A stretch of DNA of 64,000 nucleotides from Aminobacterium mobile DSM 12262 (lineage in GTDB: Bacteria; Synergistota; Synergistia; Synergistales; Aminobacteriaceae). The DNA is taken from contig NZ_JAFZ01000002.1 in the NCBI RefSeq assembly GCF_000526395.1, positions 312,501 to 376,500 of the forward strand, given 5' to 3'. How positions within the stretch are numbered: position 1 is the stretch's first letter; every line of letters begins with the position of its first letter. Position numbers and translations under genes: made by a program. The notes below the pieces were generated by a model. It was not told the DNA's origin and made no database searches. It saw only the letters and a list, made by a program, of their open reading frames with translations. Below, in pieces: positions 1 to 64,000 of the stretch.

Positions 1-295
1 TAAATAACTTCAACTGGGCCGAGATATTCCACCAATAGATAGGTGTAGCTAAAACAAGAACATCTGCCTCATATACTTTGGAATACAAGGAGCTCATATC
101 ATCATCAATAACACAAGGGGCACCTTGCTTTCGCTTACAGGCATTACATGCTGTACATGGAGCTATATGTAAATCGTGAAGAAAAACAGTCTCCGCTACA
201 ACTTTTTTTGAAGCGGCTCCCTCTACAAACTTCTCCAATAACGCTGCTGTGTTTCCCTTTCTTCTAGGACTTCCTAACAGAGCAAGTATTTTCAT
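1..295 (-). CDS. Iron-sulfur flavoprotein / NADPH-dependent FMN reductase family, partial
   Basis: The gene runs off the left edge, so only the first ~98 residues are visible. It opens MKILALLGSPRRKGNT, the flavodoxin-like phosphate-binding loop (GSPRRKGNT) that binds the FMN phosphate. A cysteine cluster CTACNACKRKQGAPC follows near residues 48-62; in iron-sulfur flavoproteins such a compact cluster binds a 4Fe-4S centre. A conserved segment LATPIYWWN then contributes to the flavin site. The ATG follows GGAGGTGA at a good distance. The likely role is cytoplasmic flavin-dependent electron transfer. The exact partner is unknown, and without the C-terminus a plain NAD(P)H oxidoreductase of the WrbA/FMN_red superfamily is also possible. 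Confidence 0.8.
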   Translation of the reverse strand, partial: MKILALLGSPRRKGNTAALLEKFVEGAASKKVVAETVFLHDLHIAPCTACNACKRKQGAPCVIDDDMSSLYSKVYEADVLVLATPIYWWNISAQLKLF

Positions 296-345
296 TACTT
301 ATCACCTCCATAGAAACACTTAAAAAAGTATATCATTTAGGGCCC

Positions 346-375
346 TTGACAGAACACTAAGGATATTGCTATGGT
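346..375 (+). promoter_or_regulatory. Candidate sigma-70 promoter of the trp leader
   Basis: TTGACA (346-351) matches the -35 consensus exactly. It is followed after 18 bases by TATGGT (370-375), a 4/6 match to the -10 box. Transcription would begin near 382, at the first ATG of the leader peptide, so the mRNA could be leaderless or nearly so. An AAGGA sequence (359-363) ahead of a 4-codon ORF at 371 is the alternative if transcription starts farther upstream. Confidence 0.5.
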
Positions 376-381
376 ATCTCC

Positions 382-450
382 ATGAAAAAAACAATGAAAC
401 ATCTCAGAGATTTTAATTCTATCAATAAGTTCTGGTGGTGGCGCTGTTAG
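382..450 (+). CDS. trpL: trp operon leader peptide (22 or 18 aa, three consecutive Trp codons)
   Basis: A short ORF begins at ATG 382 (22 residues) or in-frame ATG 394 (18 residues). It ends ...INKFWWWRC before TAG at 448-450. Three successive TGG codons (433-441) lie in the 5' arm of a hairpin that precedes a Rho-independent terminator, directly upstream of trpB. This is the hallmark of transcription attenuation by ribosome stalling on Trp codons when charged tRNA-Trp is scarce. The ORF has no strong Shine-Dalgarno. A start at 382 would coincide with the predicted transcription start. The peptide itself is not expected to have a function beyond sensing. Confidence 0.8.
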   Translation: MKKTMKHLRDFNSINKFWWWRC

Positions 451-514
451 CGCCGCCGCAGGTATGGCCTGATTTTTCAGGGGCTGCGGGGCAAAAAACC
501 GCAGCCCCTTTTCT
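433..514 (+). promoter_or_regulatory. trp attenuator: pause, antiterminator and terminator hairpins
   Basis: Arm 1 (437-444, GGTGGCGC) overlaps the Trp codons and pairs with arm 2 (450-457, GCGCCGCC) around a 5-base loop containing the leader stop codon. Arm 2 can instead pair with arm 3: GCC-G-CCGCAG (452-461, bulged G455) against CTGCGGGGC (484-492). If arm 3 is free it forms the terminator GGGGCTGCGG (480-489)/CCGCAGCCCC (499-508), followed by TTTTCTTTT. The 1:2 / 2:3 / 3:4 choice is that of enterobacterial trp attenuators. A ribosome stalled at 433-441 would mask arm 1, allow 2:3 and permit transcription into trpB. Confidence 0.8.
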
Positions 515-551
515 TTTGATCTATCGCTATCTTTTACAGAGTTCGAAGAAA

Positions 552-588
552 GGGGCTTCTTCCCAAAAAGGAAGAGGTCCCTTTTTTT
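552..588 (+). terminator. Second terminator-like hairpin just upstream of trpB
   Basis: GGGGCTTCTTCC (552-563) pairs over 12 positions (two G-U) with GGAAGAGGTCCC (570-581) around CAAAAA, and is followed by seven Ts. It lies only ~10 bases before the trpB ribosome-binding site, so any transcript must read through it. It may be a second attenuation step or the landing site of another control. Confidence 0.7.
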
Positions 589-613
589 ATATAAAACAAG
601 GGAGGTATTGTTC

Positions 614-1789
614 ATGAAACAGAATAAGAAAGGATTCTTTGGAGAATATGGTGGTAGTTTTGTGTCGGAAGCATTGCAATCTCGCCTCAATGAGCTGGAA
701 AAAGCTTATGAGGACGCCCGTCATGATCAATCTTTTGCCGAAGAATTTACAACGACTTTAAAAGAATATGTGGGGAGGCCATCGGCTCTTACAGAGTGTA
801 AAAATATATCAAAATACTTTGGGGGAGGACGACTATTTCTGAAACGAGAAGATCTCAATCACACTGGCGCCCACAAAATAAATAATGCGTTAGGACAAGC
901 TCTTCTAGCTAAACGTATGGGGAAAAAGGAACTCATAGCAGAGACAGGTGCTGGAATGCACGGCACAGCCAGTGCCACCGTAGCGGCTCTTATGGGAATG
1001 AAGTGCACTGTATATATGGGAGCTCTTGATGTAGCTCGCCAAGCCCCGAATGTAGCCCGTATGAAAGTATTAGGAACAGAAATTATAGCTGTAGAGGAAG
1101 GACAGAAAGCTCTTAAAGAAGCCGTTGATGCAGCTCTGAAAGCTTTTGCAGAACGACCTGAAACTTTCTATTTGTTAGGTTCAGCTGTAGGACCTCATCC
1201 TTATCCTACTATGGTTCATGATTTTCAAAGTATTATCGGTAAAGAGGCAAGACAACAATTTCTGGACCGCGAAGGTACATTACCAAACTATGCTTTGGCC
1301 TGTGTAGGTGGTGGAAGTAACGCTATTGGTCTTTTTGCAGGTTTTCTCAACGACTCGGACGTGAAGTTGTTCGGAGTGGAACCAGCCGGGAAGGGGTTGG
1401 CCTCTGGGGAGCATGCAGCTACATTGTCTGTAGGGAAACCATCTATTATTCATGGGTTCAAGAGTTACGTACTTACAAAAGAAAACGGGGAACCAGCCAA
1501 TGTATACTCTATATCAGCAGGGCTTGATTATCCTGGCGTTGGCCCAGAACACGCCTATTTGAAAGACAGCGGTCGGGTAAACTATGTGTCTGTCACAGAT
1601 CAAGAAGCCATTGATGCCTTTAAACTGCTCTGCCAAAAAGAAGGGATCATCCCCGCTCTTGAAAGCTCTCATGCGTTAGCCTACGCTTTTAAACTACTTC
1701 CCAAACTTACCCGGAGGGAAAGTATCCTCGTCAATCTTTCTGGGCGAGGAGACAAAGATATGGATGCGATCCTTCCTCTTCTTAAATGA
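614..1789 (+). CDS. trpB: Tryptophan synthase beta subunit (stand-alone)
   Basis: TrpB is a PLP enzyme that makes L-tryptophan from indole and L-serine. The protein is 391 residues, the usual TrpB1 length. It opens with GFFGEYGGSFV, the family signature. The PLP-lysine motif HTGAHKINNALGQ and the phosphate-binding loop GGGSNAIG are present, as is GAGMHGTASATVAA. ATG 614 follows GGGAGG (599-605); an upstream in-frame TTG at 608 lies too close to that site. No trpA or other trp gene adjoins, and a terminator and a convergent LysR gene follow. This suggests indole salvage or a dispersed pathway. The preceding Trp-codon leader indicates attenuation control. Confidence 0.95.
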   Translation: MKQNKKGFFGEYGGSFVSEALQSRLNELEKAYEDARHDQSFAEEFTTTLKEYVGRPSALTECKNISKYFGGGRLFLKREDLNHTGAHKINNALGQALLAKRMGKKELIAETGAGMHGTASATVAALMGMKCTVYMGALDVARQAPNVARMKVLGTEIIAVEEGQKALKEAVDAALKAFAERPETFYLLGSAVGPHPYPTMVHDFQSIIGKEARQQFLDREGTLPNYALACVGGGSNAIGLFAGFLNDSDVKLFGVEPAGKGLASGEHAATLSVGKPSIIHGFKSYVLTKENGEPANVYSISAGLDYPGVGPEHAYLKDSGRVNYVSVTDQEAIDAFKLLCQKEGIIPALESSHALAYAFKLLPKLTRRESILVNLSGRGDKDMDAILPLLK

Positions 1790-1800
1790 AAGAAACTTTA

Positions 1801-1837
1801 ACGGCACGTTCTCGCATTATGAACGTGCCGTTTTCTC
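1801..1837 (+). terminator. Rho-independent terminator after trpB
   Basis: ACGGCACGTTC (1801-1811) pairs with GAACGTGCCGT (1821-1831) and runs into TTTTCT. It overlaps the end of the convergent LysR gene and probably serves trpB. Confidence 0.8.
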
Positions 1838-2740
1838 ATTTATAAAGCGAGAAGAAAGAGTACGAAGCCACGTCATCATATGTTGAAAAAGTCTGCTTCG
1901 ATACTGCTCCGGCAAAGAAATAATACGAAACCATCTTGTTATAATAAGGTCCGTAGCAACCTCTTCCAAACGTCCATCTAATAATTCCTCCTCTACTGCC
2001 ATACGTGAAAGACAGCTCAACCCCATACCAGCCTCTACTGCTCGCTTAATAGCCTCAGTGTGCCCAATCTCTTGTACGTTATGCAAGCGAATGTTTTTAT
2101 GAGTCAACGCTGCTTCAAATGTACTCAAAGTACCAGAACCTCGCTCTCTCAAAATCCATTGTTCATTAGCTATCTCTTTTACAGAAACCACGGGACGAGC
2201 CCCAGCAAAAGAATGGGAAGGCGACGCTATTATCACCAGTTCATCCCGAAGCCATTCTTCTTCATATAAGTCACAGCCGTCTATAGCTCCTTCCACTAGG
2301 CCTATATCCAGAGCCCCCTCTCGAACAAGATTTGCAATTTCTTTAGTATTGCCTACATTTAAAGTCACCTTTACTTGGGGATTTTCCTCGCAGAAAATCT
2401 TCAGCCACGAAGGGAAAAAATAATTTCCTATAGTTGTACTACACCCTATGAAAAGTTCCCCTGTTAAATCTCCTTCTTCACTTTTAGCCATATCCACTAA
2501 TTCTCTAGCTGAAGCAAGAATCTTCTCTGCTTCAGGAAACAGCATCCGCCCACGATCATTTAAAACCAGCCCTCTTCCTACTCGATGAAAAACAGGGCCT
2601 CCTATAATTCTTTCGAATTCTCTTAAAGCCATACTCGCCGCTGATTGACTTATAAAAAGTGTTTTAGCAGCCCTCGTTAAATTTTCATAACGCGCTATTT
2701 GCACAAAAATTTCTAATTGGCGAAATGTCATTATTTCCAT
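1817..2740 (-). CDS. LysR family transcriptional regulator
   Basis: The product has 307 residues, typical for LysR. The N-terminal winged helix-turn-helix is recognisable (MTFRQLEIFVQIARYENLTRAA..LFISQSAASMALREFE). A periplasmic-binding-protein-like effector domain follows from about residue 95. It starts at ATG 2740 behind GAGGT; ATG 2731 is an alternative. It is divergent from the UPF0324 permease gene, sharing a 128-bp intergenic region with an inverted repeat, so it likely controls that permease and itself. In other bacteria UPF0324 (YeiH) genes often sit beside a LysR gene (YeiE); assignment to that subgroup is inferred from context. Confidence 0.9.
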   Translation of the reverse strand: MEIMTFRQLEIFVQIARYENLTRAAKTLFISQSAASMALREFERIIGGPVFHRVGRGLVLNDRGRMLFPEAEKILASARELVDMAKSEEGDLTGELFIGCSTTIGNYFFPSWLKIFCEENPQVKVTLNVGNTKEIANLVREGALDIGLVEGAIDGCDLYEEEWLRDELVIIASPSHSFAGARPVVSVKEIANEQWILRERGSGTLSTFEAALTHKNIRLHNVQEIGHTEAIKRAVEAGMGLSCLSRMAVEEELLDGRLEEVATDLIITRWFRIISLPEQYRSRLFQHMMTWLRTLSSRFINEKTARS

Positions 2741-2764
2741 ACTTAAACCTCATTCATCATTTTT

Positions 2765-2802
2765 ATTGATTGAAATTATCATAATAATAAGCTGGAATCA
2801 AT
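2765..2802. promoter_or_regulatory. Inverted repeat in the LysR/UPF0324 divergent promoter region
   Basis: ATTGATT (2765-2771) and AATCAAT (2796-2802) form a perfect 7-bp inverted repeat with 24 bases between arms. It lies between the two divergent starts. It is a plausible operator for the adjacent LysR protein, but no binding consensus was tested. Confidence 0.35.
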
Positions 2803-2871
2803 AATACAGTCTGGTTATAGTATGTTGCATCTACGTTGGAATTTATCATAATTTAAAGGGGTTATACTTTG

Positions 2872-3810
2872 ATGATAATACTTCAATCTCCATATTTCTG
2901 GATCATAACAAGCTTAGCATTAACTCTCTTAACAAAGTCTCTTGCCATTGCTCTCTGTTTTGGAAGTGCCATTGCTCTTTTATGGGGAAATCCTGCCAAA
3001 AAAGTTACGGGGATGCTGTCAAAATATCTTCTGCAACTTGCTGTTATTCTCTTTGGGTTCGGTTTGCAGCTTAATGTTATATTGAAAGTCGGCTATTCTT
3101 CCATAGGCATTACTTTTTTCAGCATTTCCACAACACTTTTTCTAGGTTGGGTTTTAGGAAAATTATTTAAAGTGGAGCGGAGTGTTTCTATTCTCATCAG
3201 CAGTGGTACGGCTATTTGCGGTGGAAGCGCTATTGCAGCTATGGCTCCTGCTATTGGCGCGTCTCAGGGACAAACCGCTATTGCTATGGCTGTGGTCTTT
3301 TTACTCAACGGAATTGCCCTTCTCGTCTTTCCCCATTTGGGGCACCTTATAGGCCTTAATCAAGCTGACTTCGGGGTGTGGGCCGCATTGGCTATTCATG
3401 ATACAAGCAGCGTAGTAGGGGCAACCGCTATTTACGGAGCAGAGGCTCTGGCTATTGGCACAACTATAAAACTCACACGTGCCCTATGGATATTACCCCT
3501 TTCTTTTTTAGGGGCGAAGCTTAACAAAAGTGATAGCAAGGCAAAGGTGCCGTGGTTCTTATTTGGCTTCCTTCTTGCAGCTCTGATCCGTTCCCTCTTC
3601 CCAGGGATGGAGGACCTATGGCATCTGTTGGCTATAAGCGGTAAAAAGCTTATGGTTACAACTCTCTTTTTTGTTGGAGCCGGTCTCACTAGAGAAGATC
3701 TAAAAAAAATAGGCGGAGGATCATTGCTGAAAGCAATAACATTATGGATTCTTGTTTCCCTTATCTCTCTTACCGTAATAAGACTGGGGCTCATTAAGCT
3801 CCCAGTCTAA
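2872..3810 (+). CDS. UPF0324 family membrane permease (YeiH-like)
   Basis: A strongly hydrophobic protein of about 312 residues with ~9-10 membrane segments. The motif ISSGTAICGGSAIAAMAPAI near residue 110 and the IHDTSSVVGAT segment near residue 180 are characteristic of the conserved membrane family PF03601 (YeiH, a putative anion/sulfonate exporter). ATG 2872 and the in-frame TTG 2869 both follow AAAGGGG. It is divergent from a LysR gene that probably regulates it. The substrate is not experimentally secure in this family; export of an inorganic sulfur anion is a guess. Confidence 0.85.
   Translation: MIILQSPYFWIITSLALTLLTKSLAIALCFGSAIALLWGNPAKKVTGMLSKYLLQLAVILFGFGLQLNVILKVGYSSIGITFFSISTTLFLGWVLGKLFKVERSVSILISSGTAICGGSAIAAMAPAIGASQGQTAIAMAVVFLLNGIALLVFPHLGHLIGLNQADFGVWAALAIHDTSSVVGATAIYGAEALAIGTTIKLTRALWILPLSFLGAKLNKSDSKAKVPWFLFGFLLAALIRSLFPGMEDLWHLLAISGKKLMVTTLFFVGAGLTREDLKKIGGGSLLKAITLWILVSLISLTVIRLGLIKLPV
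3781..3808 (+). terminator. Hairpin at the end of the UPF0324 gene
   Basis: AGACTGGG (3781-3788) pairs with CCCAGTCT (3801-3808), overlapping the last codons. It lacks a clear T-run, so its terminator role is uncertain. Confidence 0.4.
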
Positions 3811-3936
3811 TGTATGACAACACTCAATACCGGTCTGCAGTAGCTGCTTAAGCTCGACGCCTAGTTTAATTTATGTCAACATTGAATTGAAACCTCTTTT
3901 AAGAAAGAGAAGAGAAGTATATTCCCCCCTTAATAT

Positions 3937-3969
3937 AATAAAAAAAGCCAGGGAAAAATCCCTGGCTTT
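3937..3969 (-). terminator. Terminator of the 25-codon small gene
   Basis: AAAGCCAGGGA (3944-3954) and TCCCTGGCTTT (3959-3969) form a perfect 11-bp stem with a 4-base loop. The plus-strand A-run at 3937-3943 gives a U-run on the minus transcript. It lies 22 bases past the small ORF stop. Confidence 0.85.
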
Positions 3970-3991
3970 AAATATCACTTTAAACAAAACC

Positions 3992-4069
3992 CTACGCTTC
4001 TACCGAACCGTCCGACATAGAAAGGAAAAATACTACCGCCAAACTTGCCAAAATTAAAAATAAGGACAT
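3992..4069 (-). CDS. Small hydrophobic membrane peptide, 25 aa, function unknown
   Basis: A 25-codon ORF starts at ATG 4069 behind GAGGTGA at a 5-base spacing, an excellent ribosome site. The peptide begins MSLFLILASLAVVFFL, one membrane-spanning stretch, and ends with the acidic polar tail SMSDGSVEA. A near-consensus promoter (TTGACA-17-TAAAAT, 4130-4158) lies ~60 bases upstream and a strong terminator follows at 3937-3969, so it forms a complete one-gene unit. I do not recognise the peptide. It could be a small accessory subunit of a transporter, a stress peptide or a type I toxin-like peptide; no antisense RNA promoter was seen. Confidence 0.75.
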   Translation of the reverse strand: MSLFLILASLAVVFFLSMSDGSVEA

Positions 4070-4129
4070 TACAATCACCTCTTGTATCCCACTCAAAACC
4101 TTTATACCCTATCAAACAAGTATAGTAAA

Positions 4130-4158
4130 ATTTTACTCCCGATGAGCAAACATGTCAA
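4130..4158 (-). promoter_or_regulatory. Sigma-70 promoter of the small membrane-peptide gene
   Basis: On the minus strand TTGACA (4158-4153) is followed by a 17-base spacer and TAAAAT (4135-4130), a near-perfect promoter. Transcription would start near 4123, leaving a ~53-base leader. The rest of the 3811-4568 gap holds only this unit and the nhaC promoter. Confidence 0.8.
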
Positions 4159-4474
4159 TAGTGTTTGCTAAATAAAGTACAAATTATTGATATTTTATTT
4201 TAAAATTTATTACAATATTGGTCAACTTTTTATCTAACAATAATACTATACATTTATAAAATTCTACTGGGGTTTCCAAAGGTCCCTCTGTCATAGAACC
4301 TTTTTAACATGCATGTGTGTCAGAATATCTCCCACTAAAAATACAGTCCTATGAGTCTCCTTACATAGCGGAACCAATCATGTCCTTACTAATAGTGCCG
4401 ATCATTATTGCTCTTTCTTCTTTTATCCTCGCGTTTATTAAAAATTTTTTCAAAGCATATTTTCACGAATCTTA

Positions 4475-4504
4475 TTGACATATTATATATCTAGACACTA
4501 TGAT
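4475..4504 (+). promoter_or_regulatory. Sigma-70 promoter of the nhaC-type gene
   Basis: TTGACA (4475-4480), an 18-base spacer and TATGAT (4499-4504, 5/6 match) lie 65 bases before the antiporter start. Confidence 0.65.
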
Positions 4505-4568
4505 GCATACAGTGACATGATTTCATGTGTGCTTTATTACGTAATCTAAAAAATAGGAGGGGGATCTT

Positions 4569-6026
4569 ATGACTCAAAAATCAAAAGAAGTCAAAGAAAA
4601 ACAACTCGCTCCACTTGGTCTATCGTTAGGCACATTTGCCCTTTGCGCATTCGTCATTGGTTTTTCCATTATGAAACTAGGCGTTGATGCTCATATTCCC
4701 ATGGTCATTGCCGCCACGATCTGTGCTGCCGTAGCTATGTTTTTCCTCGGGAAAACATGGCAAGATGTAGAAAACGGCATTGTGAATGGCATACAATTAG
4801 CGCTTATACCTATTATTATCCTTATGCTTGTTGGCCTTCTTATAGGAAGCTGGATTGCTTCGGGAACAGTTCCTGCTCTTATCTATTATGGATTAAAATT
4901 ACTATCACCTAGATACTTTCTTGCTGCAACCTTGCTTATTTGTTCTATTGTTGCTGTTTCAACCGGAACATCCTGGACTACCGCAGGAACAGTAGGAATC
5001 GCCCTCATGGGGGTAGGCGGGGCGCTTGGTATCCCCAGCCCCATGACAGCCGGAGCCATTATTTCTGGGTCTTATTTTGGAGATAAAATGTCGCCTCTTT
5101 CTGATACGACGAATCTAGCCCCAGCAGTGGCTGGCGGTGAACTTTTTGACCACATTCGAGCCATGGTCTGGACCACAGCTCCTACATACATCATAGCTCT
5201 TATTATTTATATCGTTATTGGCCTTCGTTTTAGTGGAGATACAGGAAACTTAGAGGATATAGCTATCATCTCTAATACAATGATTCAGACATATAAAATC
5301 AATATTATTACGTTAATCCCGCCTATTTTTATTATAGTAAGCGCTTGGAAAAAGTGGCCCGCTATCCCCTCTCTTATGATTGGAATTTTTCTCGCTTGTC
5401 TCACAGCCTTCTTCATGCAGGGACAAGGAATATCAGACCTTATTTCCATCGTCCATTATGGATATGAATCTGAAACTGGAGTCAAGGCTGTTGATGATCT
5501 GTTAACTCGAGGCGGACTTGACAGCATGATGTGGACCATTTCTCTCATCGTTTGCGCTCTTTCATTTGGAGGCATTATGGAAAGCTGCGGATTTCTCGAA
5601 AGCATCCTCTCCCATCTCAGCAAATATCTCAAAAGCGTACACTCTCTTGTGGGAATCACTCTCATTTCCAGTTACCTCAGCAACTTCTTTCTTGGCGATC
5701 AATTCCTCGGCATTATCGTTCCGGGAAGGACTTTCAAACCCGCTTATGAAGCGATGGGACTTGCTCCTCGTATGCTTTCAAGAACTTTGGAGGATTGCGG
5801 CACTATCTCTTCCCCTCTCATCCCCTGGACAGCTTGTGGAGCCTTCATGAGCAATGTGCTCGGGGTAGGATCTTTCACTTTTATGCCCTACGCCTTCTTC
5901 AACTGGCTAAATCCTATCGTAGCTTTCCTTATGACATTTGCTGGCATAGGTATTTTCTGGAGAAAAGCAGACGGTACCATTACACAGGATAAAACTCAGT
6001 CTGTAGCAGCACGTCAAGAGGCTTAG
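4569..6026 (+). CDS. nhaC: NhaC family Na+/H+ antiporter
   Basis: The product has 485 residues with ~11-12 membrane segments. Family-typical blocks include STGTSWTTAGTVGIALMGVGGALGIP, the polar segment SGSYFGDKMSPLSDTTNLAPAV, and SRTLEDCGTISSPLIPWTACGAFM near the C-terminus. NhaC proteins exchange Na+ (some also malate/lactate or ornithine-type solutes) for H+ at the inner membrane. The ATG follows AGGAGGGGG. It is alone in its unit, with its own promoter and a hairpin at 6056-6079. In an amino-acid fermenter it could expel Na+ taken in by Na+-coupled symporters; that role is inference. Confidence 0.9.
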   Translation: MTQKSKEVKEKQLAPLGLSLGTFALCAFVIGFSIMKLGVDAHIPMVIAATICAAVAMFFLGKTWQDVENGIVNGIQLALIPIIILMLVGLLIGSWIASGTVPALIYYGLKLLSPRYFLAATLLICSIVAVSTGTSWTTAGTVGIALMGVGGALGIPSPMTAGAIISGSYFGDKMSPLSDTTNLAPAVAGGELFDHIRAMVWTTAPTYIIALIIYIVIGLRFSGDTGNLEDIAIISNTMIQTYKINIITLIPPIFIIVSAWKKWPAIPSLMIGIFLACLTAFFMQGQGISDLISIVHYGYESETGVKAVDDLLTRGGLDSMMWTISLIVCALSFGGIMESCGFLESILSHLSKYLKSVHSLVGITLISSYLSNFFLGDQFLGIIVPGRTFKPAYEAMGLAPRMLSRTLEDCGTISSPLIPWTACGAFMSNVLGVGSFTFMPYAFFNWLNPIVAFLMTFAGIGIFWRKADGTITQDKTQSVAARQEA

Positions 6027-6055
6027 AGCTTTACGTTAAATTTAGCTTTTTATAA

Positions 6056-6079
6056 GGAAGGGGTTTTATAACCCCTTCC
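6056..6079. terminator. Hairpin between convergent nhaC and YeeE-family genes
   Basis: GGAAGGGG (6056-6063) pairs with CCCCTTCC (6072-6079). It lies between two convergent genes and overlaps the end of the minus-strand gene. The T-run is weak. Confidence 0.55.
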
Positions 6080-6596
6080 TCTCTATGTATCGGAAAAAAA
6101 TCAAAACAAGGGCTACAAATATACCGATAATAATCCAGTGACTTGTACCTAGAATCTGGGGAATTGTTATTTTCCCCAAATCACCCCAGACGAGAATCGT
6201 CCTTTGCAAAAAAGGGTACGCTTCAGCATACAGAGCTGCACCTGATAACATTCCTAAAATTCCCCAAATAGCATCAAGTCGCCCTTCTCCAATAGCCCCT
6301 AGAGACGTGCCAGGACAATATCCCAGCAGAGCCCATCCTATTCCGAATAAAATTCCTCCGGGCAGCAAAGCCCCCAAAACAGTAGGCTTAATAGATAGCT
6401 TAACTATGTCAAGGTCAAATAAAAAATAAGTCCCAATCATACCCACAGTAATAGTAGAGAGCATAAACTTCAAAATGGTAAAATCCTTCAGCTTCAAGGC
6501 ACCTAATTGTCTGTCATAACGAACAGTTTCAGATCGCTGAAGCAATATGCCAAAAATAAAACCCGTCAGCAACCCCAAAACAAGCTCTGTTTTCAC
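6066..6596 (-). CDS. YeeE/YedE family transporter subunit, C-terminal-half type
   Basis: A 176-residue membrane protein with ~5 hydrophobic segments. It carries the family motif LLGYCPGTSLGAIGEGRLDA near residue 95, with a cysteine thought to contact the transported sulfur or selenium species. It starts at GTG 6596, and that GTGA overlaps the stop of the upstream partner gene, so the two are translationally coupled. YeeE/YedE proteins (PF04143) occur as one long or two short proteins. They transport thiosulfate in characterised cases, and YedE has been linked to selenium use by comparative genomics. The partner gene appears to encode selenocysteine. Confidence 0.85.
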   Translation of the reverse strand: MKTELVLGLLTGFIFGILLQRSETVRYDRQLGALKLKDFTILKFMLSTITVGMIGTYFLFDLDIVKLSIKPTVLGALLPGGILFGIGWALLGYCPGTSLGAIGEGRLDAIWGILGMLSGAALYAEAYPFLQRTILVWGDLGKITIPQILGTSHWIIIGIFVALVLIFFRYIERKGL

Positions 6597-7093
6597 AACC
6601 TGTCACCTTCCCCATATAATAAACGAGCAACAAGAATTCCTGCTCCAAAGAAAAGGGCTAGGGCAACATATCCGCTAACAGCTAACTGAAGCGTACCGCT
6701 CAGTCCGTGACCACTCGGTCAGCCATCTGCGAGTCGCGCTCCAAACATGGCTATAATACCTCCTACAAAAGCGGTAACAGCACGGCGTAACGAGCTTTTG
6801 CCGAAACGATCTCGCCATGTAATGGGGACCCATTGCACTCTATACGTTTTAGTAAAAAGAGAGCTTACAAGAGAACCAAGGAAGATACCTATAACAAACA
6901 TAAATTGCCAGTCTATTTGGGGGATTTCTTTCATAAAATATGGCATTTGGGCTACTTTCTCAGGGCTAAAAATCTTCTCCACAAAACCGGCAGATCTTAC
7001 AAAAGAAGTCGATGCTCCAAAATACTTTCCAGTAAACCATGTGGATAGGACAGAGAGCGCTCCTGCCAAACTTCCAGCTAAATAAGGATTCAT
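6593..7093 (-). CDS. YeeE/YedE family transporter subunit with in-frame UGA (candidate selenoprotein)
   Basis: Read conventionally the frame stops at TGA 6721-6719 after GARLADG. The same frame continues for 41 codons (PSGHGLSGTLQLAVSGY...) to a TGA at 6595-6593 overlapping the partner GTG start. Family members carry Cys at the UGA position in a motif like GGCTSGHGISG, so UGA replaces the conserved cysteine, as expected for selenocysteine. With ATG 7093 (SD AGGGG) the protein is 166 residues, Sec at residue 125; ATG 7117 behind AAGGGGGG adds 8 residues. Two to four membrane segments are visible. A nonsense mutation is the alternative; the intact downstream frame and SECIS-like hairpin argue against it. 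Confidence 0.75.
6685..6721 (-). promoter_or_regulatory. Candidate bacterial SECIS element after UGA
   Basis: After UGA (6721-6719) come 14 bases and then ACUGAGC (6704-6698), loop GGUAC (6697-6693), and GCUUCAGU (6692-6685). The stem has 7 bp with one bulged U. The apical loop starts with GG, 21 bases past the UGA. Bacterial SECIS elements are known to have a short stem, a G at the loop start and a UGA-to-loop distance of roughly 16-37 bases, so this fits. Confidence 0.6.
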
Positions 7094-7150
7094 CGGCATT
7101 CCCCTACGATTATACATATATAGCCCCCCTTCTTTTTCTATGTCGTCTAT

Positions 7151-7179
7151 ATTGTATATTAATCTGTCTTATCTTCCAA
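7151..7179 (-). promoter_or_regulatory. Promoter of the YeeE-family pair
   Basis: On the minus strand TTGGAA (7179-7174), a 17-base spacer and TACAAT (7156-7151) precede the gene. Transcription would start near 7144. Confidence 0.55.
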
Positions 7180-7266
7180 TAGAACCTTAAGAGAGATAAT
7201 TTCTAGGATTTTCCCATTTTTTATGTTAACGTAAAAACAATCGGGGAAGATAGGGGGAGCTAGTGC

Positions 7267-8259
7267 ATGCGTATTGCTCTTATAGGTTTTGGAGGGGTAG
7301 GGAAAGCTTTTACTCGCCTTCTGGAAGAAAAAAAAGAGGAACTGAACCGGAAAAATATTTCTATTTCTCTTACCTACATTATCCGCAGTCAAGGCGGAGT
7401 ATATGATCCTTTGGGTATCACTAATTCCTCAAGTCTCATCTTCAATCCTGCCATAACTTTTCAATCCCTTATAAAACGACGAGATGTGGATTTGCTTGTG
7501 GAAGCTACGCCTACCAATAAGGAGACAGGGGAACCTGGGTTAACCCATATCGCAGAAGCCCTCAATTCAGGAATTCATGTCGTTACGGCTAACAAAGGGC
7601 CAGTTCTCCTCGCTTATAGAGATTTGTACGTCATGGCGAAACGGAACCACGTACAATTTGCTATAGGGTGCACCACTGGAGGGGCTCTTCCTGTAATTAA
7701 TGCTGGCCTTTTCGATATGGCTGGGGCCTCTATATCATCTATAGAGGGTATCTTAAATGGCACGTCTAACTTCATTTTTCAAGAGATGGAATTAAATGGA
7801 ACCTCTTATCTAGACGCTCTTAAGAAAGCTCAAGGAATGGGCATAGCTGAAACAGATTCCACTTTAGATGTAGAAGGATGGGATACTGCAATAAAGCTAT
7901 TAATTCTTGTCAATGTATTGATGGGAGAAAATAAAAAACTCTCCGATATATGTGTTGAAGGGATCACAACCATTTCTGCGGGGAAAATACAAGAGGTGCG
8001 CAGAGATGGAAAACGAATCAAATTAATAGGGAAAGCCAGAAAAACCGGAAACGACGTGATATTATCAGTACAATCTGAAACTATAGATTCTTCTCATCCT
8101 CTTTACGCAGTCAACGGAACAAACAAAGCCGTGCGATTTATATCTGACTCGCTGGGAGAACTCACGATAATAGGAGGGGCTTCTGGAACGACATCAGCCG
8201 CAGCCTCCTTATTACGAGATATTATTAATATACAAAAAGGATATCAATTTGTATCATGA
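7267..8259 (+). CDS. hom: Homoserine dehydrogenase
   Basis: The enzyme reduces L-aspartate-4-semialdehyde to L-homoserine with NAD(P)H, leading to threonine and methionine. The 330-residue protein starts with a dinucleotide-binding GFGGVGKAF. It has VVTANKGPVLLAY and the catalytic-domain run GCTTGGALPVINAGL...ILNGTSNFIF...DSTLDVEGWDTAIKL, where the NGTSNFI and substrate-lysine regions are typical. It lacks the C-terminal ACT domain of the ~430-residue form, so threonine feedback through that domain is not expected. ATG 7267 follows GGGGGAG. It is divergent from the YeeE pair and followed by a ~300-base gap. Confidence 0.92.
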   Translation: MRIALIGFGGVGKAFTRLLEEKKEELNRKNISISLTYIIRSQGGVYDPLGITNSSSLIFNPAITFQSLIKRRDVDLLVEATPTNKETGEPGLTHIAEALNSGIHVVTANKGPVLLAYRDLYVMAKRNHVQFAIGCTTGGALPVINAGLFDMAGASISSIEGILNGTSNFIFQEMELNGTSYLDALKKAQGMGIAETDSTLDVEGWDTAIKLLILVNVLMGENKKLSDICVEGITTISAGKIQEVRRDGKRIKLIGKARKTGNDVILSVQSETIDSSHPLYAVNGTNKAVRFISDSLGELTIIGGASGTTSAAASLLRDIINIQKGYQFVS

Positions 8260-8397
8260 ATCTAGCATGATGCAACTAAACAGAAAATTCTTAACTATTT
8301 TTGTTCTTAATCTAGGCCCTAATATTGAGAAAAATATTTTTATTTTACTTCTTCCCCTTCTGCCAAAACTATACTCCAGCCTATTCTCTACGTAGCT

Positions 8398-8499
8398 AAA
8401 AGGCTACAATACAGAGACACTCTACGTAGCTATGCCATCTACCTTCGGACATAGGGGGGGATTAGGTTAAAAGACTACAATACTAGAGATACTCTGCAC
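8398..8499 (+). repeat. Two imperfect direct repeats in the mgtA leader
   Basis: AAAAGGCTACAATAC..AGAGACACTCTAC (8398-8425) recurs as AAAAGACTACAATAC..AGAGATACTCTGC (8469-8496), about 70 bases downstream. Each copy contains an AGAG-NNN-CTCT mini-hairpin. CTACGTAGC also occurs twice (8388-8396 and 8422-8430). The region does not match the M-box riboswitch as I know it. Nothing else was seen in the 8260-8561 gap apart from the mgtA ribosome site. Confidence 0.6.
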
Positions 8500-8561
8500 T
8501 TCATCGTTTTGCGTTGTGAGGGAAATATACCTTTGAAGCAACAAAGAAGGGAGGGTATCCA

Positions 8562-11081
8562 ATGGAAGATCCTAATGCCTATTGGAGTTGGAGTGTTGAG
8601 ACTGCTTTTAAAGCCCTTGAAACGCAACCTACCGGCCTTTCGTGGGAAGAAGCAAAAAAACGGCGAGAAAAACTTGGAACTAACGTACTTAAAGCTAAAA
8701 AAAGCTATACACTGACTCGACTTTTTTGGGCTCAGTTACGAACCCCTATCGTATTTATTCTCATCTGCGCCGCCTGCATTTCTTTTTTCCTTCATAATCC
8801 TTCTGATGCCCTTATAATTTTAGCGATTGTGCTAACAAGCAGTTTTTTATCTTTTCAACAAGAAAAAGGGGCACAGGAAGCTACCTCTAAACTTTTAGCA
8901 ATGGTTCAAATAAAAACGAAAATTATACGACAGGGAGAGCCAACGAATATCCCCCTAGAGGAAGTTGTTTCCGGAGACGTTGTTTTACTGTCCGCCGGCG
9001 ATATTATTCCAGCAGACTGTCTTCTCATCGAAAGCAAAGATCTTTTTGTAGATGAGGCGTCCCTCACTGGCGAAACATACCCTATAGAAAAAATCCCCCT
9101 CCTTTTGGCCCCGCAAACTTCGTTGAACAAGCGAACAAACACCCTTTTCCTGGGCACTCACGTCATTAGCGGCACAGGAAGAGGGATCGTCGTAAATACA
9201 GGCAAAAAAACAGAGTTTGGAAAGACTGCCCAACAACTCCGCATCCGCCCCATAGAAACAGATTTTGAGAAAGGGATCCGACGTTTCGGCTATTTTCTAG
9301 TAGAGGTTACATTATTGCTTGTTATTCTTATTTTTGCTTTCAATGTTTTACTCTCCAGGCCTGTTTTAGACTCTTTTTTATTCTCTCTCGCCTTGGCTGT
9401 AGGCCTCATTCCTCAGCTTCTTCCAGCAATAGTAAGCGTTAATTTAGCCAATGGCGCTAAAAAAATGGCAAAAAGTAAGGTTATCGTCAAACGACTCTCA
9501 GCTATAGAAAATTTTGGAAGCATGAACATCCTCTGTTGTGATAAAACCGGAACACTCACGGCAGGAAATGTACGGCTTCATACCGCCCTTGCACCAGATG
9601 GGTCTCCTTCAGAGTATGTCTTGCACGTAGCTGCCATGCACTCAGCATTAGAAACAGGCTTCAATAATCCTATTGACACGGCAATAAAAAACGCACACCC
9701 CATCTCATATAAAGAAGCTCAAAAATACGACGAAGTACCCTACGACTTTGTTAGAAAAAGGCAGAGTGTACTTCTGGAATATAACGAACAAAACCTTATT
9801 GTCAGCAAGGGAGCTGTGAATTCAATTCTTTCTATTTGCAGCTCTATAGATATGGGACATGAGAAAAACACCTTTTCTATAGAGTCTTATTTGCCTTCTA
9901 TTATAGAATTGTATAACGAATTAAGCTCTCAGGGGCTAAGAACTCTAGGCGTAGCCATTAAAAACATTGGTTCCTTGATACATTTCACAAAAGAAGACGA
10001 AAAAAACATGACGTTTATAGGTTTTTTAACGTTTTACGATCCTCCCAAAGATGGAGTTATTCAAGCCATCCAAAAACTTTCTGAACTAGGCATCTCCTTA
10101 AAAATTATTTCCGGAGACAATGCACATGTAGTCAAAAACATAGCGCAACAAGTGGGCATTATTGCACCTCGCGTTATAACTGGTGCTGACCTTCGATCAA
10201 TAAGTGATGCAGCTCTTTTCCACCTTGCCAATCAATGCTCTCTATTTGCAGAAGTAGAGCCGAATCAAAAAGAACGAATCATTATGGCCCTCAAAAAATC
10301 CGGGAACAGTGTAGGGTTTATGGGAGATGGAATAAATGATGCTTCAGCTCTTCATAATGCAGATGTCGGCATTTCGGTAGATACAGCAGTAGATGTAGCC
10401 AAAGAAGCCGCTGACATAGTACTTCTTGAAAAAGGCCTCGCCGTACTTTCTGAAGGCGTTATAGAAGGACGACGAACATTCGCAAACACAATGAAATACA
10501 TATTTATGGCCACGAGTGCTAATTTTGGCAACATGTTCAGTATGGCTGGAGCCTCGCTCTTCTTATCTTTTCTTCCTTTAGTACCCAAACAAATTTTACT
10601 TATGAACCTGTTGACAGATCTACCAGAGATGACTATTGCCATGGACAACGTGGATAAAGAACTCATCCAAAAGCCTCAACGATGGGATATATCTTTCATT
10701 CGCAAATTTATGGTCGTTTTTGGCCTTATGAGCTCATTTTTCGACTACATTACCTTTATAATTCTTTTGTTCTTTTTCCATACTCCAATCTCCCAATTCA
10801 GAACTGGGTGGTTTCTGGAATCCATAGCTTCGGCTTGCCTTGTCGTATTGGTTGTACGGAGCAGGAGACCTTTTTTCAAATCTCTACCTGGTTTCAAACT
10901 TCTTATAGCCACAATAGGTGTACTCTTTTTTATTCTTCTTTTCCCCGCTACTCCCCTTGCCACACTCTTCGGCTTTTCTCCTCTTCCCTCTTTTCTTTTA
11001 TGGACACTTTTTGTCATTATAATGTGCATGACCCTCAGTGCAGAAATTATCAAGAAAATCTTTTATCGCTCTATTTCATAG
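8562..11081 (+). CDS. mgtA: Magnesium-transporting P-type ATPase (MgtA type, P3B)
   Basis: An 839-residue P-type ATPase that would import Mg2+ using ATP. In order: actuator motif DEASLTGETYPIEK (TGE), membrane helix with GLIPQLLPAIVSVNLANGAKKMAK, phosphorylation motif CCDKTGTLTAGNV (Asp in DKTGT), ATP-binding region with SKGAV, then SGDNAHVVKNIA and hinge GFMGDGINDASAL. The segment KVIVKRLSAIENFGSMNIL matches MgtA/MgtB more than Ca2+-ATPases. ATG 8562 follows GGGAGGG. The gene stands alone behind a ~300-base leader with a duplicated motif, which suggests leader-based regulation. Specificity for Mg2+ is by family resemblance. Confidence 0.88.
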   Translation: MEDPNAYWSWSVETAFKALETQPTGLSWEEAKKRREKLGTNVLKAKKSYTLTRLFWAQLRTPIVFILICAACISFFLHNPSDALIILAIVLTSSFLSFQQEKGAQEATSKLLAMVQIKTKIIRQGEPTNIPLEEVVSGDVVLLSAGDIIPADCLLIESKDLFVDEASLTGETYPIEKIPLLLAPQTSLNKRTNTLFLGTHVISGTGRGIVVNTGKKTEFGKTAQQLRIRPIETDFEKGIRRFGYFLVEVTLLLVILIFAFNVLLSRPVLDSFLFSLALAVGLIPQLLPAIVSVNLANGAKKMAKSKVIVKRLSAIENFGSMNILCCDKTGTLTAGNVRLHTALAPDGSPSEYVLHVAAMHSALETGFNNPIDTAIKNAHPISYKEAQKYDEVPYDFVRKRQSVLLEYNEQNLIVSKGAVNSILSICSSIDMGHEKNTFSIESYLPSIIELYNELSSQGLRTLGVAIKNIGSLIHFTKEDEKNMTFIGFLTFYDPPKDGVIQAIQKLSELGISLKIISGDNAHVVKNIAQQVGIIAPRVITGADLRSISDAALFHLANQCSLFAEVEPNQKERIIMALKKSGNSVGFMGDGINDASALHNADVGISVDTAVDVAKEAADIVLLEKGLAVLSEGVIEGRRTFANTMKYIFMATSANFGNMFSMAGASLFLSFLPLVPKQILLMNLLTDLPEMTIAMDNVDKELIQKPQRWDISFIRKFMVVFGLMSSFFDYITFIILLFFFHTPISQFRTGWFLESIASACLVVLVVRSRRPFFKSLPGFKLLIATIGVLFFILLFPATPLATLFGFSPLPSFLLWTLFVIIMCMTLSAEIIKKIFYRSIS

Positions 11082-11152
11082 TAGTATTTTTTGAAATATC
11101 CCTGAAAGTAAAAAAATAAACAGCATTATCACATGTCTGATGCAATGGATAC

Positions 11153-11182
11153 TTGTAAAAGTTTAAATATTCAGGATAAAAT
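11153..11182 (+). promoter_or_regulatory. Promoter upstream of the Moco/Tuco-like leader
   Basis: TTGTAA (11153-11158), an 18-base spacer and TAAAAT (11177-11182) are placed so that transcription begins near 11189, just before the structured leader. Confidence 0.55.
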
Positions 11183-11204
11183 ACATATATATTCCCGCGA
11201 GAAG

Positions 11205-11312
11205 AAAGGATCCCGAGCTTGATAGCCTGCATTCTATAGAGAACATGGCTTCAAGCCTATAGGGCGTAGCGGGAAACTGCTGCGCCTCCCGCGTTTGGAA
11301 AGGAATCCCTTA
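11205..11312 (+). promoter_or_regulatory. Moco/Tuco-type riboswitch (molybdenum or tungsten cofactor RNA)
   Basis: A compact ~105-base fold precedes the aldehyde oxidoreductase gene. GGATCC (11209-11214) pairs with GGAATCC (11302-11308, one bulge) as closing stem. GCC...CTATAG...GGCT-TCA-AGCC-TATAG...GGC forms a nested arm, and GCGGGA (11269-11274)/TCCCGC (11287-11292) a second. The GCGCCTCCCG near the 3' side resembles the conserved end of the Moco RNA motif. Genes for W/Mo enzymes are established targets of this RNA class. Identification is by eye from remembered consensus plus context. Confidence 0.55.
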
Positions 11313-11337
11313 CTATAAACTAAGGAGGGAGAACTAT

Positions 11338-13212
11338 ATGTTTGACTGCTATGCTGGGAAAATTCTACATGTAGACCTGTCAAATGGGGAAATATGGTCA
11401 GTTCCTTTATCCGAGAATTGGGTCCGAAACTATATTGGAGGAGAAGGTTTTGGAGCTATTTATCTTGCTGAATCTTTAGCTAAAGGAATTGATGGTCTAT
11501 CAGCAGAAAACAAGCTTCTTTTTGCATGTGGCCCTTTAACTGATACAAAGGCCCCTTGTTGTGGCCGAACTGTGGTTATGTTCAAGTCTCCCCTTACAGG
11601 AACCATCGGAGCTTCCAATGTGGGAGGAGCTTGGGCCCCCCAGCTCAAAAGGGCGGGATTCGATATGCTTGTTGTTCATGGGCAAACTCCAAATCCAACA
11701 TATCTTTCAATCAATAACGATGAGATCACCCTGCATTCTGCAGAAAAAGTTTGGGGGAAAACTACAAAGGAAACGACGGAAATAATCCGTCAAGAACTGG
11801 GGAATCCCGAAGCAGAAATCGCATGTATCGGCGAGGCAGGAGAGAAGCTTGTGCGCTTTGCAACCATAATGGTTGGGAACGAACATGCTGCCGGAAGAGG
11901 GGGTGGCGGTGCTGTAATGGGGGCGAAAAAGCTTAAAGCAATTGCTGTTTATGGAACAAAAGCACGAACGCAAATACATAATAATGACCAATTTAATAAC
12001 GCTGTAAAAAAAGCCATACAAGAACTTCACAATGAAGCCTTTATTCGGGAAGAGCTTATGAAATATGGTACCCCTTCTTTCTTTGATGCCATGAACAGCC
12101 TTGGTCTTGTACCAGCTTATAACTGGCAACGAACCACAACGAATTTCAACGATAGTCTCGGACATAAAGCCTACCATGAAAAATTGGAGGTAAAACAGGA
12201 TCGATGTTACAACTGTCCAATTGGCTGTGTTCGCCTCACGCGCATTCCAAAAGGGAAATATGAGGGTCGTTCCGGATCGGGACCTGAATATGAGGCATTA
12301 GCTGCATTTGGGCAAAAACTGGGAAATAAGGACCTCTACTCCATCGTTGCCGCAAACTATATTGCAAACGACCTCGGCCTTGATATTATTTCGACAGGGC
12401 AAGTAATAGCCACGGCCATGGAGTGGTATGAGAAAGGAATTATCGATCAAAACAAAACCGACGGACTTGTTCTTTCATGGGGAAACAGCGATGCTATTGT
12501 GGAGATAGTAGAACGCATTGCTAGGCGGCAAGGTACTTTTGCCACACTCCTCGGAGAGGGATCTCTCAGAGCTGCACAAAGTATCGGAGGGGACGCAGAG
12601 AAATATGTTATGCACGTGAAAGGACAAGAAATGGCCGCAGATGGAGTGCGAAGCAGTAAGGGAGAAGCTCTATCTCATATGCTTTCTCCACGAGGGGCAG
12701 ACCATTTACGCCCATATGGTGCTACTTTCGATGCTTTCGGCTACCTGGAAGAAGAACTTGGCGTTACCGAACGTGTAGATCCATTCAGCGAAGAAAACAA
12801 AGATTGGTTCAAGCCTTTTGAAGAGCTCTCTATGGCCACAAATTTGCTTGGCGTATGCTTGTTCGCTAGTATTACCCTAGCCGTAAAAGGAAGGACATGG
12901 GCAGAGCTTTTTAGCAATGGATCTGGAAGAAAGTACAGCTATATAGACTTGTTTAAAGCAAGCGAACGAGTTATCAATATAGAGCGGCTTTTCAATATTC
13001 GCGAGGGATTTTCGAAAAAAGACGACTATCTCCCTCAGCGATTTAGTACTGGGCCAGCGCCAGATGGACCAGGGAAAGGACAAGTCGTCGATCAAGACAA
13101 GCTTTTAGAGCTGGTTTATAAAATAAAAGGTTGGGATAGTCAAGGGGTCCCGACTAAAGAAAAACTCTCTGAGCTAGATTTAACCGAAATAGGGAAAAAA
13201 TTATTAGGTTGA
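11338..13212 (+). CDS. aor: Aldehyde:ferredoxin oxidoreductase (tungsten enzyme)
   Basis: A 624-residue protein of normal AOR length. The enzyme oxidises aldehydes to acids and reduces ferredoxin with a tungsto-bispterin and a 4Fe-4S cluster. The N-terminal MFDCYAGKILHVDLSNGEIW and GGEGFGAIYLAE are family-typical. GRGGGGAVMGAKKLKAIAV lies in the pterin region, and RCYNCPIGC near residue 290 supplies cluster cysteines. ATG 11338 follows AAGGAGGGAG. It stands alone behind a Moco/Tuco-like leader. In amino-acid fermenters such enzymes detoxify or use aldehydes from 2-oxoacid breakdown; that role is inference. Confidence 0.93.
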   Translation: MFDCYAGKILHVDLSNGEIWSVPLSENWVRNYIGGEGFGAIYLAESLAKGIDGLSAENKLLFACGPLTDTKAPCCGRTVVMFKSPLTGTIGASNVGGAWAPQLKRAGFDMLVVHGQTPNPTYLSINNDEITLHSAEKVWGKTTKETTEIIRQELGNPEAEIACIGEAGEKLVRFATIMVGNEHAAGRGGGGAVMGAKKLKAIAVYGTKARTQIHNNDQFNNAVKKAIQELHNEAFIREELMKYGTPSFFDAMNSLGLVPAYNWQRTTTNFNDSLGHKAYHEKLEVKQDRCYNCPIGCVRLTRIPKGKYEGRSGSGPEYEALAAFGQKLGNKDLYSIVAANYIANDLGLDIISTGQVIATAMEWYEKGIIDQNKTDGLVLSWGNSDAIVEIVERIARRQGTFATLLGEGSLRAAQSIGGDAEKYVMHVKGQEMAADGVRSSKGEALSHMLSPRGADHLRPYGATFDAFGYLEEELGVTERVDPFSEENKDWFKPFEELSMATNLLGVCLFASITLAVKGRTWAELFSNGSGRKYSYIDLFKASERVINIERLFNIREGFSKKDDYLPQRFSTGPAPDGPGKGQVVDQDKLLELVYKIKGWDSQGVPTKEKLSELDLTEIGKKLLG

Positions 13213-13232
13213 CATAGAAAAAATATTCAGCA

Positions 13233-13266
13233 CCCCAAATGTCAGACGCAACGCTGGCATTTGGGG
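13233..13266 (+). terminator. Long hairpin after the aldehyde oxidoreductase gene
   Basis: CCCCAAATGTCAG (13233-13245) pairs with CTGGCATTTGGGG (13254-13266) over 13 positions with one G-U. No T-run follows, so it may act as a 3' stabiliser or Rho-type end instead of an intrinsic terminator. Confidence 0.5.
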
Positions 13267-13458
13267 TACACCTCGAAAAATGCCCGCCATTATCTCCTCC
13301 GATCTTGTTCCACAACTTAACAGGTGTTATTATCAACCCTCAGTTTGAATTTTGACTTTATGTTGTGCATACATATTTCTTATCGAATAAAAGCAAAGGA
13401 GGTTCCCTTAAGAAGGCACTACAGTAACGTTATACATATGGAGGTGTTTCTTGTGTTG

Positions 13459-14853
13459 ATGGAAGTAGTTAAATTTGCTAATGGAATTCTCTGGGGGAAG
13501 CTTATGACGTGGCTTCTTCTGGGAACTGGGATTTTTTATAGTATCCGGTTAGGATTTCCACAATTCCACCATTTTAGGCACACTTTTAAGGTATTGTTTG
13601 GGAGCAGGAGGTCAGAAGAGGGTGGTATTACGTCTTTTCAGGCTTTATGTACAGGACTAGCAGCCCAAGTAGGTACTGGCAACATAGCAGGTGTTGCAAC
13701 AGCACTTGTTTCGGGAGGACCTGGCGCTGTTTTTTGGATGTGGGTAACCGCCCTTGTCGGGATGGCAACTATTTTTGCAGAGGCCGTTCTAGCCCAGTTG
13801 TTTAGGGTCAAAAATAAAGATGGCACATATCGTGGTGGTCCTGCTTATTACTTGGAAAAGGGGTTAGGACAACGGTGGATGGGAGTCCTTTTTGCGATAA
13901 GCATTATTGTCGCTATGCCTTTTGTTTTTAACGCCGTTCAGTGTAATTCTATTGTTGCCGGATTGCGAGGAGCTTTTTTCTCTAATGTAAAAGAAGGAGG
14001 AAACATTGAACTCTACTTGGGAATTGTCGTAGCTGGCCTCACTGCTGTTGTTATTTTCGGTGGACTAAAACGGATAGCTCACGTAGCGGAGGTCGTGGTT
14101 CCATTTATGGCTTTGTTCTATATTCTTATTGCCTTAGTAGTAGTTATTATCCATATACAGCAGTTACCCGCCATTTTAGTTACTATCTTCAAAGGCGCTT
14201 TTGGAATAAAACAAGTGGCAGGAGGTATACTCGGGCATACAGTGGCTCAAGCATTCCGCTACGGTATGGCTCGAGGGCTTTTCTCTAACGAGGCGGGGAT
14301 GGGATCCACCCCCAATGCCCACGCTACAGCAGACGTAAAACATCCAGCTCGCCAAGGTTTTGTAGCCATGATAGGTGTCTTTACAGATACTATTATTATT
14401 TGCACTGCTACAGCTGCTCTTATCCTTATTTCTGGACAGCTCGGCAGTGGCGAAACTGGAGTGGAGTTGACGCAACTTTCTCTTAAAACAGCTTTAGGTT
14501 CTTGGGGGCCAGCTTTTATCGCTATTGCCCTTACTTTTTTTGCTTGGACATCTATTCTTGGAAATTACTATTACGGTGAAAGTAATTTAATGTACCTTTT
14601 CCCGCAAGCACAAAAGGGACCTTTGCTTTTTTCGTATCGAATCGCCGTTTTAGGTATGATTATTTTTGGAGCCGTAAGTTCTGTACCACTCGTATGGGAG
14701 TTGGCAGACTTTTTTAATGGATTAATGGCTTTATTGAATCTTGTTGGCATTCTTTTGCTCTCTGGAGTCGTAGTAAAAGTTCTTAATGATTACGAAAGGC
14801 AATTGCAAACACAACCTGATTTTGAGCCACTATATAAGAGAACGGATATGTAA
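13459..14853 (+). CDS. Sodium:alanine/glycine symporter (AGCS family)
   Basis: A ~464-residue inner-membrane carrier that imports alanine or glycine with Na+. Family signatures include the N-terminal FANGILWGKLMTWLLLGTGIFYSIRLGFPQF, the GTGNIAGVATALVSGGPGAVFWMW block, GGPAYYLEKGLG, and the central GMARGLFSNEAGMGSTPNAHA. I chose ATG 13459; GGAGGTG (13440-13446) suits the in-frame GTG 13453 slightly better, and an upstream frame extension to 13324 is unlikely to be translated. A terminator at 14871 closes the unit. It fits an amino-acid-consuming lifestyle. Confidence 0.9.
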   Translation: MEVVKFANGILWGKLMTWLLLGTGIFYSIRLGFPQFHHFRHTFKVLFGSRRSEEGGITSFQALCTGLAAQVGTGNIAGVATALVSGGPGAVFWMWVTALVGMATIFAEAVLAQLFRVKNKDGTYRGGPAYYLEKGLGQRWMGVLFAISIIVAMPFVFNAVQCNSIVAGLRGAFFSNVKEGGNIELYLGIVVAGLTAVVIFGGLKRIAHVAEVVVPFMALFYILIALVVVIIHIQQLPAILVTIFKGAFGIKQVAGGILGHTVAQAFRYGMARGLFSNEAGMGSTPNAHATADVKHPARQGFVAMIGVFTDTIIICTATAALILISGQLGSGETGVELTQLSLKTALGSWGPAFIAIALTFFAWTSILGNYYYGESNLMYLFPQAQKGPLLFSYRIAVLGMIIFGAVSSVPLVWELADFFNGLMALLNLVGILLLSGVVVKVLNDYERQLQTQPDFEPLYKRTDM

Positions 14854-14870
14854 TTTGTTATATAAAAAAA

Positions 14871-14902
14871 GGGTGCTGGGACATCTGTTCAGCACCCCTT
14901 TT
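14871..14902 (+). terminator. Terminator after the alanine symporter
   Basis: GGGTGCTG (14871-14878) pairs with CAGCACCC (14890-14897), followed by CTTTT and preceded by seven As. It could serve both converging units. Confidence 0.8.
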
Positions 14903-14959
14903 GCTGGATTCTATGTCCAACTTTTTGAGCGCACTTCACATCCCAAACACCGCTTTTGA

Positions 14960-16504
14960 TTATTCTTCTCTACCTTCACTATAAAGGCGCTTCATGGAAT
15001 CTCGCAACCCCAGATAAACTGCCTTATATTCAGAGTACAGCTCATTATAAACTTCCGTATGTTCAGTTACTGGATAGACGGGCTCTTTAAAATGTAGCCA
15101 CTCCTTCAAGATTTCTGGCCTGTCAAAAACACCCGTACCAAGACCTGCCAATAGGGCATCTCCAAGAGGAGCTTCTACATCTTCTTGAAGGACTTTCACT
15201 GGATAACCACTTACATCGGCAAAAATAGATGTCCAAAGGGAGGATTTCGCCGCGCCGCCTACAAGAACCATTTCTGGATCAAGCTTCACAGACGTTCCTA
15301 AGATGCTCTCCATATTATGACGAAGGGCATAAGCAACCCCTTCCATACAGGCTCGATATATGTGACCTTTGCCGTGATAAAGGCTCAACCCCATCAACGT
15401 TCCACGGGCACTGCTATCCCAAATAGGGGAACGCTCGCCCATCATATACGGAAGAAATACGAGGCCATCTGAACCAGCAGGGACATCCTGACTTTGAAGT
15501 TCCAGCAAAGAATATGCACTGACTCCGAGACGATTCTGGGTCTCCAATTCAAGAGTTCCAAAATTATTTCTGAACCACTGAATAACTGCACCAGCTGTAG
15601 CAGCTCCTCCAAAAGTGTAATTCTTTTTAAGAGGATCCAAAACGTGAGGATAACTGATCAATCGGTCGGTGAGATTCGCCTTTTCGGTAATAAACCCCCA
15701 GCACATAGATGTTCCTACCATGGCTACATGATTACCTTCCTCAAAAGCTCCCGCGCTTAACGTAGCTACCGCTGCATCTATGCCACCAGCTACAACAGGA
15801 GTCCCAGCAAGAAGCCCCGTAAGAGCAGCTCCTTCTGGAGAGAGCTTTCCCACTATATCTGACGAAGCTACTAAACGTTCAGGCTGCTTGGATACAGGAA
15901 CCCCTAAGATAGAACACATTTCGTCAGACCAACCTCTTTTCCCGAGGTCGAAAATACCACCGATATTTCCAGCTGATGAATAATCGATAGCTACTTCCCC
16001 AGTGAGTTTATATATAACCCAAGCGTTGGGAGGCAAAAAAACAGCCGTTTTTTGCCATACATCTGACCAATTGTCACGTACCCACATCATCTTAGTAAAA
16101 CCGTAATAGGAATCCACTGTATTGCCCGTGATCTCGTAGAGACGCTCCAAATGTACGTGTTCTTTAACCCATTCCACCTGACGAGAGGCGCGTCGGTCCA
16201 TCCAAATAAGGCAAGGCGCCAGAGGATTCATTTGACTATCGACAGGGATACCGGAACCACCATAAAGCCCACTAATAGCCATACCTACAATGTCTGCAAG
16301 AGGAACCCTTCCTACAAAGAGAAGATCACGAAGAACTTTACATGTGGCATCAAGCCAAATTTCCCCGTCCTGCTGCGCCCATAAAGGCTTCGGTTGGTCC
16401 ACTCCATACTCGGCATGACTGGAAGCCACTATTTGCCCCTTTTCGCTTAGAAGAATGGCTTTCGTCCCTGACGTCCCTATATCAAGACCTATTAAATACC
16501 CCAT
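14960..16504 (-). CDS. FGGY family carbohydrate kinase (xylulokinase-like)
   Basis: A 514-residue cytoplasmic sugar kinase with the ASKHA fold. GLDIGTSGTKAILL at the N-terminus binds the ATP phosphate. WMDRRASRQ, AGGIDAAVATLSAG and LVGGAAKSSLW are FGGY signatures, the last in the adenosine site. The ATG at 16504 follows a GGGGGC-type site. It is the last gene of a seven-gene minus-strand sugar operon, 19 bases after a permease gene. Overall it resembles XylB, but FGGY specificity cannot be read by eye. Its substrate is probably the transported sugar or its ketose. Confidence 0.85.
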   Translation of the reverse strand: MGYLIGLDIGTSGTKAILLSEKGQIVASSHAEYGVDQPKPLWAQQDGEIWLDATCKVLRDLLFVGRVPLADIVGMAISGLYGGSGIPVDSQMNPLAPCLIWMDRRASRQVEWVKEHVHLERLYEITGNTVDSYYGFTKMMWVRDNWSDVWQKTAVFLPPNAWVIYKLTGEVAIDYSSAGNIGGIFDLGKRGWSDEMCSILGVPVSKQPERLVASSDIVGKLSPEGAALTGLLAGTPVVAGGIDAAVATLSAGAFEEGNHVAMVGTSMCWGFITEKANLTDRLISYPHVLDPLKKNYTFGGAATAGAVIQWFRNNFGTLELETQNRLGVSAYSLLELQSQDVPAGSDGLVFLPYMMGERSPIWDSSARGTLMGLSLYHGKGHIYRACMEGVAYALRHNMESILGTSVKLDPEMVLVGGAAKSSLWTSIFADVSGYPVKVLQEDVEAPLGDALLAGLGTGVFDRPEILKEWLHFKEPVYPVTEHTEVYNELYSEYKAVYLGLRDSMKRLYSEGREE

Positions 16505-16523
16505 GGAAATGCCCCCTTCTTCT

Positions 16524-17507
16524 CTACGCTTTAGCTTGTGGTTTTGAAAATTTATCTTTTAAAACGCTTAAAGAGATAACAAATATAAGGATTCCTCCCC
16601 ACAAAGCTATAGCTAAGTGAGCACTCATGCCCAACAAATTTAATCCGCTGGATATAACCTGTAAAACCACGAGAGCTATCACAAGCCCCGCAACTTTCCC
16701 AAAACCTCCATCTGGATTGATACCTCCAAGGACAGAAGCCAATACTGTTACAAGGAGATAGGAGCTACCGTATCCCGCTCGAGCCGAATTAAAACGGGAA
16801 ATCATTATAAGAGCTGCAATGCCACACAATATACCTGAAAGGATATAAACCTTTACAAGGACTTTTTTTACTTCTATTCCAGAAAAATCTGTAGCTTTAA
16901 TATTTGAACCTATCATATACACACCCACGCCAAAAGGTGTTTTCTCGAGAAATATAGACACGACTATCGCACAAAAGGCAAAGATAAAAAGAGGAACAGG
17001 AATACCTGCGATAGTTCCATTTCCAATGAAAAGAATCGGAGCGGGGAACCCAGAAATAACAGATCCTTTGGTGATCAAAACGCTTAGTCCCTCTACGACA
17101 GTCATGGTCCCTAATGTGGCCAAAATAGCAGATACCCCTATATAAGAGACAACAAATCCATTAATAGCTCCTACTATAAAGGACACGAAAAGAGCCGCAC
17201 TAAAAGCAAGCAAAATAACGAAGACCATACCACTGGCAGATATACCTTCATGGAGCATAGAGGTGAGTATATACGCTGCCGATATTCCCGCTACATTCGC
17301 CGTAGCAATAATAGATAAGTTAATACCGCCACTCACCATAGTTATCATCATGGCTATAGCAAGAATGCCTAATTCCGGGAGCTGAAAGGCCATAGACTGA
17401 AGATTTGCCATACTAAAAAATTGGCCATGAAGAACTAGAGAAAAGCCACTTACCAGCACGATGAGAAGCAAAAGTAAATTACGAAGTAAAGGATCACGCT
17501 TCCACAT
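16524..17507 (-). CDS. Sugar ABC transporter permease (RbsC/LsrD type), second of two
   Basis: A ~327-residue membrane permease of the CUT2 class. It has ~9-10 hydrophobic segments, the MITMVSGGINLSI motif near residue 60, and the C-terminal ASVLGGINPDGGFGKVAGLVIALVVLQ. ATG 17507 overlaps the end of the upstream permease by 14 bases and has GGAG just ahead. An extension to 17564 would run deep inside the other gene. It should pair with the first permease and the double-ATPase in the inner membrane. Confidence 0.88.
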   Translation of the reverse strand: MWKRDPLLRNLLLLLIVLVSGFSLVLHGQFFSMANLQSMAFQLPELGILAIAMMITMVSGGINLSIIATANVAGISAAYILTSMLHEGISASGMVFVILLAFSAALFVSFIVGAINGFVVSYIGVSAILATLGTMTVVEGLSVLITKGSVISGFPAPILFIGNGTIAGIPVPLFIFAFCAIVVSIFLEKTPFGVGVYMIGSNIKATDFSGIEVKKVLVKVYILSGILCGIAALIMISRFNSARAGYGSSYLLVTVLASVLGGINPDGGFGKVAGLVIALVVLQVISSGLNLLGMSAHLAIALWGGILIFVISLSVLKDKFSKPQAKA

Positions 17508-18498
17508 CAATATCCGCTCCCTTCCGCTCCTTGTTTTTGCTGTTCCAAGCGGTAACACTAACACTGATTAGAATCACAAAACCGATGACAATTTGATGCC
17601 AATAGGATGAAACCCCCAGGAGCGTCAATCCATTGGAAAGCACCGCAATTAAAGCTACACCCAGAAAGGTCCCTAGCAAAGACCCTGCACCACCTGCTAA
17701 ATTAGCTCCCCCCAGAACAACAGCTGCCAGAACTTCCAGCTCTCGCCCCACAATAGAGTTCGGTGCTACTGTTTGAACTACCTGAGCCTGGATAATAGCA
17801 GCCCAGGCCGCTACCAAACCCATATAACAATAAACAAAAACATGGATACCTAATATATTGAACCCCATGCGTTTGGCAGCCTCCTGATGACCGCCCATAG
17901 CGTAAATTCCACGTCCTAAAACAGTTTTATTTAATAGAAATGCAGTAACGGCAAAGGCTACTATAAGAGCCACTATTGGCATGGAAAGGCTATAAATATT
18001 CCCCGAACTACTTTGAAATCTGAAGAGTTCCCACCCATTCACAAACCACTCAGGAAAATCATACAGCCATTTACCCTTAGTAATAAAAATAAGCAATCCA
18101 TAAAAAATATTAAGGGTAGAAATAGTGATAATAATGGCCGAAACCTTTAAATAGTGAACAAGCAGACCGTTAATCGCTCCCAAAGTTATACCAATGGCTC
18201 CAGCCATGGCAAAAGCAGTAAACCAGCTTCCACCATGTTTGATAATATACATAGCCACCACATATTGGGCCACTGTAGCTGTCGCCGTAAAAGAAATATC
18301 GATACCACCCGATATAAGGACAACAAGCAGACCGGTAGCCATAATGCCTACAAAAGAATAGCTCACGAGCAAATCAAACAGATTCTCGAGAGAAAAGAAA
18401 TCTTCAGTAGCTACAGAAAGGAATGCCCCCATAAGAAACAACACTACGAGCAAATAAAATTCTCCACGTTTCATAAAGTTCAGTAGTTTAGTATTCAT
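17494..18498 (-). CDS. Sugar ABC transporter permease (RbsC/LsrC type), first of two
   Basis: A 334-residue CUT2-class permease with ~9-10 membrane segments. GLLVVLISGGIDISFTATATVAQY near residue 57 and AAVVLGGANLAGGAGSLLGTFLGVALIAVL near the C-terminus are family motifs. ATG 18498 overlaps the end of the ATPase gene by 11 bases, indicating tight coupling. Two different permeases, as here, are typical of AI-2 (LsrCD) and rhamnose (RhaPQ) importers, whereas ribose systems use a homodimer. Confidence 0.88.
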   Translation of the reverse strand: MNTKLLNFMKRGEFYLLVVLFLMGAFLSVATEDFFSLENLFDLLVSYSFVGIMATGLLVVLISGGIDISFTATATVAQYVVAMYIIKHGGSWFTAFAMAGAIGITLGAINGLLVHYLKVSAIIITISTLNIFYGLLIFITKGKWLYDFPEWFVNGWELFRFQSSSGNIYSLSMPIVALIVAFAVTAFLLNKTVLGRGIYAMGGHQEAAKRMGFNILGIHVFVYCYMGLVAAWAAIIQAQVVQTVAPNSIVGRELEVLAAVVLGGANLAGGAGSLLGTFLGVALIAVLSNGLTLLGVSSYWHQIVIGFVILISVSVTAWNSKNKERKGADIDVEA

Positions 18499-19984
18499 TG
18501 ATCTTCTGGGTCAACTCCTTTTCTGTAATTTGAGCGGGAAAGCATTCTCCAACAATATGTCCTTTTCTCATGACCAAAACACGATGGCAATTATAAAGAA
18601 CCTCCGGAACTTCATCTGATATTATAATGATCCCCATTCCCTGCAAGGCTAAATCTTTCACAACCTGATACAACCCATTCTTAGCAGCTATATCCACACC
18701 TACGGTAGGAGAGTCAAGAATTAGAATTCTGGGAGACGTAGCCAGCCACTTTGATAAAACTACCTTCTGCTGGTTGCCGCCAGACAAGGTTTTCACAGCT
18801 ATGTCAGGAGTCGAGACCTTAATATTCAATTCGTTAACCCATTTTTTAAAACACGATGCTTTTTTCTCCCGGTCAATGAGATTTCCCTTCCCGAGAATCT
18901 GATCCATAATCGTTAAAATCATATTATTATCTGCCGGCTGATCAAGAATAAGCCCCAAAGAAAGCCTATCTTCCGACACATACCCTATGCCAGCTGCAAT
19001 AGCATCTCTTTTATTAGATAGAGAAACCGGCCTCCCATCAAGACGAATCTCTCCGCTATCTGGAGGATTAGCCCCAAAAAGCGAGAGAGCCAATTCGGTG
19101 CGCCCGGATCCTAAAAGACCTGTAATCCCCAGAATCTCCCCTTCATGAAGAGAAAAAGAGATATCTTTATAGTTCTTTTCCTTGCAGAGGTTTTCTACCT
19201 CTAAAATAACCTCTTCCTTATTATATGGAGAGCAATTCACCTCATATTTAAACTGCTGACCTGTCATTAAAAACGCCAGTTTATGATCATCTAATTCTGA
19301 GGCTTCATAGACCCCGACTTTCTCTCCATCTCGAAGAACTGTCACTCGTTGGGCTATCTCCATAATTTCGTCGAGCCGGTGGCTTACAAATAATATCGTG
19401 ATTTTTCGAGATTGAAGATCCCGAACTACCCGAAAGAGAGCATCAACTTCATTCCGCGTAAGGGAAGCTGTCGGTTCATCCATAATGACAAGCCTCGCCT
19501 CATTGGCTATAGCCCGACAAATAGCCACTAACTGTCGATCTGCTATGGAGAGCTCTCCTACCGTTTTCTCTAATGGAAGAGAGATTCCTATTTTATTCAT
19601 CGCCGCTTCAGAACGCTGTATCAAATTCTTCCGGTCTACAAACATGCGGCCTTTCTCTAAATATTGGCCAATACCAATATTCTCCGCTACAGATAAATTA
19701 GGAAAAAGAGACAGGTCTTGATAAATAACCTGGATCCCCTTATTTATAGACTCCAAAGGAGTTAAATGGGAAAGAATCTCCCCATTAATATGAATTTCCG
19801 CTCCTTCTTCCGCCTGATATACCCCAGATATAATTTTAATAAGAGTGCTCTTACCTGACCCATTCCCTCCCACAAGGCAATGGATCTCCCCCTTATATAA
19901 ATCGAAATCCACACCTTTTAAGGCCTGAACTCCGCCAAAATTTTTACGAATATTTTTCAGCTCAAGGAATTTTTCTAGCTCCAT
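18488..19984 (-). CDS. Sugar ABC transporter ATPase with two ABC domains (RbsA/RhaT type)
   Basis: A ~498-residue tandem ATPase. The first domain has Walker A GGNGSGKST near residue 38 and Walker B RLVIMDEPTASL. The second has a degenerate P-loop (GLLGSGRTEL), signature LSGGNQQKVVLSKWL and Walker B ILILDSPTVGVD with the usual Glu replaced, as normal for the second half of CUT2 ATPases. The start is ATG 19984; GTG 19990 is also in frame. The gene is separated from the binding-protein gene by a hairpin at 20015-20045. Confidence 0.9.
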   Translation of the reverse strand: MELEKFLELKNIRKNFGGVQALKGVDFDLYKGEIHCLVGGNGSGKSTLIKIISGVYQAEEGAEIHINGEILSHLTPLESINKGIQVIYQDLSLFPNLSVAENIGIGQYLEKGRMFVDRKNLIQRSEAAMNKIGISLPLEKTVGELSIADRQLVAICRAIANEARLVIMDEPTASLTRNEVDALFRVVRDLQSRKITILFVSHRLDEIMEIAQRVTVLRDGEKVGVYEASELDDHKLAFLMTGQQFKYEVNCSPYNKEEVILEVENLCKEKNYKDISFSLHEGEILGITGLLGSGRTELALSLFGANPPDSGEIRLDGRPVSLSNKRDAIAAGIGYVSEDRLSLGLILDQPADNNMILTIMDQILGKGNLIDREKKASCFKKWVNELNIKVSTPDIAVKTLSGGNQQKVVLSKWLATSPRILILDSPTVGVDIAAKNGLYQVVKDLALQGMGIIIISDEVPEVLYNCHRVLVMRKGHIVGECFPAQITEKELTQKINEY

Positions 19985-20014
19985 CAACACCCATCAGTCC
20001 CCACTTACAAGATA

Positions 20015-20045
20015 AAGGTGCGGGTCGAACAAAGGCCCGCACCTT
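20015..20045 (-). terminator. Intercistronic hairpin between binding protein and ATPase genes
   Basis: AAGGTGCGGG (20015-20024) and CCCGCACCTT (20036-20045) form a perfect 10-bp stem with an 11-base loop. It lies in the 78-base gap after the binding-protein gene, where partial termination or 3'-end protection would give excess binding protein over membrane subunits. No strong U-run follows on the minus strand. Confidence 0.65.
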
Positions 20046-20062
20046 GTCTTTTATTATTCAGG

Positions 20063-21058
20063 CTAAAAACCGAGAGATTCGGCGTTCTCTGCCGTAATAT
20101 CGAGAATTTTATCGAACTTAAGTACTTTGCCCTTCGTCTCTGGATCTTCAAAAAGCTGGATAGCTCCAAGATCTTTTATTTCCATGCCATCGGTAATGGT
20201 CTTACCCTGAAGAATTTCTCGAGCTACTGCCACCATAGCATATCCTGCATCTGCTGGATCCCAAAGGTAGCCGTGGGTAATATATCCTTCCTTAAGATAT
20301 GGAGCAGCATGGCTCGGAATAACTGTTCCAACCACAGCAATCTGGCCTTTCATATCTTTCTTTTTAAGAGCCTGGGCGGCGCCGATGGGGCCAAGGCTTC
20401 CAAAACCAACGATACCCTTCAGGTTCGGATAGGTTTTTGTAAGCTCCATGGTCTTTTTGAAAGATTCCTCAACGCTCTCTCCACAAGGGATACGATCGGT
20501 AACGAGTTTCATTTCCGGATATTTAGCTTTTACATATTCAAGACCTACATTAGCCCAATAGTTGTGAAGAGGCACAGTCAAGCCACCTACAAAAAGAGCA
20601 AATTCTCCTTTGCCTCCCATAGCCTGGGCAAGAGTCTCGAAGTTTTCTTCTCCGAACTTTTTGCTGTCGATAAGCTCGATATCATAGTCGGCACCCTTCT
20701 GTTTGTCCGACTCGTGAGTTAAAACAATGATGCCTTTGGATCTGGCTTTCTCGAAGACAGGTTCAAGAGCCTTCGCATCATTGGGCACCACACAAATAGC
20801 GTCTACACCCTTGGCGATAAGGTCTTCTATAATTTTTACCTGCTGTGCCGGATCTGCATCGGAAGGTCCCTGCTGATAGGCCTTTACATCATCAAACTCT
20901 GCGTCAGCTTTTTTCACGCCTTCTTCCAAGCGGTTGAACCAAGGAATTCCATTAATTTTAACCACTACTGCGATTTCGTGCTCTTTAGCCAAAGCACAGC
21001 CTGTAAATACTAGAGCTAGGGCTAAGGCTAAAGCCATGATTCGTGTTACTCTTTTCAT
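20063..21058 (-). CDS. Periplasmic sugar-binding protein (AI-2/rhamnose-binding type)
   Basis: A 331-residue solute-binding protein. The first ~25 residues form a signal peptide (MKRVTRIMALALALALVF then TGCALAKE), cleaved either as a lipoprotein at Cys or at ALA-KE. The mature part has the type I fold: PSDADPAQQVKIIEDLIAKGVDAICVVPND, VLTHESD and GYLWDPADAGYAMVAVAREIL. The last resembles LsrB and RhaS binding proteins. ATG 21058 follows AAAGGAG at 10 bases; the upstream GTG 21067 sits too close to it. It delivers its sugar to the permease pair encoded downstream. Confidence 0.88.
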   Translation of the reverse strand: MKRVTRIMALALALALVFTGCALAKEHEIAVVVKINGIPWFNRLEEGVKKADAEFDDVKAYQQGPSDADPAQQVKIIEDLIAKGVDAICVVPNDAKALEPVFEKARSKGIIVLTHESDKQKGADYDIELIDSKKFGEENFETLAQAMGGKGEFALFVGGLTVPLHNYWANVGLEYVKAKYPEMKLVTDRIPCGESVEESFKKTMELTKTYPNLKGIVGFGSLGPIGAAQALKKKDMKGQIAVVGTVIPSHAAPYLKEGYITHGYLWDPADAGYAMVAVAREILQGKTITDGMEIKDLGAIQLFEDPETKGKVLKFDKILDITAENAESLGF

Positions 21059-21120
21059 GCTGTCCACACTCCTTTAGATTTTATGTAATTACTTGTTAAA
21101 GGGGGAAGTTCCCTTCCACC

Positions 21121-22590
21121 TCACAGCCTTTCCATAAAAACATTCAAAGCTTCTACCCAAAAAGACATGTTTTGAGGTTTATAAACTTTTAGATTCAAAG
21201 AATTTCGGACTATACGCCGTCCCTCTTCCAGACCAGATATAAGCCCTTGTGCCTTCAGCTGAGCTAGCATATTTCCCAGCGCAGTCGCTTCTATTGGTCC
21301 AGCTACAACAGTTTTACCGGAAGCATTCGCCGTAAATTGGCAAAGGAATTCTGCCTGAGACCCTCCCCCCACAATATGCACTACGTCTATAGCTGTCCCT
21401 AACGTTTTTTCTATGCCTTGGAGCACATAAGCGTGGTTTAAAGCAAGACTTTCATATATGGAACGCGCCATTTCGGCCACGCCCTCTGGAGCATCCTCTC
21501 CCCTATCTAGAAAGAACCCCCTAATTTCATCTGGCATATTAAGTGGATTCATAAAGCGGGGGTCGTCAGGATAAAAAATATGCTGTAACGGCTTCGCCAT
21601 CTCCGCTGCTTCATGGATTTCACTATAGGAAAGCTCCTTCCCTTCCTCCTCCCAAATACGACGACACTCTTGAATAAGCCACAAGCCGCAAAGAATTTTA
21701 TGATAAAAAATCTTATTTCCCACGCTACACTCATTGGTAAAATTAGCATTTAAAGAATGAGAACTTCGCTCTGGACTATCAAGCTCTCGCCCTAAGAGCG
21801 ACCAGGTCCCGGCACTGATCACAGCCGAAGCAGACGTTTCCGTGGGTGCAGCAGAAAGAGCTGAAGCCGTATCATGTCCGCCAACTGCCACCACTGTCAC
21901 CTCACTGCCCAATCCGGTTTCAGCTTGTACATAGGGAGATAGCGGCCCAATAATGGTTCCTGGAGATATTAAAGGGCACAAGAAATGGTGAGGAATCTCT
22001 AGGCACTCTAAAAGTCCTCGATCCCACGACCGCGTCGCTGGATCAAGAAACTGAGAGGTAGACGCTATTGTAATCTCGTTAAAATATTGGCCTGTAAGAA
22101 AATATGTAAATAAATCTGGAGGGAATAAGAGTTTTTCTGCCTGATTTAAAAGCCAAGGTCGGCTTTTCTTTTCGGCAAAAAGCTGAACAAGAGAGTTGAA
22201 CTGAATGAACATAATACCTGTACGAGAATAAATTTCTTCCCGCGCAACATTTTGAAAAATTTCACTGTAAAGCCCTTCTGTCCTCGGATCTCGATAGTGA
22301 TGTACTGGCGCCATAAGTTGTCCTGTTTTATCAACAAAAGCACAATCGACGCCCCAAGTATCTATACCTACAGTAAAGGGGGCTCCTTGCGCTAACTGTC
22401 CCGCATTTCTTAGAGCTACCAACATTTCATCGTATATTCTTAAGATATCCCAATACCAAGAACCGTTGAGTCGAATAGGGCCATTAGGAAAAGAATGGAT
22501 CACTTCAAAAGAGAGCTGGCCATCTTTGTAAGTTCCCCATAAAGCCCTTCCCGTCGAACTGCCGAGGTCAAAAGCAAGAAGGTGCGTCAT
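21121..22590 (-). CDS. rhaB: Rhamnulokinase-type FGGY kinase
   Basis: A ~489-residue sugar kinase. It opens LLAFDLGSSTGRALWGTY, and has GIDTWGVDCAFVD and YRDPRTEGL, strong RhaB signatures. VGGHDTASALSAAP and VHIVGGGSQAEFLCQFTANA follow in the ATP site. RhaB phosphorylates L-rhamnulose at O-1. The start is uncertain: ATG 22590 best fits family length, while 22605 and 22623 are in frame and 22623 overlaps the upstream aldolase gene. The neighbouring aldolase would split the 1-phosphate. No isomerase is present in the operon. Confidence 0.87.
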   Translation of the reverse strand: MTHLLAFDLGSSTGRALWGTYKDGQLSFEVIHSFPNGPIRLNGSWYWDILRIYDEMLVALRNAGQLAQGAPFTVGIDTWGVDCAFVDKTGQLMAPVHHYRDPRTEGLYSEIFQNVAREEIYSRTGIMFIQFNSLVQLFAEKKSRPWLLNQAEKLLFPPDLFTYFLTGQYFNEITIASTSQFLDPATRSWDRGLLECLEIPHHFLCPLISPGTIIGPLSPYVQAETGLGSEVTVVAVGGHDTASALSAAPTETSASAVISAGTWSLLGRELDSPERSSHSLNANFTNECSVGNKIFYHKILCGLWLIQECRRIWEEEGKELSYSEIHEAAEMAKPLQHIFYPDDPRFMNPLNMPDEIRGFFLDRGEDAPEGVAEMARSIYESLALNHAYVLQGIEKTLGTAIDVVHIVGGGSQAEFLCQFTANASGKTVVAGPIEATALGNMLAQLKAQGLISGLEEGRRIVRNSLNLKVYKPQNMSFWVEALNVFMERL

Positions 22591-22609
22591 ATCCCCTTGT
22601 ATCATTGGT

Positions 22610-23251
22610 CTATTGTTGTCCATACCCTGCAAACTTGCGAACGACCTCAGCCATTTCCTCATCTGGAAGAATCACTGGCTCTCCAATACACTTCGTTCGA
22701 TAATAAATCTCAGACACCAACTCTATCTCCTCTGCAGTACCAAAAGCTCCGGGAAGAGTCGCACCTACTGCAAGCAATCCGTGATTGGCCATAAGAACCG
22801 CATTATATTGTCCTATGGACTCTGCCACGTTATGAGCAAGTTCTGGAGTTCCATAGGTGGCATAAGACGCTAAAGGAACTTTATTTCCTGAAAATCCAAT
22901 GAGATAATGAACAGCAGGAAGTTCCCATCTTAAACAAGCGATAGTTGTAGCAAAAACAGAGTGGGTATGCACAACGGCACAAACATCGCTCCTTTTATGA
23001 TATAAAGCTAGATGCATAGCAGTTTCACTGGAAGGTTTTTTTACACCCTCTATAATATTCCCTTCAATATCCATCACCAAAACATCTTCTGGTTCCATCT
23101 CGAAGTAATCGATCCCGGTCGGGGTAATGGCTACTTCTCCACGGACTCTATCAAAAATACTAATATTGCCTCCTGTTCCTGTTGTCAACCTAGAAGTAAC
23201 CATTTTTTGACAATATTCCACTATCGCTTCTCGTTCAGAACGAAGTCGCAT
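22610..23251 (-). CDS. fucA: Class II aldolase, fuculose/rhamnulose-1-phosphate type
   Basis: A 213-residue Zn2+ aldolase that would split a ketose-1-phosphate to DHAP and an aldehyde. The sequence has TTGTGGNISIF near the N-terminus, TPTGIDYFEM, KPSSETAMHLALY with the catalytic Glu, zinc ligands in VVHTHSVFAT, and ANHGLLAVG. Length and motifs match FucA-like proteins. ATG 23251 follows GGGAGG; an upstream ATG at 23269 lacks a site. It is the first gene of the operon. Whether the substrate is rhamnulose- or fuculose-1-phosphate is not decidable here. Confidence 0.88.
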   Translation of the reverse strand: MRLRSEREAIVEYCQKMVTSRLTTGTGGNISIFDRVRGEVAITPTGIDYFEMEPEDVLVMDIEGNIIEGVKKPSSETAMHLALYHKRSDVCAVVHTHSVFATTIACLRWELPAVHYLIGFSGNKVPLASYATYGTPELAHNVAESIGQYNAVLMANHGLLAVGATLPGAFGTAEEIELVSEIYYRTKCIGEPVILPDEEMAEVVRKFAGYGQQ

Positions 23252-23402
23252 TTTATATCCTCCCATCATTTCACTCTATAAACTATAAAAGAAGTGTCAC
23301 ATAATCGTACACTAAAGATAGCCATAATATGCGACTATTGCAATGGCAAGACCAACGATTCCCGTATCTTATCAGCTGAGATATAGCCAAAATAATGGTC
23401 CT

Positions 23403-23424
23403 AAATGCGGAAATCGCATTTTTT
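23403..23424. terminator. Short terminator-like hairpin
   Basis: AAATGCG (23403-23409) pairs with CGCATTT (23415-23421) with Ts after it on the plus side. It lies 40 bases downstream of the minus-strand phosphoesterase gene, which has fewer Us on its own side. Confidence 0.4.
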
Positions 23425-23462
23425 AGAGGAAAGCATTGATGTTTGTGAAAAAAAGGAAGGTA

Positions 23463-24497
23463 TTAACATGTCATTTCTTTATATTCCATTTTTAGAGCTA
23501 TTAGAAGGTAATAATATCCTTTTTTCTGAGCATTTTCTATGGCTATTTCCATATTTTGCGGGGTTGCCCGACGAATTAGCCTTTGGAAAGACATGACATC
23601 CCTGCCATCAAGAGTTTTCCCATACTTCAGCCATGCATTCAGCAGGTCTCCGTGGTTATCTATAACGTCAAGAAGAGATTGAGACTGAAGTAAAATCTGG
23701 GTAAGGCTTTTTTCTTGAGGTTCTTTAAGAGGCAAACTGCCAGAAGAAGTAAGCCCTTCCTCAATAGGCACTACGAAGCGATATAAGGCTTGGAAACACT
23801 TCCGAGGAACAACATCTATACAAAAAGGTGGAGTTTGGACATGCAAGTGGCCAAAGTACCACCTCCGAAAAGAGAGACGAGAAACAATTGTATTGAGATA
23901 AATAGCTACAGGATCCCTGGGCACATGAGCAAGTTTCAGCTTTGCGCCGATATATTTCTTATGGCAAAGCTCTATTAATACTAGATTTGGGGCCATATGG
24001 GTAAAAACATAATCAACTTTCCATTGAACCTGATCTAAAGACTGCCACCCCCTCGCCATCTCTTCCTCTGAGGGAATTTCTCGTTCCCACCATGAAATAC
24101 CAGGTCTCCGCATATTTTTATCGAGACTTAAAGCCCCTCCGAAGCAAAAACAGCGAAATCCCTCTATAGTGTATATATATCCTCGTTTTAGATGGAATAT
24201 ATTGTCAGATACAACTCCAACGGAATTTCCAAAGCGTTCTATTTCTGGAAGATGATCAAGACGTGTAAAGTTTTCGTGATTTCCATCAATAAATAAGGTA
24301 TTCCATGGCATGGAAGAAAGCCAGGTAAGCCACTTTTGTTCTCGTTCCGTAAGGCAAGGATCGAATAAAAGGCCAAAATCACCCATAATTACAAGGTGAT
24401 CTTCTGGGGTGAGATATTTCCCCACTGTATAATAAAAAGGCAATAGTTCATCTATCTCCACTGTTCCATGTTTATCGCCTGTTACATAAATAGACAT
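23463..24497 (-). CDS. Calcineurin-like metallophosphoesterase
   Basis: A 344-residue protein. The N-terminal ~230 residues carry metallophosphoesterase motifs in order: VTGDKHG, MGDFGLLF, DGNHENF (GNHE), FTHMAP and YFGHLHVQ (GHLH), ligands for a two-metal site. The last ~100 residues are a separate region (SLTQILLQSQSLLDVIDNHGDLLNAWLKYGK...) that I do not recognise. ATG 24497 follows GGGAGGG; a frame extension to 24536 lacks support. The first block reads GDKHG where most family members have GDxHG. The substrate is unknown. It is monocistronic. Confidence 0.85.
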   Translation of the reverse strand: MSIYVTGDKHGTVEIDELLPFYYTVGKYLTPEDHLVIMGDFGLLFDPCLTEREQKWLTWLSSMPWNTLFIDGNHENFTRLDHLPEIERFGNSVGVVSDNIFHLKRGYIYTIEGFRCFCFGGALSLDKNMRRPGISWWEREIPSEEEMARGWQSLDQVQWKVDYVFTHMAPNLVLIELCHKKYIGAKLKLAHVPRDPVAIYLNTIVSRLSFRRWYFGHLHVQTPPFCIDVVPRKCFQALYRFVVPIEEGLTSSGSLPLKEPQEKSLTQILLQSQSLLDVIDNHGDLLNAWLKYGKTLDGRDVMSFQRLIRRATPQNMEIAIENAQKKGYYYLLIALKMEYKEMTC

Positions 24498-24629
24498 GAG
24501 CCCTCCCTTAAGAATAGCGTAGATAAATAATATCATAAATAGTTAAACAAATTGTTTTCGCATTTCATTGCTTTAGCTCGATAAAGAACAGCTTCTTGAA
24601 AAAGATGCCTTTAGAGAGGATCATTCAAT

Positions 24630-24667
24630 TAAAAAAGGTGGATGCCCCTTACGGGACACCCACCTTT
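24630..24667 (-). terminator. Terminator of the cold-shock gene
   Basis: AAAGGTGG (24634-24641) and CCACCTTT (24660-24667), with an inner CCC/GGG stem, end in a U-run on the minus strand. Confidence 0.8.
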
Positions 24668-24695
24668 ATCCTTCAAGTTGTATTAAAGGGAACTC

Positions 24696-24896
24696 CTACA
24701 GAGGTCTAACGTTGCTAGCCTGTGGACCTTTCTGACCAGACTCAACATCGAAAGAAACCTTCTGCCCTTCGTCAAGAGTCTTAAAGCCATCAACCTGAAT
24801 AGCACTAAAATGGACAAAATAATCTTTCCCATCTTCGCCGGTGATAAAACCATAGCCCTTGCTGCCGTTAAACCATTTTACTGTTCCTTGTGTCAA
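24696..24896 (-). CDS. Cold-shock protein (CspA family)
   Basis: A 66-residue single cold-shock domain. It has [15 protein letters not shown] (RNP1-like KGYGFI) and DYFVHFSAI (RNP2-like VHFS), and ends ASNVRPL. These aromatic motifs bind single-stranded RNA or DNA, and the protein likely acts as an RNA chaperone. The start is TTG 24896 behind AGGAGG; a longer reading frame upstream to 25004 has no ribosome site and would add 36 unlike residues. It has its own promoter (24949-24977) with a ~45-base leader. Confidence 0.93.
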
Positions 24897-24948
24897 AATG
24901 TTGCCTCCTAAAAATGTTATTGTGCTGCTGTTATTTTGCAACTTAGTA

Positions 24949-24977
24949 AGTTTACAGGAGAAAATGATAATAGTCAA
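24949..24977 (-). promoter_or_regulatory. Promoter of the cold-shock gene
   Basis: TTGACT (24977-24972), a 17-base spacer and TAAACT (24954-24949) on the minus strand. Confidence 0.65.
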
Positions 24978-25084
24978 GAAAGTTTTTGAAATTTGTACGG
25001 ACAAATCTCGTTAAGTTTCTATTTCGCTTTGCTACTCCTTTAAACCGAACGAAAGAAATGACAGCACACACTGATAATTCCCTG

Positions 25085-26311
25085 TTATTCATATCTCAGA
25101 GCATCTATAGGATTGAGCAAAGAGGCTTTGTAGGCTGGATAAAAACCAAAAAAAATACCCACACATCCAGAGAACCCAAAAGAAAGAATTATAGAAAGCA
25201 CTGAAATATCAGTAGTCCATCCCAAGACTCTCGAAAAAAACTCAGCCCCCGCAACTCCCAGAACAATACCAACAACGCCTCCCAAAAGAGAGAGGATAAG
25301 AGCTTCCATAAGAAATTGAAGTCTAATATCCGCCTTTTTAGCTCCTATAGCCATCCGGATACCGATCTCCCGCGTTCGTTCCGTCACTGATACGAGCATA
25401 ATATTCATAATGCCAATACCACCTACTACGAGAGAAACTCCCGCTACAGCTGTAAGAAGCAGACTCATTACTCGAGTAGCACTCTTAGCGTTTTCCACCA
25501 TTTGCGCTAAATTCCGAACCGTAAAATCGCTGCCTTCTCCCGGTTTAATGCGATGACGCTGCGCCAGAAGGCTTTCAATTTGCTCTTGCGCTCTATCTAA
25601 ATGATATTCCGAAAGTGCTTTTACGGAAATTGAGGAAGTCATCCCCATCTTAGGGGGACTGATCATTCTTCTTTGAACTGTTGTAATAGGAACCAATATA
25701 ATATCGTCTTCGTCACGCCCCATAGGACTTTCCCCAATCTTCGCCAAAACACCAATTACCATTACAGGTACACCTTTTAAACGTATTACCTTCCCCAAAG
25801 GATCTTCGCTGCCAAACAAATTTTCGACAATTGTTTCTCCGATAATACACACCTTCGTAGCACTTCGAATATCCTGTTCCACAAAGGTCCTGCCTGAAAC
25901 CAAAGAAAGATCCCGCACAAAAAGGTAATCGGCCGTAGTTCCCGTAACCTGCCCAGGATAGTTTTCGTTACCATAAACAGCCTGAAGCGTGCCCCCGTAA
26001 GTAGGTGCAGAATAGGCAACTGCGCTACATTCTTCGCGGATAGCCTCCGCATCTTCCACTGTCAGTGTATATGCCGAATAACTTCGCACTCCACCTACTG
26101 ACCTATCTGTACTGGGTCGCACTATAATCATGTTACTGCCAAGGCTAGAAAATCTGTCAGCTATCTCGCGGTTAGCGCCAGATCCTATAGCAAACATAAT
26201 AATAACCGCCATAACCCCAATAACGATTCCCAACATGGTCAATGCCGATCTCGTTTTATTGGCACGAAGAGATCGAAAAGATATTTTTATAGTCTCATAC
26301 AGACTTAACAT
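25085..26311 (-). CDS. macB: MacB-type ABC permease (FtsX family)
   Basis: A 408-residue permease. One N-terminal membrane helix (SALTMLGIVIGVMAVIIMFAIGSGA) is followed by a large MacB-like periplasmic domain (~residues 45-270). Three C-terminal helices include the FtsX run GGIGIMNIMLVSVTERTREIGIRMAIGAKKADI. Here the ATPase is a separate gene, unlike E. coli MacB. ATG 26311 overlaps the ATPase stop by 7 bases. With MacA and a TolC-like protein it would form a tripartite mechanotransmission pump exporting a periplasmic substrate (macrolide, peptide or lipid); the substrate is not known. Confidence 0.9.
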   Translation of the reverse strand: MLSLYETIKISFRSLRANKTRSALTMLGIVIGVMAVIIMFAIGSGANREIADRFSSLGSNMIIVRPSTDRSVGGVRSYSAYTLTVEDAEAIREECSAVAYSAPTYGGTLQAVYGNENYPGQVTGTTADYLFVRDLSLVSGRTFVEQDIRSATKVCIIGETIVENLFGSEDPLGKVIRLKGVPVMVIGVLAKIGESPMGRDEDDIILVPITTVQRRMISPPKMGMTSSISVKALSEYHLDRAQEQIESLLAQRHRIKPGEGSDFTVRNLAQMVENAKSATRVMSLLLTAVAGVSLVVGGIGIMNIMLVSVTERTREIGIRMAIGAKKADIRLQFLMEALILSLLGGVVGIVLGVAGAEFFSRVLGWTTDISVLSIILSFGFSGCVGIFFGFYPAYKASLLNPIDALRYE

Positions 26312-27000
26312 GCAATCCTCACTTCTTCGTCTCTTATCATAATCCCATCTTTAAAAGTTATAATCCGCGTCCCGAAACGAGCCATATCCAATTCGTGAGT
26401 TACCTGAATAATCGTTTTGCCCGTCTCTTTATTCAACCGGACGAAAAGATCCATAACATCTTCGCCTGTTCTACTATCAAGATTGCCCGTGGGTTCGTCA
26501 GCAAGAATAAGAGGGGCATCATTAACTAATGCTCTCGCAATGGCGACTCGTTGCTGCTGGCCGCCAGAAAGCTGTTGAGGTTGATGACCGGCCCTTTCTT
26601 CTAACCCTACAATTTGGAGGGCATGGAGAGCCTGTTTGTGCCGAGCCTTCGCTGGTATGCCTCTGTATAGCATAGGAAGCTCTACATTCTCAAGCGCAGT
26701 CATTCGAGGCAGAAGGTTAAATCCCTGAAAAACAAAACCAATCGTGTTTTTACGAATTTCAGCCAATTGATCTTTATCTAAAGAGCTTACGTCAGTACCA
26801 TTAAGAAAATAATGTCCTTCCGTTGGGATATCGAGACATCCTAAAATATTCATTAAAGTGGATTTCCCCGACCCCGAAGCTCCCATAATCGAAAGAAACT
26901 CTCCTTTTCTTACAGAAAAAGTCACGCCTCTCAAAGCCCAGACTTCCACTTCTCCCATGACATAAGATTTATGAATATTATCGACGCGGACCAGGCACAA
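26305..27000 (-). CDS. MacB/LolD-type ABC ATPase
   Basis: A ~231-residue ATPase of the LolD/MacB type. Walker A is GASGSGKST, the Q-loop is in [21 protein letters not shown], the signature is [14 protein letters not shown], and Walker B is [12 protein letters not shown]. The start is probably TTG 27000 behind AAGGGGG, overlapping the end of the membrane-fusion gene by 23 bases; a CTG at 26994 is possible. It powers the MacB-type permease encoded immediately downstream. Confidence 0.9.
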
Positions 27001-28177
27001 AGGGAGACCCCCTTCCAGTCGTAGTCTCCTTGCCGAATACAACTCCCGTAACAATTTTCATACCTTCCTTTACTTCTCCTGAAATCTCGGTATCCATACC
27101 GTCTGAGATCCCTATAGTTATAGGAACTGGCTGTAAAGCTTTCCCATCATAGAGCCAAAGGTTTTTAGTGTAAGAATGAGGAGAAGAGGGTGCAGATGTA
27201 TTGTGTACCTCTCCGTTAAAAACTCCCAATTCTGAATTTGGTTTAAAGCGGAGGGCAGCGTTAGAGATCTTCAATACACCAGACTTCTTAATTGTCTCTA
27301 TTATCACGTTAGCTGTCATGCCAGGCATAAGTTTGAGTTCTGGATTCTGCACTTTAATAATGACCGTATATGTTACGATATTTCCTTCGGTGTTAGGAGC
27401 TAAACGAATTTCCTCCACGAAACCGTGGAACGTTACATCAGCATAAGCATCCACCGTAAACTGCACGCCTTGTCCTGCCTGAATTAAGCCAATGTCTGCT
27501 TCGTCTATATCTGCTTCTACCTTCATCTGTGTCAGGTCTTCCGCTATAGTAAAAAGAGTTGGAGCAGATTGGGTGGCATTCACTGTCTGCCCCACTTCCA
27601 CTGCTCTGTCTATAACCACTCCGTTAATAGGAGACGCTATTTTCGCGTATCCCAAGCTAATTTTTTTGTGTTTTAAGCTCGCTTTAGTTTGCTCTACATT
27701 AGCTTGCGCCGCTTTTAGTTGAGCTATTGCTGTATCATATTCTGTCTGTGCTTCATCGAGTTCGCTCTCCGCAATAAGATTTCGGGAAAAAAGTTCTTTT
27801 TTCCTATCCCTACTCTTTTTCGTATCTTTCACTGAAGTTTCTGCTTTCAAGACATTGGCCTGAGCCGCTAAAACGTCAGCCTCTGCTGACTCAACATTAG
27901 CCTGTAACAAAGACGGATCAATTTCAGCGATAAGCTGACCTTTTTTCACTGAAGAGTTAAAATCCACGTAGATAGCCTTAATAGTGCCCGTCACCTGCGT
28001 TCCTACATTCACCGTATTAACAGCCTCCACTCTGCCAGTAGCAGAAACAGTCTTCACAATTTCGCCTCTCACTATAGGTACAGTCTCTACAGTAAAAATT
28101 GGGGACGTACCTCTGCGAAAGAAAAAATAACTACCGATAAGAGCCATCACCACAAAAAAGGCCGCGAACTTTTTCAT
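26978..28177 (-). CDS. macA: MacA-like periplasmic membrane-fusion protein
   Basis: A 399-residue RND/HlyD-type adaptor. One N-terminal signal anchor (KKFAAFFVVMALIGSYFFF) is followed by the lipoyl half-motif VNVGTQVTGTIKAIYVDFNSSVKKGQLIAEID. A long coiled-coil hairpin (~residues 80-180) precedes the second lipoyl half with ASPINGVVIDRAVEVGQTV. Beta-barrel and membrane-proximal domains end the protein. ATG 28177 overlaps the stop of the TolC-like gene (ATGA) and follows GGAGG. It bridges the MacB permease and the outer-membrane tube. Confidence 0.92.
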   Translation of the reverse strand: MKKFAAFFVVMALIGSYFFFRRGTSPIFTVETVPIVRGEIVKTVSATGRVEAVNTVNVGTQVTGTIKAIYVDFNSSVKKGQLIAEIDPSLLQANVESAEADVLAAQANVLKAETSVKDTKKSRDRKKELFSRNLIAESELDEAQTEYDTAIAQLKAAQANVEQTKASLKHKKISLGYAKIASPINGVVIDRAVEVGQTVNATQSAPTLFTIAEDLTQMKVEADIDEADIGLIQAGQGVQFTVDAYADVTFHGFVEEIRLAPNTEGNIVTYTVIIKVQNPELKLMPGMTANVIIETIKKSGVLKISNAALRFKPNSELGVFNGEVHNTSAPSSPHSYTKNLWLYDGKALQPVPITIGISDGMDTEISGEVKEGMKIVTGVVFGKETTTGRGSPFVPGPRR

Positions 28178-29445
28178 TCTAAAGAACCTCCAACTGCTTT
28201 TTCCAGGGCAGTCCAAGCTCGCCAATGATCATAAAGAGCTGCCCAATACTCCTTTCTAGCTTCCTTATATTTTTCAGTCGCGTCAGCCACTTCAATAGGA
28301 GATCCTACTCCTACTCTATATCTATTTTGAGCAATATCCAGGTTTTCCTCTGATTGAGACACCACTTTTTCTGCCACCTTCAAAACATCGAAAGAATCTG
28401 TGAATTCTAAATAAGATTGCTCTACCTCTTTCTGAACGTCAGAACGAAGAGATTCAACTTCTGATTCTGCTATCTCCAGCTCCACCTTTGCTTGTTTTAT
28501 TTTTTCTGTCTGCAAGCCTCCGTCATAAAGGGGAAACTGCACGGTCATTCCCATAGACCAATTGTCATCCTCTGTAAAAGAGCTGCCGCCAACAGTATAT
28601 TTCCCCGACGCTTTCAATTCAGGAGAGTTTTCTTTCGCCGCTAAACGAATATTTTGATATGCTGCCATACTATCTGTTTTTTTTGCCTGTAATTCTGGCC
28701 GGGACGAAAAAGCTCTTTTCTGTATTTCTTCTAGATTCAGAGACACCTCTTGCGTCGACACTATATCTTGCAGGGAATAATCTATAGGAGTAGTAATTCC
28801 CATGGCATTATCCAAAGCTGTTTTTGCCTTCTTAACGGCTGTCTTCGCTGTAATAACACCTAACTGAGCCTTACTCAAATCTACATCAGCAGTTGTAACA
28901 TCATACTTAGAAACAGATCCGACTGAATAAAATCCCTGGGCCTGGTCTAAAAGCAACTGGTAAAGTCTCAATGTTTCCTCTGCTACCTCGACATTTTTTT
29001 GTGCTTCAAGAAGATCAAAATACGACTTTTTTACGTTATATACAATCAAAAGTTCCGTTTCCTTCAGAGTATAAAAAGCACTCTCTTTCTGAAGCGAAGA
29101 AACTTCTATTTCCACATCTGTCTTACCACCATCTGAAATAAGTTGTGATGCCCCAGCGCTACTCGAATAAATTTCTCTATCTCTGGTAGAAGAACTATCT
29201 TGCCGAGTATATCCAGTAGCAATATCTACTTGAGGCTTCAATTTTGATTTGACCTGGCCTATTCGACTATCAGCAACATATACTTTTCCTTGCGCACTTT
29301 TAAGATCGGGGTGGTGAGCAAGGGCCATAGTTACACACTTATTAAGATCCCAAATCTCCGCTACTGGTATTGCCTCTATTCCTTGAGCGAGACTTGCCCA
29401 ACATAAAAATAGAAAAACAGAAGAAAAACAAAGACGTTTCTTCAT
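28174..29445 (-). CDS. TolC-like outer-membrane efflux protein
   Basis: A 423-residue protein. A signal peptide (KKRLCFSSVFLFLCWASLAQG) is followed by two outer-membrane-efflux-protein repeats with long helices, starting DLNKCVTMALAHHPDLKSAQGKV. The second half has EEIQKRAFSSRPELQAKK. The start is ATG 29445 behind AGGAG. It is first in a tolC-macA-ATPase-macB operon with overlapping genes. Its presence shows that the host has an outer membrane, which excludes a monoderm. Confidence 0.9.
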   Translation of the reverse strand: MKKRLCFSSVFLFLCWASLAQGIEAIPVAEIWDLNKCVTMALAHHPDLKSAQGKVYVADSRIGQVKSKLKPQVDIATGYTRQDSSSTRDREIYSSSAGASQLISDGGKTDVEIEVSSLQKESAFYTLKETELLIVYNVKKSYFDLLEAQKNVEVAEETLRLYQLLLDQAQGFYSVGSVSKYDVTTADVDLSKAQLGVITAKTAVKKAKTALDNAMGITTPIDYSLQDIVSTQEVSLNLEEIQKRAFSSRPELQAKKTDSMAAYQNIRLAAKENSPELKASGKYTVGGSSFTEDDNWSMGMTVQFPLYDGGLQTEKIKQAKVELEIAESEVESLRSDVQKEVEQSYLEFTDSFDVLKVAEKVVSQSEENLDIAQNRYRVGVGSPIEVADATEKYKEARKEYWAALYDHWRAWTALEKAVGGSLE

Positions 29446-29616
29446 CACTCTTCTCCTTCTAAATATATTTCCTGAAAGAACCCCTTTTGCAAAGCAAAAA
29501 AAGATAGAGAACGTTACAAGCAGGTTATCTGGAATCACAAACACTATAATTTATACACGGAAAAAGAATCTTATGTATCAGGAAATATATGGAGATTTGA
29601 ATAATATATTCAAAAG

Positions 29617-29646
29617 GGTCTCCCACAGAAATGGAGACCTTTTTTT
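29617..29646. terminator. Terminator between cupin and tolC genes
   Basis: GGTCTCC (29617-29623) and GGAGACC (29633-29639) form a stem with T7 on the plus side and TTTT on the minus side. It follows the minus-strand cupin gene. Confidence 0.65.
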
Positions 29647-29649
29647 CAT

Positions 29650-29979
29650 TTAAGAACGAATCATCACTAATGCCATTTTGAAAGCTTCTACCGCTTTCAA
29701 AGCATGAGGAACATTGGCGGGCATAATAAGCCACTCCCCTTGAGCTACAAGTTGAGATACACCTCCAAGACTAATCTCTGCCTTCCCATTAAGGATTTGA
29801 ACCAAAGCATCGTAAGGAGCTGTATGCTCACTTAGAGCCTGCCCTTTATCAAAAGCAAAAAGAGTTACAGTGCCGGTAGGATGATCAATAAGTGTACGGC
29901 TTACCACTGAGCCAACTTGAACTTCTACCATTTTTTCAGCCTCAAATTTTGTTCCCTTCTCGAATATTTTCTGACTCAT
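29650..29979 (-). CDS. Small cupin-domain protein
   Basis: A 109-residue single-domain cupin. The first motif, with DKGQALSEHTAPYDAL, has Glu/His ligand positions, and the second is WLIMPANVPHALKA. Such proteins bind a divalent metal and act as small isomerases, dioxygenases or sensors; the function here is unknown. ATG 29979 follows AAAGGAG with 8 bases; GTG 29982 is in frame. It is monocistronic, with a palindrome overlapping its probable promoter at 30024-30037. Confidence 0.8.
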   Translation of the reverse strand: MSQKIFEKGTKFEAEKMVEVQVGSVVSRTLIDHPTGTVTLFAFDKGQALSEHTAPYDALVQILNGKAEISLGGVSQLVAQGEWLIMPANVPHALKAVEAFKMALVMIRS

Positions 29980-30023
29980 CACTATCGCTCCTTTATGTAT
30001 AAATTCGTTTATTTACACGGTTA

Positions 30024-30037
30024 TTATGCTAGCATAA
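30024..30037. promoter_or_regulatory. Palindrome upstream of the cupin gene
   Basis: TTATGCTAGCATAA is a perfect 14-bp palindrome overlapping a minus-strand CATAAT -10-like sequence, 45 bases before the cupin start. It may be an operator. The rest of the 29980-30378 gap is AT-rich with no ORF I can support. Confidence 0.4.
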
Positions 30038-30378
30038 ACCCTACTAAATTACTAATGATTATTTTGGGTCTTTTACAACTCTCCTTACATTTTTCTCAGC
30101 CTCTCCTCAAAAAAGAAATGCCTCTTTAATTACTTATAAAAAATATCTTTATCCCAAATCCTCTATATAAACTAGAAACAAGATATGAAAAGATATAATC
30201 TTTTCAGGATAACAATGAATATTCAATAAAAATAGCTCTTAACTATTTGTAATCAACAGAGTTACCCTAAATCTCCATTTTGCAAATACGAATTGTGTGC
30301 TATGCTGATTATTGAAAATATTTAATAAAAACCCTCGCTGGCGCCAGTACTTTTGAGAGGAAAAGGAGGCAGAGAAAA

Positions 30379-30624
30379 ATGAAGATTCAGGTCATTGGGC
30401 GAATATGCCCAGATTGTGACAAGGTTTTCGAGATGACCAAACAGACTCTGACTACCCTTAATATTGTTAATGACATTGAGCGCGTAACAGAGACAAGGGA
30501 GATCATCAAACATTTTGGGATGGTGCATATCCCAGCCGTAGCTGTAGATGGGAAAGTACTTTTTTCTGGAGAGATTCCTAACGAGGAAAAAATGAAAAAG
30601 CTCTTCTCTCGATACAGAAACTGA
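30379..30624 (+). CDS. Thioredoxin-like small disulfide protein
   Basis: An 81-residue glutaredoxin/thioredoxin-fold protein of the small redox-active disulfide protein type. CPDC at residues 10-13 is the redox pair, preceded by a beta strand MKIQVIGRI. The cis-proline region is HIPAVAVDGKVLFSG, and the C-terminal helix is EEKMKKLFSRY. It likely reduces a protein disulfide in the cytoplasm, with partner unknown. ATG 30379 follows AAAAGGAGG. A strong terminator follows, so it forms its own unit. Confidence 0.88.
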   Translation: MKIQVIGRICPDCDKVFEMTKQTLTTLNIVNDIERVTETREIIKHFGMVHIPAVAVDGKVLFSGEIPNEEKMKKLFSRYRN

Positions 30625-30678
30625 ATTAATAGAAACAAATAAACTTACCGTAACACCCCTTACGGAAAAAGTTTCGAA

Positions 30679-30707
30679 AGAGATGCCCTCGAGCATCTCT
30701 TTTTTTA
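30679..30707 (+). terminator. Terminator after the thioredoxin-like gene
   Basis: AGAGATGC (30679-30686) pairs with GCATCTCT (30693-30700), followed by six or more Ts. Confidence 0.85.
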
Positions 30708-30861
30708 ATGGGGGCGAAATGTACACTTTTAGTTTTCTATTATTTTTTAAAGTTCGTCAAAAAAGCCGTTACCATAATAGACAGAGAATAGGATATTATA
30801 AAAAATAACTCTCAAGAAGAGGGCCTCAAAATACTAAAAGAGTAGGAAAGGAGTTTTTATA

Positions 30862-32682
30862 GTGTTTTTTACCTTCTTAATTCTTTCTGTTCTTCTTGGC
30901 ATCTTAGTTCCTGTTCGTCGCGCTAGTGCCTGTAGCGGTCTTATATTAGGGAAAGATGTTTCCCCTACAGGGAAAGTTCTTGTTGCTCATAATGAAGACG
31001 ATAGTGATCGTCTTTTAGTGCGACACGCCCTTGTCCCCCCAAGAGACCACAAGCCTGGAACAACTTTTACATGCGAAGAGGAATCTGCCCATATCCCACA
31101 AATACCCCATACTTTTGGTTTTTTCTGGAGTGAAGTCCGAGGTGAACGTGGCCTTTCAAATGCAGATATATTCTATAACGACCACGGTGTTGGTATTTTT
31201 AGTGACAGCTGTCGACATATACGATCTGATCATGAGCCCGATTGCATAGCTGGCGGGATTGGATATGGCCTCCGCCGCGCTTTAGCTGAACAAGCTTACA
31301 GTGCTGACCATGGCGTAATATTGGCCATGAAGCTATTAGAACAATATGGATACCGAGATTCAGGTAGATGCTATATTATTGCCGATGCTAACGAAGCATG
31401 GATGATACAAGTAGTTCATGGCCAACACTATTGTGCCGTACAAATACGAGACGATGAAGCCGCTTTCATCCCTAACCATTACACCATCCGTAAAGGCGAT
31501 CTAAATAATAGAAAGTTTTATTGCTCAAAAGATCTTCTGAATTACGCCTCACAAAAAGGCTGGGTATCGCCCCATGTGTTAGAAGAAAAAGATTTTGATT
31601 TTGCGAAAGCGTTCCAAAACCCTAAACGGTGGCGTCATAAGTTCAATACATTTCGTCAACGTCATGCTCTTTCGATTCTCACTGGCAGGGAATGGGGGGT
31701 CAATGAAGAGCTCCCAATGACAGTGCACCCAGGTAAAAAAATAGAATTTGATAAAATCAAGGCTATTTTCCGTAGCCACTATGAAGGTACAGCTGATGAT
31801 TTACGTATGGATTTTTCAGGCTTCTCTCCTCACTATACTCCCTTACGGCGGATCTGCACTGGAACAACAGTAGAAGGGATTATAGCCGCCTTTCATGAAT
31901 ATCCAGAGCTCACTTGTCTTTGGATTGCCCCCGGCCGTCCTTGTTCTCACCCTTATATTCCATTACATGGCGGCATTCTCTCTTTACCAGAAGGACTTTC
32001 CCCCATAAAAAGACCTATTCCTGCTCTGGAAGAGCATTGTCAACCGGATATGTCTCTCCTTGATATAGACTCAAAAAAATGGTGGAATATTACTCAACAA
32101 CAAATAATTACAGACTTGCTTTATAAAGATATCCATCCCTCTTTACAAAATTGGATCTCTTTTTATGAAGACTCTCTTATGAAACAAGAGGAAGAAATAC
32201 GCCAGAAAGCTGAAACTTTGATGCTCTCTGGAGAAAAAGAGGAGGCCAGAACGCTTCTTACCGCATGGGGGGAAACTATTTCGCGACAAACAGCAGAAAA
32301 GCTGGAAAAGTTTTTCGCCCCCTTTGCTCCCATCTCACTGCTAACAAGCGCCACAAATATATTTAAGGGAGATAGATCTACCGAGCTTGTTGTCCGTTTC
32401 AACTTAAAAGGCCGACACCCCGTAGAGAAATCAATTCTTATGGGACAGGGGGGGCTCAACCATACTTTATGGGCAACGCCTATAGACCAAAGTCTTCTGG
32501 AAGAGAATGGTCTCTGGACTCTTCGTTTCCGAGTCCGAGAGCTTACAGAAAAAGCACTTCCATGCCGCTCTGATTTTTGGCTTGCCGGACATGATATTGA
32601 GGGTAAAACCTTTATAGCCCGTACTATTATGCAAGTGTATCCACAGCGAGAAGATAACACGTTCCTCTATAACGCTAAATAA
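30862..32682 (+). CDS. Secreted C69 family dipeptidase
   Basis: A 606-residue peptidase of the N-terminal nucleophile class. A signal peptide (FFTFLILSVLLGILVPVRRASA) ends exactly before CSGLILGKD. The new N-terminal Cys is the expected catalytic nucleophile of family C69 (PepD-like). VLVAHNEDDSDR and YYIIADANEAW-type segments follow in the same fold (here RCYIIADANEAWMIQVV). A C-terminal ~100-residue extension is unassigned. GTG 30862 follows AAAGGAG. It probably degrades peptides in the periplasm to feed amino-acid fermentation, the latter by inference. Confidence 0.88.
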   Translation: MFFTFLILSVLLGILVPVRRASACSGLILGKDVSPTGKVLVAHNEDDSDRLLVRHALVPPRDHKPGTTFTCEEESAHIPQIPHTFGFFWSEVRGERGLSNADIFYNDHGVGIFSDSCRHIRSDHEPDCIAGGIGYGLRRALAEQAYSADHGVILAMKLLEQYGYRDSGRCYIIADANEAWMIQVVHGQHYCAVQIRDDEAAFIPNHYTIRKGDLNNRKFYCSKDLLNYASQKGWVSPHVLEEKDFDFAKAFQNPKRWRHKFNTFRQRHALSILTGREWGVNEELPMTVHPGKKIEFDKIKAIFRSHYEGTADDLRMDFSGFSPHYTPLRRICTGTTVEGIIAAFHEYPELTCLWIAPGRPCSHPYIPLHGGILSLPEGLSPIKRPIPALEEHCQPDMSLLDIDSKKWWNITQQQIITDLLYKDIHPSLQNWISFYEDSLMKQEEEIRQKAETLMLSGEKEEARTLLTAWGETISRQTAEKLEKFFAPFAPISLLTSATNIFKGDRSTELVVRFNLKGRHPVEKSILMGQGGLNHTLWATPIDQSLLEENGLWTLRFRVRELTEKALPCRSDFWLAGHDIEGKTFIARTIMQVYPQREDNTFLYNAK

Positions 32683-32731
32683 CAAGCACCAGTTTTTACA
32701 CAACTCGGGGACATAGCAAGGAGAGAATAAA

Positions 32732-34489
32732 ATGGATTACATTTTAAAGCTCCGTTCTTTTTTAAAACCATATAAGAAACAATCTTTTATAGCTCTTCTT
32801 CTACTCGTATCTCTTGTTGTAATGGACCTTTTTATTCCTCGACTTATACAAAGAATCATTGATTACGGCATAACAGCTCGCAATCGTCAAATTGTAATTC
32901 ATACGGCCTTGTTAATGGTCAGTCTCTCTGTTTTAGGTGCCTTCACCGCCATTGGGAACAACTTTTTTTCCATACAAGTTGGAGAAGGTGTAGCTCGAGA
33001 TCTACGAGAACATCTCTTCTTCAAGATCCAAAACTATTCTTTCAGCGACCTCGACAAGCAAAAGACAGGAGAAATTATGGTGCGCCTTACCAGCGATGTA
33101 AACACAATAAAAGGTCTTGTACAAATGTCTTTACGTATAGGGACACGAGCACCGCTGCTCATGATTGGCAGTCTCATCCTTATGTTTAAAACAAGTCAAA
33201 AGCTGGCCTTCACCATTCTGCCCCTTCTTCTGCTTACATCAGGAGTTCTATTTTTTTTCATACTTAAAATAGAACCCCTTTTTCAATCTATACAACAAAA
33301 GCTAGACCGACTTAATACTGTTTTACAAGAAAACATCAGCGGAATACGGTTAGTCAAAGCTTTTGTGCGAGCTCATTCAGAAAGTCAACGATTTGAGGTC
33401 TGCAATGAAGCACTCTTCGATCAATCCGTTAAAGTTATGATGCTCATGTCTTACATGGCACCCATACTAACGCTTCTCGTAAACATCGGCATAGTAATAG
33501 TACTGTGGACTGGAGGGTTTCAGGCAGCTCAAGGAAATATAACCACAGGACAAATAGTGGCTTTCACGAATTACCTTCTCACTACCATGACCCCTCTTGT
33601 AATGATGACAATGCTATCGAATGTTTGGGCAAGCGGAATTATTTCAGCTCAGCGTATACAAGAAATCATGGAAACATCACCAGACACACGCAAGCGATTA
33701 GAAAAAATAGCACTGCCCCCTACAATTCAGGGGCATATTGTTTTTGAAGATGTTTCTTTCAGCTATAATAGCGACAACTCTAGGGAGTCAACCTTAAAAG
33801 GAATCAATTTTGAAGCTCTTCCAGGAGAAACAGTGGCTATTCTTGGCGCTACTGGATCTGGTAAATCCACTCTCGTCAACTTAATTCCAAGATTTTATGA
33901 CGTTACTGCCGGTCGAATTTTAATTGATGGACTTGATATACAGACTATTCAACATAGCTCGTTGCTCGCCCATATAGGCATTGTTCCTCAAGAAATTATT
34001 CTCTTTTCAGGAACTGTACGAGATAACATCTGTTACGGCTCGCCCCATGCTACTGATGAAGAGATAATTACTGCTGCCCACATAGCTCAAGTCCATGACT
34101 TTATTATGGGTCTCCCCCAAGGATACAATTCTTATATTGAGCAACGTGGCATGAACTTGTCTGGCGGCCAAAAACAACGTATCGCCATTGCTCGAGCCAT
34201 TCTTCCTCGTCCTCAAATTCTAATCCTCGATGACAGCACCAGTGCAGTGGATATAGAAACTGAAACGAAAATACAGAACGCTATTAAAGTTTTTGCTGCA
34301 AAACAAACCATCTTTATAGTGGCTCAGCGCATCTCTACCGTATTAAATGCCGATAAAATAATAGTTTTAGATAACGGACATATAGTAGCAGAGGGGCCTC
34401 ATAACAAATTGATACAGACAAACTCTATCTATCAAGAAATTTACATATCACAGCTTGGCGAAAAAAGTGGACAAGAAAGACAGGTATAA
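32732..34489 (+). CDS. ABC exporter half-transporter A (heterodimeric, degenerate site)
   Basis: A 585-residue half transporter with six N-terminal helices (~residues 1-300) and one ATPase domain. Walker A is GATGSGKST, the Q-loop IVPQEIILFSGT, the signature LSGGQKQRIAIARA. Walker B is ILILDDSTSAVD, with Asp where the catalytic Glu is usual. This pattern is typical of the degenerate partner in heterodimeric exporters such as BmrCD/TM287-288. ATG 32732 follows AAGGAGAG. It is 5 bases upstream of the second half-transporter gene. The exported substrate (drug, lipid or peptide) is not known. Confidence 0.92.
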   Translation: MDYILKLRSFLKPYKKQSFIALLLLVSLVVMDLFIPRLIQRIIDYGITARNRQIVIHTALLMVSLSVLGAFTAIGNNFFSIQVGEGVARDLREHLFFKIQNYSFSDLDKQKTGEIMVRLTSDVNTIKGLVQMSLRIGTRAPLLMIGSLILMFKTSQKLAFTILPLLLLTSGVLFFFILKIEPLFQSIQQKLDRLNTVLQENISGIRLVKAFVRAHSESQRFEVCNEALFDQSVKVMMLMSYMAPILTLLVNIGIVIVLWTGGFQAAQGNITTGQIVAFTNYLLTTMTPLVMMTMLSNVWASGIISAQRIQEIMETSPDTRKRLEKIALPPTIQGHIVFEDVSFSYNSDNSRESTLKGINFEALPGETVAILGATGSGKSTLVNLIPRFYDVTAGRILIDGLDIQTIQHSSLLAHIGIVPQEIILFSGTVRDNICYGSPHATDEEIITAAHIAQVHDFIMGLPQGYNSYIEQRGMNLSGGQKQRIAIARAILPRPQILILDDSTSAVDIETETKIQNAIKVFAAKQTIFIVAQRISTVLNADKIIVLDNGHIVAEGPHNKLIQTNSIYQEIYISQLGEKSGQERQV

Positions 34490-34494
34490 TAAAG

Positions 34495-36333
34495 ATGGCG
34501 CGTGAAAAGGATTCCCGCACTACTGGGAGAAATCAGATTCGAACGTACATGCTCCCTAGAGGAAGGCGGAATATCGGCAACATAGAAAAAGCTAAAAATC
34601 CGCACAATACACTACTTCGACTTTTTTTCTATTTCAACCGTTATAGAATCTCTGTAATATTTGTATGCACTCTTATAGTTCTTTACTCTATTTTAGGCCT
34701 CCTTGCCCCCTACCTTATGGGAGTTGCCATAGACCTCTACATTTCCCTTAAAACTACGAAAGGTTTAGTTAACATCGCTTCACTCATGCTCATCGTTTAT
34801 GTATTAAATAACATATTTCAAGCTATTGCCAATAGAGTCACGAGCAATATTTCTCAAAAAGCTCTCAAACAAATGCGTAAGGATCTTTTTCAACATCTTC
34901 AATCTCTGCCTCTCAGTTTTTTTGACCAAACCCCTGCAGGAGACTTAATGAGTCGCCTCACAAATGACATTGATGCTATTAGCCAAGCCATATCTTTAAA
35001 TATAACATCTCTGCTTGCCAGCATGTTATCAATGGCAGGCATTTTAATAGCCATGTTTATATTAGACACCAAATTAGCCTTGGCCTCCTTATTCGTGGTA
35101 CCACTTATGTTTGGGTTCTCAGAATTTGTAGCTCGCTACACTCGAAAAGGATACCAACTGTTACAAAAAGACTTGGGTACTCTTAACAGCGTGATGGAAG
35201 AATCTATTAGCGGAGCTAAAGTCATCAAGGCTTTTCGCAAAGAAGGAGCCGTAACAGAAATGTTTCTACTCCATAACCAAAGGGTATATACGGCAGGAAT
35301 TTACGCTAACACCTATGCCCTTTTATTGATGCCCCTAACAGGCGTACTCGGAAATTTTTTTGTTATCATCCTTGTGAGCTTAGGGAGTTGGCTGGCATTA
35401 AAGGGACTTGCTACTGTAGGTTTGATCGCTACGTTCATCAATTATGGGCAAAACTTTATTCAGCCACTTCGCCAGGTATCGAACTTATACAATACTTTTC
35501 AGGCAGCTTTAGCTGGCGCAGAGAGAGTTTTCGAAATTATAGATATGGAACCAGAAGGTGAAGACAACGTTTGTACTGTTCCTGGGCAACCACTTCGTGG
35601 ACATGTATGTTTCGACCACGTTTCTTTTGAGTATAAACCTGGGATACCAATCATTAAAAATCTTTCTTTTGAAACAAAAGCAGGAGAAACCGTAGCATTA
35701 GTAGGACCTACAGGAGCCGGAAAAACCACTATCACTAATCTCATCACTCGTTTTTATGAAATTAAAGAAGGGCGAATTACCATCGATAAGGTAGATATCC
35801 GCACTATACCCAAATCTTGCTTGCGGCAACAACTCGGCCTCGTACTACAAGAAACCTTTTTATTTTCCGATTCCGTTATGGAAAATATCCGTTTCGGGCG
35901 CTTAGACGCAACTGACGAAGAAGTAATAACTGCCGCAAAAATGGCTGAAGCAGATCATTTCATTGGCCTCTTGCCACAAGAATATCACACACTACTATCA
36001 GAACGAGGAAGCAACCTTAGCCAAGGACAACGTCAACTTCTCTCTATCGCTCGTGCTATCCTCGCCAATCCAAGAATTTTAATATTAGACGAAGCGACAA
36101 GCAACGTAGACACACGTACTGAAATTCGGATTCAAAACGCTCTTCTACATCTTATGGAAGGACGGACCAGTTTCGTAATCGCTCACCGTTTAAGTACAAT
36201 CCGCAATGCTGACCAGGTTCTTGTAATAAACAAAGGAGAACTTGTTGAAAAAGGAACCCATGAAGAGTTATTACAACGTCAAGGATTTTATTACCATTTA
36301 TATATAAGTCAGTTTAAAGGACACCTCATATGA
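34495..36333 (+). CDS. ABC exporter half-transporter B
   Basis: A 612-residue half transporter. A ~40-residue polar N-terminal extension precedes six helices. The ATPase domain has Walker A GPTGAGKTT, Q-loop LVLQETFLFSD, signature variant LSQGQRQLLSIARA and Walker B ILILDEATSNVD with the catalytic Glu. The canonical Glu here and the degenerate Asp in the other subunit make a matched heterodimer with one full ATPase site. It ends 15 bases before the convergent XRE gene. Confidence 0.92.
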   Translation: MAREKDSRTTGRNQIRTYMLPRGRRNIGNIEKAKNPHNTLLRLFFYFNRYRISVIFVCTLIVLYSILGLLAPYLMGVAIDLYISLKTTKGLVNIASLMLIVYVLNNIFQAIANRVTSNISQKALKQMRKDLFQHLQSLPLSFFDQTPAGDLMSRLTNDIDAISQAISLNITSLLASMLSMAGILIAMFILDTKLALASLFVVPLMFGFSEFVARYTRKGYQLLQKDLGTLNSVMEESISGAKVIKAFRKEGAVTEMFLLHNQRVYTAGIYANTYALLLMPLTGVLGNFFVIILVSLGSWLALKGLATVGLIATFINYGQNFIQPLRQVSNLYNTFQAALAGAERVFEIIDMEPEGEDNVCTVPGQPLRGHVCFDHVSFEYKPGIPIIKNLSFETKAGETVALVGPTGAGKTTITNLITRFYEIKEGRITIDKVDIRTIPKSCLRQQLGLVLQETFLFSDSVMENIRFGRLDATDEEVITAAKMAEADHFIGLLPQEYHTLLSERGSNLSQGQRQLLSIARAILANPRILILDEATSNVDTRTEIRIQNALLHLMEGRTSFVIAHRLSTIRNADQVLVINKGELVEKGTHEELLQRQGFYYHLYISQFKGHLI

Positions 36334-36348
36334 TGACGTAATATCGCT

Positions 36349-36948
36349 CTATTTTTTCAAAATACGCTTTAAGGAAATTTTCAGAAGGTTAGCTAAAAAT
36401 TCCCAGTCTTCTTCAGAAATCTCTTCAACATTTTTTGCAAGGCTGCGTAAGTGGAGAACTATATCTGGATCATATGATGCCATGATTTTTAACAATACCT
36501 CAAAGTCCATAGCACTCTGTTTTTTCTCTTGATAAACACCTGAATCATTATCTAGACGAGCCATATAGATACCATATTTTTTTATAATTAAAGTTTTATC
36601 TTCTATAGATCCTCTACTTTCCTCTCTTTCTAAATACTCTAAGGTTTGCGGAGAAATGCCTAGAATACCTGCCGCTTCATACAAACTTAGCTCTAGATAT
36701 TGCCGCATAGCCCGCAACATAAAACTATTCTCTTTTTCATAGCCATCAGCGCAATCTGTTTCACCCAAAAGATAAGAGGAAGTTGTTTGCAAAGCCTTTG
36801 CCACAGCAAATACCATCTCTGCGTTTGGGGAACGTTCTCCTCGTTCCCATCGAGAAATTGTTAGCTTCGTGACTCCAATAATCTCCGCTAACTCCTGCTG
36901 AGTTAAGCCTCTTTTGCGTCGAACTACTTTTATCCTGTGCCCGATCAT
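36349..36948 (-). CDS. XRE family transcriptional regulator
   Basis: A 199-residue regulator. The N-terminal HTH_3 domain is clear: IKVVRRKRGLTQQELAEIIGVTKLTISRWERGERSPNAE. A second helix-turn-helix-like segment (SLYEAAGILGISPQTLEYLEREESRG) lies near residue 95, so the protein may have two DNA-binding elements or a pseudo-HTH. ATG 36948 follows GAGGAG; the ORF extends to 37041 without a ribosome site. Its target is unknown. It is convergent with the ABC exporter genes. Confidence 0.85.
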   Translation of the reverse strand: MIGHRIKVVRRKRGLTQQELAEIIGVTKLTISRWERGERSPNAEMVFAVAKALQTTSSYLLGETDCADGYEKENSFMLRAMRQYLELSLYEAAGILGISPQTLEYLEREESRGSIEDKTLIIKKYGIYMARLDNDSGVYQEKKQSAMDFEVLLKIMASYDPDIVLHLRSLAKNVEEISEEDWEFLANLLKISLKRILKK

Positions 36949-37373
36949 CCCTATCTCCTCTTTAATAAAAAAGCCCTTATGGACTACTGTATCCATTGGA
37001 ATAGATAACTCAATAATCTCTTTGGCTATAAAAATTATCATTTAAGATATTTATCGTTCTTTATTTTTTTAAAAAAAGGAAAACCCCTTGTGCATATCCA
37101 ATTTGTCGTTTAATATTAATAAAAGTTGATACTTTAATATTTTTATCTATTTCTGGATATCTTTTCAGTATTTTGTTTACTTCCTCCAAGAACCGACCCC
37201 GTTAGCGACCATGGACTGGGGAGTTTTGTTTCATCGATCAACGCCTCCTCCTCTTTTCCTAAGCACACTCTCGCTGATATAAAAATTCAGGGGTCGTGAA
37301 AAAACAATACGTTATAGTAGAGAGCTTGTGCCAAACGCACAAACCTTTCTTTATAGATAAAGTGAGGCTCATT
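36949..37373. other. Gap upstream of the XRE and EAL genes
   Basis: About 350-420 bases, AT-rich near 37030-37160. No RNA gene, strong palindrome or supported ORF was seen apart from the possible N-terminal extension of the EAL gene from GTG 37296. Confidence 0.4.
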
Positions 37374-39077
37374 ATGCAAAGAGAATTTTACGTTGAAGAG
37401 CATAGTATCCTTCTAGATGAAAACAAAAAAACATTCGCTACCAACGTTCTTCTTTCCGATAAAATAGGGAGCCCTTCTCTTACAAAATCTTTTCATAAAG
37501 AAAACTGTTCTATTCTTTCTTTGTTAGAAAACAACATCCCTGAAGCCGTGTGGGAAACGGTGGAAAATTACGGGTCTTGGGAAGGCGCCGTAATAGACGA
37601 TGGAACACTCCATCGATACTGGATTTCTATTCAACAACTTATAAGCAAAAACAAGCGAAAATTATACCTTGTCAGAGCAGGAATTGAAAAGGGAGGAACG
37701 CCTCACATTACAAAGGGGGAAACGTATCCTAACTTGCCATACCAAATTTCTGACCGTACAACGCTTATGTTTCTTTTAAAACAACGCATTAAGAAAAAAC
37801 TTTCGAGCGACACTTTTGCTCTTATTATTGTTAATTTTGATCGTTTCAGAACTCTTAAAGATGGGAATGGTTCTTTTAGCGGGAAACAGGTTCTTATCCA
37901 AACTATCCGATTACTTTTTGCCTTGTTGACTGAAGAAGATTTTTTCTTTAAAACGAGAAATAATGAATTCGCCCTTTTTGTTCCTCTAAAAAAACCTGAA
38001 CGCCTTTCTTCCCTTATAAAAGGAATTAAAAAGATTTTCTCCCAACCTATAATTGTAGATAATGAAACATTTGAAATCTCAACCCATATAGGAGCAAGCC
38101 TTTTTCCCCAGAATGCAGCTTCAGCGGAACAACTTATGCGTTGCGCAGACATGGCGCTTCATCAAGCTAGGCAAAATAAAATTTCAAACGATGTCATCTT
38201 TTATAACAACAACATTGAGGAAGAAGTTAAAAAAGTTTTAAGACTCAAAAAAGACCTCTACAGAGCTTTAGAACGGAAAGAGCTTTTTTTGCAATACCAG
38301 CCACAAATAGATATAAAAACATCTAACGTTATTGGCGTAGAGGCTCTTCTTCGTTGGCATCGTGGCTACAAAGAAGTTATTTTTCCTAACGATTTTATTC
38401 CCATGGCCGAGACTTCCCTTGTTATGATAGATATTGGGAGGTGGGTACTCCAAGAAGCTTTTGTACAGGCCAAAAAATGGATAAAACAAGGTATCCAATT
38501 AAACATATCAGTAAATATCTCTCCTGTTCAAATTTATCAAGATCGACACTTAAAAGAAGAGATAGAAAAATTACTTAGATTTACAAGTATCCCAGCTTCA
38601 ATGCTTACACTGGAAATAACAGAAAAAACCCTGCGAGATCGTCATGGCCTTTTTGAGAAGGTCATGGGAGAAATTCGTTCCCATGGGGTAAAAATCTACT
38701 TAGATGATTTCGGGAAAGGTTATTCGTCTATAGATTTTGTAAAAAGCTTTCCCTTCGATGGAATAAAAATTGATCGAGAGATCATAACAAATGCCCCTCG
38801 CTCTGCGAGAGAAAAAACCTTTGCTAATTCTTTCATTCGCATGGCCCATAGCTTAGTTCAACATATTGTTATAGAAGGCGTTGAGACAAACGAGCAAATT
38901 AACAGCCTGGACTTAGGTCTCTCCAACCTAAGTATCCAAGGGTACTACTACAGTCCCCCACTCGACGCCGAAAAGATAGCTCCCTTCATCCTAACAAAAA
39001 GAAACAGCCTCCATCTGGAGGCTGTTGGTAGATCGTCGATTCAACGATATGATCCGAAAGACATAGGCCCCGTGTAA
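37374..39077 (+). CDS. EAL-domain c-di-GMP phosphodiesterase with degenerate GGDEF
   Basis: A ~567-residue signalling protein. Residues 1-~120 are an unassigned sensor. The GGDEF domain follows but its active-site loop reads TRNNEFALF, so it is degenerate and probably not a cyclase. The EAL domain is complete: VIGVEALLRWH (EAL), VNISPVQ, LEITEKTL, YLDDFGKGYSS, IKIDREI, IEGVET and QGYYYSPPL. It should hydrolyse c-di-GMP to pGpG. I chose ATG 37374 behind GTGAGG; GTG 37296 would add 26 residues but its AGGGG lies only two bases away. The 3' end overlaps a convergent small gene and its terminator. Confidence 0.88.
   Translation: MQREFYVEEHSILLDENKKTFATNVLLSDKIGSPSLTKSFHKENCSILSLLENNIPEAVWETVENYGSWEGAVIDDGTLHRYWISIQQLISKNKRKLYLVRAGIEKGGTPHITKGETYPNLPYQISDRTTLMFLLKQRIKKKLSSDTFALIIVNFDRFRTLKDGNGSFSGKQVLIQTIRLLFALLTEEDFFFKTRNNEFALFVPLKKPERLSSLIKGIKKIFSQPIIVDNETFEISTHIGASLFPQNAASAEQLMRCADMALHQARQNKISNDVIFYNNNIEEEVKKVLRLKKDLYRALERKELFLQYQPQIDIKTSNVIGVEALLRWHRGYKEVIFPNDFIPMAETSLVMIDIGRWVLQEAFVQAKKWIKQGIQLNISVNISPVQIYQDRHLKEEIEKLLRFTSIPASMLTLEITEKTLRDRHGLFEKVMGEIRSHGVKIYLDDFGKGYSSIDFVKSFPFDGIKIDREIITNAPRSAREKTFANSFIRMAHSLVQHIVIEGVETNEQINSLDLGLSNLSIQGYYYSPPLDAEKIAPFILTKRNSLHLEAVGRSSIQRYDPKDIGPV
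38996..39026 (-). terminator. Terminator of the 70-aa gene embedded in the EAL gene
   Basis: AACAGCCTCC (39003-39012) and GGAGGCTGTT (39017-39026) form a perfect 10-bp stem with ATCT loop. The minus strand then reads TCTTTTT. It lies inside the last codons of the opposite gene. Confidence 0.7.
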
Positions 39078-39253
39078 CAAAAGCGCTCACTTAACAAGAA
39101 ACGAACCTTGTCTGTACATAAATCCCATGCCTCCGGCTCCTTGTTCAGCAGACTTACCATTTCGTTAAGAAGTCCATCTATTATTGCGTCGGTGGCCTTC
39201 GGATCTCTAGACGTACTTTCTATCTTAGCAACAAGTTCCTGTACTTTTGACAT
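39041..39253 (-). CDS. Small conserved-looking protein, 70 aa, unknown
   Basis: A 70-residue soluble protein starting MSKVQELVAKIESTSRDPKA and continuing AIIDGLLNEMVSLLNKEPEAWD, mostly helical and acidic. I do not recognise it. The ribosome site GGAGGTGGGG before ATG 39253 is strong, and a terminator follows inside the convergent EAL gene; the two coding regions overlap by 37 bases. It is probably a real gene. Confidence 0.7.
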   Translation of the reverse strand: MSKVQELVAKIESTSRDPKATDAIIDGLLNEMVSLLNKEPEAWDLCTDKVRFLLSERFCYTGPMSFGSYR

Positions 39254-39324
39254 AATCTACCCCACCTCCTTCTCCAAGAATTCACAAAGGAGATTATAGC
39301 ACTCTCTCTCACTATTCGGATCTT

Positions 39325-40038
39325 CTATTGAGAAATAAAAGAAACAATTCGAAGTAACAAAGGAACCGCTAAAACAGTCAACACCCCACAAAGGCCTGTA
39401 GCCAGACTACTAAATGCCCCTTCTATCTCCCCCATTTCAAAAGCACGGCTCGTTCCTACAGCGTGAGAGCTGGTACCTATAGCCAATCCTCGTGCAATCG
39501 GATGATGTATACAAGCTATTTTGCACAAAATAGGAGCAATAATAGCTCCTGAAACTCCTGCACCAATTATTGCAAGAACTGTAATAGGGACCACTCCTTC
39601 TATAATAAGGGCTATCTCTATACCAATTGGTGCTGTTACAGATTTTGGAACCATGGATAGGAAAAAATCCTCTCCAAAATTGAAAAGACCACAGAGCGAC
39701 CACACACTTATAAAAGCCGTCAGAATCCCTACACCTATAGAGATTAGAATAGATAAAAGGTTTTCTTTTAGTCGCGAAAATTCCCGATATATCGGAACCG
39801 CCAACAAAACAGTCACAGGTCCTAAGAACATGGATATAACATCGCCGCCACTGCGATAATCCTCATAACTATAATCTGTCATTGCTATGATAAGCCCAAT
39901 GGTCACTGCTGAAAAAATGACTGGCATCAGAACAACCAATCTCGTCTTTTTGCGAACCCAGCCCCCAAGAACATACGTTCCCACCGTAAGAACTATAGCA
40001 AAAAGAGGGGTACGAAATATATCAAGAAAGGTTTCCAT
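39325..40038 (-). CDS. lrgB: LrgB/CidB family membrane protein
   Basis: A 237-residue membrane protein with ~7 segments. Motifs KSVTAPIGIEIALIIEGVVPITVLAIIGAGVSGA and ARGLAIGTSSHAVGTSRAFEMGEIEGAFSSLATGL are diagnostic of LrgB (PF04172). LrgAB/CidAB proteins modulate murein hydrolase activity and, in several bacteria, export or import pyruvate. ATG 40038 follows GGAGAG and overlaps the end of the lrgA-type gene by 17 bases, so the two are coupled. Confidence 0.93.
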   Translation of the reverse strand: METFLDIFRTPLFAIVLTVGTYVLGGWVRKKTRLVVLMPVIFSAVTIGLIIAMTDYSYEDYRSGGDVISMFLGPVTVLLAVPIYREFSRLKENLLSILISIGVGILTAFISVWSLCGLFNFGEDFFLSMVPKSVTAPIGIEIALIIEGVVPITVLAIIGAGVSGAIIAPILCKIACIHHPIARGLAIGTSSHAVGTSRAFEMGEIEGAFSSLATGLCGVLTVLAVPLLLRIVSFISQ

Positions 40039-40393
40039 TCGATCTTCTCTCTTTCCTTCGCAACAGATACTGTGCGGTAACTCCTGTAGCTGCCATTACA
40101 AGGCACGTTGAGACAACAACAATAAATATAAATTGAGAGGCGACATGCATAATTTTGTCTTTGCTTGTAATCACTCCTAAAATGACCGGTACAAAGAAAA
40201 AAGCCAGATTGCCTAAACAAAAATCAGCTAACTCTCTTAAGGATTCTATAGAAATAATGTTACTGCATAAAAGCACTAATAAGAGCATCATTCCTATGAC
40301 ACTCCCAGGGATAGGGAGCTTTGTAAAAAATTGCAGTGCCTGTCCTATAAAAAATATGACAAGAACGATCAAAAGCTGTTGAAGCAATTTCAA
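40022..40393 (-). CDS. lrgA: LrgA/CidA family membrane protein
   Basis: A 123-residue four-helix membrane protein of the holin-like LrgA family (PF03788). It has LLIVLVIFFIGQALQFFTKLPIPGSVIGMMLLL and LAFFFVPVILGVI. The start is TTG 40393 behind AAAGGAGGTAG, giving normal family length; the ORF extends upstream to 40477 through the ribosome site itself. It is first in the lrgAB unit, behind two repeated hairpin motifs. Confidence 0.9.
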   Translation of the reverse strand: MKLLQQLLIVLVIFFIGQALQFFTKLPIPGSVIGMMLLLVLLCSNIISIESLRELADFCLGNLAFFFVPVILGVITSKDKIMHVASQFIFIVVVSTCLVMAATGVTAQYLLRRKERRSNGNLS

Positions 40394-40414
40394 AAAAACT
40401 ACCTCCTTTAAAAA

Positions 40415-40508
40415 GGACAACCCTTTTACATTGTAGAGAGGGAACGTAGCACCGGAGGGCTGGATCAGATGTTCCACACCACAAACCTTTTATTTTGTGG
40501 AGAGGGAA
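40415..40508 (-). repeat. Two imperfect ~30-bp direct repeats in the lrgAB leader
   Basis: On the plus strand GGACAACCCTTTTACATTGT then AGAGAGGGAA (40415-40444) recurs as CCACAAACCTTTTATTTTGT then GGAGAGGGAA (40479-40508). Each contains an ACAA...TTGT inverted repeat, extended to CCACAAA/TTTTGTGG in the second copy. They lie just upstream of lrgA and could be tandem operators or RNA hairpins. Confidence 0.55.
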
Positions 40509-40536
40509 TTCTATTCCTCCTACAAAAAAATTTTAG

Positions 40537-42600
40537 CTACATATTTTCATCAGGTATGTTTTGCAAATCTTCCATCCATGGAGTTTCTTCGCTGTCGCTA
40601 GGAGCTCGATAGTCTCCTCGTGGTGACAGAGAACCTCCTGACCCTACCTTGGGAGAATTTGGAACGCATGACCGCTTATATTGGCTCGTTTTATAAAAAC
40701 GATGAATAAAAATCTCTAGCCAATATTTGATTTCAGACAAAGTATATTGGTGCCTTTTCTCTAATGAAATATCAGGCCACTCTCCTAGTGTAACATCATG
40801 CCATGCACACCAAGAAAGAAACGCTACTTTAGAAGGGAGAAAACCATAACGTGTTATGTAGAATATATTAAAATCTTGAAGCTCATAGGGACCAATAACC
40901 GCTTCCGTCCTTTGACCAGGTTGATCCCCTTTTTGTCCTGGAATAAGTTCAGGGCTTATCTCCGTATTCAAAATATCTTCAAGAAAAACAGAAACATCCG
41001 CGCCTAAAAGCTTTCTAGATGCAACCCAGTGAATAATATATTGAATTAAAGTTTTAGGCAGGCTTGCATTTACGTTATAGTGAGACATGTGATCTCCCAC
41101 CCCGTACGTACACCATCCGAGGGCTAGCTCACTCAAATCCCCAGTTCCCACTACCATTCCGCGGTGACAATTTGCAAGCCTAAAGAGAATCGAAGTTCTC
41201 TGCCCGGCTTGAACATTCTCAAAAGTTACGTCGTACAGATTTTCTCCCGCAGCATACGGGTGACCAATATCCTTTAACATCTGAAGACAACTCGGACGTA
41301 TATCGATCGTCCCAATCTGCACTCCAAGAGAATTCATAAGATTATAAGCATTCTTCAAGGTTTTTTCAGACGTCGCAAAGCCTGGCAAAGTATACGCTTT
41401 CACATTTTCTCTCGATAGTCCTAGCATGTCCACCGTCTTTGCACATATCAAGAGAGCATGAGTCGAATCAAGCCCTCCCGATACCCCAATTACAAGATTT
41501 GTAAGCCCTGCAGCTTTCATCCTCTTAGCAAGCCCCTGAGCCTGAATATTAAAAATCTCATAACAACGTTTATCTCGAAGCTCCACATCCATAGGAACAT
41601 AAGGGAATCGGGGAATCGTACGAACAGGAGTAATTTTTCCTGAAGGAACTTTCAGTGAAAATTTAATTCTTCTAAAAGGTTCACTATTTCCCCCCTTCAT
41701 CGTCCTCTTCTCCACAAAACTTGTCATGATCATTCGATCTTTAGCAAGACGGCCAAGATCCACATCTGCCATTACAACTTGGGGATCCCAAGAAAATCGC
41801 TTCGATTCTGCCATAAGCTCCCCATTTTCATAGATCATGGCATGTCCATCCCAAGCGAGATCTGTAGTGGATTCCCCTGGCCCCGACGCTGTGTATATAT
41901 AGGCAGAAATACACCGAGCCGATTGGTTGGACGCTAGGGAGCGACGATATTCTTCTTTACCAATAGTAACGTTAGAAGCTGACAAATTGGCGATAATAGT
42001 AGCACCATTCAAGGCAGCATAGCTAGAGGGAGGAATAGGTGTCCACAGATCTTCGCATATTTCACAGAAAAGCCTAAAGTCTGGAATATTTACCGCTTCA
42101 AATATCAGGTCCGTCCCTATGGGAACATTCCTCTGTCCTAAAATATCTATGGAATTTACTAAAAGTTCACTCGCTTGACGAAAATGGCGCAGCTCATAGA
42201 ACTCTCGATAGTTTGGCAAAAAGCTCTTGACAGCAATGCCAAGGATTACCCCTTTAAGTATGACTACAGCACAATTGAAAAGCCCATTCACAACTTTAAG
42301 AGGTGCGCCTACAATCACAATCATGTCCATTGAAGCAGTGGCCTCAAGGACCATACCAAGGCTGGACAACGCTGATTTTTGCAATGCATCCTGAAAAAAC
42401 AGGTCTTCATTCGTATAACTGGACAATCCCAACTCTGGGAAAGCAGCTAAAATCGCGTGTTGGTCATAAGCTTTCCGAGCCAAATCTATAGTCTTGCCCC
42501 CATTGTATTCAGGGTCACTTACCTTTAGTTCGGGAATACACGCAGCAACACGTACAAAATTATGATTGTATAAGTTAAAAAAGTCCTTTCTCTCCTCCAC
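40537..42600 (-). CDS. nadE: Glutamine-dependent NAD+ synthetase
   Basis: A 687-residue two-domain enzyme that amidates deamido-NAD with glutamine and ATP. The N-terminal nitrilase-like glutaminase has Glu in AAFPELGLSSY, Lys in FNCAVVILKG and Cys in FCEICEDLW. The C-terminal synthetase has the PP-loop VIGVSGGLDSTHAL and GTGDLSELALGWCTYGVGDHMSHYNVN. The start is GTG 42600 behind AAGGAGGG. It is monocistronic. The full-length glutaminase domain means that NH3 is not the sole N donor. Confidence 0.95.
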   Translation of the reverse strand: MEERKDFFNLYNHNFVRVAACIPELKVSDPEYNGGKTIDLARKAYDQHAILAAFPELGLSSYTNEDLFFQDALQKSALSSLGMVLEATASMDMIVIVGAPLKVVNGLFNCAVVILKGVILGIAVKSFLPNYREFYELRHFRQASELLVNSIDILGQRNVPIGTDLIFEAVNIPDFRLFCEICEDLWTPIPPSSYAALNGATIIANLSASNVTIGKEEYRRSLASNQSARCISAYIYTASGPGESTTDLAWDGHAMIYENGELMAESKRFSWDPQVVMADVDLGRLAKDRMIMTSFVEKRTMKGGNSEPFRRIKFSLKVPSGKITPVRTIPRFPYVPMDVELRDKRCYEIFNIQAQGLAKRMKAAGLTNLVIGVSGGLDSTHALLICAKTVDMLGLSRENVKAYTLPGFATSEKTLKNAYNLMNSLGVQIGTIDIRPSCLQMLKDIGHPYAAGENLYDVTFENVQAGQRTSILFRLANCHRGMVVGTGDLSELALGWCTYGVGDHMSHYNVNASLPKTLIQYIIHWVASRKLLGADVSVFLEDILNTEISPELIPGQKGDQPGQRTEAVIGPYELQDFNIFYITRYGFLPSKVAFLSWCAWHDVTLGEWPDISLEKRHQYTLSEIKYWLEIFIHRFYKTSQYKRSCVPNSPKVGSGGSLSPRGDYRAPSDSEETPWMEDLQNIPDENM

Positions 42601-43059
42601 AGCTTCCCTCCTTAACTTTTCGTCGTGCTTTAATATAGCAAAAAATAGAAATCCAAGGCCTTCTTGTAAATTATACAGTCTCTGTCAGTTAAAATAACTC
42701 TCTTCCCCTAATAAAAAGTGATATTTCCCATCATCAGATCTGAATATTTCACAACGTTTCTCAAGGTAAACTATCGGAAACTCTCGTAATTCCTGCAGGG
42801 GTATTTGATCTCTCCCGTTAAGACTTTATAAAAAGACACGGTATCCGCCGATCATTTTTCATACCCCCTTAATAAAAGGAAGAACTACCTTTTGGGCGAC
42901 TTCTCCTTTACAAAAACTCAGCAGCGCTTTTATGAGAGCATAAAAACTAAAAAATTAATATATACAAAATATATACAAAAATAAAAAAACAAAGACTAGT
43001 TTGTCTCAAGGGAATAATGTATCTTAGAGCCATTATATGGAAAGAGAGGCTTAGTTAAA
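42601..43059. other. 459-base gap between nadE and the DMT transporter gene
   Basis: AT-rich between divergent genes. A short tandem ATATATACAAA near 42959-42980 is visible. No RNA gene, clear riboswitch or supported ORF was found. Confidence 0.4.
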
Positions 43060-43962
43060 ATGAAGACACCTCGAGAAAACCAGCAATCTATTTCTGACAA
43101 CTATGTGAAAGGGACATTTTTTGCTCTCTTGTCCGCTTTTTTATTTGGTTTTATCCCTATCCTCGCTATATATGCCTATAAAGAAGGGGTTAATGTAATA
43201 ACATTTCATTTTATTCGGTTCACTCTTGCTTCCATTGCTCTTTTCGCCTTGCTCTTCCGCAAAAAAGGTTACCAATGCTTTTTATTGGGGAAAAAAGACT
43301 TCCTGCATATGTTTGTACTTGGAGGCATTCTCTTTACTCTTACTAGTTTTAGCTATTTTTCAAGCTTTCAATATATACCAGCGTCCATGGCTACTCTCAT
43401 TTTTTATTCATACCCTGCTGTCGTTGCCATCGTAACAGTATACATAAATAGGGAACCTATTACTCAAATGCTCCTCGCCTCCATTATTTTGTCATCGGCA
43501 GGCCTTTTTTTTCTTACAGGGGACATCATCTATTCAATTAGTATAAAAGGAGTGTTTTTAGCTGGAGTCGCTTCTTTTTCTTACACCTCATATATTCTTT
43601 ACGGGAACTCTCTTATGAAAAATATCTCATACCAGATTATTGTCGCCTATGTCTGTTCCTTTTCTGCTTTGTCTTTTCTAATAGCTGGCGTAACTACTCA
43701 TAATCTGTTGCTTTCTCATACTCCATCTGTGTGGCTTATTTTCTGTTTCATTTCTTTTGTTTCCGTTTCTGGTTTCCTCTCTTTTTTCCTTGGTGTAAAA
43801 CTAACGACTCCCGCAATCGCTGCCATTCTTAGCATGACAGAACCACTTGTAACCGTTATCCTCTCTATTGTCTTTTTTCGAGAACATCTGAGCTTTTCGC
43901 AATATTTTGGTGGAATTTTAGTACTGACAGGATCTCTTATAGCGTTGCTGAAAGGGCAATAG
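43060..43962 (+). CDS. DMT superfamily transporter (EamA)
   Basis: A 300-residue membrane protein with ten hydrophobic segments in two EamA repeats. The first starts KGTFFALLSAFLFGFIPILAIYAYKEG; the second starts ISIKGVFLAGVASFSYTSYILYG. The C-terminus has LSMTEPLVTVILSIVFFREHLSFSQYFGGILVLTGSLIAL, a typical EamA end. Such carriers export amino acids or other metabolites; the substrate is unknown. ATG 43060 follows GAGAGG. Confidence 0.9.
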   Translation: MKTPRENQQSISDNYVKGTFFALLSAFLFGFIPILAIYAYKEGVNVITFHFIRFTLASIALFALLFRKKGYQCFLLGKKDFLHMFVLGGILFTLTSFSYFSSFQYIPASMATLIFYSYPAVVAIVTVYINREPITQMLLASIILSSAGLFFLTGDIIYSISIKGVFLAGVASFSYTSYILYGNSLMKNISYQIIVAYVCSFSALSFLIAGVTTHNLLLSHTPSVWLIFCFISFVSVSGFLSFFLGVKLTTPAIAAILSMTEPLVTVILSIVFFREHLSFSQYFGGILVLTGSLIALLKGQ

Positions 43963-43987
43963 GCACTTAAAAACAAGAATAATTGCT

Positions 43988-45013
43988 TTATACTAAAGCC
44001 CCTTTCTCAGCCGTTGCGATCTCAATTTCATCTTTAGCCCTTTTCTTCTGCCCTAACTCTTCATACACACAGGCTCGTTCATATCGAATGGTTGAAAGCA
44101 AATCTGTCGGTCTATCTTTCTTTCGACGTAACGCCGCAGTCAACACATCGCGTGCAGCAGAGAAATAGCCGAGTTTTCTAAGAGCTTTGCCCCTATATAA
44201 CAACAAAGCGCTATGAAGAGCTGTTTCGTTATTTATACCCTCACTGATCTCTATCACTTCTTTAAGAGCAACTGCCTCATCAGGGATATTTTTCGATATT
44301 TCTATAAGCAGCTCCGCTAAAGAAAGGCGAAGAGACACATCGTGGGGACTTTCTGTCATAAGCTCTCTAAGTATAACAACAGCTTCGTCATACTCCTCCA
44401 CTTGCTGCAGGGCTTCTACTAAAGCAAGGGAAACTCCCTTTTCATCTGGCCATATTTCCACGTTTACTTCTTCGGAAAGAGGTAAGTGAAGCGACATGCA
44501 GACACCTAATTTCTTAAAAAGGGAACCTAGAGAATTCTTTTGTTCCTTCGCTTGACGAAAAGCAACAACCGCCTGCTGAGGATTATTCCCGCTAAGGCTT
44601 ATAAGCCCAGCCATAAAGGCTGAATCTGCTATATTTAGAGATTGGCAAAAGCAAATTAAAGCTTTGTCTTCGTTAGACTCTAAATACGCCCTCAAGCCAT
44701 CTATAAAGTTTTCTTCTGATTGCGACAGGAAAAATCTTCTAAAAAAGCCAGGAGAGAGTTTCTTTTTTATAATTTCCTCCCGCGTCGCAATAGAACGCGA
44801 ACCTGATTCTTTTAAGCCTGAACCTTTTTTCCAGGAGCTCATAGTCGTGTAATAAAGACCCGTCCCAGGAATACCTACTGTCTTCCTTACTCCGCGAGGA
44901 CCTACCGTTACCTTCGCACCTCTTGCCCCTACAGAAACAGAAGCTCCCGATTTACTCAAATTAATGGAAATACCAGGAGCAACTCTAAAGCGTCTCGTAA
45001 AACGAAACCCCAT
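43988..45013 (-). CDS. DUF4236 domain protein with TPR-like repeats
   Basis: A 341-residue protein. The N-terminus MGFRFTRRFRVAPGISINLSKSGASVSVG and KTVGIPGTGLYY match the DUF4236 domain (~residues 1-55). A linker is followed by helical tetratricopeptide-like repeats, for example EDKALICFCQSLNIADSAFMAGLISLSG and AVVILRELMTESPHDVSLRLSLAELL, with the last at RYERACVYEELGQKKRAKDEIE. It is a predicted protein-interaction scaffold of unknown role. The ATG follows a GGGAGGG site. Confidence 0.85.
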   Translation of the reverse strand: MGFRFTRRFRVAPGISINLSKSGASVSVGARGAKVTVGPRGVRKTVGIPGTGLYYTTMSSWKKGSGLKESGSRSIATREEIIKKKLSPGFFRRFFLSQSEENFIDGLRAYLESNEDKALICFCQSLNIADSAFMAGLISLSGNNPQQAVVAFRQAKEQKNSLGSLFKKLGVCMSLHLPLSEEVNVEIWPDEKGVSLALVEALQQVEEYDEAVVILRELMTESPHDVSLRLSLAELLIEISKNIPDEAVALKEVIEISEGINNETALHSALLLYRGKALRKLGYFSAARDVLTAALRRKKDRPTDLLSTIRYERACVYEELGQKKRAKDEIEIATAEKGALV

Positions 45014-45224
45014 GCCATTCCCTCCCTTGATATGGCTAACCTATCATAGCAACTCTTCGTATTCAACCTAAAAAAGCTACTCTCCACATAAGCGTCGCTA
45101 TAACGTAAAATACATAAGACCGCTTCTAAATGTCCATCTTTTTTATAACCGAAAGTTAAAAAATTATACTAGGGAAAACTCTGGATACTTTTAATTTAGT
45201 GAATGAGTCTCAGGGGGCAGTGCT

Positions 45225-46160
45225 GTGATTATAAGTGCCAGTAGACGTACAGACATACCAGCTTTTTATGCCACGTGGTTCATAACTCGCTTGAAAGAGG
45301 GATTCGTTTATGTGCAAAACCCTATGAACCTCAAACAAATCAGCAACATTCCACTCAATAAAGAAGTCGTCGATTGTATTGTTTTTTGGACAAAAAACGC
45401 AATTCCTCTGATAAGCCATCTTGACGCTATAAATCGCATGGGGTTCAGATATTATTTTCTCTTCACCCTCAATCCTTATGATAACAGCATCGAAAAAAGA
45501 GTAGGCGACAAAAAAGAAATTATAAAAGGATTTAAAAAGTTAAGCGATACAATCGGGAAAGAAAGGGTTATCTGGCGCTATGACCCTGTTATCATCAATA
45601 ACAACCTTTTCATTGAACATCATCTTCGCTCATTTTACAAACTGAGCAAGCTGCTTTCTGGCTATACGTCCAAATGTATTTTTAGTTACGTAGATCTATA
45701 TGCCAAAATAAAACGAAGAGCACAAGAAATAGTAGGAGAGATCGGCATTCAAAATATGCATAAAATTGCTTACGGTTTCTCTGAAATTGCAAAAGAATGG
45801 AATATTTCGCTTGAGACATGTTCCGAAAAAATCCCCTTGAGTCAGTATGGCATACAACATGCTTCATGCATTGATAAGAGAACTATAGAAAAAATTACAG
45901 GATACCCTCTCAAAGGGACAAACGACAAAAATCAGCGCCCCGAATGTGGGTGCATGGAAAGCATCGATATAGGAGCATACAATAGCTGCTCTCACGGCTG
46001 CCTCTATTGTTATGCCAACACAAGCGATGAGACTGTTTACAAAAACATACAACTTCACACCCCTTCTTCTCCCCTGCTCATAGGAACACCACGTGCAAAA
46101 AACAAAATAACAGACAGGGCAGTAAAGTTATTGAAAGAAACGCAAATTTTGTTATTGTAA
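45225..46160 (+). CDS. DUF1848 family protein (putative iron-sulfur protein)
   Basis: A 311-residue protein. It opens MIISASRRTDIPAFYATWF, the DUF1848 (PF08902) signature. WRYDPVI lies mid-protein, and a cysteine cluster near the C-terminus reads PECGCMESIDIGAYNSCSHGCLYCYAN. The CxxxCxxC pattern resembles a radical-SAM cluster but at the C-terminal side. The reaction is unknown. The start is GTG 45225 behind AGGGGG. It is a single gene. Confidence 0.85.
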   Translation: MIISASRRTDIPAFYATWFITRLKEGFVYVQNPMNLKQISNIPLNKEVVDCIVFWTKNAIPLISHLDAINRMGFRYYFLFTLNPYDNSIEKRVGDKKEIIKGFKKLSDTIGKERVIWRYDPVIINNNLFIEHHLRSFYKLSKLLSGYTSKCIFSYVDLYAKIKRRAQEIVGEIGIQNMHKIAYGFSEIAKEWNISLETCSEKIPLSQYGIQHASCIDKRTIEKITGYPLKGTNDKNQRPECGCMESIDIGAYNSCSHGCLYCYANTSDETVYKNIQLHTPSSPLLIGTPRAKNKITDRAVKLLKETQILLL

Positions 46161-46169
46161 CAAAGCTGG

Positions 46170-47426
46170 TTAAAGACGGTGCACTCCTGCCGCAATAAAA
46201 GAAAATCCAGCCTTAGTAAGAGCTTCGGCAGTGCTATTTACAGCCTTATGTTTCAAAAGATAATTACGAGAAAGGGCGTCCCAATCTCCAGAAGCCTCTA
46301 TTTCCTTTTTATCTCTAAAATAATCAAGAATATCCGAGGGATGGGCAAGTTGCTGCTCATCCTCTGGATTTCCACCTTCATGTTTCGCTGAAATATTAGG
46401 TATCGTTTTTACGAGTTCTAACAAGTCATCTCTTCGGTTATAAGGCTGCTGAACAATACTCTTCCATGTTTCCGTAATATGATGTTCTATACGGACTTGG
46501 TTTTCTAGTTTAAGCTCCTTGCGAATAGCTGCTGCTTGGGCAAGATGTTCGGCATCAATAGAGTTAGACAGATTAAATCCAGCCAGAGGCGTAGATCCAT
46601 CCTCCCGTGCAAAAAGCCGAGCAGCAAGCAATGTCCATAAAACGGCATACGGATTATCGTTCCCCATAAAAACTGAGATTTTAAACTTAATATTCACCCC
46701 TAAGCGATAAAGAAGGTACCCCAAAAAAACCGTCCCTGGATTAATATTAAGAACTTCATCAACACCGTAATTTACATAGTAATAAAGGAATTCATCAATC
46801 CACCGTAAGGGATGGCTGTTAGGTTGCCCGATTCCACCAAAATATCCCGTAATAGTGCTCGGGCCTCCAAGGTGGATGTTAGAACCATCAGTCCCTTTCG
46901 TATCAAGAGTTTCTACGCAACTTGCACCTAAAATTTTTATAGCAGCCCGCACTGCGGGCAAATCTTCGTTTTCAGCTTCTTGTTCCTTCATTTTTCTCAC
47001 GCGAATAAACCGTCCAGGAAGAACTTCCCCTTTTTCAATAGCCTGCTTAACTTCTGCTACGAGCCACGGAAAATATTGGAGGGCACTGATCTCTAAAGTT
47101 GGGGCCTTTGTTTCGTCATAGTCCCATATCGGGCGATCTGGGGCAACTCGGGAACGATATTCTGAAAGAGAAATAAAACTTCCGCTATCTTTGGCATTCT
47201 GAAGCCATTCCAAATCTTTTATGTAGGGAGATCTTATTCGCTCTAGCTTTTTCATATGGTTTTCTACTTTCCCCGCTTCATGCGCTTTTTTGTTGATTTC
47301 GTCTACTGTTCCATACTTTGCAACTACCCTGCTCAAGTCAGACACGGCATCGTTTCGAGGGTCGGAAAGGAAATTATTAATATCATCTACCACGCAAGGA
47401 GCAATACTCAAAAACTGATAGGCCAT
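46170..47426 (-). CDS. Unrecognised 418-aa soluble protein
   Basis: A cytoplasmic-looking protein of 418 residues with no signal peptide or membrane segment. I do not recognise its family. Visible blocks include IHLGGPSTITGYFGGIGQPNSHP (mid-protein), NYGVDEVLNINPGTVFLGYLLYRLGV, DGSTPLAGFNLSNSIDAEHLAQAAAIR and VRIEHHITETW. The alternation of hydrophobic strands and helices suggests a TIM-barrel-like enzyme, but that is a guess. ATG 47426 follows AGGAGGAG. It is monocistronic, convergent with the DUF1848 gene. Confidence 0.8.
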   Translation of the reverse strand: MAYQFLSIAPCVVDDINNFLSDPRNDAVSDLSRVVAKYGTVDEINKKAHEAGKVENHMKKLERIRSPYIKDLEWLQNAKDSGSFISLSEYRSRVAPDRPIWDYDETKAPTLEISALQYFPWLVAEVKQAIEKGEVLPGRFIRVRKMKEQEAENEDLPAVRAAIKILGASCVETLDTKGTDGSNIHLGGPSTITGYFGGIGQPNSHPLRWIDEFLYYYVNYGVDEVLNINPGTVFLGYLLYRLGVNIKFKISVFMGNDNPYAVLWTLLAARLFAREDGSTPLAGFNLSNSIDAEHLAQAAAIRKELKLENQVRIEHHITETWKSIVQQPYNRRDDLLELVKTIPNISAKHEGGNPEDEQQLAHPSDILDYFRDKKEIEASGDWDALSRNYLLKHKAVNSTAEALTKAGFSFIAAGVHRL

Positions 47427-47817
47427 TTCGAAACTCCTCCTCACATATAAAATAATTTTACTTCCCACAGATCCTGCTTACCGCCCAAACACTGTATCTT
47501 AATAAACCGTAAACATAATAATAAAACAAAAAGATTACATTTGGGAATACCTCTGTCTTACAAAAAATATTCCTCCTATTGACACTCCGTAATTTTGAGG
47601 ACATCCTTCCAGCGCTGGGAATACATCGCAGTCTTGACATCAATTATGAACTTGACATTGAAATGGAAGTTGTTGTGGCCGGCGCTGGCATTTTCCCTAA
47701 CATCTTATCCCAAATAGATTCTTACACAATTGACGAACAAAAGAAAATACATAACAATGATAGTTCTAAAGGATGTAAAAGTTAAAGAACTCACAGATTG
47801 AGGAGAAATTAAATGCA
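47427..47817. other. 391-base gap with a doubtful 68-codon ORF
   Basis: Mostly AT-rich. A plus-strand open frame 47579-47785 reads FEDILPALGIHRSLDINYELDIEM.. but has no ribosome site and starts only at TTG. It may be a remnant of a lost gene. Otherwise the gap holds the patatin ribosome site (GAGGAG). Confidence 0.3.
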
Positions 47818-48585
47818 ATGAAAACATTCATTGGGAACAAAAAAATTGGACTCGCCCTTGGAGGTGGGGCTGTTCTTGGTGCTGCCCATATAGGAGTATT
47901 AAAAGCATTTGAAGAATGTAACATCCCCGTAAGTTATATAGCTGGAACAAGTATTGGAGCGTTCATCTCCGCTTTTTTTGCTTTTGGCAAGAGATGGGAA
48001 GAAATTAGGGAAATTGCAAGAGGTTTGAATTGGCTTGATATCTCAGGAATATCCCTATCACAATTTGGATTGCTTTCAAATAAAAAACTAGGTAAACTCA
48101 TTATTGAAAATCTTGGGAACGTTACTTTCGACGAGGCTCATATTCCCGTAGCTATGGTAGCAGCAGACATTACAAGTGGAGAAAAAGTTGTGCTTAAAAA
48201 AGGGGATGTGGCAACTGCCGTAACGGCAAGTACATGCATTCCAGGTGTTTTCGTGCCTGTGGAGATAAATAATCAACTTCTTGTGGATGGCGGGATAGTT
48301 GAAAATGTCCCTATAACTCCACTAAAAGAGATGGGAGCTGATTTGATTATTGGTGTCGATCTTAACGCTAAACACGGAGAAAAAAGACCTGAGAATATTA
48401 TTGAAGTGTTACTGAGATCTTTCGATATTGCATTGAAAACAGCCACAAAGTTACAGACTGAAGAAGCCGATATCCTCATTAAACCAGATCTTTTTGCTTT
48501 CAATATGATCGATACAGGACAAACAGAAGCCCTCATTGAAAAGGGATATTTTGAAGCACGTAAAACATTAGAAAACATAATCTAG
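47818..48585 (+). CDS. Patatin-like phospholipase (RssA type)
   Basis: A 255-residue lipid acyl hydrolase. The oxyanion loop is GLALGGGAVLGAAHIGVLKA. The nucleophile Ser sits in GTSIGAFISAFFA (GxSxG), and the catalytic Asp is in VDGGIVENVPI (DGG). Length fits the short RssA/YchK-type. ATG 47818 follows GAGGAG. It is 39 bases before the membrane-protein gene downstream, so the two are probably co-transcribed. The substrate lipid is unknown. Confidence 0.9.
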   Translation: MKTFIGNKKIGLALGGGAVLGAAHIGVLKAFEECNIPVSYIAGTSIGAFISAFFAFGKRWEEIREIARGLNWLDISGISLSQFGLLSNKKLGKLIIENLGNVTFDEAHIPVAMVAADITSGEKVVLKKGDVATAVTASTCIPGVFVPVEINNQLLVDGGIVENVPITPLKEMGADLIIGVDLNAKHGEKRPENIIEVLLRSFDIALKTATKLQTEEADILIKPDLFAFNMIDTGQTEALIEKGYFEARKTLENII

Positions 48586-48624
48586 GAAGTGCTGCGAAAA
48601 CGATATCTAGAGAGGTCTCATGAT

Positions 48625-49821
48625 ATGGCCAAATACAGTATGCTTAATAAGGCAGATGTTTCTCTTGATGTAATAATTTTATTCATTATCGGGATGATAA
48701 TGTTGATTACTGGTACATTGCTTTTCCCAGTATCTGCGGGAATACTCCCTTACTATGAAAATGGCTTGTATGGATTGCTGCTGTTCATTTTTGCTTTACA
48801 GATGATCACCCTTGGGAAAACACCTTTTCGAGAAATGCGCCAATCAAAGCTTTTACTTATTATCGGCGTAGTAATTGCATCAATAGGTATTGTCACATGC
48901 TTTATTCCTGATATCTTCAACCCAATTCCCCGCATACTGTTGTCCCTCTGCTTTGGCCCGGGGGGGGTTTTGCTTCTTATACAAATGGTCTTTTCCAAAG
49001 AAAAACTCCGACCATGGTTACAATATGGAAGAAGTTTCCACCACCTCATTTTCGGGTGCGGAGCAGTGTATCTATTATCCATGTTGATTGGAATGCTTAT
49101 TTGGGATCACAGCCTATTTTCAACGTCTATAACAGCCGTAACCATTCTGATTTATGGGGTAGCAATTGTCTATCTTGCAGAAACTCTTCGACGAATATAT
49201 CGCATGTATCCAGAAGCAGAAAAATCACGTGAGGGGGATATAGATCTTTCTTCAGATAAAGCTATGATTTTAGTGACAGCTATTTTTATGCAGCTTCTTG
49301 GAATACTGCTGATTCCGGTAAATTGGGGGTTGCTTCCTTTTTCCGGAAGTGCACAACTTGGACTTCTGATGGTTATTTTTGCAGTACAAATGCTAGCATT
49401 CGGAAATACACCAATCGGGCCATTCTTCCGTTCATGGCTCATGATTTTATTCGGCTTTATATTTGCTGCACTCGGAATTATATCCTGCATTATTCCTGAA
49501 ATTTTAGTCTCGCCATTAACAGTGCTCATCGGAGCCCTTAACATAATTGGTGGCATCACAACATTAGGGAAAACATGTCTTCCCCTCTTCAAAAAAGGAA
49601 GGAATCCACATCTCCCTACGCCTCGAATTCTGGTGAAACTTTATGTAACTCAACTAGCGATGAATCTAGTGGCTATTCTTTTTGGTGTATCGATGTTTGT
49701 TTCCCACCTGATTCCAGGACAAATTATTGGCGTGATCCTTACTGCAAATGGATGCATCCTTTTATATTTATTACATATATTGTCTCTTATCGATAAGATA
49801 AGGGCAGAGGGTACCAACTAA
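48625..49821 (+). CDS. Internally duplicated membrane protein, unknown (HdeD/DUF308-like?)
   Basis: A ~398-residue membrane protein with about eleven hydrophobic segments. It is built from two related halves: the block GTLLFPVSAGILPYY..GLLLFIFALQMITLGKTPF is echoed ~200 residues later by GILLIPVNWGLLPF..GLLMVIFAVQMLAFGNTPI. Each is followed by similar ..IGIVTCFIPDIF / ..LGIISCIIPEIL. I suspect a distant HdeD-like family but cannot place it. ATG 48625 follows GAGAGG; GTG 48589 is an alternative. It is likely in an operon with the patatin gene. Confidence 0.75.
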   Translation: MAKYSMLNKADVSLDVIILFIIGMIMLITGTLLFPVSAGILPYYENGLYGLLLFIFALQMITLGKTPFREMRQSKLLLIIGVVIASIGIVTCFIPDIFNPIPRILLSLCFGPGGVLLLIQMVFSKEKLRPWLQYGRSFHHLIFGCGAVYLLSMLIGMLIWDHSLFSTSITAVTILIYGVAIVYLAETLRRIYRMYPEAEKSREGDIDLSSDKAMILVTAIFMQLLGILLIPVNWGLLPFSGSAQLGLLMVIFAVQMLAFGNTPIGPFFRSWLMILFGFIFAALGIISCIIPEILVSPLTVLIGALNIIGGITTLGKTCLPLFKKGRNPHLPTPRILVKLYVTQLAMNLVAILFGVSMFVSHLIPGQIIGVILTANGCILLYLLHILSLIDKIRAEGTN

Positions 49822-49826
49822 CCACC

Positions 49827-50633
49827 CTAAAAATAAGTCCCCTTTGTACGATAGTTTTCACGACGCTCACGTGCCAGGTTGCGAATGGTCTTGTCAAATT
49901 CTTCTCTGTTCCCCCTATAAAGAGCATCTACATCGCGCATAATTTGAGGGAAAATAATTACAAGAGACTTATTCTCCATTTCCTCAAAAATATAGTCAAC
50001 TGCATCATCTACACTGATAGAATCTGGGGGCGGTGTTAATTCCCCAAATATTGGCGTACGAACATTGCCAGGACAAAATACACTAAATTGCAGACCATCA
50101 GCTTCCAGCTCATATTGTAGGCTCTCGGTCATAGAGATAACGGCGCTTTTACTTGCAGCATATACCGCTTGATAAGGGACAGGAATTCGCCCTGTTATGG
50201 ACCCCGCGTTTATAATGTGTCCGAACCCCTGCTCTCGCATAAGAGGTATCGCAGCATATGTTCCGTAAACAACACCCATTAAATTTAAGTCAATAATAAA
50301 TCTCCAAATATCGAAGGTTATCTTCTCTGTAGGAAGTGTCATCCCCATTCCTGCATTGTTGAATACGAAATCAAGGTGTCCATCAAAGGCTTTTGCTGCG
50401 CTAATAAGTTTCGTAACATGCTCGAGATTTGTAACATCTACAAGTTGAGGAAAAACTTTTCCTTGATATGCGAGACCCAACCGTCTAGATTCCCTTTCAA
50501 GATTTGTCTCGTTTACATCCCCCATAAAGACTGCCATAGCGCCCCTTGCAAGCAAATGCTCTGCTATTCCCAAGCCTATGCCAGAAGCAGCTCCTGTTAC
50601 CACTGCTACTTTATTTTCAAAATATCCACTCAT
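49827..50633 (-). CDS. Short-chain dehydrogenase/reductase
   Basis: A 268-residue NAD(P)-dependent oxidoreductase. Cofactor loop TGAASGIGLGIAEHL, NNAGMG, and active-site Ser in NAGSITGRIP with YQAVYAASKSAV (Tyr-x3-Lys) are all present. ATG 50633 follows GGGGTG. It is 19 bases downstream of the acetoacetate decarboxylase gene, so both probably act on the same keto acid or ketone. The exact substrate is not readable. Confidence 0.9.
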   Translation of the reverse strand: MSGYFENKVAVVTGAASGIGLGIAEHLLARGAMAVFMGDVNETNLERESRRLGLAYQGKVFPQLVDVTNLEHVTKLISAAKAFDGHLDFVFNNAGMGMTLPTEKITFDIWRFIIDLNLMGVVYGTYAAIPLMREQGFGHIINAGSITGRIPVPYQAVYAASKSAVISMTESLQYELEADGLQFSVFCPGNVRTPIFGELTPPPDSISVDDAVDYIFEEMENKSLVIIFPQIMRDVDALYRGNREEFDKTIRNLARERRENYRTKGTYF

Positions 50634-50652
50634 ATCACACCCCATTTATCCT

Positions 50653-51453
50653 CTACGGCAAAATTCTTGAATCGCCAACGTTGAGCCTAGCAGTACCTTT
50701 TGCCATTGCCACGCTAACATGTTTTAATATTGGCAAATCTGCAAGAGTACTGATAATCTTGAACTGTAGCGGATGCTGCTCCTGAGTGAGTTTTGTCCAT
50801 TGAATTCCGCCTTCACACGCCCAAACCCGCTTCGCCATCATCTCTTGTGGATAAAGAGTTGCGTGACTCAACGTAGCGCCACCTTTGCCAAGATTGGGCA
50901 AATAACGCCATCCAAAGTAATTTGTTTTGTAATCTTTGTTTATTTCATTAACATCCTTTTCGCAAAGTTCGCTTTTTCTTAGAAAATCAACCTTGAGGAA
51001 ATTATTATTTTCATAGCTTGCACTCGTATACCAATGGCTACCAACATGATGTTCGGCAGAAATATCAGCAAAAACTTTAGGCATACCGTCCTCTTCGCGC
51101 CCCCCAATAATGGCGCAGGCGTGATTTTCCCAAATTACAAACACATATTCACCAACAAGCCCTTCTGAATTACCCAAATATCGAACAGGTGCTGTAACTT
51201 GTATGAGGCGATATTCCCCACCTGCCATCCAATCTACATCACGACAGTTTGCAAATTGAACACTTACCAAAGGCTGTCGAAGCTCAAAGTCCTCCGGAAT
51301 AAGTTGTAGTAAAGCCTCTTGTTCTGTTTCATACTTCACACTGATACTCGTCATATCTCCATACTCTGTTCTCACCGGATAAAAAGGATATCCTCCAAAA
51401 TGTACCGGCATTTTGTAAACATAATCATCATTAAACCTGAATTTGCCTCTCAA
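50653..51453 (-). CDS. adc: Acetoacetate decarboxylase family protein
   Basis: A 266-residue protein of the ADC family (PF06314), which decarboxylates acetoacetate via a Schiff-base lysine. GGREEDGMPKVFADI contains the likely catalytic Lys (in GMPK). The N-terminal VHFGGYPFYPV and the segment EYVFVIWENHACAIIGGRE fit the family. The start is TTG 51453 behind GGAGGTG. It is first in a two-gene unit with an SDR. Family members also act on other 3-oxo acids, so acetoacetate is a default call. Confidence 0.87.
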   Translation of the reverse strand: MRGKFRFNDDYVYKMPVHFGGYPFYPVRTEYGDMTSISVKYETEQEALLQLIPEDFELRQPLVSVQFANCRDVDWMAGGEYRLIQVTAPVRYLGNSEGLVGEYVFVIWENHACAIIGGREEDGMPKVFADISAEHHVGSHWYTSASYENNNFLKVDFLRKSELCEKDVNEINKDYKTNYFGWRYLPNLGKGGATLSHATLYPQEMMAKRVWACEGGIQWTKLTQEQHPLQFKIISTLADLPILKHVSVAMAKGTARLNVGDSRILP

Positions 51454-51651
51454 AACACCACCTCCATGAATAACAGTTTAAATTATTATATAATATTTAT
51501 TTTCGTTGAACAATATAATAATAACGTTCCTAATTTGCTTTTGCACCATGTTAAAATTTAAAAACTATTTTTACTCTCATCTTTTCGTTATACTGAGAGA
51601 TATCTATACTTATGATGAAAAAGTATGGTAGAGAAAAAAGAGGGTGACATT

Positions 51652-52122
51652 ATGAGATGTACGTTGCTGTCATTGCTTGTTGGATCGATTATATTTTTCA
51701 TGGCAACACAAACGTATGCCGCAACCATAAAAAGAGAGGAAAAGAGCGATGATGAGTGGGAAGCCATCCTCACGCCGGAACAATACGCTATCACCAGAAA
51801 AAAGGGGACAGAACCTCCTTTCTCAGGAGCATATTGGAACTCACACGAAAAAGGAACGTATGTTTGTGCTTGTTGTGGAGCTTGGCTTTTTTCTTCAGAA
51901 GAAAAATTTGATTCGGGCTCAGGTTGGCCAAGCTTCTGGGCAACCGTAAAAGATGCTCCTATAACAGCAAGACAAGATTTCTCTTTCGGAATGGAACGAA
52001 CAGAAGTTCTTTGCGCCCGCTGTGACGCTCACTTAGGACATCTTTTTCCAGACGGGCCTGAACCTACTGGAATGCGATATTGCATAAACTCAGCTGCTTT
52101 GAAATTTATTCCTGAAGAATAA
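51652..52122 (+). CDS. msrB: Secreted peptide-methionine (R)-S-oxide reductase
   Basis: A 156-residue MsrB with an N-terminal signal peptide ([20 protein letters not shown]). The MsrB domain has two CxxC zinc sites ([11 protein letters not shown] and [12 protein letters not shown]), GSGWPSFW, and catalytic Cys in [11 protein letters not shown]. It reduces methionine-R-sulfoxide in exported proteins. ATG 51652 follows GAGGGTGA; GTG-type starts upstream are unneeded. Export of a single-domain MsrB indicates periplasmic oxidative repair. Confidence 0.93.
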
Positions 52123-52167
52123 AGAAGGCACACGTAGCCTGAAAAAATTGAGTCTATTAGGCAATAG

Positions 52168-53127
52168 TTACATTTGACGGCAAACATCAAGCCGTAGTTT
52201 AAGATTATGGGCAATGTGGATAACTTTGAGATATTCAGCATGAGTTGGGCAACGGTTTATCTCTTGAAAAGTATCGGACGATACCTCTCCCGCGGGATGA
52301 TACTGAGACATTACATTAACATAGGTATAAGGAGAAACTTTCTCTGCAAGGAAACGGAGAATGGCCTCACTGCCAGCAACTTCTCCAGGCATAACTAAAT
52401 GGCGCACAAGGAGACCTCGTTTCGCCAAACCATGTTCGTCGAGCTTCAAATCTCCCACTTGGCGATTCATTTCCATAATTGCCTCGCACGCAACTTCTGG
52501 ATAATCAGCAGCCGTGAGATAACGAAAAGCCTGAGCGGCGCTCCATATTTTGAAGTCTGGCATATAAATATCAATGATCCCATCAAGAAGTCGCAGGCTA
52601 TAGAGTGAATCATAGGCTGAAGTATTGTAAACGATTGGCAGGCGAAGCCCTTTTTCAGCAGCAATTGACACCGCTGAAATAATCTGTGGAACCACATGAG
52701 ATGGAGTTACTACATTTATATTGTGGCAGTCAGCAAGTTGCAACTCTAACATAAAGGCAGCAAGCTGTTCTGGAGTAATTTCAACACCATTTCCCAAATG
52801 GGATATTTCATAGTTCTGACAAAAAACACAATTTAAATTGCAGAAAGCAAAAAAAATCGTGCCACTCCCATTTTGCCCACGTAAACAATCCTCTTCTCCA
52901 AAATGTGCAAAGTGGCTTGAAACTCGTGCAAGTAGTCCTGTTTTACATATTCCTGTCTCGCCTGCCAGACGGTTCGCTTCACAACAACGGGGACAAAGGG
53001 TACAACTTTCGAGATCAGCTAGAGCCCGTTCCGCTCGTCGCTTTAATTCTCCACTATACAAAAGAGAAAGATATGCTGGCTCAAAATCTCGGCTCAAGAG
53101 AGTAAATCGATCGACACTATAATCCAT
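52168..53127 (-). CDS. Radical SAM protein, PflA-like (COG1313 type)
   Basis: A 319-residue radical SAM enzyme. An N-terminal Cys region LESCTLCPRCCEANRLAGETGICKTG precedes the SAM cluster CNLNCVFCQNYEIS (CxxxCxxC). The middle has VTPSHVVPQIISAV and PIVYNTSAYD. It resembles the putative pyruvate-formate-lyase-activating enzymes of COG1313, whose targets are mostly unknown. The ATG at 53127 lacks a very strong ribosome site. It stands alone next to tRNA-Leu. Confidence 0.88.
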   Translation of the reverse strand: MDYSVDRFTLLSRDFEPAYLSLLYSGELKRRAERALADLESCTLCPRCCEANRLAGETGICKTGLLARVSSHFAHFGEEDCLRGQNGSGTIFFAFCNLNCVFCQNYEISHLGNGVEITPEQLAAFMLELQLADCHNINVVTPSHVVPQIISAVSIAAEKGLRLPIVYNTSAYDSLYSLRLLDGIIDIYMPDFKIWSAAQAFRYLTAADYPEVACEAIMEMNRQVGDLKLDEHGLAKRGLLVRHLVMPGEVAGSEAILRFLAEKVSPYTYVNVMSQYHPAGEVSSDTFQEINRCPTHAEYLKVIHIAHNLKLRLDVCRQM

Positions 53128-53217
53128 AGACTCTTCCCCCTCAACAATATTCCGCAGAATGTTCTTCGAAGGGCTTTATCTTTACCTTTGGCAAACTTCT
53201 ACCATTTTAGCCACAAT

Positions 53218-53255
53218 AAAAAAAGGACTTCAAACACATCAAAGCATTGAAGTCC
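53218..53255 (-). terminator. Terminator of tRNA-Leu
   Basis: GGACTTCAA (53225-53233) and TTGAAGTCC (53247-53255) form a 9-bp stem, with A7 on the plus side giving Us on the minus transcript. Confidence 0.8.
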
Positions 53256-53271
53256 CTTACTCTTTCTTATA

Positions 53272-53358
53272 TGGTGCCGGAGGGGAGACTCGAACTCCCA
53301 CAGACCCAAGGCCCGGCGGATTTTGAGTCCGCTGCGTCTACCATTCCGCCACTCCGGC
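53272..53358 (-). tRNA. tRNA-Leu (anticodon CAA)
   Basis: An 87-base class II tRNA with an encoded CCA end. The acceptor stem is GCCGGAG/CTCCGGC. The anticodon loop CTCAAAA is flanked by GCGGA/TCCGC, giving anticodon CAA for codon UUG. A long variable arm and the TTCGAGT T-loop region are visible. Confidence 0.95.
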
Positions 53359-53446
53359 AACGCCAATATTTTTATCACAGAAAGGGGATGATGTCCAGCG
53401 ATTTAACGTATTTCCATGTAGATGGACCGCCCCATCTACTGAAGAA

Positions 53447-53473
53447 GCGCCCTTCTGACTTTCAGAAGGGCGC
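53447..53473 (-). terminator. Terminator after ferredoxin gene
   Basis: GCGCCCTTCTGA (53447-53458) and TCAGAAGGGCGC (53462-53473) form a perfect 12-bp stem, then TTCTTC on the minus strand. Confidence 0.75.
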
Positions 53474-53480
53474 AAGTTGT

Positions 53481-53669
53481 TCATTTTATAGTAATAACAG
53501 AGACAGGGCAATTATCTCGTGCTTCCATTGCCGCATCTTCCACAGATTCAGGAATAGGGTCTACATAAACCTCGGCGCGACCATCTTCACCCATACGAAA
53601 TACCTGTGGACAAATCGATGCGCATAATCCGCAGGAAATACAACCTTCTTTATCTATAGTTGCTTTCAT
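53481..53669 (-). CDS. 4Fe-4S ferredoxin
   Basis: A 62-residue ferredoxin with CISCGLCASICP at residues 10-21 and a distant DNCPVSV near residue 52. This is the ligand pattern of a single 4Fe-4S monocluster ferredoxin with one extra Cys. The ATG follows a GGGGG site. It lies 20 bases downstream of hcp and is probably the electron donor to the hybrid-cluster protein. Confidence 0.9.
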   Translation of the reverse strand: MKATIDKEGCISCGLCASICPQVFRMGEDGRAEVYVDPIPESVEDAAMEARDNCPVSVITIK

Positions 53670-53689
53670 ATGTTAACCCCCTTCTTATA

Positions 53690-55321
53690 TTAAGCATTCA
53701 TGAACAGTTTTATATCATCGTCAACTGTTCCTATGCCCGCAATTCCAAATTTTTCAACTAAAACTTTTGCCACATTAGGTGATAAAAACCCTGGCAGCGT
53801 AGGACCAAGGTGAATATTTCTCACGCCCAAATACAATAACGCAAGAAGCACAATGACAGCCTTCTGTTCGTACCAGGCAATATTATAGGCGATTGGAAGT
53901 TTGTTGATGTCATCAAGGCCAAACACATCCTTGAACTTCAGAGCAATAACCGCCAATGAATAAGAGTCGTTACATTGCCCGGCATCAAGCACTCTCGGAA
54001 TCCCGCCAATATCGCCAAGATCCAGTTTATTATACCGATATTTTGCACAGCCAGCAGTGAGAATGACGGTATCCTCCGGTAGCTTTTTGGCAAATTCTGT
54101 GTAATACTCCCTTGATTTCATGCGCCCATCGCAACCGGCCATGACAAAGAACCTTTTAATCGCCCCGGATTTAACAGCATCAACAATTTTATCTGCTAGA
54201 GCAATTACCTGATTATGAGCAAAGCCGCCAACAATATTCCCCGTCTCTATTTCTTCAGGTGCGGGAAGTGTTTTAGCAAGTGCGATAATTTCAGAGAAGT
54301 CCTTTTTCCCATTTTCATCGGGCTTAATATGTTTGCAACCAGGGAAACCTGTAGACCCTGTAGTAAAAATTCTACGTCTGATCTCTTCACTTCTGGGCGG
54401 AACAATGCAGTTAGTGGTAAACAGGATAGGGCCATGGAAGGGGCCAAATTCATCAATTTGCTTCCACCAGGCATTGCCATAGTTGCCCGCAAAATTATCG
54501 TATTTTTTAAAAGCTGGATAGTAATGAGCAGGTAACATCTCTCCATGTGTATATACATCAACACCAGTTCCCTTGGTCTGTTCCAATAACTGTTCTAAAT
54601 CAGTCAAATCATGTCCGGAAATGAGTATAGCAGGGTTCTTTCTAACACCAATATTAACTTTTGTGATTTCTGGATTTCCGAATCTGGTAGTATTCGCCTC
54701 ATCAAGAAGAGCCATAACCTTCACGCCATATTCACCAGTTTTAAGTGTCAGATCTACCAAATCATCTGCTGTAAGAGAATCGTCTAAGGTCGCTGCGAGT
54801 GCCTCGTAAATAAAATGATTAATACCAAGATCCTCTTTGCCTATATTTTTTGCATGCTCAGCGTAAGCTGCCATACCCTTAAGACCATACGTTATCATTT
54901 CTCGCAAAGAACGAATATCCTCATTCTCTGTGGCCAATACGTTAACGAAATTAGCTTTTTTAAGCATAGACTCTCTTGAATTAACAGTAAAGCTTGCAGC
55001 ATCATGTAAATTACTAACAGAAGAAGACTTTTTAAGTGCATCTCTAAGAGTGAGCACTTTTGTAATCTGTTTTTCAATTGAAACATCATCAAAATTCGCA
55101 TTTGTGATGGTCATAAATAAACTACTGAGAACCTCATAGTTAGTCACATCAATTTCACTTATATCGACTTTTCCTTTTATAACAATATCTGAAATTCCTT
55201 TGAGTGTGTAAATAAGAAGATCCTGAAGTTTTGCAACTTCTTCATTCTTCCCACATATACCTTTAATTGTACAACCGGTATTTTTTGCTGTTTCCTGACA
55301 CTGATAACAAAACATACCCAT
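53690..55321 (-). CDS. hcp: Hydroxylamine reductase (hybrid-cluster protein)
   Basis: A 543-residue class I/II Hcp. The N-terminal cluster motif [22 protein letters not shown] gives CxxC and downstream Cys ligands. The hybrid-cluster ligands lie in [25 protein letters not shown] and [13 protein letters not shown]. The protein reduces hydroxylamine or NO in anaerobes and helps against nitrosative stress. ATG 55321 follows AAGGAGGA. It forms an operon with ferredoxin and is divergent from a Crp/Fnr gene that probably controls it. Confidence 0.95.
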
Positions 55322-55461
55322 TTTGATTCCTCCTTACATTCACAGTATTTTCCCCTTCTCAACTTTTTGGAGCGGGTGCCTTTTCAACGGCGTTCTCCCA
55401 CCCTCCGCAACAGAGAATATTTTGCCCATCTTTTCTTTGAGTGAGTTGTTTATCTTTATTA

Positions 55462-55520
55462 TTGACTTTACATTTCAAGTTTACTATTATTAAAATAATA
55501 AGTCTGTTGGAATTCCAACA
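55462..55520. promoter_or_regulatory. Palindromic operators between hcp and the Crp/Fnr gene
   Basis: TTGA-N9-TCAA (55462-55478) resembles Fnr/HcpR-type sites. TGTTGGAATTCCAACA (55505-55520) is a perfect 16-bp palindrome overlapping the 5' untranslated region of the regulator, 12 bases before its ATG. TATTATT/AATAATA lies between them. Confidence 0.5.
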
Positions 55521-55532
55521 AAAGAGGATTTT

Positions 55533-56192
55533 ATGGAGAAATATTTGGATGTACTAAAAACAGCAAATTTATTCAGAGACATAGACGAATCAGATCTGCT
55601 TCGTCTTTTGTCGTGTCTATCTGCAAAGTCAAATCATTACGAAAAAGGCCAAACTGTATTTTTCAGTGGAGAGAGCATCGAGCAATTCGGTATCGTTTTG
55701 TCGGGGCAAGTTCAGATCATTCAAGATGACTATTATGGGAACAGAAGTATTCTTGCAAAAATTGACACAGGGGGTCTGTTTGGGGAATCCTTTGCCTGTG
55801 CGAAAATAAACACGCTTCCAGTGAGTGTAATCGCGACAACAGGAAGCGAGCTTCTCTTTATCGGCTGTCACAAACTTGCTTCCCCGTGCGGCAAGGCATG
55901 CGGCTTTCATGGCAAGCTTATTCAAAACATGCTGGATATCGTATCAATGAAAAATATATTTTTGACTCAAAAAATCGAAATCACCTCGAAACGTACCACC
56001 CGTGAAAAGCTTTTGGCCTATCTTTCGGCTGAAGCGAAGAAATCGGGGAGCAGCCGTTTTTCGATTCCATTTAACCGTCAGGAACTTGCAGACTATCTTT
56101 CCGTCGAACGCAGCGCCATGTCAGCAGAACTTTCAAAACTTAGAGATGATGGTATTCTATTTTTTCACAAAAACCAGTTCAAATTATTATAG
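55533..56192 (+). CDS. Crp/Fnr family transcriptional regulator
   Basis: A 219-residue regulator. The N-terminal cNMP-binding-like barrel spans residues 10-120 (KGQTVFFSGESIEQFGIVLSGQVQII, GGLFGESFAC). A Cys-rich stretch GCHKLASPCGKACGFHGKLIQNML bridges to the dimer helix. The C-terminal winged HTH has FNRQELADYLSVERSAMSAELSKLRDDGI. ATG 55533 follows AAGAGGA. It is divergent from hcp and thus likely an HcpR-like regulator of nitrosative-stress genes; cofactor (heme, FeS or none) is unknown. Confidence 0.9.
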   Translation: MEKYLDVLKTANLFRDIDESDLLRLLSCLSAKSNHYEKGQTVFFSGESIEQFGIVLSGQVQIIQDDYYGNRSILAKIDTGGLFGESFACAKINTLPVSVIATTGSELLFIGCHKLASPCGKACGFHGKLIQNMLDIVSMKNIFLTQKIEITSKRTTREKLLAYLSAEAKKSGSSRFSIPFNRQELADYLSVERSAMSAELSKLRDDGILFFHKNQFKLL

Positions 56193-56319
56193 TCAAATGA
56201 TGCGATAGACAATTTCAATAATTATCGAGAATATCGCATTACCAGTGAGGAAACTATAACCCCTTATCCCCCTTCGAGGTTTCAGAGTCAAACGTACCCT
56301 ATCTAAAGCATGTATGCCG

Positions 56320-57780
56320 CTACGTTTTTAAGGAGTGTTCTTTTCTTTCGAAACTATGAAATGCAAAGGCCGCCACGCAGAGTAACGAAAGAAGAGTTAT
56401 GACGCCGTAAGATTGAAATGAAAATTTGACTATAAGAAGGGCTACAACTACAGGTGCGCACCTTTTTGCTTCACGAAAGAGTATTTCTGCTGCCGCTGTT
56501 GGAATATTGCCACTCAGGCACATGATCCATGTTAAAAGAAAAATCCACAAAACGAGGCCTACGCCTCCAAAAAGGGCAATGGACCATAACGCCCCCCCAC
56601 ACCATGCTCCAAAGTAGAGTGCTCCAACACGAGATAGAAGGATAAAGGCTTGAAAGAGAGTATTTTGCTTTTGTCTTTCCAGAATATAAAGGATGGAATA
56701 GAGAGGAGCCACACAGAAAACTGTAAAAAGCCAGGGAGACATCCATTGTGTATAAATACCTGCCATATGCCATCGCTCTCCAAATAAGAACGCAAAAAGC
56801 TCTGGCCCCACTAAGGTGAGATAAAGGAAAGGCAAAAAACCTATCCTAACCAAGAGAGCGAAAGTTGATCGTGTCAGTTCATCAAGGGAGTTATGGTAGT
56901 AAGCCTGACTGGCTTTTTGAAAGAACACTTGTTGAATAGCCATGCCAATAAACTGCATAGGAAGGTTGATAACCTGAAAAGAAAGCGCAAAAAAACCAGT
57001 GGTGCGAGGGTCATAGAGAGAAGCGAGAATAATAGGTGTTAACTGACTACTTAAGGTGTTCATAAGATCTGACCACGTGTTGTAGAGAGGAAATCGGCGA
57101 TACTTTTTTGCCACATGCAGAAGACGCAAAGGGGAAGCTGCTTGAACCTGACGAAAGGAAATGGTTTTTTGAAGAATATACACGACTCCCAAGCTCTGGC
57201 TCACTATATACCCTGCAATAAGCCCGAGGGGACGAAAACCAGCCATTCCCATGGCCACTGTTACAAAAGCACTCCCTATTCCCTGAACTCCTTTTGATAG
57301 GGCGAGTTCTGTGAAACGCCCTGCTCGAGTACACCAGCTTATGAGTATTTTATAAATACCTGCCCAGAGAATTCCGAGGGGAAAAAGCCAAAAGCTTATG
57401 GGGAAGGTCCCCAGAAAGGCAAGAGGTGGAACAAAACGTGTTCCTATCCAAACAACACCACTTACCGTACCGATCAGAAGAATTTCAATGAAAAGGCTTA
57501 GTATCAGAAGCGCAGTGCCATCGCCATCTTTAGAGGGGACAGGTATAGCCTGATGATACGCCAGCCCCGCAAGACTTACGCCAGTAAGCAGCACCGACGT
57601 ATAGAGGGCTAACGCACCATAATCTGAAGGGGAATAAAGCCTGGATGCAAAAGGCATCACTGCGAGCAAAGCTATCTGGCCTATTGAATTTCCCAGTGTC
57701 AAAATCCACATATCTTTAAAAAGAGATGATTGGAAAAACATTGATTGGTTCGATGGCAAATTGCGGTGCAAGCCAAACAT
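56320..57780 (-). CDS. Polysaccharide/O-antigen flippase-like membrane protein
   Basis: A ~486-residue protein with 12-14 hydrophobic segments, starting after MFGLHRNLPSNQS. WILTLGNSIGQIALLAVMPFASRLYSPSDYGALALYTSV is the classic N-terminal block of Wzx-type oligosaccharide flippases (MATE-like fold). GPELFAFLFGERWHMAGIYTQWMSPWLF is the usual C-terminal block. ATG 57780 follows GGAGGG; upstream frame to 57891 is unlikely to be translated. It stands alone, not in a polysaccharide cluster. Confidence 0.85.
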   Translation of the reverse strand: MFGLHRNLPSNQSMFFQSSLFKDMWILTLGNSIGQIALLAVMPFASRLYSPSDYGALALYTSVLLTGVSLAGLAYHQAIPVPSKDGDGTALLILSLFIEILLIGTVSGVVWIGTRFVPPLAFLGTFPISFWLFPLGILWAGIYKILISWCTRAGRFTELALSKGVQGIGSAFVTVAMGMAGFRPLGLIAGYIVSQSLGVVYILQKTISFRQVQAASPLRLLHVAKKYRRFPLYNTWSDLMNTLSSQLTPIILASLYDPRTTGFFALSFQVINLPMQFIGMAIQQVFFQKASQAYYHNSLDELTRSTFALLVRIGFLPFLYLTLVGPELFAFLFGERWHMAGIYTQWMSPWLFTVFCVAPLYSILYILERQKQNTLFQAFILLSRVGALYFGAWCGGALWSIALFGGVGLVLWIFLLTWIMCLSGNIPTAAAEILFREAKRCAPVVVALLIVKFSFQSYGVITLLSLLCVAAFAFHSFERKEHSLKT

Positions 57781-57964
57781 AAGGATAGTCCCTCCAGCAA
57801 TTTTTCTTATCTTACAATAAATGAGTTCAAAGAAGCGGTCAATAGAAGGAAAAAAAAGAATGTAGCAAAAAGCATAGCGTTCAGCAAACAATTTTGAGTT
57901 ACACCTTTCACGATGTTGTGTATAATGTGTTCATAATATGAAAAGAAGGGGGGGAATGTGGCTT

Positions 57965-58483
57965 ATGTCGAAGGTGTGGATCACTACAAAAAGTGGGGAT
58001 TTTGGAGAAACAAGTTTGGGGAACGGTAAGCGAGTCCCTAAAGATGATTTGAGAGTGGAAGTATACGGCACTCTTGATGAATGCCAGGCCCATGTCGGCA
58101 TGGCGAGGGCTTTTTGTGAGCTTAAGGAAATTTATGATACTTTATATTGGATGGAAGAGCAATTAGGGCTTTTGATGGGGTATATTTCCCTCTATCCTGG
58201 ACTCTCTTGCCCGGATGTAAACGCTCTAGAGGAAATAGTGGAAAAGGTGGGAACCATAACAGGTCAAAAATTTCGTTTCATACGCCCCGGCGATTCTAAA
58301 ACAGGTGCCGCTTTACATGTAGCGCGGACTGTGGCAAGAAGAGCAGAACGCGTGGCTCTTAAGCTATATCGTACAAAAGAACTTCCTCTAGAAGGCTATA
58401 CGTATATCAACCGTCTCTCTGATGCTATATATGCCCTTTCTTTATGGTATGACCACGCAATAAGGAATGAAGAATCCCTTTAA
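57965..58483 (+). CDS. Cob(I)alamin adenosyltransferase, PduO type
   Basis: A 172-residue enzyme that adenosylates cob(I)alamin to make coenzyme B12. It opens TTKSGDFGETSLGNGKRV, matching the ATP-binding P-loop region of PduO/MMAB. Then VEVYGTLDECQAHVGMAR, and C-terminal HVARTVARRAERVALKL and INRLSDAIYALSLW. ATG 57965 follows GGGGGG; ATGs at 57956 and 57938 are in frame but badly spaced. It is 47 bases before a GntR gene. Coenzyme B12 would serve amino-acid mutases elsewhere in such an organism. Confidence 0.92.
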   Translation: MSKVWITTKSGDFGETSLGNGKRVPKDDLRVEVYGTLDECQAHVGMARAFCELKEIYDTLYWMEEQLGLLMGYISLYPGLSCPDVNALEEIVEKVGTITGQKFRFIRPGDSKTGAALHVARTVARRAERVALKLYRTKELPLEGYTYINRLSDAIYALSLWYDHAIRNEESL

Positions 58484-58530
58484 GTTGTATAATGGGTGCA
58501 AAGTGCTCGCTTTTGAGGAGGATTGTGAAT

Positions 58531-59214
58531 ATGAACCAACAACCACTAACCCCGGCTACCAACCAGGGGTTGAGGCAGATTGTCTACGAAAAATTAAAAG
58601 AAGCCATTGTTAGCGGAGCTTTTAAACCTGGGGCAAAGTTATCTGAAATCGAGCTAGCGGAGCAGTTGGCTGTTTCGCGGACTCCTGTCCGCGAGGCCAT
58701 ACGACAGCTAAGCCAGACAGGGCTTATTACTTTAACCCCCCGTAGAGGTGCCTATGTAACGCTCCCCTCCCTTAAGGATGCGGCGGATCTTTACGTGCTG
58801 CGACAAGCTCTGGAAGTAATAGCTATTGAAAATGTCTGTCAGAATCCACCTAAGAAAGAACTTAAACTTTTTAGAGAGATTTTTGGCGGAATGACAAGCG
58901 CCACTCCCCACGAAGAATATCTTTCTGAAGATCGGCGTTTCCACCTTTTTCTTTATGAAGCAAGTGGGAATATTTATCTTCATAAAACCCTTAACAACAT
59001 AGTAGATCTCATCAACTTATGTCGTCCCTACTCTATGCGATCTGAACCCACAGTCATGAGCCTCTTCTTAAAAGGGCACCTTGCTATTATTGATGCCGTG
59101 CTGGCACACAACTGTGAGAAAGCAAAAGAAGAAATGGCTCATCATATTGAAGACACGAAAGTCAGTCTTCTTTCCTTCCTAAAGCAAAATCCTGGAGATT
59201 TCACCGGCGAATAG
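58531..59214 (+). CDS. GntR family regulator with FCD domain
   Basis: A 227-residue regulator. N-terminal winged HTH: QIVYEKLKEAIVSGAFKPG, then LSEIELAEQLAVSRTPVREAIRQLSQTGLITLTPRRGAYV. The C-terminal all-helical FCD domain has DRRFHLFLYEASGN, with Asp/His metal-site candidates and later GHLAIIDAVLAHNCEKAKEEMAHHI. ATG 58531 follows GAGGAGGA. FCD regulators sense organic acids or amino-acid derivatives; the ligand is unknown. It may be co-transcribed with the adenosyltransferase. Confidence 0.92.
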   Translation: MNQQPLTPATNQGLRQIVYEKLKEAIVSGAFKPGAKLSEIELAEQLAVSRTPVREAIRQLSQTGLITLTPRRGAYVTLPSLKDAADLYVLRQALEVIAIENVCQNPPKKELKLFREIFGGMTSATPHEEYLSEDRRFHLFLYEASGNIYLHKTLNNIVDLINLCRPYSMRSEPTVMSLFLKGHLAIIDAVLAHNCEKAKEEMAHHIEDTKVSLLSFLKQNPGDFTGE

Positions 59215-59244
59215 TATTTAAACAACCTGATATTGATAATAGAA

Positions 59245-59271
59245 GGGGCCGATTTATATACAGGCGGCCCC
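59245..59271. terminator. Terminator between GntR and rarA genes
   Basis: GGGGCCG (59245-59251) pairs with CGGCCCC (59265-59271), between convergent genes. The downstream T-run is broken. Confidence 0.6.
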
Positions 59272-59274
59272 TAA

Positions 59275-60549
59275 CTATTCTTCTTTGTCTGAGGAGAAAC
59301 GCCTCCAGAAACGTTTCAACCTTTCTAAAATACTTCGTTCCTTACCAAGAGTACCTGGAAAATAGAAACGTTGGGGCTTTAATACATATTTCTGGGGAAC
59401 CCAATGTCGCGGGTCACTGTGAGGATAGATATATCCCTTCCCACCAGGTTTAAGGTGTTCAGGCACTTCTTGAAGATTCCCTTTTCGAATGGACTGCATG
59501 GCGTTATCCACAGCCATATATGCGCTGTTGCTCTTTGGGGCGGAAGCAAGATACAAAACCGCTTCTGAAAGAATGATACGTGCCTCAGGCATTCCTGTCA
59601 TATCTGAAGCATAGGAAGCCGCGGCAGCTACTTGCAATGCCTGAGGATCAGCTAATCCAACATCCTCAGCAGCAAAAATCAAAAGGCGGCGACAAATGAA
59701 ACGAAGGTCCTCTCCTCCCTCTAAGAGGCGGGACAGCCAATAGACGGCTGCATCAGGGTCAGAGCCTCGCATACTTTTAATGAGAGCCGAGATAATAGCA
59801 TAGTGATCGTCTGCCTTTGCATCAAAACGAATGGATGCCGATGGAACGAGGCGCTCAATATGGTCGAGAGTCAGCTTTTGAGAACCGGCAGTAGCCGCAG
59901 AAGTCGCCAATATTTCAAGACGAGTCAGAGCCTGGCGGGCGTCCCCTCCCGCAAGGCGAGCTAGAACATGGAAAACTTCTTCTGTAGCGGTGAGGTTTAA
60001 CATTCCCAACCCCTTCTCTTTATCAGAGAAAGAACGAGAAAGGATGTGTACCAAACTCTCTTCTGTTAAGGGGTTCAATTGAAAAACAATGAGACGGGAA
60101 AGCAATGTTTTATTGATCTCAAACCATGGGTTTTCTGTCGTAGTTCCTACAAGAATAATATCTCCCTTCTCCACAGAGGGAAGAAGGGTATTCTGCTGGC
60201 TCTTATTAAAATGATAAATTTCATCTACAAAAGCAATAGCGGCAAATCCCCCCAAGGCCTTTAAATTACCAGCTTCTTCTACGAGATCACGAAGTTCCGA
60301 AACTTTAGCAGAAACAGCGTTGATCTCGAGAAGGCTTCTTCCGGTAACTGTAGCCATAAGACGAACAAGAGTTGTTTTTCCCACACCAGGAGGCCCGTAC
60401 AAGATACAACTTGGCACGTTCCCCTTTTCTAAAAGCTGCCGCAAGGGCATCCCCGGTCCAAGAAGATGCTCTTGCCCTATAAAATCATCGAGTGTAACAG
60501 GGCGCATGCGATCAGCAAGTGGCCGTTCCCATAAAGTGTTCTTCATCAT
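59275..60549 (-). CDS. rarA: Replication-associated recombination protein A (AAA+ ATPase)
   Basis: A 424-residue AAA+ ATPase that acts at stalled replication forks. It begins MKNTLWERPLADRMRPVTLDDFIGQEHLLGPG. Walker A is GPPGVGKTT, Walker B is FVDEIYHFNKSQQ (usual form DEIHRFNK, so His to Tyr and Arg to His here), then GTTTENPWFEIN, sensor 1 and LLSRLIVFQL. The C-terminal MgsA-type tetramer region has EARIILSEAVLYLASAPKSNSAY. ATG 60549 follows GGAGG and overlaps the HAD gene stop; a frame extension to 60723 is inside that gene. Confidence 0.93.
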   Translation of the reverse strand: MMKNTLWERPLADRMRPVTLDDFIGQEHLLGPGMPLRQLLEKGNVPSCILYGPPGVGKTTLVRLMATVTGRSLLEINAVSAKVSELRDLVEEAGNLKALGGFAAIAFVDEIYHFNKSQQNTLLPSVEKGDIILVGTTTENPWFEINKTLLSRLIVFQLNPLTEESLVHILSRSFSDKEKGLGMLNLTATEEVFHVLARLAGGDARQALTRLEILATSAATAGSQKLTLDHIERLVPSASIRFDAKADDHYAIISALIKSMRGSDPDAAVYWLSRLLEGGEDLRFICRRLLIFAAEDVGLADPQALQVAAAASYASDMTGMPEARIILSEAVLYLASAPKSNSAYMAVDNAMQSIRKGNLQEVPEHLKPGGKGYIYPHSDPRHWVPQKYVLKPQRFYFPGTLGKERSILERLKRFWRRFSSDKEE

Positions 60550-61523
60550 TTTAAGAGTGCCTCCATCTCCCTTTCCACGAGATGAGGCACACCAGAAAGA
60601 AGGACACCATCTGTCCCTTCGCGGATAGAGATGAGGGGGAACCTCTTTTTGAGAACCTCCCGAATAACAGCCCCCTGCTCCATGCCAAGATAGACAGGCG
60701 AAAGACCCGGCCAATTTTTCCACTGGGCAGGAGATAAGCTAACGGATGGAGAAATCACGAGAGAACCTGCGCCAAGACGGGCAGCTTCCTCGCATAGAGA
60801 GCCGATATCAGGGGCATCGTCAGGAATCTGAAGTGAAAGGAGCCATGCTTTTATCAGCCATCTCTCTCCCTTTTGCTCCACCAACGATGTATATTCCCAG
60901 GGAATGAGAGGCAACGGAGATTGCAAGGCTTCCAGGAGATCTTTCATTGTAGGAAAAACGGCATCAGCCCAATGTCGCCACTCTGCTTGTGGCCTCTGCA
61001 CTAAAAGGGCTCTCATTCCAGCTCTGCGAGCACCGACAAGATCGTAAACATAGTCTCCGACCATCGCACACTGTTGAGCTTCCAAGTTTAATTCTTTCGC
61101 TGCAAGCCATAAGGCTTTCGGATCCGGCTTCACAGGCCCTGCGTCTCTGCAAAAAACTTTATCGGGGAGAGGAAAGTTGATTTTTTTTGCTGCCAGACGA
61201 ATGGAATCTCCGCAATTTCGAGAAACAACTACCCACGGGATACTCTTTTGATTAAGCCATTCTACAAAATCCATAGCATATTGAACAGGTGTAGCCTGTT
61301 CTGCTCCGTTCATCTCCAGCTCGTAAATATCATGCCAAAGTTCGCTCTTTTCTTTCTCTGAAAACATGGCCATCCCTTCAAGGAGAGGAACTGGACGACC
61401 TTGAAAATATTTTGATCGTATCTCTGAAAAATCAAGCTTTGTATCTGCTAAGACTCCATCCCAATCAAGAATAAATCCTGCACATTGGACAGGATGCCAA
61501 TGTGGAGGTTGAATTTTATTCAT
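60546..61523 (-). CDS. HAD family hydrolase with C-terminal extension
   Basis: A 325-residue protein. The HAD domain occupies residues ~10-215: FILDWDGVLADT (usual DxDxT/V motif I, DWDGV), VVSRNCGDS (motif II), KPDPKALWLA (motif III Lys) and MVGDYVYDL (motif IV). A further ~110 residues (GERWLIKAWLLSLQ... to EREMEALLK) are unassigned. ATG 61523 follows GAGGAGG. It is coupled to rarA by an ATGA overlap. A phosphoglycolate-phosphatase-like function is plausible but unproven. Confidence 0.85.
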   Translation of the reverse strand: MNKIQPPHWHPVQCAGFILDWDGVLADTKLDFSEIRSKYFQGRPVPLLEGMAMFSEKEKSELWHDIYELEMNGAEQATPVQYAMDFVEWLNQKSIPWVVVSRNCGDSIRLAAKKINFPLPDKVFCRDAGPVKPDPKALWLAAKELNLEAQQCAMVGDYVYDLVGARRAGMRALLVQRPQAEWRHWADAVFPTMKDLLEALQSPLPLIPWEYTSLVEQKGERWLIKAWLLSLQIPDDAPDIGSLCEEAARLGAGSLVISPSVSLSPAQWKNWPGLSPVYLGMEQGAVIREVLKKRFPLISIREGTDGVLLSGVPHLVEREMEALLK

Positions 61524-61575
61524 GATCTTTAGCCTCCTCATAGGGCATTAGCCTCTTTATCTTTATAGCAATAAG

Positions 61576-61802
61576 AAAAAAGGGACGCAAGAAAAACCTT
61601 GCGTCCCTCACAACCTCCCCGCAATGCCGTGTCATGGTTGTCTTGACCCGGTCCTAATATCTTGAGGTCTGTCGTGCCTTAGCTTTGATGACGGTTTCCC
61701 GTCTTCTTTGCCGGCTCGAACTTCCGACCCCACTAAGATCGAGTGTTGGCTCAAGACTAAGTGCATGATCACGTACACCGCAGGGTCGTTTTTACTTTTC
61801 CT
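61576..61802 (-). ncRNA. ssrS: 6S RNA (SsrS)
   Basis: The minus strand here reads ...ACGACCCTGCGGTGTACGTG, TGCACTTAGTCTTGAGCCAA, and near the 3' side GGCATTGCGGGGAGGTTGT. The 5' ACGACC/CCTGC/GTGT segments pair with ACAC/GCGGGG/GGTTGT of the 3' side to form the closing stem of 6S RNA. The central TCTTGAGCCAAC resembles the conserved 6S region next to the bubble. The gene ends in a terminator, GGGACGCAAG(61582-61591)/CTTGCGTCCC, followed by Us. The RNA sequesters sigma-70 RNA polymerase. Confidence 0.82.
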
Positions 61803-61808
61803 ATGCAT

Positions 61809-61817
61809 ATTATAGCA
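61809..61817 (-). promoter_or_regulatory. Extended -10 promoter of 6S RNA
   Basis: TGC then TATAAT (61817-61809 on the minus strand) forms an extended -10 promoter. Transcription would start near 61802. The -35 region is weak. Confidence 0.7.
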
Positions 61818-61852
61818 TAAATATAGGCGCTTCTCACCTCAAAGCCAGATGC

Positions 61853-62671
61853 CTACAGGTCTGCCTCTTTCAATTTCTTTTTAAAGATCCAATAATAGAA
61901 AGTGGCCACAAATAGGGCGCCCCCTACAATATTGCCTAGAGTAACTGGAACAAGATTATGTATATATCCTCCGATACTCACAAATTGGAGCTGTGCATCA
62001 GAAAGCCCCGCCATTTGGATCATTTCTGGAGATTTTTTTAATAGGAGCCCCATGGCCATAAAGTACATGTTTGCTACAGAGTGTTCAAAGCCAGATGCGA
62101 CAAAGGCCATTATGGGAAAAAAGATCGCCCATATTTTACCTGTAATATCTGTAGCTGCCATACTCAGCCATACAGCAAGAACTACAAGCCAGTTACATAA
62201 AATACCCCGAACAAAGGCCTGTCCAAAGGGAAGCCCCATCTTCCCCGCCGCAATGGAAAGGGTTTTAGCTCCGATAGGACCATTCCAGAGAGCTGTAAAA
62301 TAGAGCAAGTAAGCAACGAGAGTGGCCCCTATAAGGTTTGCTATATACACCCAAAACCACGCCCTCATGATATTTTTCATTGGAGTACATCCTACCAGAG
62401 CGCCTAAGGGCATCATGCAGTTACCGGTAAAAAGCTCTCCGCCAGCTATAACCACTAATATAAGACCGACACTAAATACTACCCCTGCCAAGAACTTCCC
62501 CAATCCTCCTGGAACATCGTATGTAACCGATACCATAAGCCATCCACCAAAAGCAATATAGGCTCCGGCGAGAATGCCGAGCAAAAGCATCTGAGAAATT
62601 GACCATGATACTTTTGTCTGCGATGCAGTACATGCTGTTTTAGCCAGTTCAAAAGGCGTTTTATAGTCCAT
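61853..62671 (-). CDS. focA: Formate/nitrite transporter (FocA family)
   Basis: A 272-residue membrane channel with six segments. GGELFTGNCMMP (omega-loop region), the FNT signature LCNWLVVLAVWLS and the second FNT block FVASGFEHSVANMYFM match FocA. The protein is a pentameric channel that passes formate or nitrite. ATG 62671 follows GAGGAGGG. Formate is a likely fermentation product here. Confidence 0.93.
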   Translation of the reverse strand: MDYKTPFELAKTACTASQTKVSWSISQMLLLGILAGAYIAFGGWLMVSVTYDVPGGLGKFLAGVVFSVGLILVVIAGGELFTGNCMMPLGALVGCTPMKNIMRAWFWVYIANLIGATLVAYLLYFTALWNGPIGAKTLSIAAGKMGLPFGQAFVRGILCNWLVVLAVWLSMAATDITGKIWAIFFPIMAFVASGFEHSVANMYFMAMGLLLKKSPEMIQMAGLSDAQLQFVSIGGYIHNLVPVTLGNIVGGALFVATFYYWIFKKKLKEADL

Positions 62672-62697
62672 ACAAAAATCCCTCCTCAAAAGATCTC

Positions 62698-63255
62698 TTA
62701 TTCCGTCGTTTGATTGAGGGCTTTCAGATTTTCGCTGAAATATTCCTGAAGCCAGCGAGCTATCTTTGGTTTTTGAACTTCCCCGGGATCCTCTAATACT
62801 CGAGCCAACTCACTACTATCAAAGGTAAATTCTTCTTCGTTAATACGATGGTGATAGATGAGTCGAACCTCTGGATGAGCAACGAGAAGAGATACCAGAG
62901 AGGCAGGAATATTCCCCAACGGCGGACGATCGATATGATCATACCGAAAAGAAGCCCAGACCCTGGTCCCTTTTCCAGGTTCTGACTGTACCTCCATCTC
63001 TCCTTCACAAAGTTCTGCCAACTGTTTTAGAAAGGGGAGACCAAATCCTACCCGACGCGTTGTGCGACTCGTGAAAAAAGGATCTGCCACCATTTGCAAA
63101 ACATCCGCACTCATGCCTTTCCCGTTATCTCGAACTTCGAAATAAAACCACCCCCCACAACGATCTTCTGTCAATAGTATCTCCACTATGGACGCTCCAG
63201 CGTTCATACTATTCTCGGCTATATCCAGAAGATGTTGGGAAAAATCTTCCAACAA
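62698..63255 (-). CDS. GHKL ATP-binding protein (histidine-kinase-like, no kinase domain seen)
   Basis: A 185-residue protein with a HATPase_c domain: N box DIAENSMNAGAS, G1 VRDNGKGMSAD, G2 RVGFGLPFLKQL and GKGTRVWASF. No HisKA dimerisation or membrane domain is present. Such stand-alone GHKL proteins in anaerobes are often linked to hydrogenase genes, but none is in the window. The start is TTG 63255 behind GGGAGG. It is 17 bases after the neighbouring TPR-like gene, probably co-transcribed. Confidence 0.8.
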   Translation of the reverse strand: MLEDFSQHLLDIAENSMNAGASIVEILLTEDRCGGWFYFEVRDNGKGMSADVLQMVADPFFTSRTTRRVGFGLPFLKQLAELCEGEMEVQSEPGKGTRVWASFRYDHIDRPPLGNIPASLVSLLVAHPEVRLIYHHRINEEEFTFDSSELARVLEDPGEVQKPKIARWLQEYFSENLKALNQTTE

Positions 63256-63272
63256 CGAAAATTCCTCCCTGT

Positions 63273-64000
63273 CTAGTCCAGCGGAAGAAAAGTTCCGGCA
63301 CGAAGAACGGAAAGGACCTCTTCATCAAGAACTTCTGCGTCTGTATATCTATCATGGGGCCCAATTTTTTGAAGGGCATCTTCATAATAAGAACGAATGT
63401 TGAGAGAGCCGAGAAGGACAAAAAAGCTCTCTTTATCCTCTTCAAGGAAACGATCGGTAAGAAGACCAAAAAGAATGGTCGCCGAGGAGAACCAGTTAAA
63501 AAGCTCTCTGCTCAGGGTCCATGCATCCTCGAAAAGAATGGAGAAATTGAAATCTTCCTCTTCTTCCTCACTCATCTCTTCCGGGTCTGGCTCAGGAATA
63601 TAGCCAAGGATATAAAAAGGGATGTTAGGACCAACTTTAAACGCATCCCATAATGCTTTGTAAGAAGCACGGTTTGCACCAGATAGCATAAACGTAGATA
63701 TCGCAACAGCATGTTGTCTGGCTGGAGTCACTTCATCATCGCCCATAGCTTGTTCCAGAACTTCTCCAAAACGTTGAAGATCTATAAGGCAACGATATAC
63801 AAGAGTTTTTCCTAGAGTGAGGTTTTCGGAATCGTAAGAAACTATGTCTTGTGCTACTTCTAAAGCTTCTTCCGTCCTAGCCTCAGATAGAAGAGCAAAG
63901 CCAAGTCGTTGAAGCAGACCAATATAAAGAATGCCCTCTTCTTCGTCCATAAGAGACTCGCTCCCCAAAAGACCAGCTTCTTCAACTGCCTGCCGAAGCG
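63273..64000 (-). CDS. TPR-like protein, partial
   Basis: The frame is open to the right edge, so the true start lies outside the window. ~242 residues are visible. It is helical and acidic, with TPR-like YIGLLQRLGFALLSEARTEEALEVAQDIV and an acidic stretch PEEMSEEEEEDF. I do not recognise a function. It is upstream of the GHKL gene. Confidence 0.75.
   Translation of the reverse strand, partial: LRQAVEEAGLLGSESLMDEEEGILYIGLLQRLGFALLSEARTEEALEVAQDIVSYDSENLTLGKTLVYRCLIDLQRFGEVLEQAMGDDEVTPARQHAVAISTFMLSGANRASYKALWDAFKVGPNIPFYILGYIPEPDPEEMSEEEEEDFNFSILFEDAWTLSRELFNWFSSATILFGLLTDRFLEEDKESFFVLLGSLNIRSYYEDALQKIGPHDRYTDAEVLDEEVLSVLRAGTFLPLD

Follow-up and report, generated by a model that had tools for sequence, protein, structure and literature searches.

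A probable ribosome-mediated tryptophan attenuator with two serial terminators upstream of the stand-alone trpB of Aminobacterium mobile and its Synergistota relatives

The stand-alone trpB gene of Aminobacterium mobile DSM 12262 is almost certainly controlled by attenuation at the tryptophan codons of a short leader peptide, and the sequence case for this claim is strong. The best explanation of the region as a whole, which we consider very probable, is a ribosome-mediated tryptophan attenuator in which a relay of alternative RNA pairings acts on an indole-salvage trpB; the relay is a well-supported hypothesis, argued from comparison of related leaders. The window (the whole 64,000-nucleotide stretch of DNA that was analysed) comes from a 2.1 Mb genome of the phylum Synergistota that is 99.7% complete. 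Its relevant features are as follows.

start at 295, minus strand: short NADPH-dependent FMN-reductase-like ORF, which opens the window
346–375, plus strand: predicted sigma-70-type promoter, TTGACA (346–351), 18-nt spacer, TATGGT (370–375), 10/12 match in a consensus scan
382–450, plus strand: trp leader peptide ORF, MKKTMKHLRDFNSINKFWWWRC*, 22 codons, from the sequence and comparison with relatives
435–459, plus strand: hairpin 1:2, arms 435–445 / 449–459, from folds; takes in the Trp codons and the stop codon
452–492, plus strand: antiterminator 1, pairing 2:3, arms 452–472 / 477–492, from the fold and the cross-genus swap test
479–517, plus strand: terminator 1, pairing 3:4, arms 479–489 / 499–509, with a U-rich tail, from folds and covariation
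503–557, plus strand: proposed antiterminator 2, pairing 4:5, arms 503–519 / 543–557, from the fold, swap test, covariation and flank test
546–592, plus strand: terminator 2, pairing 5:6, arms 546–563 / 570–587, with a U tract, from the fold and hairpin search
600–605, plus strand: trpB Shine-Dalgarno sequence GGGAGG, from the sequence
614–1789, plus strand: stand-alone trpB, 391 aa (TIGR00263)
1800–1836, plus strand: hairpin followed by TTTTCTC, read in the sequence 3′ of trpB

The initial annotation had placed an attenuator at 382–514. The elements it named do lie there, but that span is too short, and the real one runs from the promoter through terminator 2 to the trpB ribosome binding site.

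The window trpB scores 573 bits against TIGR00263 (cut-off 392). The hairpin and TTTTCTC at 1800–1836 appear to close a one-gene trpB transcription unit, beyond which a LysR-type regulator gene lies on the opposite strand. Window positions 1817–3810 hold a YeiE-like LysR gene, which adjoins trpB, and a divergently oriented YeiH-family (TIGR00698) transporter gene; at locus L002 a LysR-like gene likewise adjoins trpB. Elsewhere in the window, a Moco (molybdenum/tungsten cofactor) riboswitch (RF01055, 77.8 bits) occupies 11199–11321 of the plus strand.

The description of trpB as a lone gene holds well beyond its immediate surroundings: trpA, trpC and trpE (PF00290, PF00218 and PF04715) were found in none of the three genomes of the genus, which are about 99% or more complete, and trpB is the sole tryptophan synthesis gene found in the genus among the genes searched. 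Since the pathway genes have been lost, trpB is probably an indole-salvage enzyme, and the lone TrpB would probably join salvaged outside indole and serine into tryptophan. Tryptophanase is also absent from the three genus genomes searched. The stand-alone residues of LBCA-Res6 (PMC11917138) were considered as an explanation of the lone TrpB and rejected, with about 1/6 matching in a hand alignment to 5ey5. A conserved loop of the active site carries Met in the lone TrpBs, reading ETGAGMHG(T/V) in 50 of 51 rows (window, L001–L011, L023 and L111–L145), and Gln in operon and other TrpBs (ETGAGQHG, 89/93); a Met-type TrpB paralog adjoins trpBA in L013 and L014 and is also present in L016.

The leader ORF ending NKFWWWRC is present as first described, with its three Trp codons at 433–441 and its stop codon at 448–450. 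The −10 element, which has a TG one base upstream of it, ends 6 nt 5′ of the leader ATG, so that from the usual distance between −10 and +1 transcription is predicted to begin on the A of that ATG. A start beyond 441 had been named as an argument against attenuation, and the predicted start lies instead at the leader ATG. On this promoter prediction the leader of the window genome is likely to be leaderless. Such a start has a precedent in Sinorhizobium meliloti, whose trpL transcript begins at the leader-peptide AUG (PMC7298713). Eighteen of the 48 leaders compared (~40%), this one among them, have 6–7 nt between the −10 element and the ATG and a promoter match of at least 9/12; the remaining leaders mostly have 15–50 nt there, several with Shine-Dalgarno-like sequences.

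Downstream of the Trp codons, all the pairings of the mutually exclusive 1:2, 2:3 and 3:4 set, which ends in a terminator as previously noted, could be located. Their predicted energies in the window are −23.0, −23.8 and −24.9 kcal/mol, respectively, and TTTTCTTTT directly follows the 3:4 stem. The leader folds more stably than its dinucleotide shuffles (z about −5, 0/200). The folds, the swap test and covariation in 3:4 agree on mutual exclusion, with the Trp codons inside segment 1. Footprint geometry also fits the classical mechanism: segment 2, which starts at about 451, stays exposed when a ribosome stalls on the Trp codons and is covered when the ribosome stands on the stop codon, as that mechanism requires.

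The leader is conserved wherever this type of trpB occurs. Of the 185 Synergistota genomes searched, 46, from 27 genera, have TrpB of the window type (at least 63% identity). We oriented the 520 bases upstream of each trpB and scanned them for short ORFs in which Trp codons stand side by side; relatives might have lacked the Trp codons or the complementary arms, and instead all 46 genomes carry a leader ORF with 2–4 consecutive Trp codons near its end (for example ..FWWWRS, ..MWWWWP and ..WWRGF). Outside this Trp-codon end the peptides are not conserved. Two loci from other searches (L012 and L023) also have a WW leader, and with the 46 genomes they make up the 48 leaders; three further rows, giving 51, duplicate listed genomes. 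An ORF of 10–60 codons with WW near its end was found in 49 of the 51 real rows and in 16 of 2040 (0.8%) dinucleotide-shuffled trpB upstream regions, and no WW leader ORF was found in the 10 forward-strand operon-type trpB upstream regions tested. Synergistota with the full tryptophan pathway have the lone trpB in addition to a trp operon, and at six loci (L177, L179, L180, L181, L183 and L034) a trp operon has its own NWWW(R/Q)A leader (ends ..NWWWRAY and ..NWWWQAF) followed by two tandem terminators, the first gene being trpE, trpD or trpC.

The second terminator is nearly as widespread as the leader. It is a GC-rich hairpin whose U tract in the window stops a few bases 5′ of the trpB ribosome binding site, and an intrinsic terminator thus precedes a tryptophan biosynthetic gene, as expected of a trp attenuator. 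Both terminators were recovered by automatic search in 43 of the 48 leaders. With strong hairpins defined by a threshold of −14 kcal/mol, at least two with a U tail are present in 43/48 leaders vs 3/384 shuffles, and the hairpins carry U tracts in most leaders. The five single-terminator leaders (L131, L134 and L137–139) are closely similar and belong to one lineage. A consensus scan found no promoter-like site between terminator 1 and trpB in the window, and so trpB transcripts should have to pass both terminators.

The two terminators may not be independent. Taken with its U tract, segment 4 (the 3′ arm of terminator 1) has a sequence complementary to segment 5 (the 5′ arm of terminator 2), as in L003, where CCCTTTTTCTTTA pairs with TAAAGAAAAAGGG, and in L140, where CTCTTTTGTTT pairs with AAACGAAAGAG with one G-U. 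Because the terminators resemble one another, we chose a swap test in which non-overlapping arms were exchanged between genera, with one representative per genus. Pairing 4:5 gave z −4.7 (median permutation P < 0.002) and the positive control 2:3 gave z −8.0; no signal came from two controls, 2:5 at z +1.1 and 2:6 at z −0.2, and a weak one from the control 3:6 (z −2.7). The 4:5 signal may be partly compositional, given the shared G-rich 5′ arms, the U tails and the 3:6 signal. Covariation was counted on an alignment of 29 sequences (A1), where 4:5 has 19 double-change cells vs 6.8 in shuffles (0/500) and 85% of cells are paired, values that drop when the helix is slid; 3:4 likewise shows compensatory double changes. 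Relatedness inflates these double-change counts, and the swap test takes one sequence per genus. RNAalifold on a MAFFT alignment recovers 3:4 only, since divergence among the leaders is too great and helices that conflict cannot appear side by side; pairs were therefore counted on named helices. All 43 arm 4–arm 5 segments fold as 4:5, with at least six expected pairs and a mean of −15.5 kcal/mol. The complementarity is located at the bases of the stems (z −2.2) and, marginally, in the flanks (z −1.8, P 0.04). The inner stems show none (z +1.5), a pattern that speaks against the simple copying of a single hairpin. In the sequences compared, then, 4:5 complementarity exists above the controls, and on balance we favor the coupling of terminator 2 through it.

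If so, the leader would operate as follows. RNA polymerase would begin at or beside the leader AUG, and a ribosome would translate the 22 codons. With ample charged tRNA-Trp, this ribosome would reach the stop codon and cover segment 2, so that 3:4 (terminator 1) forms; with segment 4 thus occupied, segment 5 would be free for segment 6, and 5:6 (terminator 2) would form, so that polymerase meets two active stops one after the other. With tRNA-Trp uncharged, the ribosome would halt on UGG UGG UGG and leave segment 2 free to form 2:3, and segment 4, free in its turn, would capture the emerging segment 5 (4:5), disarming both terminators. The proposed six-segment relay would thus have 1:2, 3:4 and 5:6 with both terminators on in the absence of a stall, and 2:3 and 4:5 with both off upon one. 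Pairing 5:6 is usually stabler than 4:5 (mean −23 vs −15.5 kcal/mol), and so 4:5 must act kinetically, by forming first.

That stability difference also suits a simpler reading, a classical single attenuator whose second hairpin is uncoupled and acts either as a fail-safe terminator with a constant efficiency or as a structure that stabilizes or marks the trpB mRNA at its 5′ end. Hairpins close to a ribosome binding site can protect mRNA, and five leaders do without the second hairpin; however, the complementarity of 4:5 exceeds that of arms swapped across genera and is accompanied by compensatory changes, U tracts are present in most leaders' hairpins, and an uncoupled strong terminator just 5′ of the ribosome binding site would cap trpB expression in all conditions. 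We therefore judge the uncoupled hairpin to be the less likely reading, though one with an appreciable chance of being right. More improbable is that the leader product acts mainly in trans, like the S. meliloti rnTrpL sRNA and peTrpL peptide, with attenuation in cis secondary. The S. meliloti trpL/rnTrpL system resembles the present one in trp attenuation and in a start at the leader AUG, which is predicted here, and differs in its single terminator, its trpE(G) target and its demonstrated trans functions (PMC7298713). The probably leaderless start recalls S. meliloti, and termination here would release transcripts roughly 130 and 210 nt long, but the peptides vary outside the Trp-codon end, no trans target is known, and the leaders found adjoin trpB or trp operons.

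Regulation by another tryptophan sensor (T-box, TRAP or TrpR), with the WWW ORF incidental, is very improbable. The genus does have one TrpR-family gene, but the TrpR-family proteins of Synergistetes have been assigned to HisR (PMC9413887); no TRAP was found in the genus, the leader has no T-box or other known riboswitch or Rfam family match at gathering score, and the WW leader is invariant. The idea that the ORF is a coincidence next to an unremarkable intergenic terminator might draw on the 30 TGGTGGTGG sites in the genome, none of which, by inspection of ORF ends, marks an obvious second trp-like leader; the 46/46 conservation and the 0.8% chance rate refute it, and its probability is close to nil. 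Tryptophan attenuation with the proposed relay is thus the reading that we prefer.

Comparison with known systems is informative in placing this leader. Like E. coli trpL (RF00513), it encodes a short peptide whose tandem Trp codons fall within segment 1, and it has exclusive 1:2, 2:3 and 3:4 pairings and a terminator 5′ of the first gene; unlike trpL, it has two serial terminators linked, as we propose, by 4:5, a lone trpB and probably a leaderless start. Of the Enterobacteria-type ribosome-stalling mechanism originally suggested, attenuation therefore stands and the simple Enterobacterial design does not. Membership in Rfam RF00513 (Trp_leader) was also tried and rejected: the covariance model does not hit the leader at gathering score or even at E ≤ 10, and 12 related loci gave no hit either. 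Though outside that family, the Synergistota leader to all appearance works like a trp attenuator.

The suggestion that the mechanism occurs in a distant phylum is supported for Synergistota, but trp attenuators outside Proteobacteria, as in Actinobacteria, were already on record in passages of PMC1262725. According to these, Corynebacterium and Streptomyces have classical attenuators, and C. diphtheriae has candidates on two trp operons that each start with a trpB; their trpB sits in operons, unlike that of the window, and an antiterminator and a terminator are the hairpins described in the passages drawn on, which do not mention a second terminator. Salmonella mgtCBR likewise has two attenuation devices in one leader but uses two ORFs and two signals (PMC3641672), where the Synergistota leader has one of each. 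The rimP leader of some Gammaproteobacteria has tandem terminators with an antiterminator on the upstream one, and the parts of its description used here do not mention a leader peptide or amino-acid signal (PMC2965389).

The Salmonella his attenuator is likewise a six-segment domino of pairings, with A:B, C:D and E:F set against B:C and D:E. There the terminator is E:F only, whereas in the Synergistota leader both 3:4 and 5:6 are terminators. In the open-access papers searched, neither trp attenuation in Synergistota nor a single Trp-codon leader that sets two serial terminators was found described, and on that scope the novelty of the double-terminator leader is provisional. For the full picture, in which one Trp-codon stall flips two serial terminators, the leader is leaderless in this genus, and the relay serves both salvage trpB and full trp operons, we put the chances at about even.

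These findings add the phylum Synergistota, across which the leader is conserved, to the known range of trp attenuation, and attach it to a trpB that is probably kept for indole salvage after the rest of the pathway was lost. The proposed relay would be a natural example of a design that lets the position of a single ribosome set two consecutive terminators. If it is true, two 10%-leaky terminators would allow about 1% basal read-through, and the dynamic range could be widened without a protein regulator.

Follow-up and report, generated by a model that had tools for sequence, protein, structure and literature searches.

An orphan microgene convergent with yeiH in Aminobacterium and its predicted single-span membrane peptide

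Introduction

Very small bacterial membrane proteins with a single span are a kind already known. Annotation usually passes over genes so short, and ordinary blast searches do not see them. Some of the proteins work beside larger complexes, as KdpF pairs with the Kdp pump and CydX with cytochrome bd. AcrZ is described as sitting against the transporter AcrB (PMC7267776). YohP, a 27-residue E. coli membrane protein, is reported to act on the bilayer (PMC12719787) and has been tied to starvation and stationary phase (PMC12719787, PMC7549839), and IbsC (19 aa), ShoB (26 aa) and DinQ are short, hydrophobic, single-span type I toxins (PMC8309996, PMC3567139). Our literature search returned no study of small ORFs for this phylum.

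Here we describe a microgene in a 64-kb window, that is, the whole stretch of Aminobacterium mobile DNA analysed (64,000 nucleotides, to which all positions refer). Like AcrZ, KdpF and CydX, its predicted product is very short, with one hydrophobic helix and a tiny polar tail. Unlike them, it has no sequence match in Pfam, NCBIfam or PDB, its candidate partner is YeiH, and its gene is convergent to the transporter gene instead of sharing an operon with it. The abstract of a Salmonella study presents YeiE-YeiH as a sulfite-resistance pair (PMC12880088), and in the window, too, a lysR gene adjoins yeiH; that abstract mentions no microprotein, whereas the window has an apparently genus-confined microgene.

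Results

A complete transcription unit in the gap between yeiH and nhaC

The initial annotation had listed a promoter, a GAGGTGA ribosome site, a 25-codon ORF and a terminator in this gap, and all four are present on the minus strand where it had placed them. The whole unit, from promoter through leader, ribosome site and ORF to terminator, spans 4158-3944. The promoter (4130-4158) agrees with the consensus at 11 of 12 positions (−35 TTGACA at 4158-4153, a 17-nt spacer, −10 TAAAAT at 4135-4130). If transcription begins near 4123, a start placed from the −10 element, the 5′ leader (4070-4123) would be about 54 nt long. It contains the ribosome binding site AAGAGGTGA (4075-4083; GAGGTGA core at 4081-4075), 5 nt upstream of the ATG. 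The hydrophobic ORF MSLFLILASLAVVFFLSMSDGSVEA (3992-4069) has its ATG at 4069 and its stop, TAG, at 3994-3992; 22 bases past the TAG begins the hairpin of an intrinsic terminator (3936-3969), whose stem of 11 bp with a 4-nt loop (3969-3944) is followed by a T-rich tail. All of these features are on the minus strand.

Two further features overlap the promoter and leader. An inverted repeat, AGCAAACA-N9-TGTTTGCT (4145-4169, no strand assigned), has perfect 8-bp arms, is centred on the −35 element and occurs as a single exact copy in the whole genome. It is tentatively a possible operator, and it is absent from both orthologous promoters described below. Within the leader, at 4075-4112, the ribosome-site region is repeated imperfectly in tandem (GGGTATAAAGGT and GGGATACAAGAGGT), which makes the leader about 20 nt longer than those of the orthologues (about 54 nt versus 34-35 nt).

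We scanned the window for the full package, defined as promoter, SD, hydrophobic ORF of 15-50 aa and terminator. It occurred exactly once in 64 kb, at the microgene, and in none of 60 dinucleotide shuffles of the window and none of 600 of the gap. The promoter match by itself is weak evidence, with six promoter-type matches found in the window versus 4.3 expected.

Orthologues at the same position in two congeners

A blast-type search with the single sequence against 40 related genomes returned nothing beyond the window's own genome. The orthologues were recovered because the syntenic gap was read directly. Two congeners (G001 and G002) each carry a 26-codon hydrophobic ORF located 3′ of yeiH, in the opposite direction, after AAGAGGTG (L023:1366, plus strand, and L024:2557, minus strand). 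The encoded peptides, MSLVIVVTSFMVMLFLGLALGHPEKM and MSMLLVLTSFLVMILLSMMVGQAQKL, have 36 and 40% identity with the peptide of the window. The ribosome-site sequence AAGAGGTG, with its AGAGGTG site, is unchanged in all three genomes. One orthologue has the promoter TTGACA-17-TAAAGT and the other TTGACA-17-TATGGT, and both have a terminator at the same position as the window's, with different stem sequences. The G001 hairpin is a bidirectional terminator. In the window and G002 the hairpins are not followed by a good T run on the yeiH strand, and yeiH transcripts may therefore continue through the unit there as antisense RNA. The initial description of the locus, a 25-residue membrane peptide encoded by an orphan transcription unit, thus holds up: its own promoter and terminator are kept in all three genomes, and the substitutions are of codon type.

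A genus pattern composed after all three genomes had been viewed (TTGACA-17-TANNNT, 20-50 bases, AGAGGTG, 4-7 bases, ATGTC) matched at a single site in every one of the three congeneric genomes; across the 185 other genomes of the phylum it had no match, and a reversed-pattern control gave none either. Since the pattern was built from the three, the informative part of this result is its uniqueness. A profile of the three peptides recovers them at E values of 1e-12 to 1e-14, which is circular because they built it, and it found nothing convincing in the 185 other genomes. Weak profile matches elsewhere in the phylum (E 0.02-10), most of them inside long frames, were taken as chance; those at L063, L064, L065, L073, L075, L079, L086 and L088 sit in sequence that is coding-like or unrelated and lacks the microgene architecture. 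The microgene therefore looks restricted to the genus, where support for the peptide family comes from three genomes, although a fast-evolving helix of 25 residues could escape detection at greater distance.

A small hydrophobic peptide outside described families

The three peptides (25-26 aa) share one layout: an uncharged N-terminal side, a hydrophobic stretch of 15-17 residues and a short polar tail. Their peak Kyte-Doolittle mean over 15 residues is 2.67-2.82, and a single membrane span is predicted at about residues 3-18 of the window peptide. In all three genus genomes the frame is conserved and its product has the size and hydrophobicity of a small membrane protein; no further case was found elsewhere in the phylum. 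In the three-sequence alignment the hydrophobic core is conserved and the polar tail is variable. S9, V12, L16 and G21 are invariant, which carries little weight with three sequences.

The family is new, with no Pfam, NCBIfam, PHROGs, PADLOC, Rfam or PDB entry above threshold. The best NCBIfam score was 14.1 bits (cut-off 27.5), Pfam had no match to the peptide, PHROGs gave weak matches alone, and searches of PADLOC, PDB chains and phages gave no useful match. For the unit, Rfam gave no family at threshold, known antitoxin RNA families included.

Selection acts on the reading frame

Conservation of the frame in close relatives, including its dN/dS, had been proposed as the check on this gene, and the frame is intact in both congeners. 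Differences at codon positions 1/2/3 number 16/6/17, 14/7/14 and 13/1/20 in the three pairs, with the second position avoided. Of the six frames, only the coding frame is high-scoring and stop-free in all three pairs. Both results indicate that the peptide is under selection. Protein conservation also exceeds that obtained when the same substitutions are placed at random (P ~0.0002, ~0.001 and <1 in 20000), under a null that keeps the base changes and treats positions as independent. Apart from the promoter, the ribosome site and the shape of the hairpin, the RNA shows poor conservation across the three genomes, and no common fold was found in them beyond the terminator. We conclude that the microgene is very probably protein-coding.

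The constraint is real and looser than that on yeiH, since the microgene dN (0.36-0.68, with dS 1.9 or saturated) exceeds the yeiH dN (0.15-0.20). As judged from these substitutions, it may amount to little beyond 'one hydrophobic helix'.

yeiH is the constant neighbour

The unit had been introduced as lying in the gap before nhaC. That geometry is right, but transcription runs towards yeiH and away from nhaC, and the implied tie to nhaC is unsupported: no nhaC match at E ≤ 1e-60 was found in either congener. We rejected nhaC linkage on this ground, with yeiH as the constant neighbour. The gene beyond the microgene differs among the three: nhaC in the window, one resembling RidA in G001 and one resembling an ADP-ribosylglycohydrolase in G002 (the last two named by eye). 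The nhaC-type antiporter gene itself (4569-6026, plus strand), unmatched in the congeners, has its closest relative in the search, 63% identical, in another family (G033), which suggests gain or loss.

On the other side, the order trpB - lysR - yeiH - microgene is identical in all three genus genomes. yeiH (2869-3810, plus strand; PF03601, putative sulfate exporter family) lies outside the unit and is convergent with it, and its congeneric counterparts are 73-77% identical to it. A lysR gene is divergent from yeiH, and the two together occupy 1817-3810.

A first genome scan for named yeiH loci returned none; a second, with alignment, returned 80, the nearest of which are Synergistaceae MAGs. 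Among the eleven yeiH loci read outside the genus (the nearest eight and three earlier ones), none had a convincing downstream microgene. Microgene and yeiH thus occur together in three of three congeners, and the microgene is absent beside yeiH in the other genera read. The link between the microgene and the yeiH block may be shared inheritance alone.

Discussion

The hydrophobic make-up of the peptide, its steady-looking expression signals and its want of catalytic potential point to a microprotein that makes lateral contacts or acts on the bilayer. We tentatively put first, as plausible though short of probable, a role as accessory to, or regulator of, some larger membrane protein, by analogy with described microproteins. 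The wider description, an orphan gene restricted to the genus and encoding a single-span inner-membrane microprotein that pairs with a larger membrane protein, we judge to be evenly poised. A sigma70-type promoter and a strong ribosome site would supply the peptide at a substantial basal level; it would enter the cytoplasmic membrane as a single helix; and the helix would pack sideways on a larger membrane protein, tuning how stable or how active that protein is, on the pattern of AcrZ, KdpF or CydX. No other membrane protein is constantly adjacent, which makes YeiH the first candidate partner. That YeiH is in fact the partner is unlikely. The link is one of neighbourhood, which common descent also explains, trpB-lysR-yeiH-microgene being a block inherited as one. 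A more specific version, in which the peptide is a dedicated, genus-specific microsubunit of a YeiH-type (PF03601) exporter and yeiH read-through is antisense to its own regulator, has a small chance of being correct.

The main competitor is a stress-type peptide that would act on the lipid bilayer, lowering membrane potential or fluidity and slowing metabolism with no single protein partner. The window peptide resembles YohP in its near-equal length, its single span and its being a stand-alone product, a likeness of description. Its length, composition and loose constraint would suit a role in which hydrophobicity counts for more than particular side chains, for which YohP, at 27 aa, is a precedent (PMC12719787), and the inverted repeat over the window's −35 could be a repressor site. 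That putative operator is not conserved in the orthologues, however, and a promoter so near the consensus, together with a strong ribosome site, points to steady expression, unlike the link of YohP to starvation and stationary phase. The invariant S9, V12, L16 and G21 also speak against this reading, though three sequences say little. We regard action on the bilayer as rather unlikely and favour the accessory role over it.

A type I toxin of the IbsC, ShoB, DinQ or Fst type, restrained by an antisense RNA, would account for the length range and single-span hydrophobic make-up of the peptide, both typical of such toxins, and yeiH, being convergent, would by read-through yield an RNA antisense to the full length of the unit. 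In contrast to these systems, the microgene has no detected antisense RNA gene or complementary RNA: none of the three genomes showed an antisense promoter within the unit, and we found no complementary stretch of at least 13 nt in the surrounding kilobases, no complementary match above chance genome-wide and no antitoxin RNA family at Rfam thresholds. It is also single copy, the orthologue leaders are short, and the ribosome site is predicted to be open in the window and variably paired in the other two genomes. A toxin is thus distinctly unlikely. Of the two functions suggested initially, a transporter accessory peptide is still a candidate, whereas a toxin-like peptide is less favoured for want of an antisense promoter or complementary RNA.

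The unit could instead be a small regulatory RNA with a secondary ORF, or a dual-function RNA, in which the terminator hairpin and leader would be the active parts. Its length (150-190 nt), its strong promoter and terminator and its convergence with yeiH would fit such an RNA, but the substitutions track codons, conservation is poor outside the signals, the terminator is the only shared fold and Rfam gives no match at threshold, making this very unlikely. An ORF present by chance within a short, unrelated transcript, conceivable when 25 codons are few and the genomes only three, is contradicted by in-frame conservation, the uniqueness of the package and the genus-only pattern, and is highly improbable.

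The microgene is a clean case of synteny finding orthologues overlooked by blast. With it, well-supported membrane microproteins that have their own transcription unit reach into a phylum for which no small-ORF work was found. If the accessory peptide does bind YeiH, it would offer a handle on a poorly understood, sulfite-related exporter family; an exporter microsubunit, if true, would be the first for the PF03601 transporters.

Other features of the window

The gap before nhaC holds a second small hydrophobic ORF (4317-4478, plus strand; 32 aa from the ATG at 4380) with a weak ribosome site, for which (4380-4478) we found no relatives and no family match. Farther along are two adjacent small membrane-protein genes on the minus strand (6066-6596 and 6719-7117) that by eye resemble a split YeeE/YedE-type transporter; in G002, too, a similar gene follows. 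A molybdenum/tungsten cofactor riboswitch (RF01055, 77.8 bits) lies at 11199-11321 on the plus strand.
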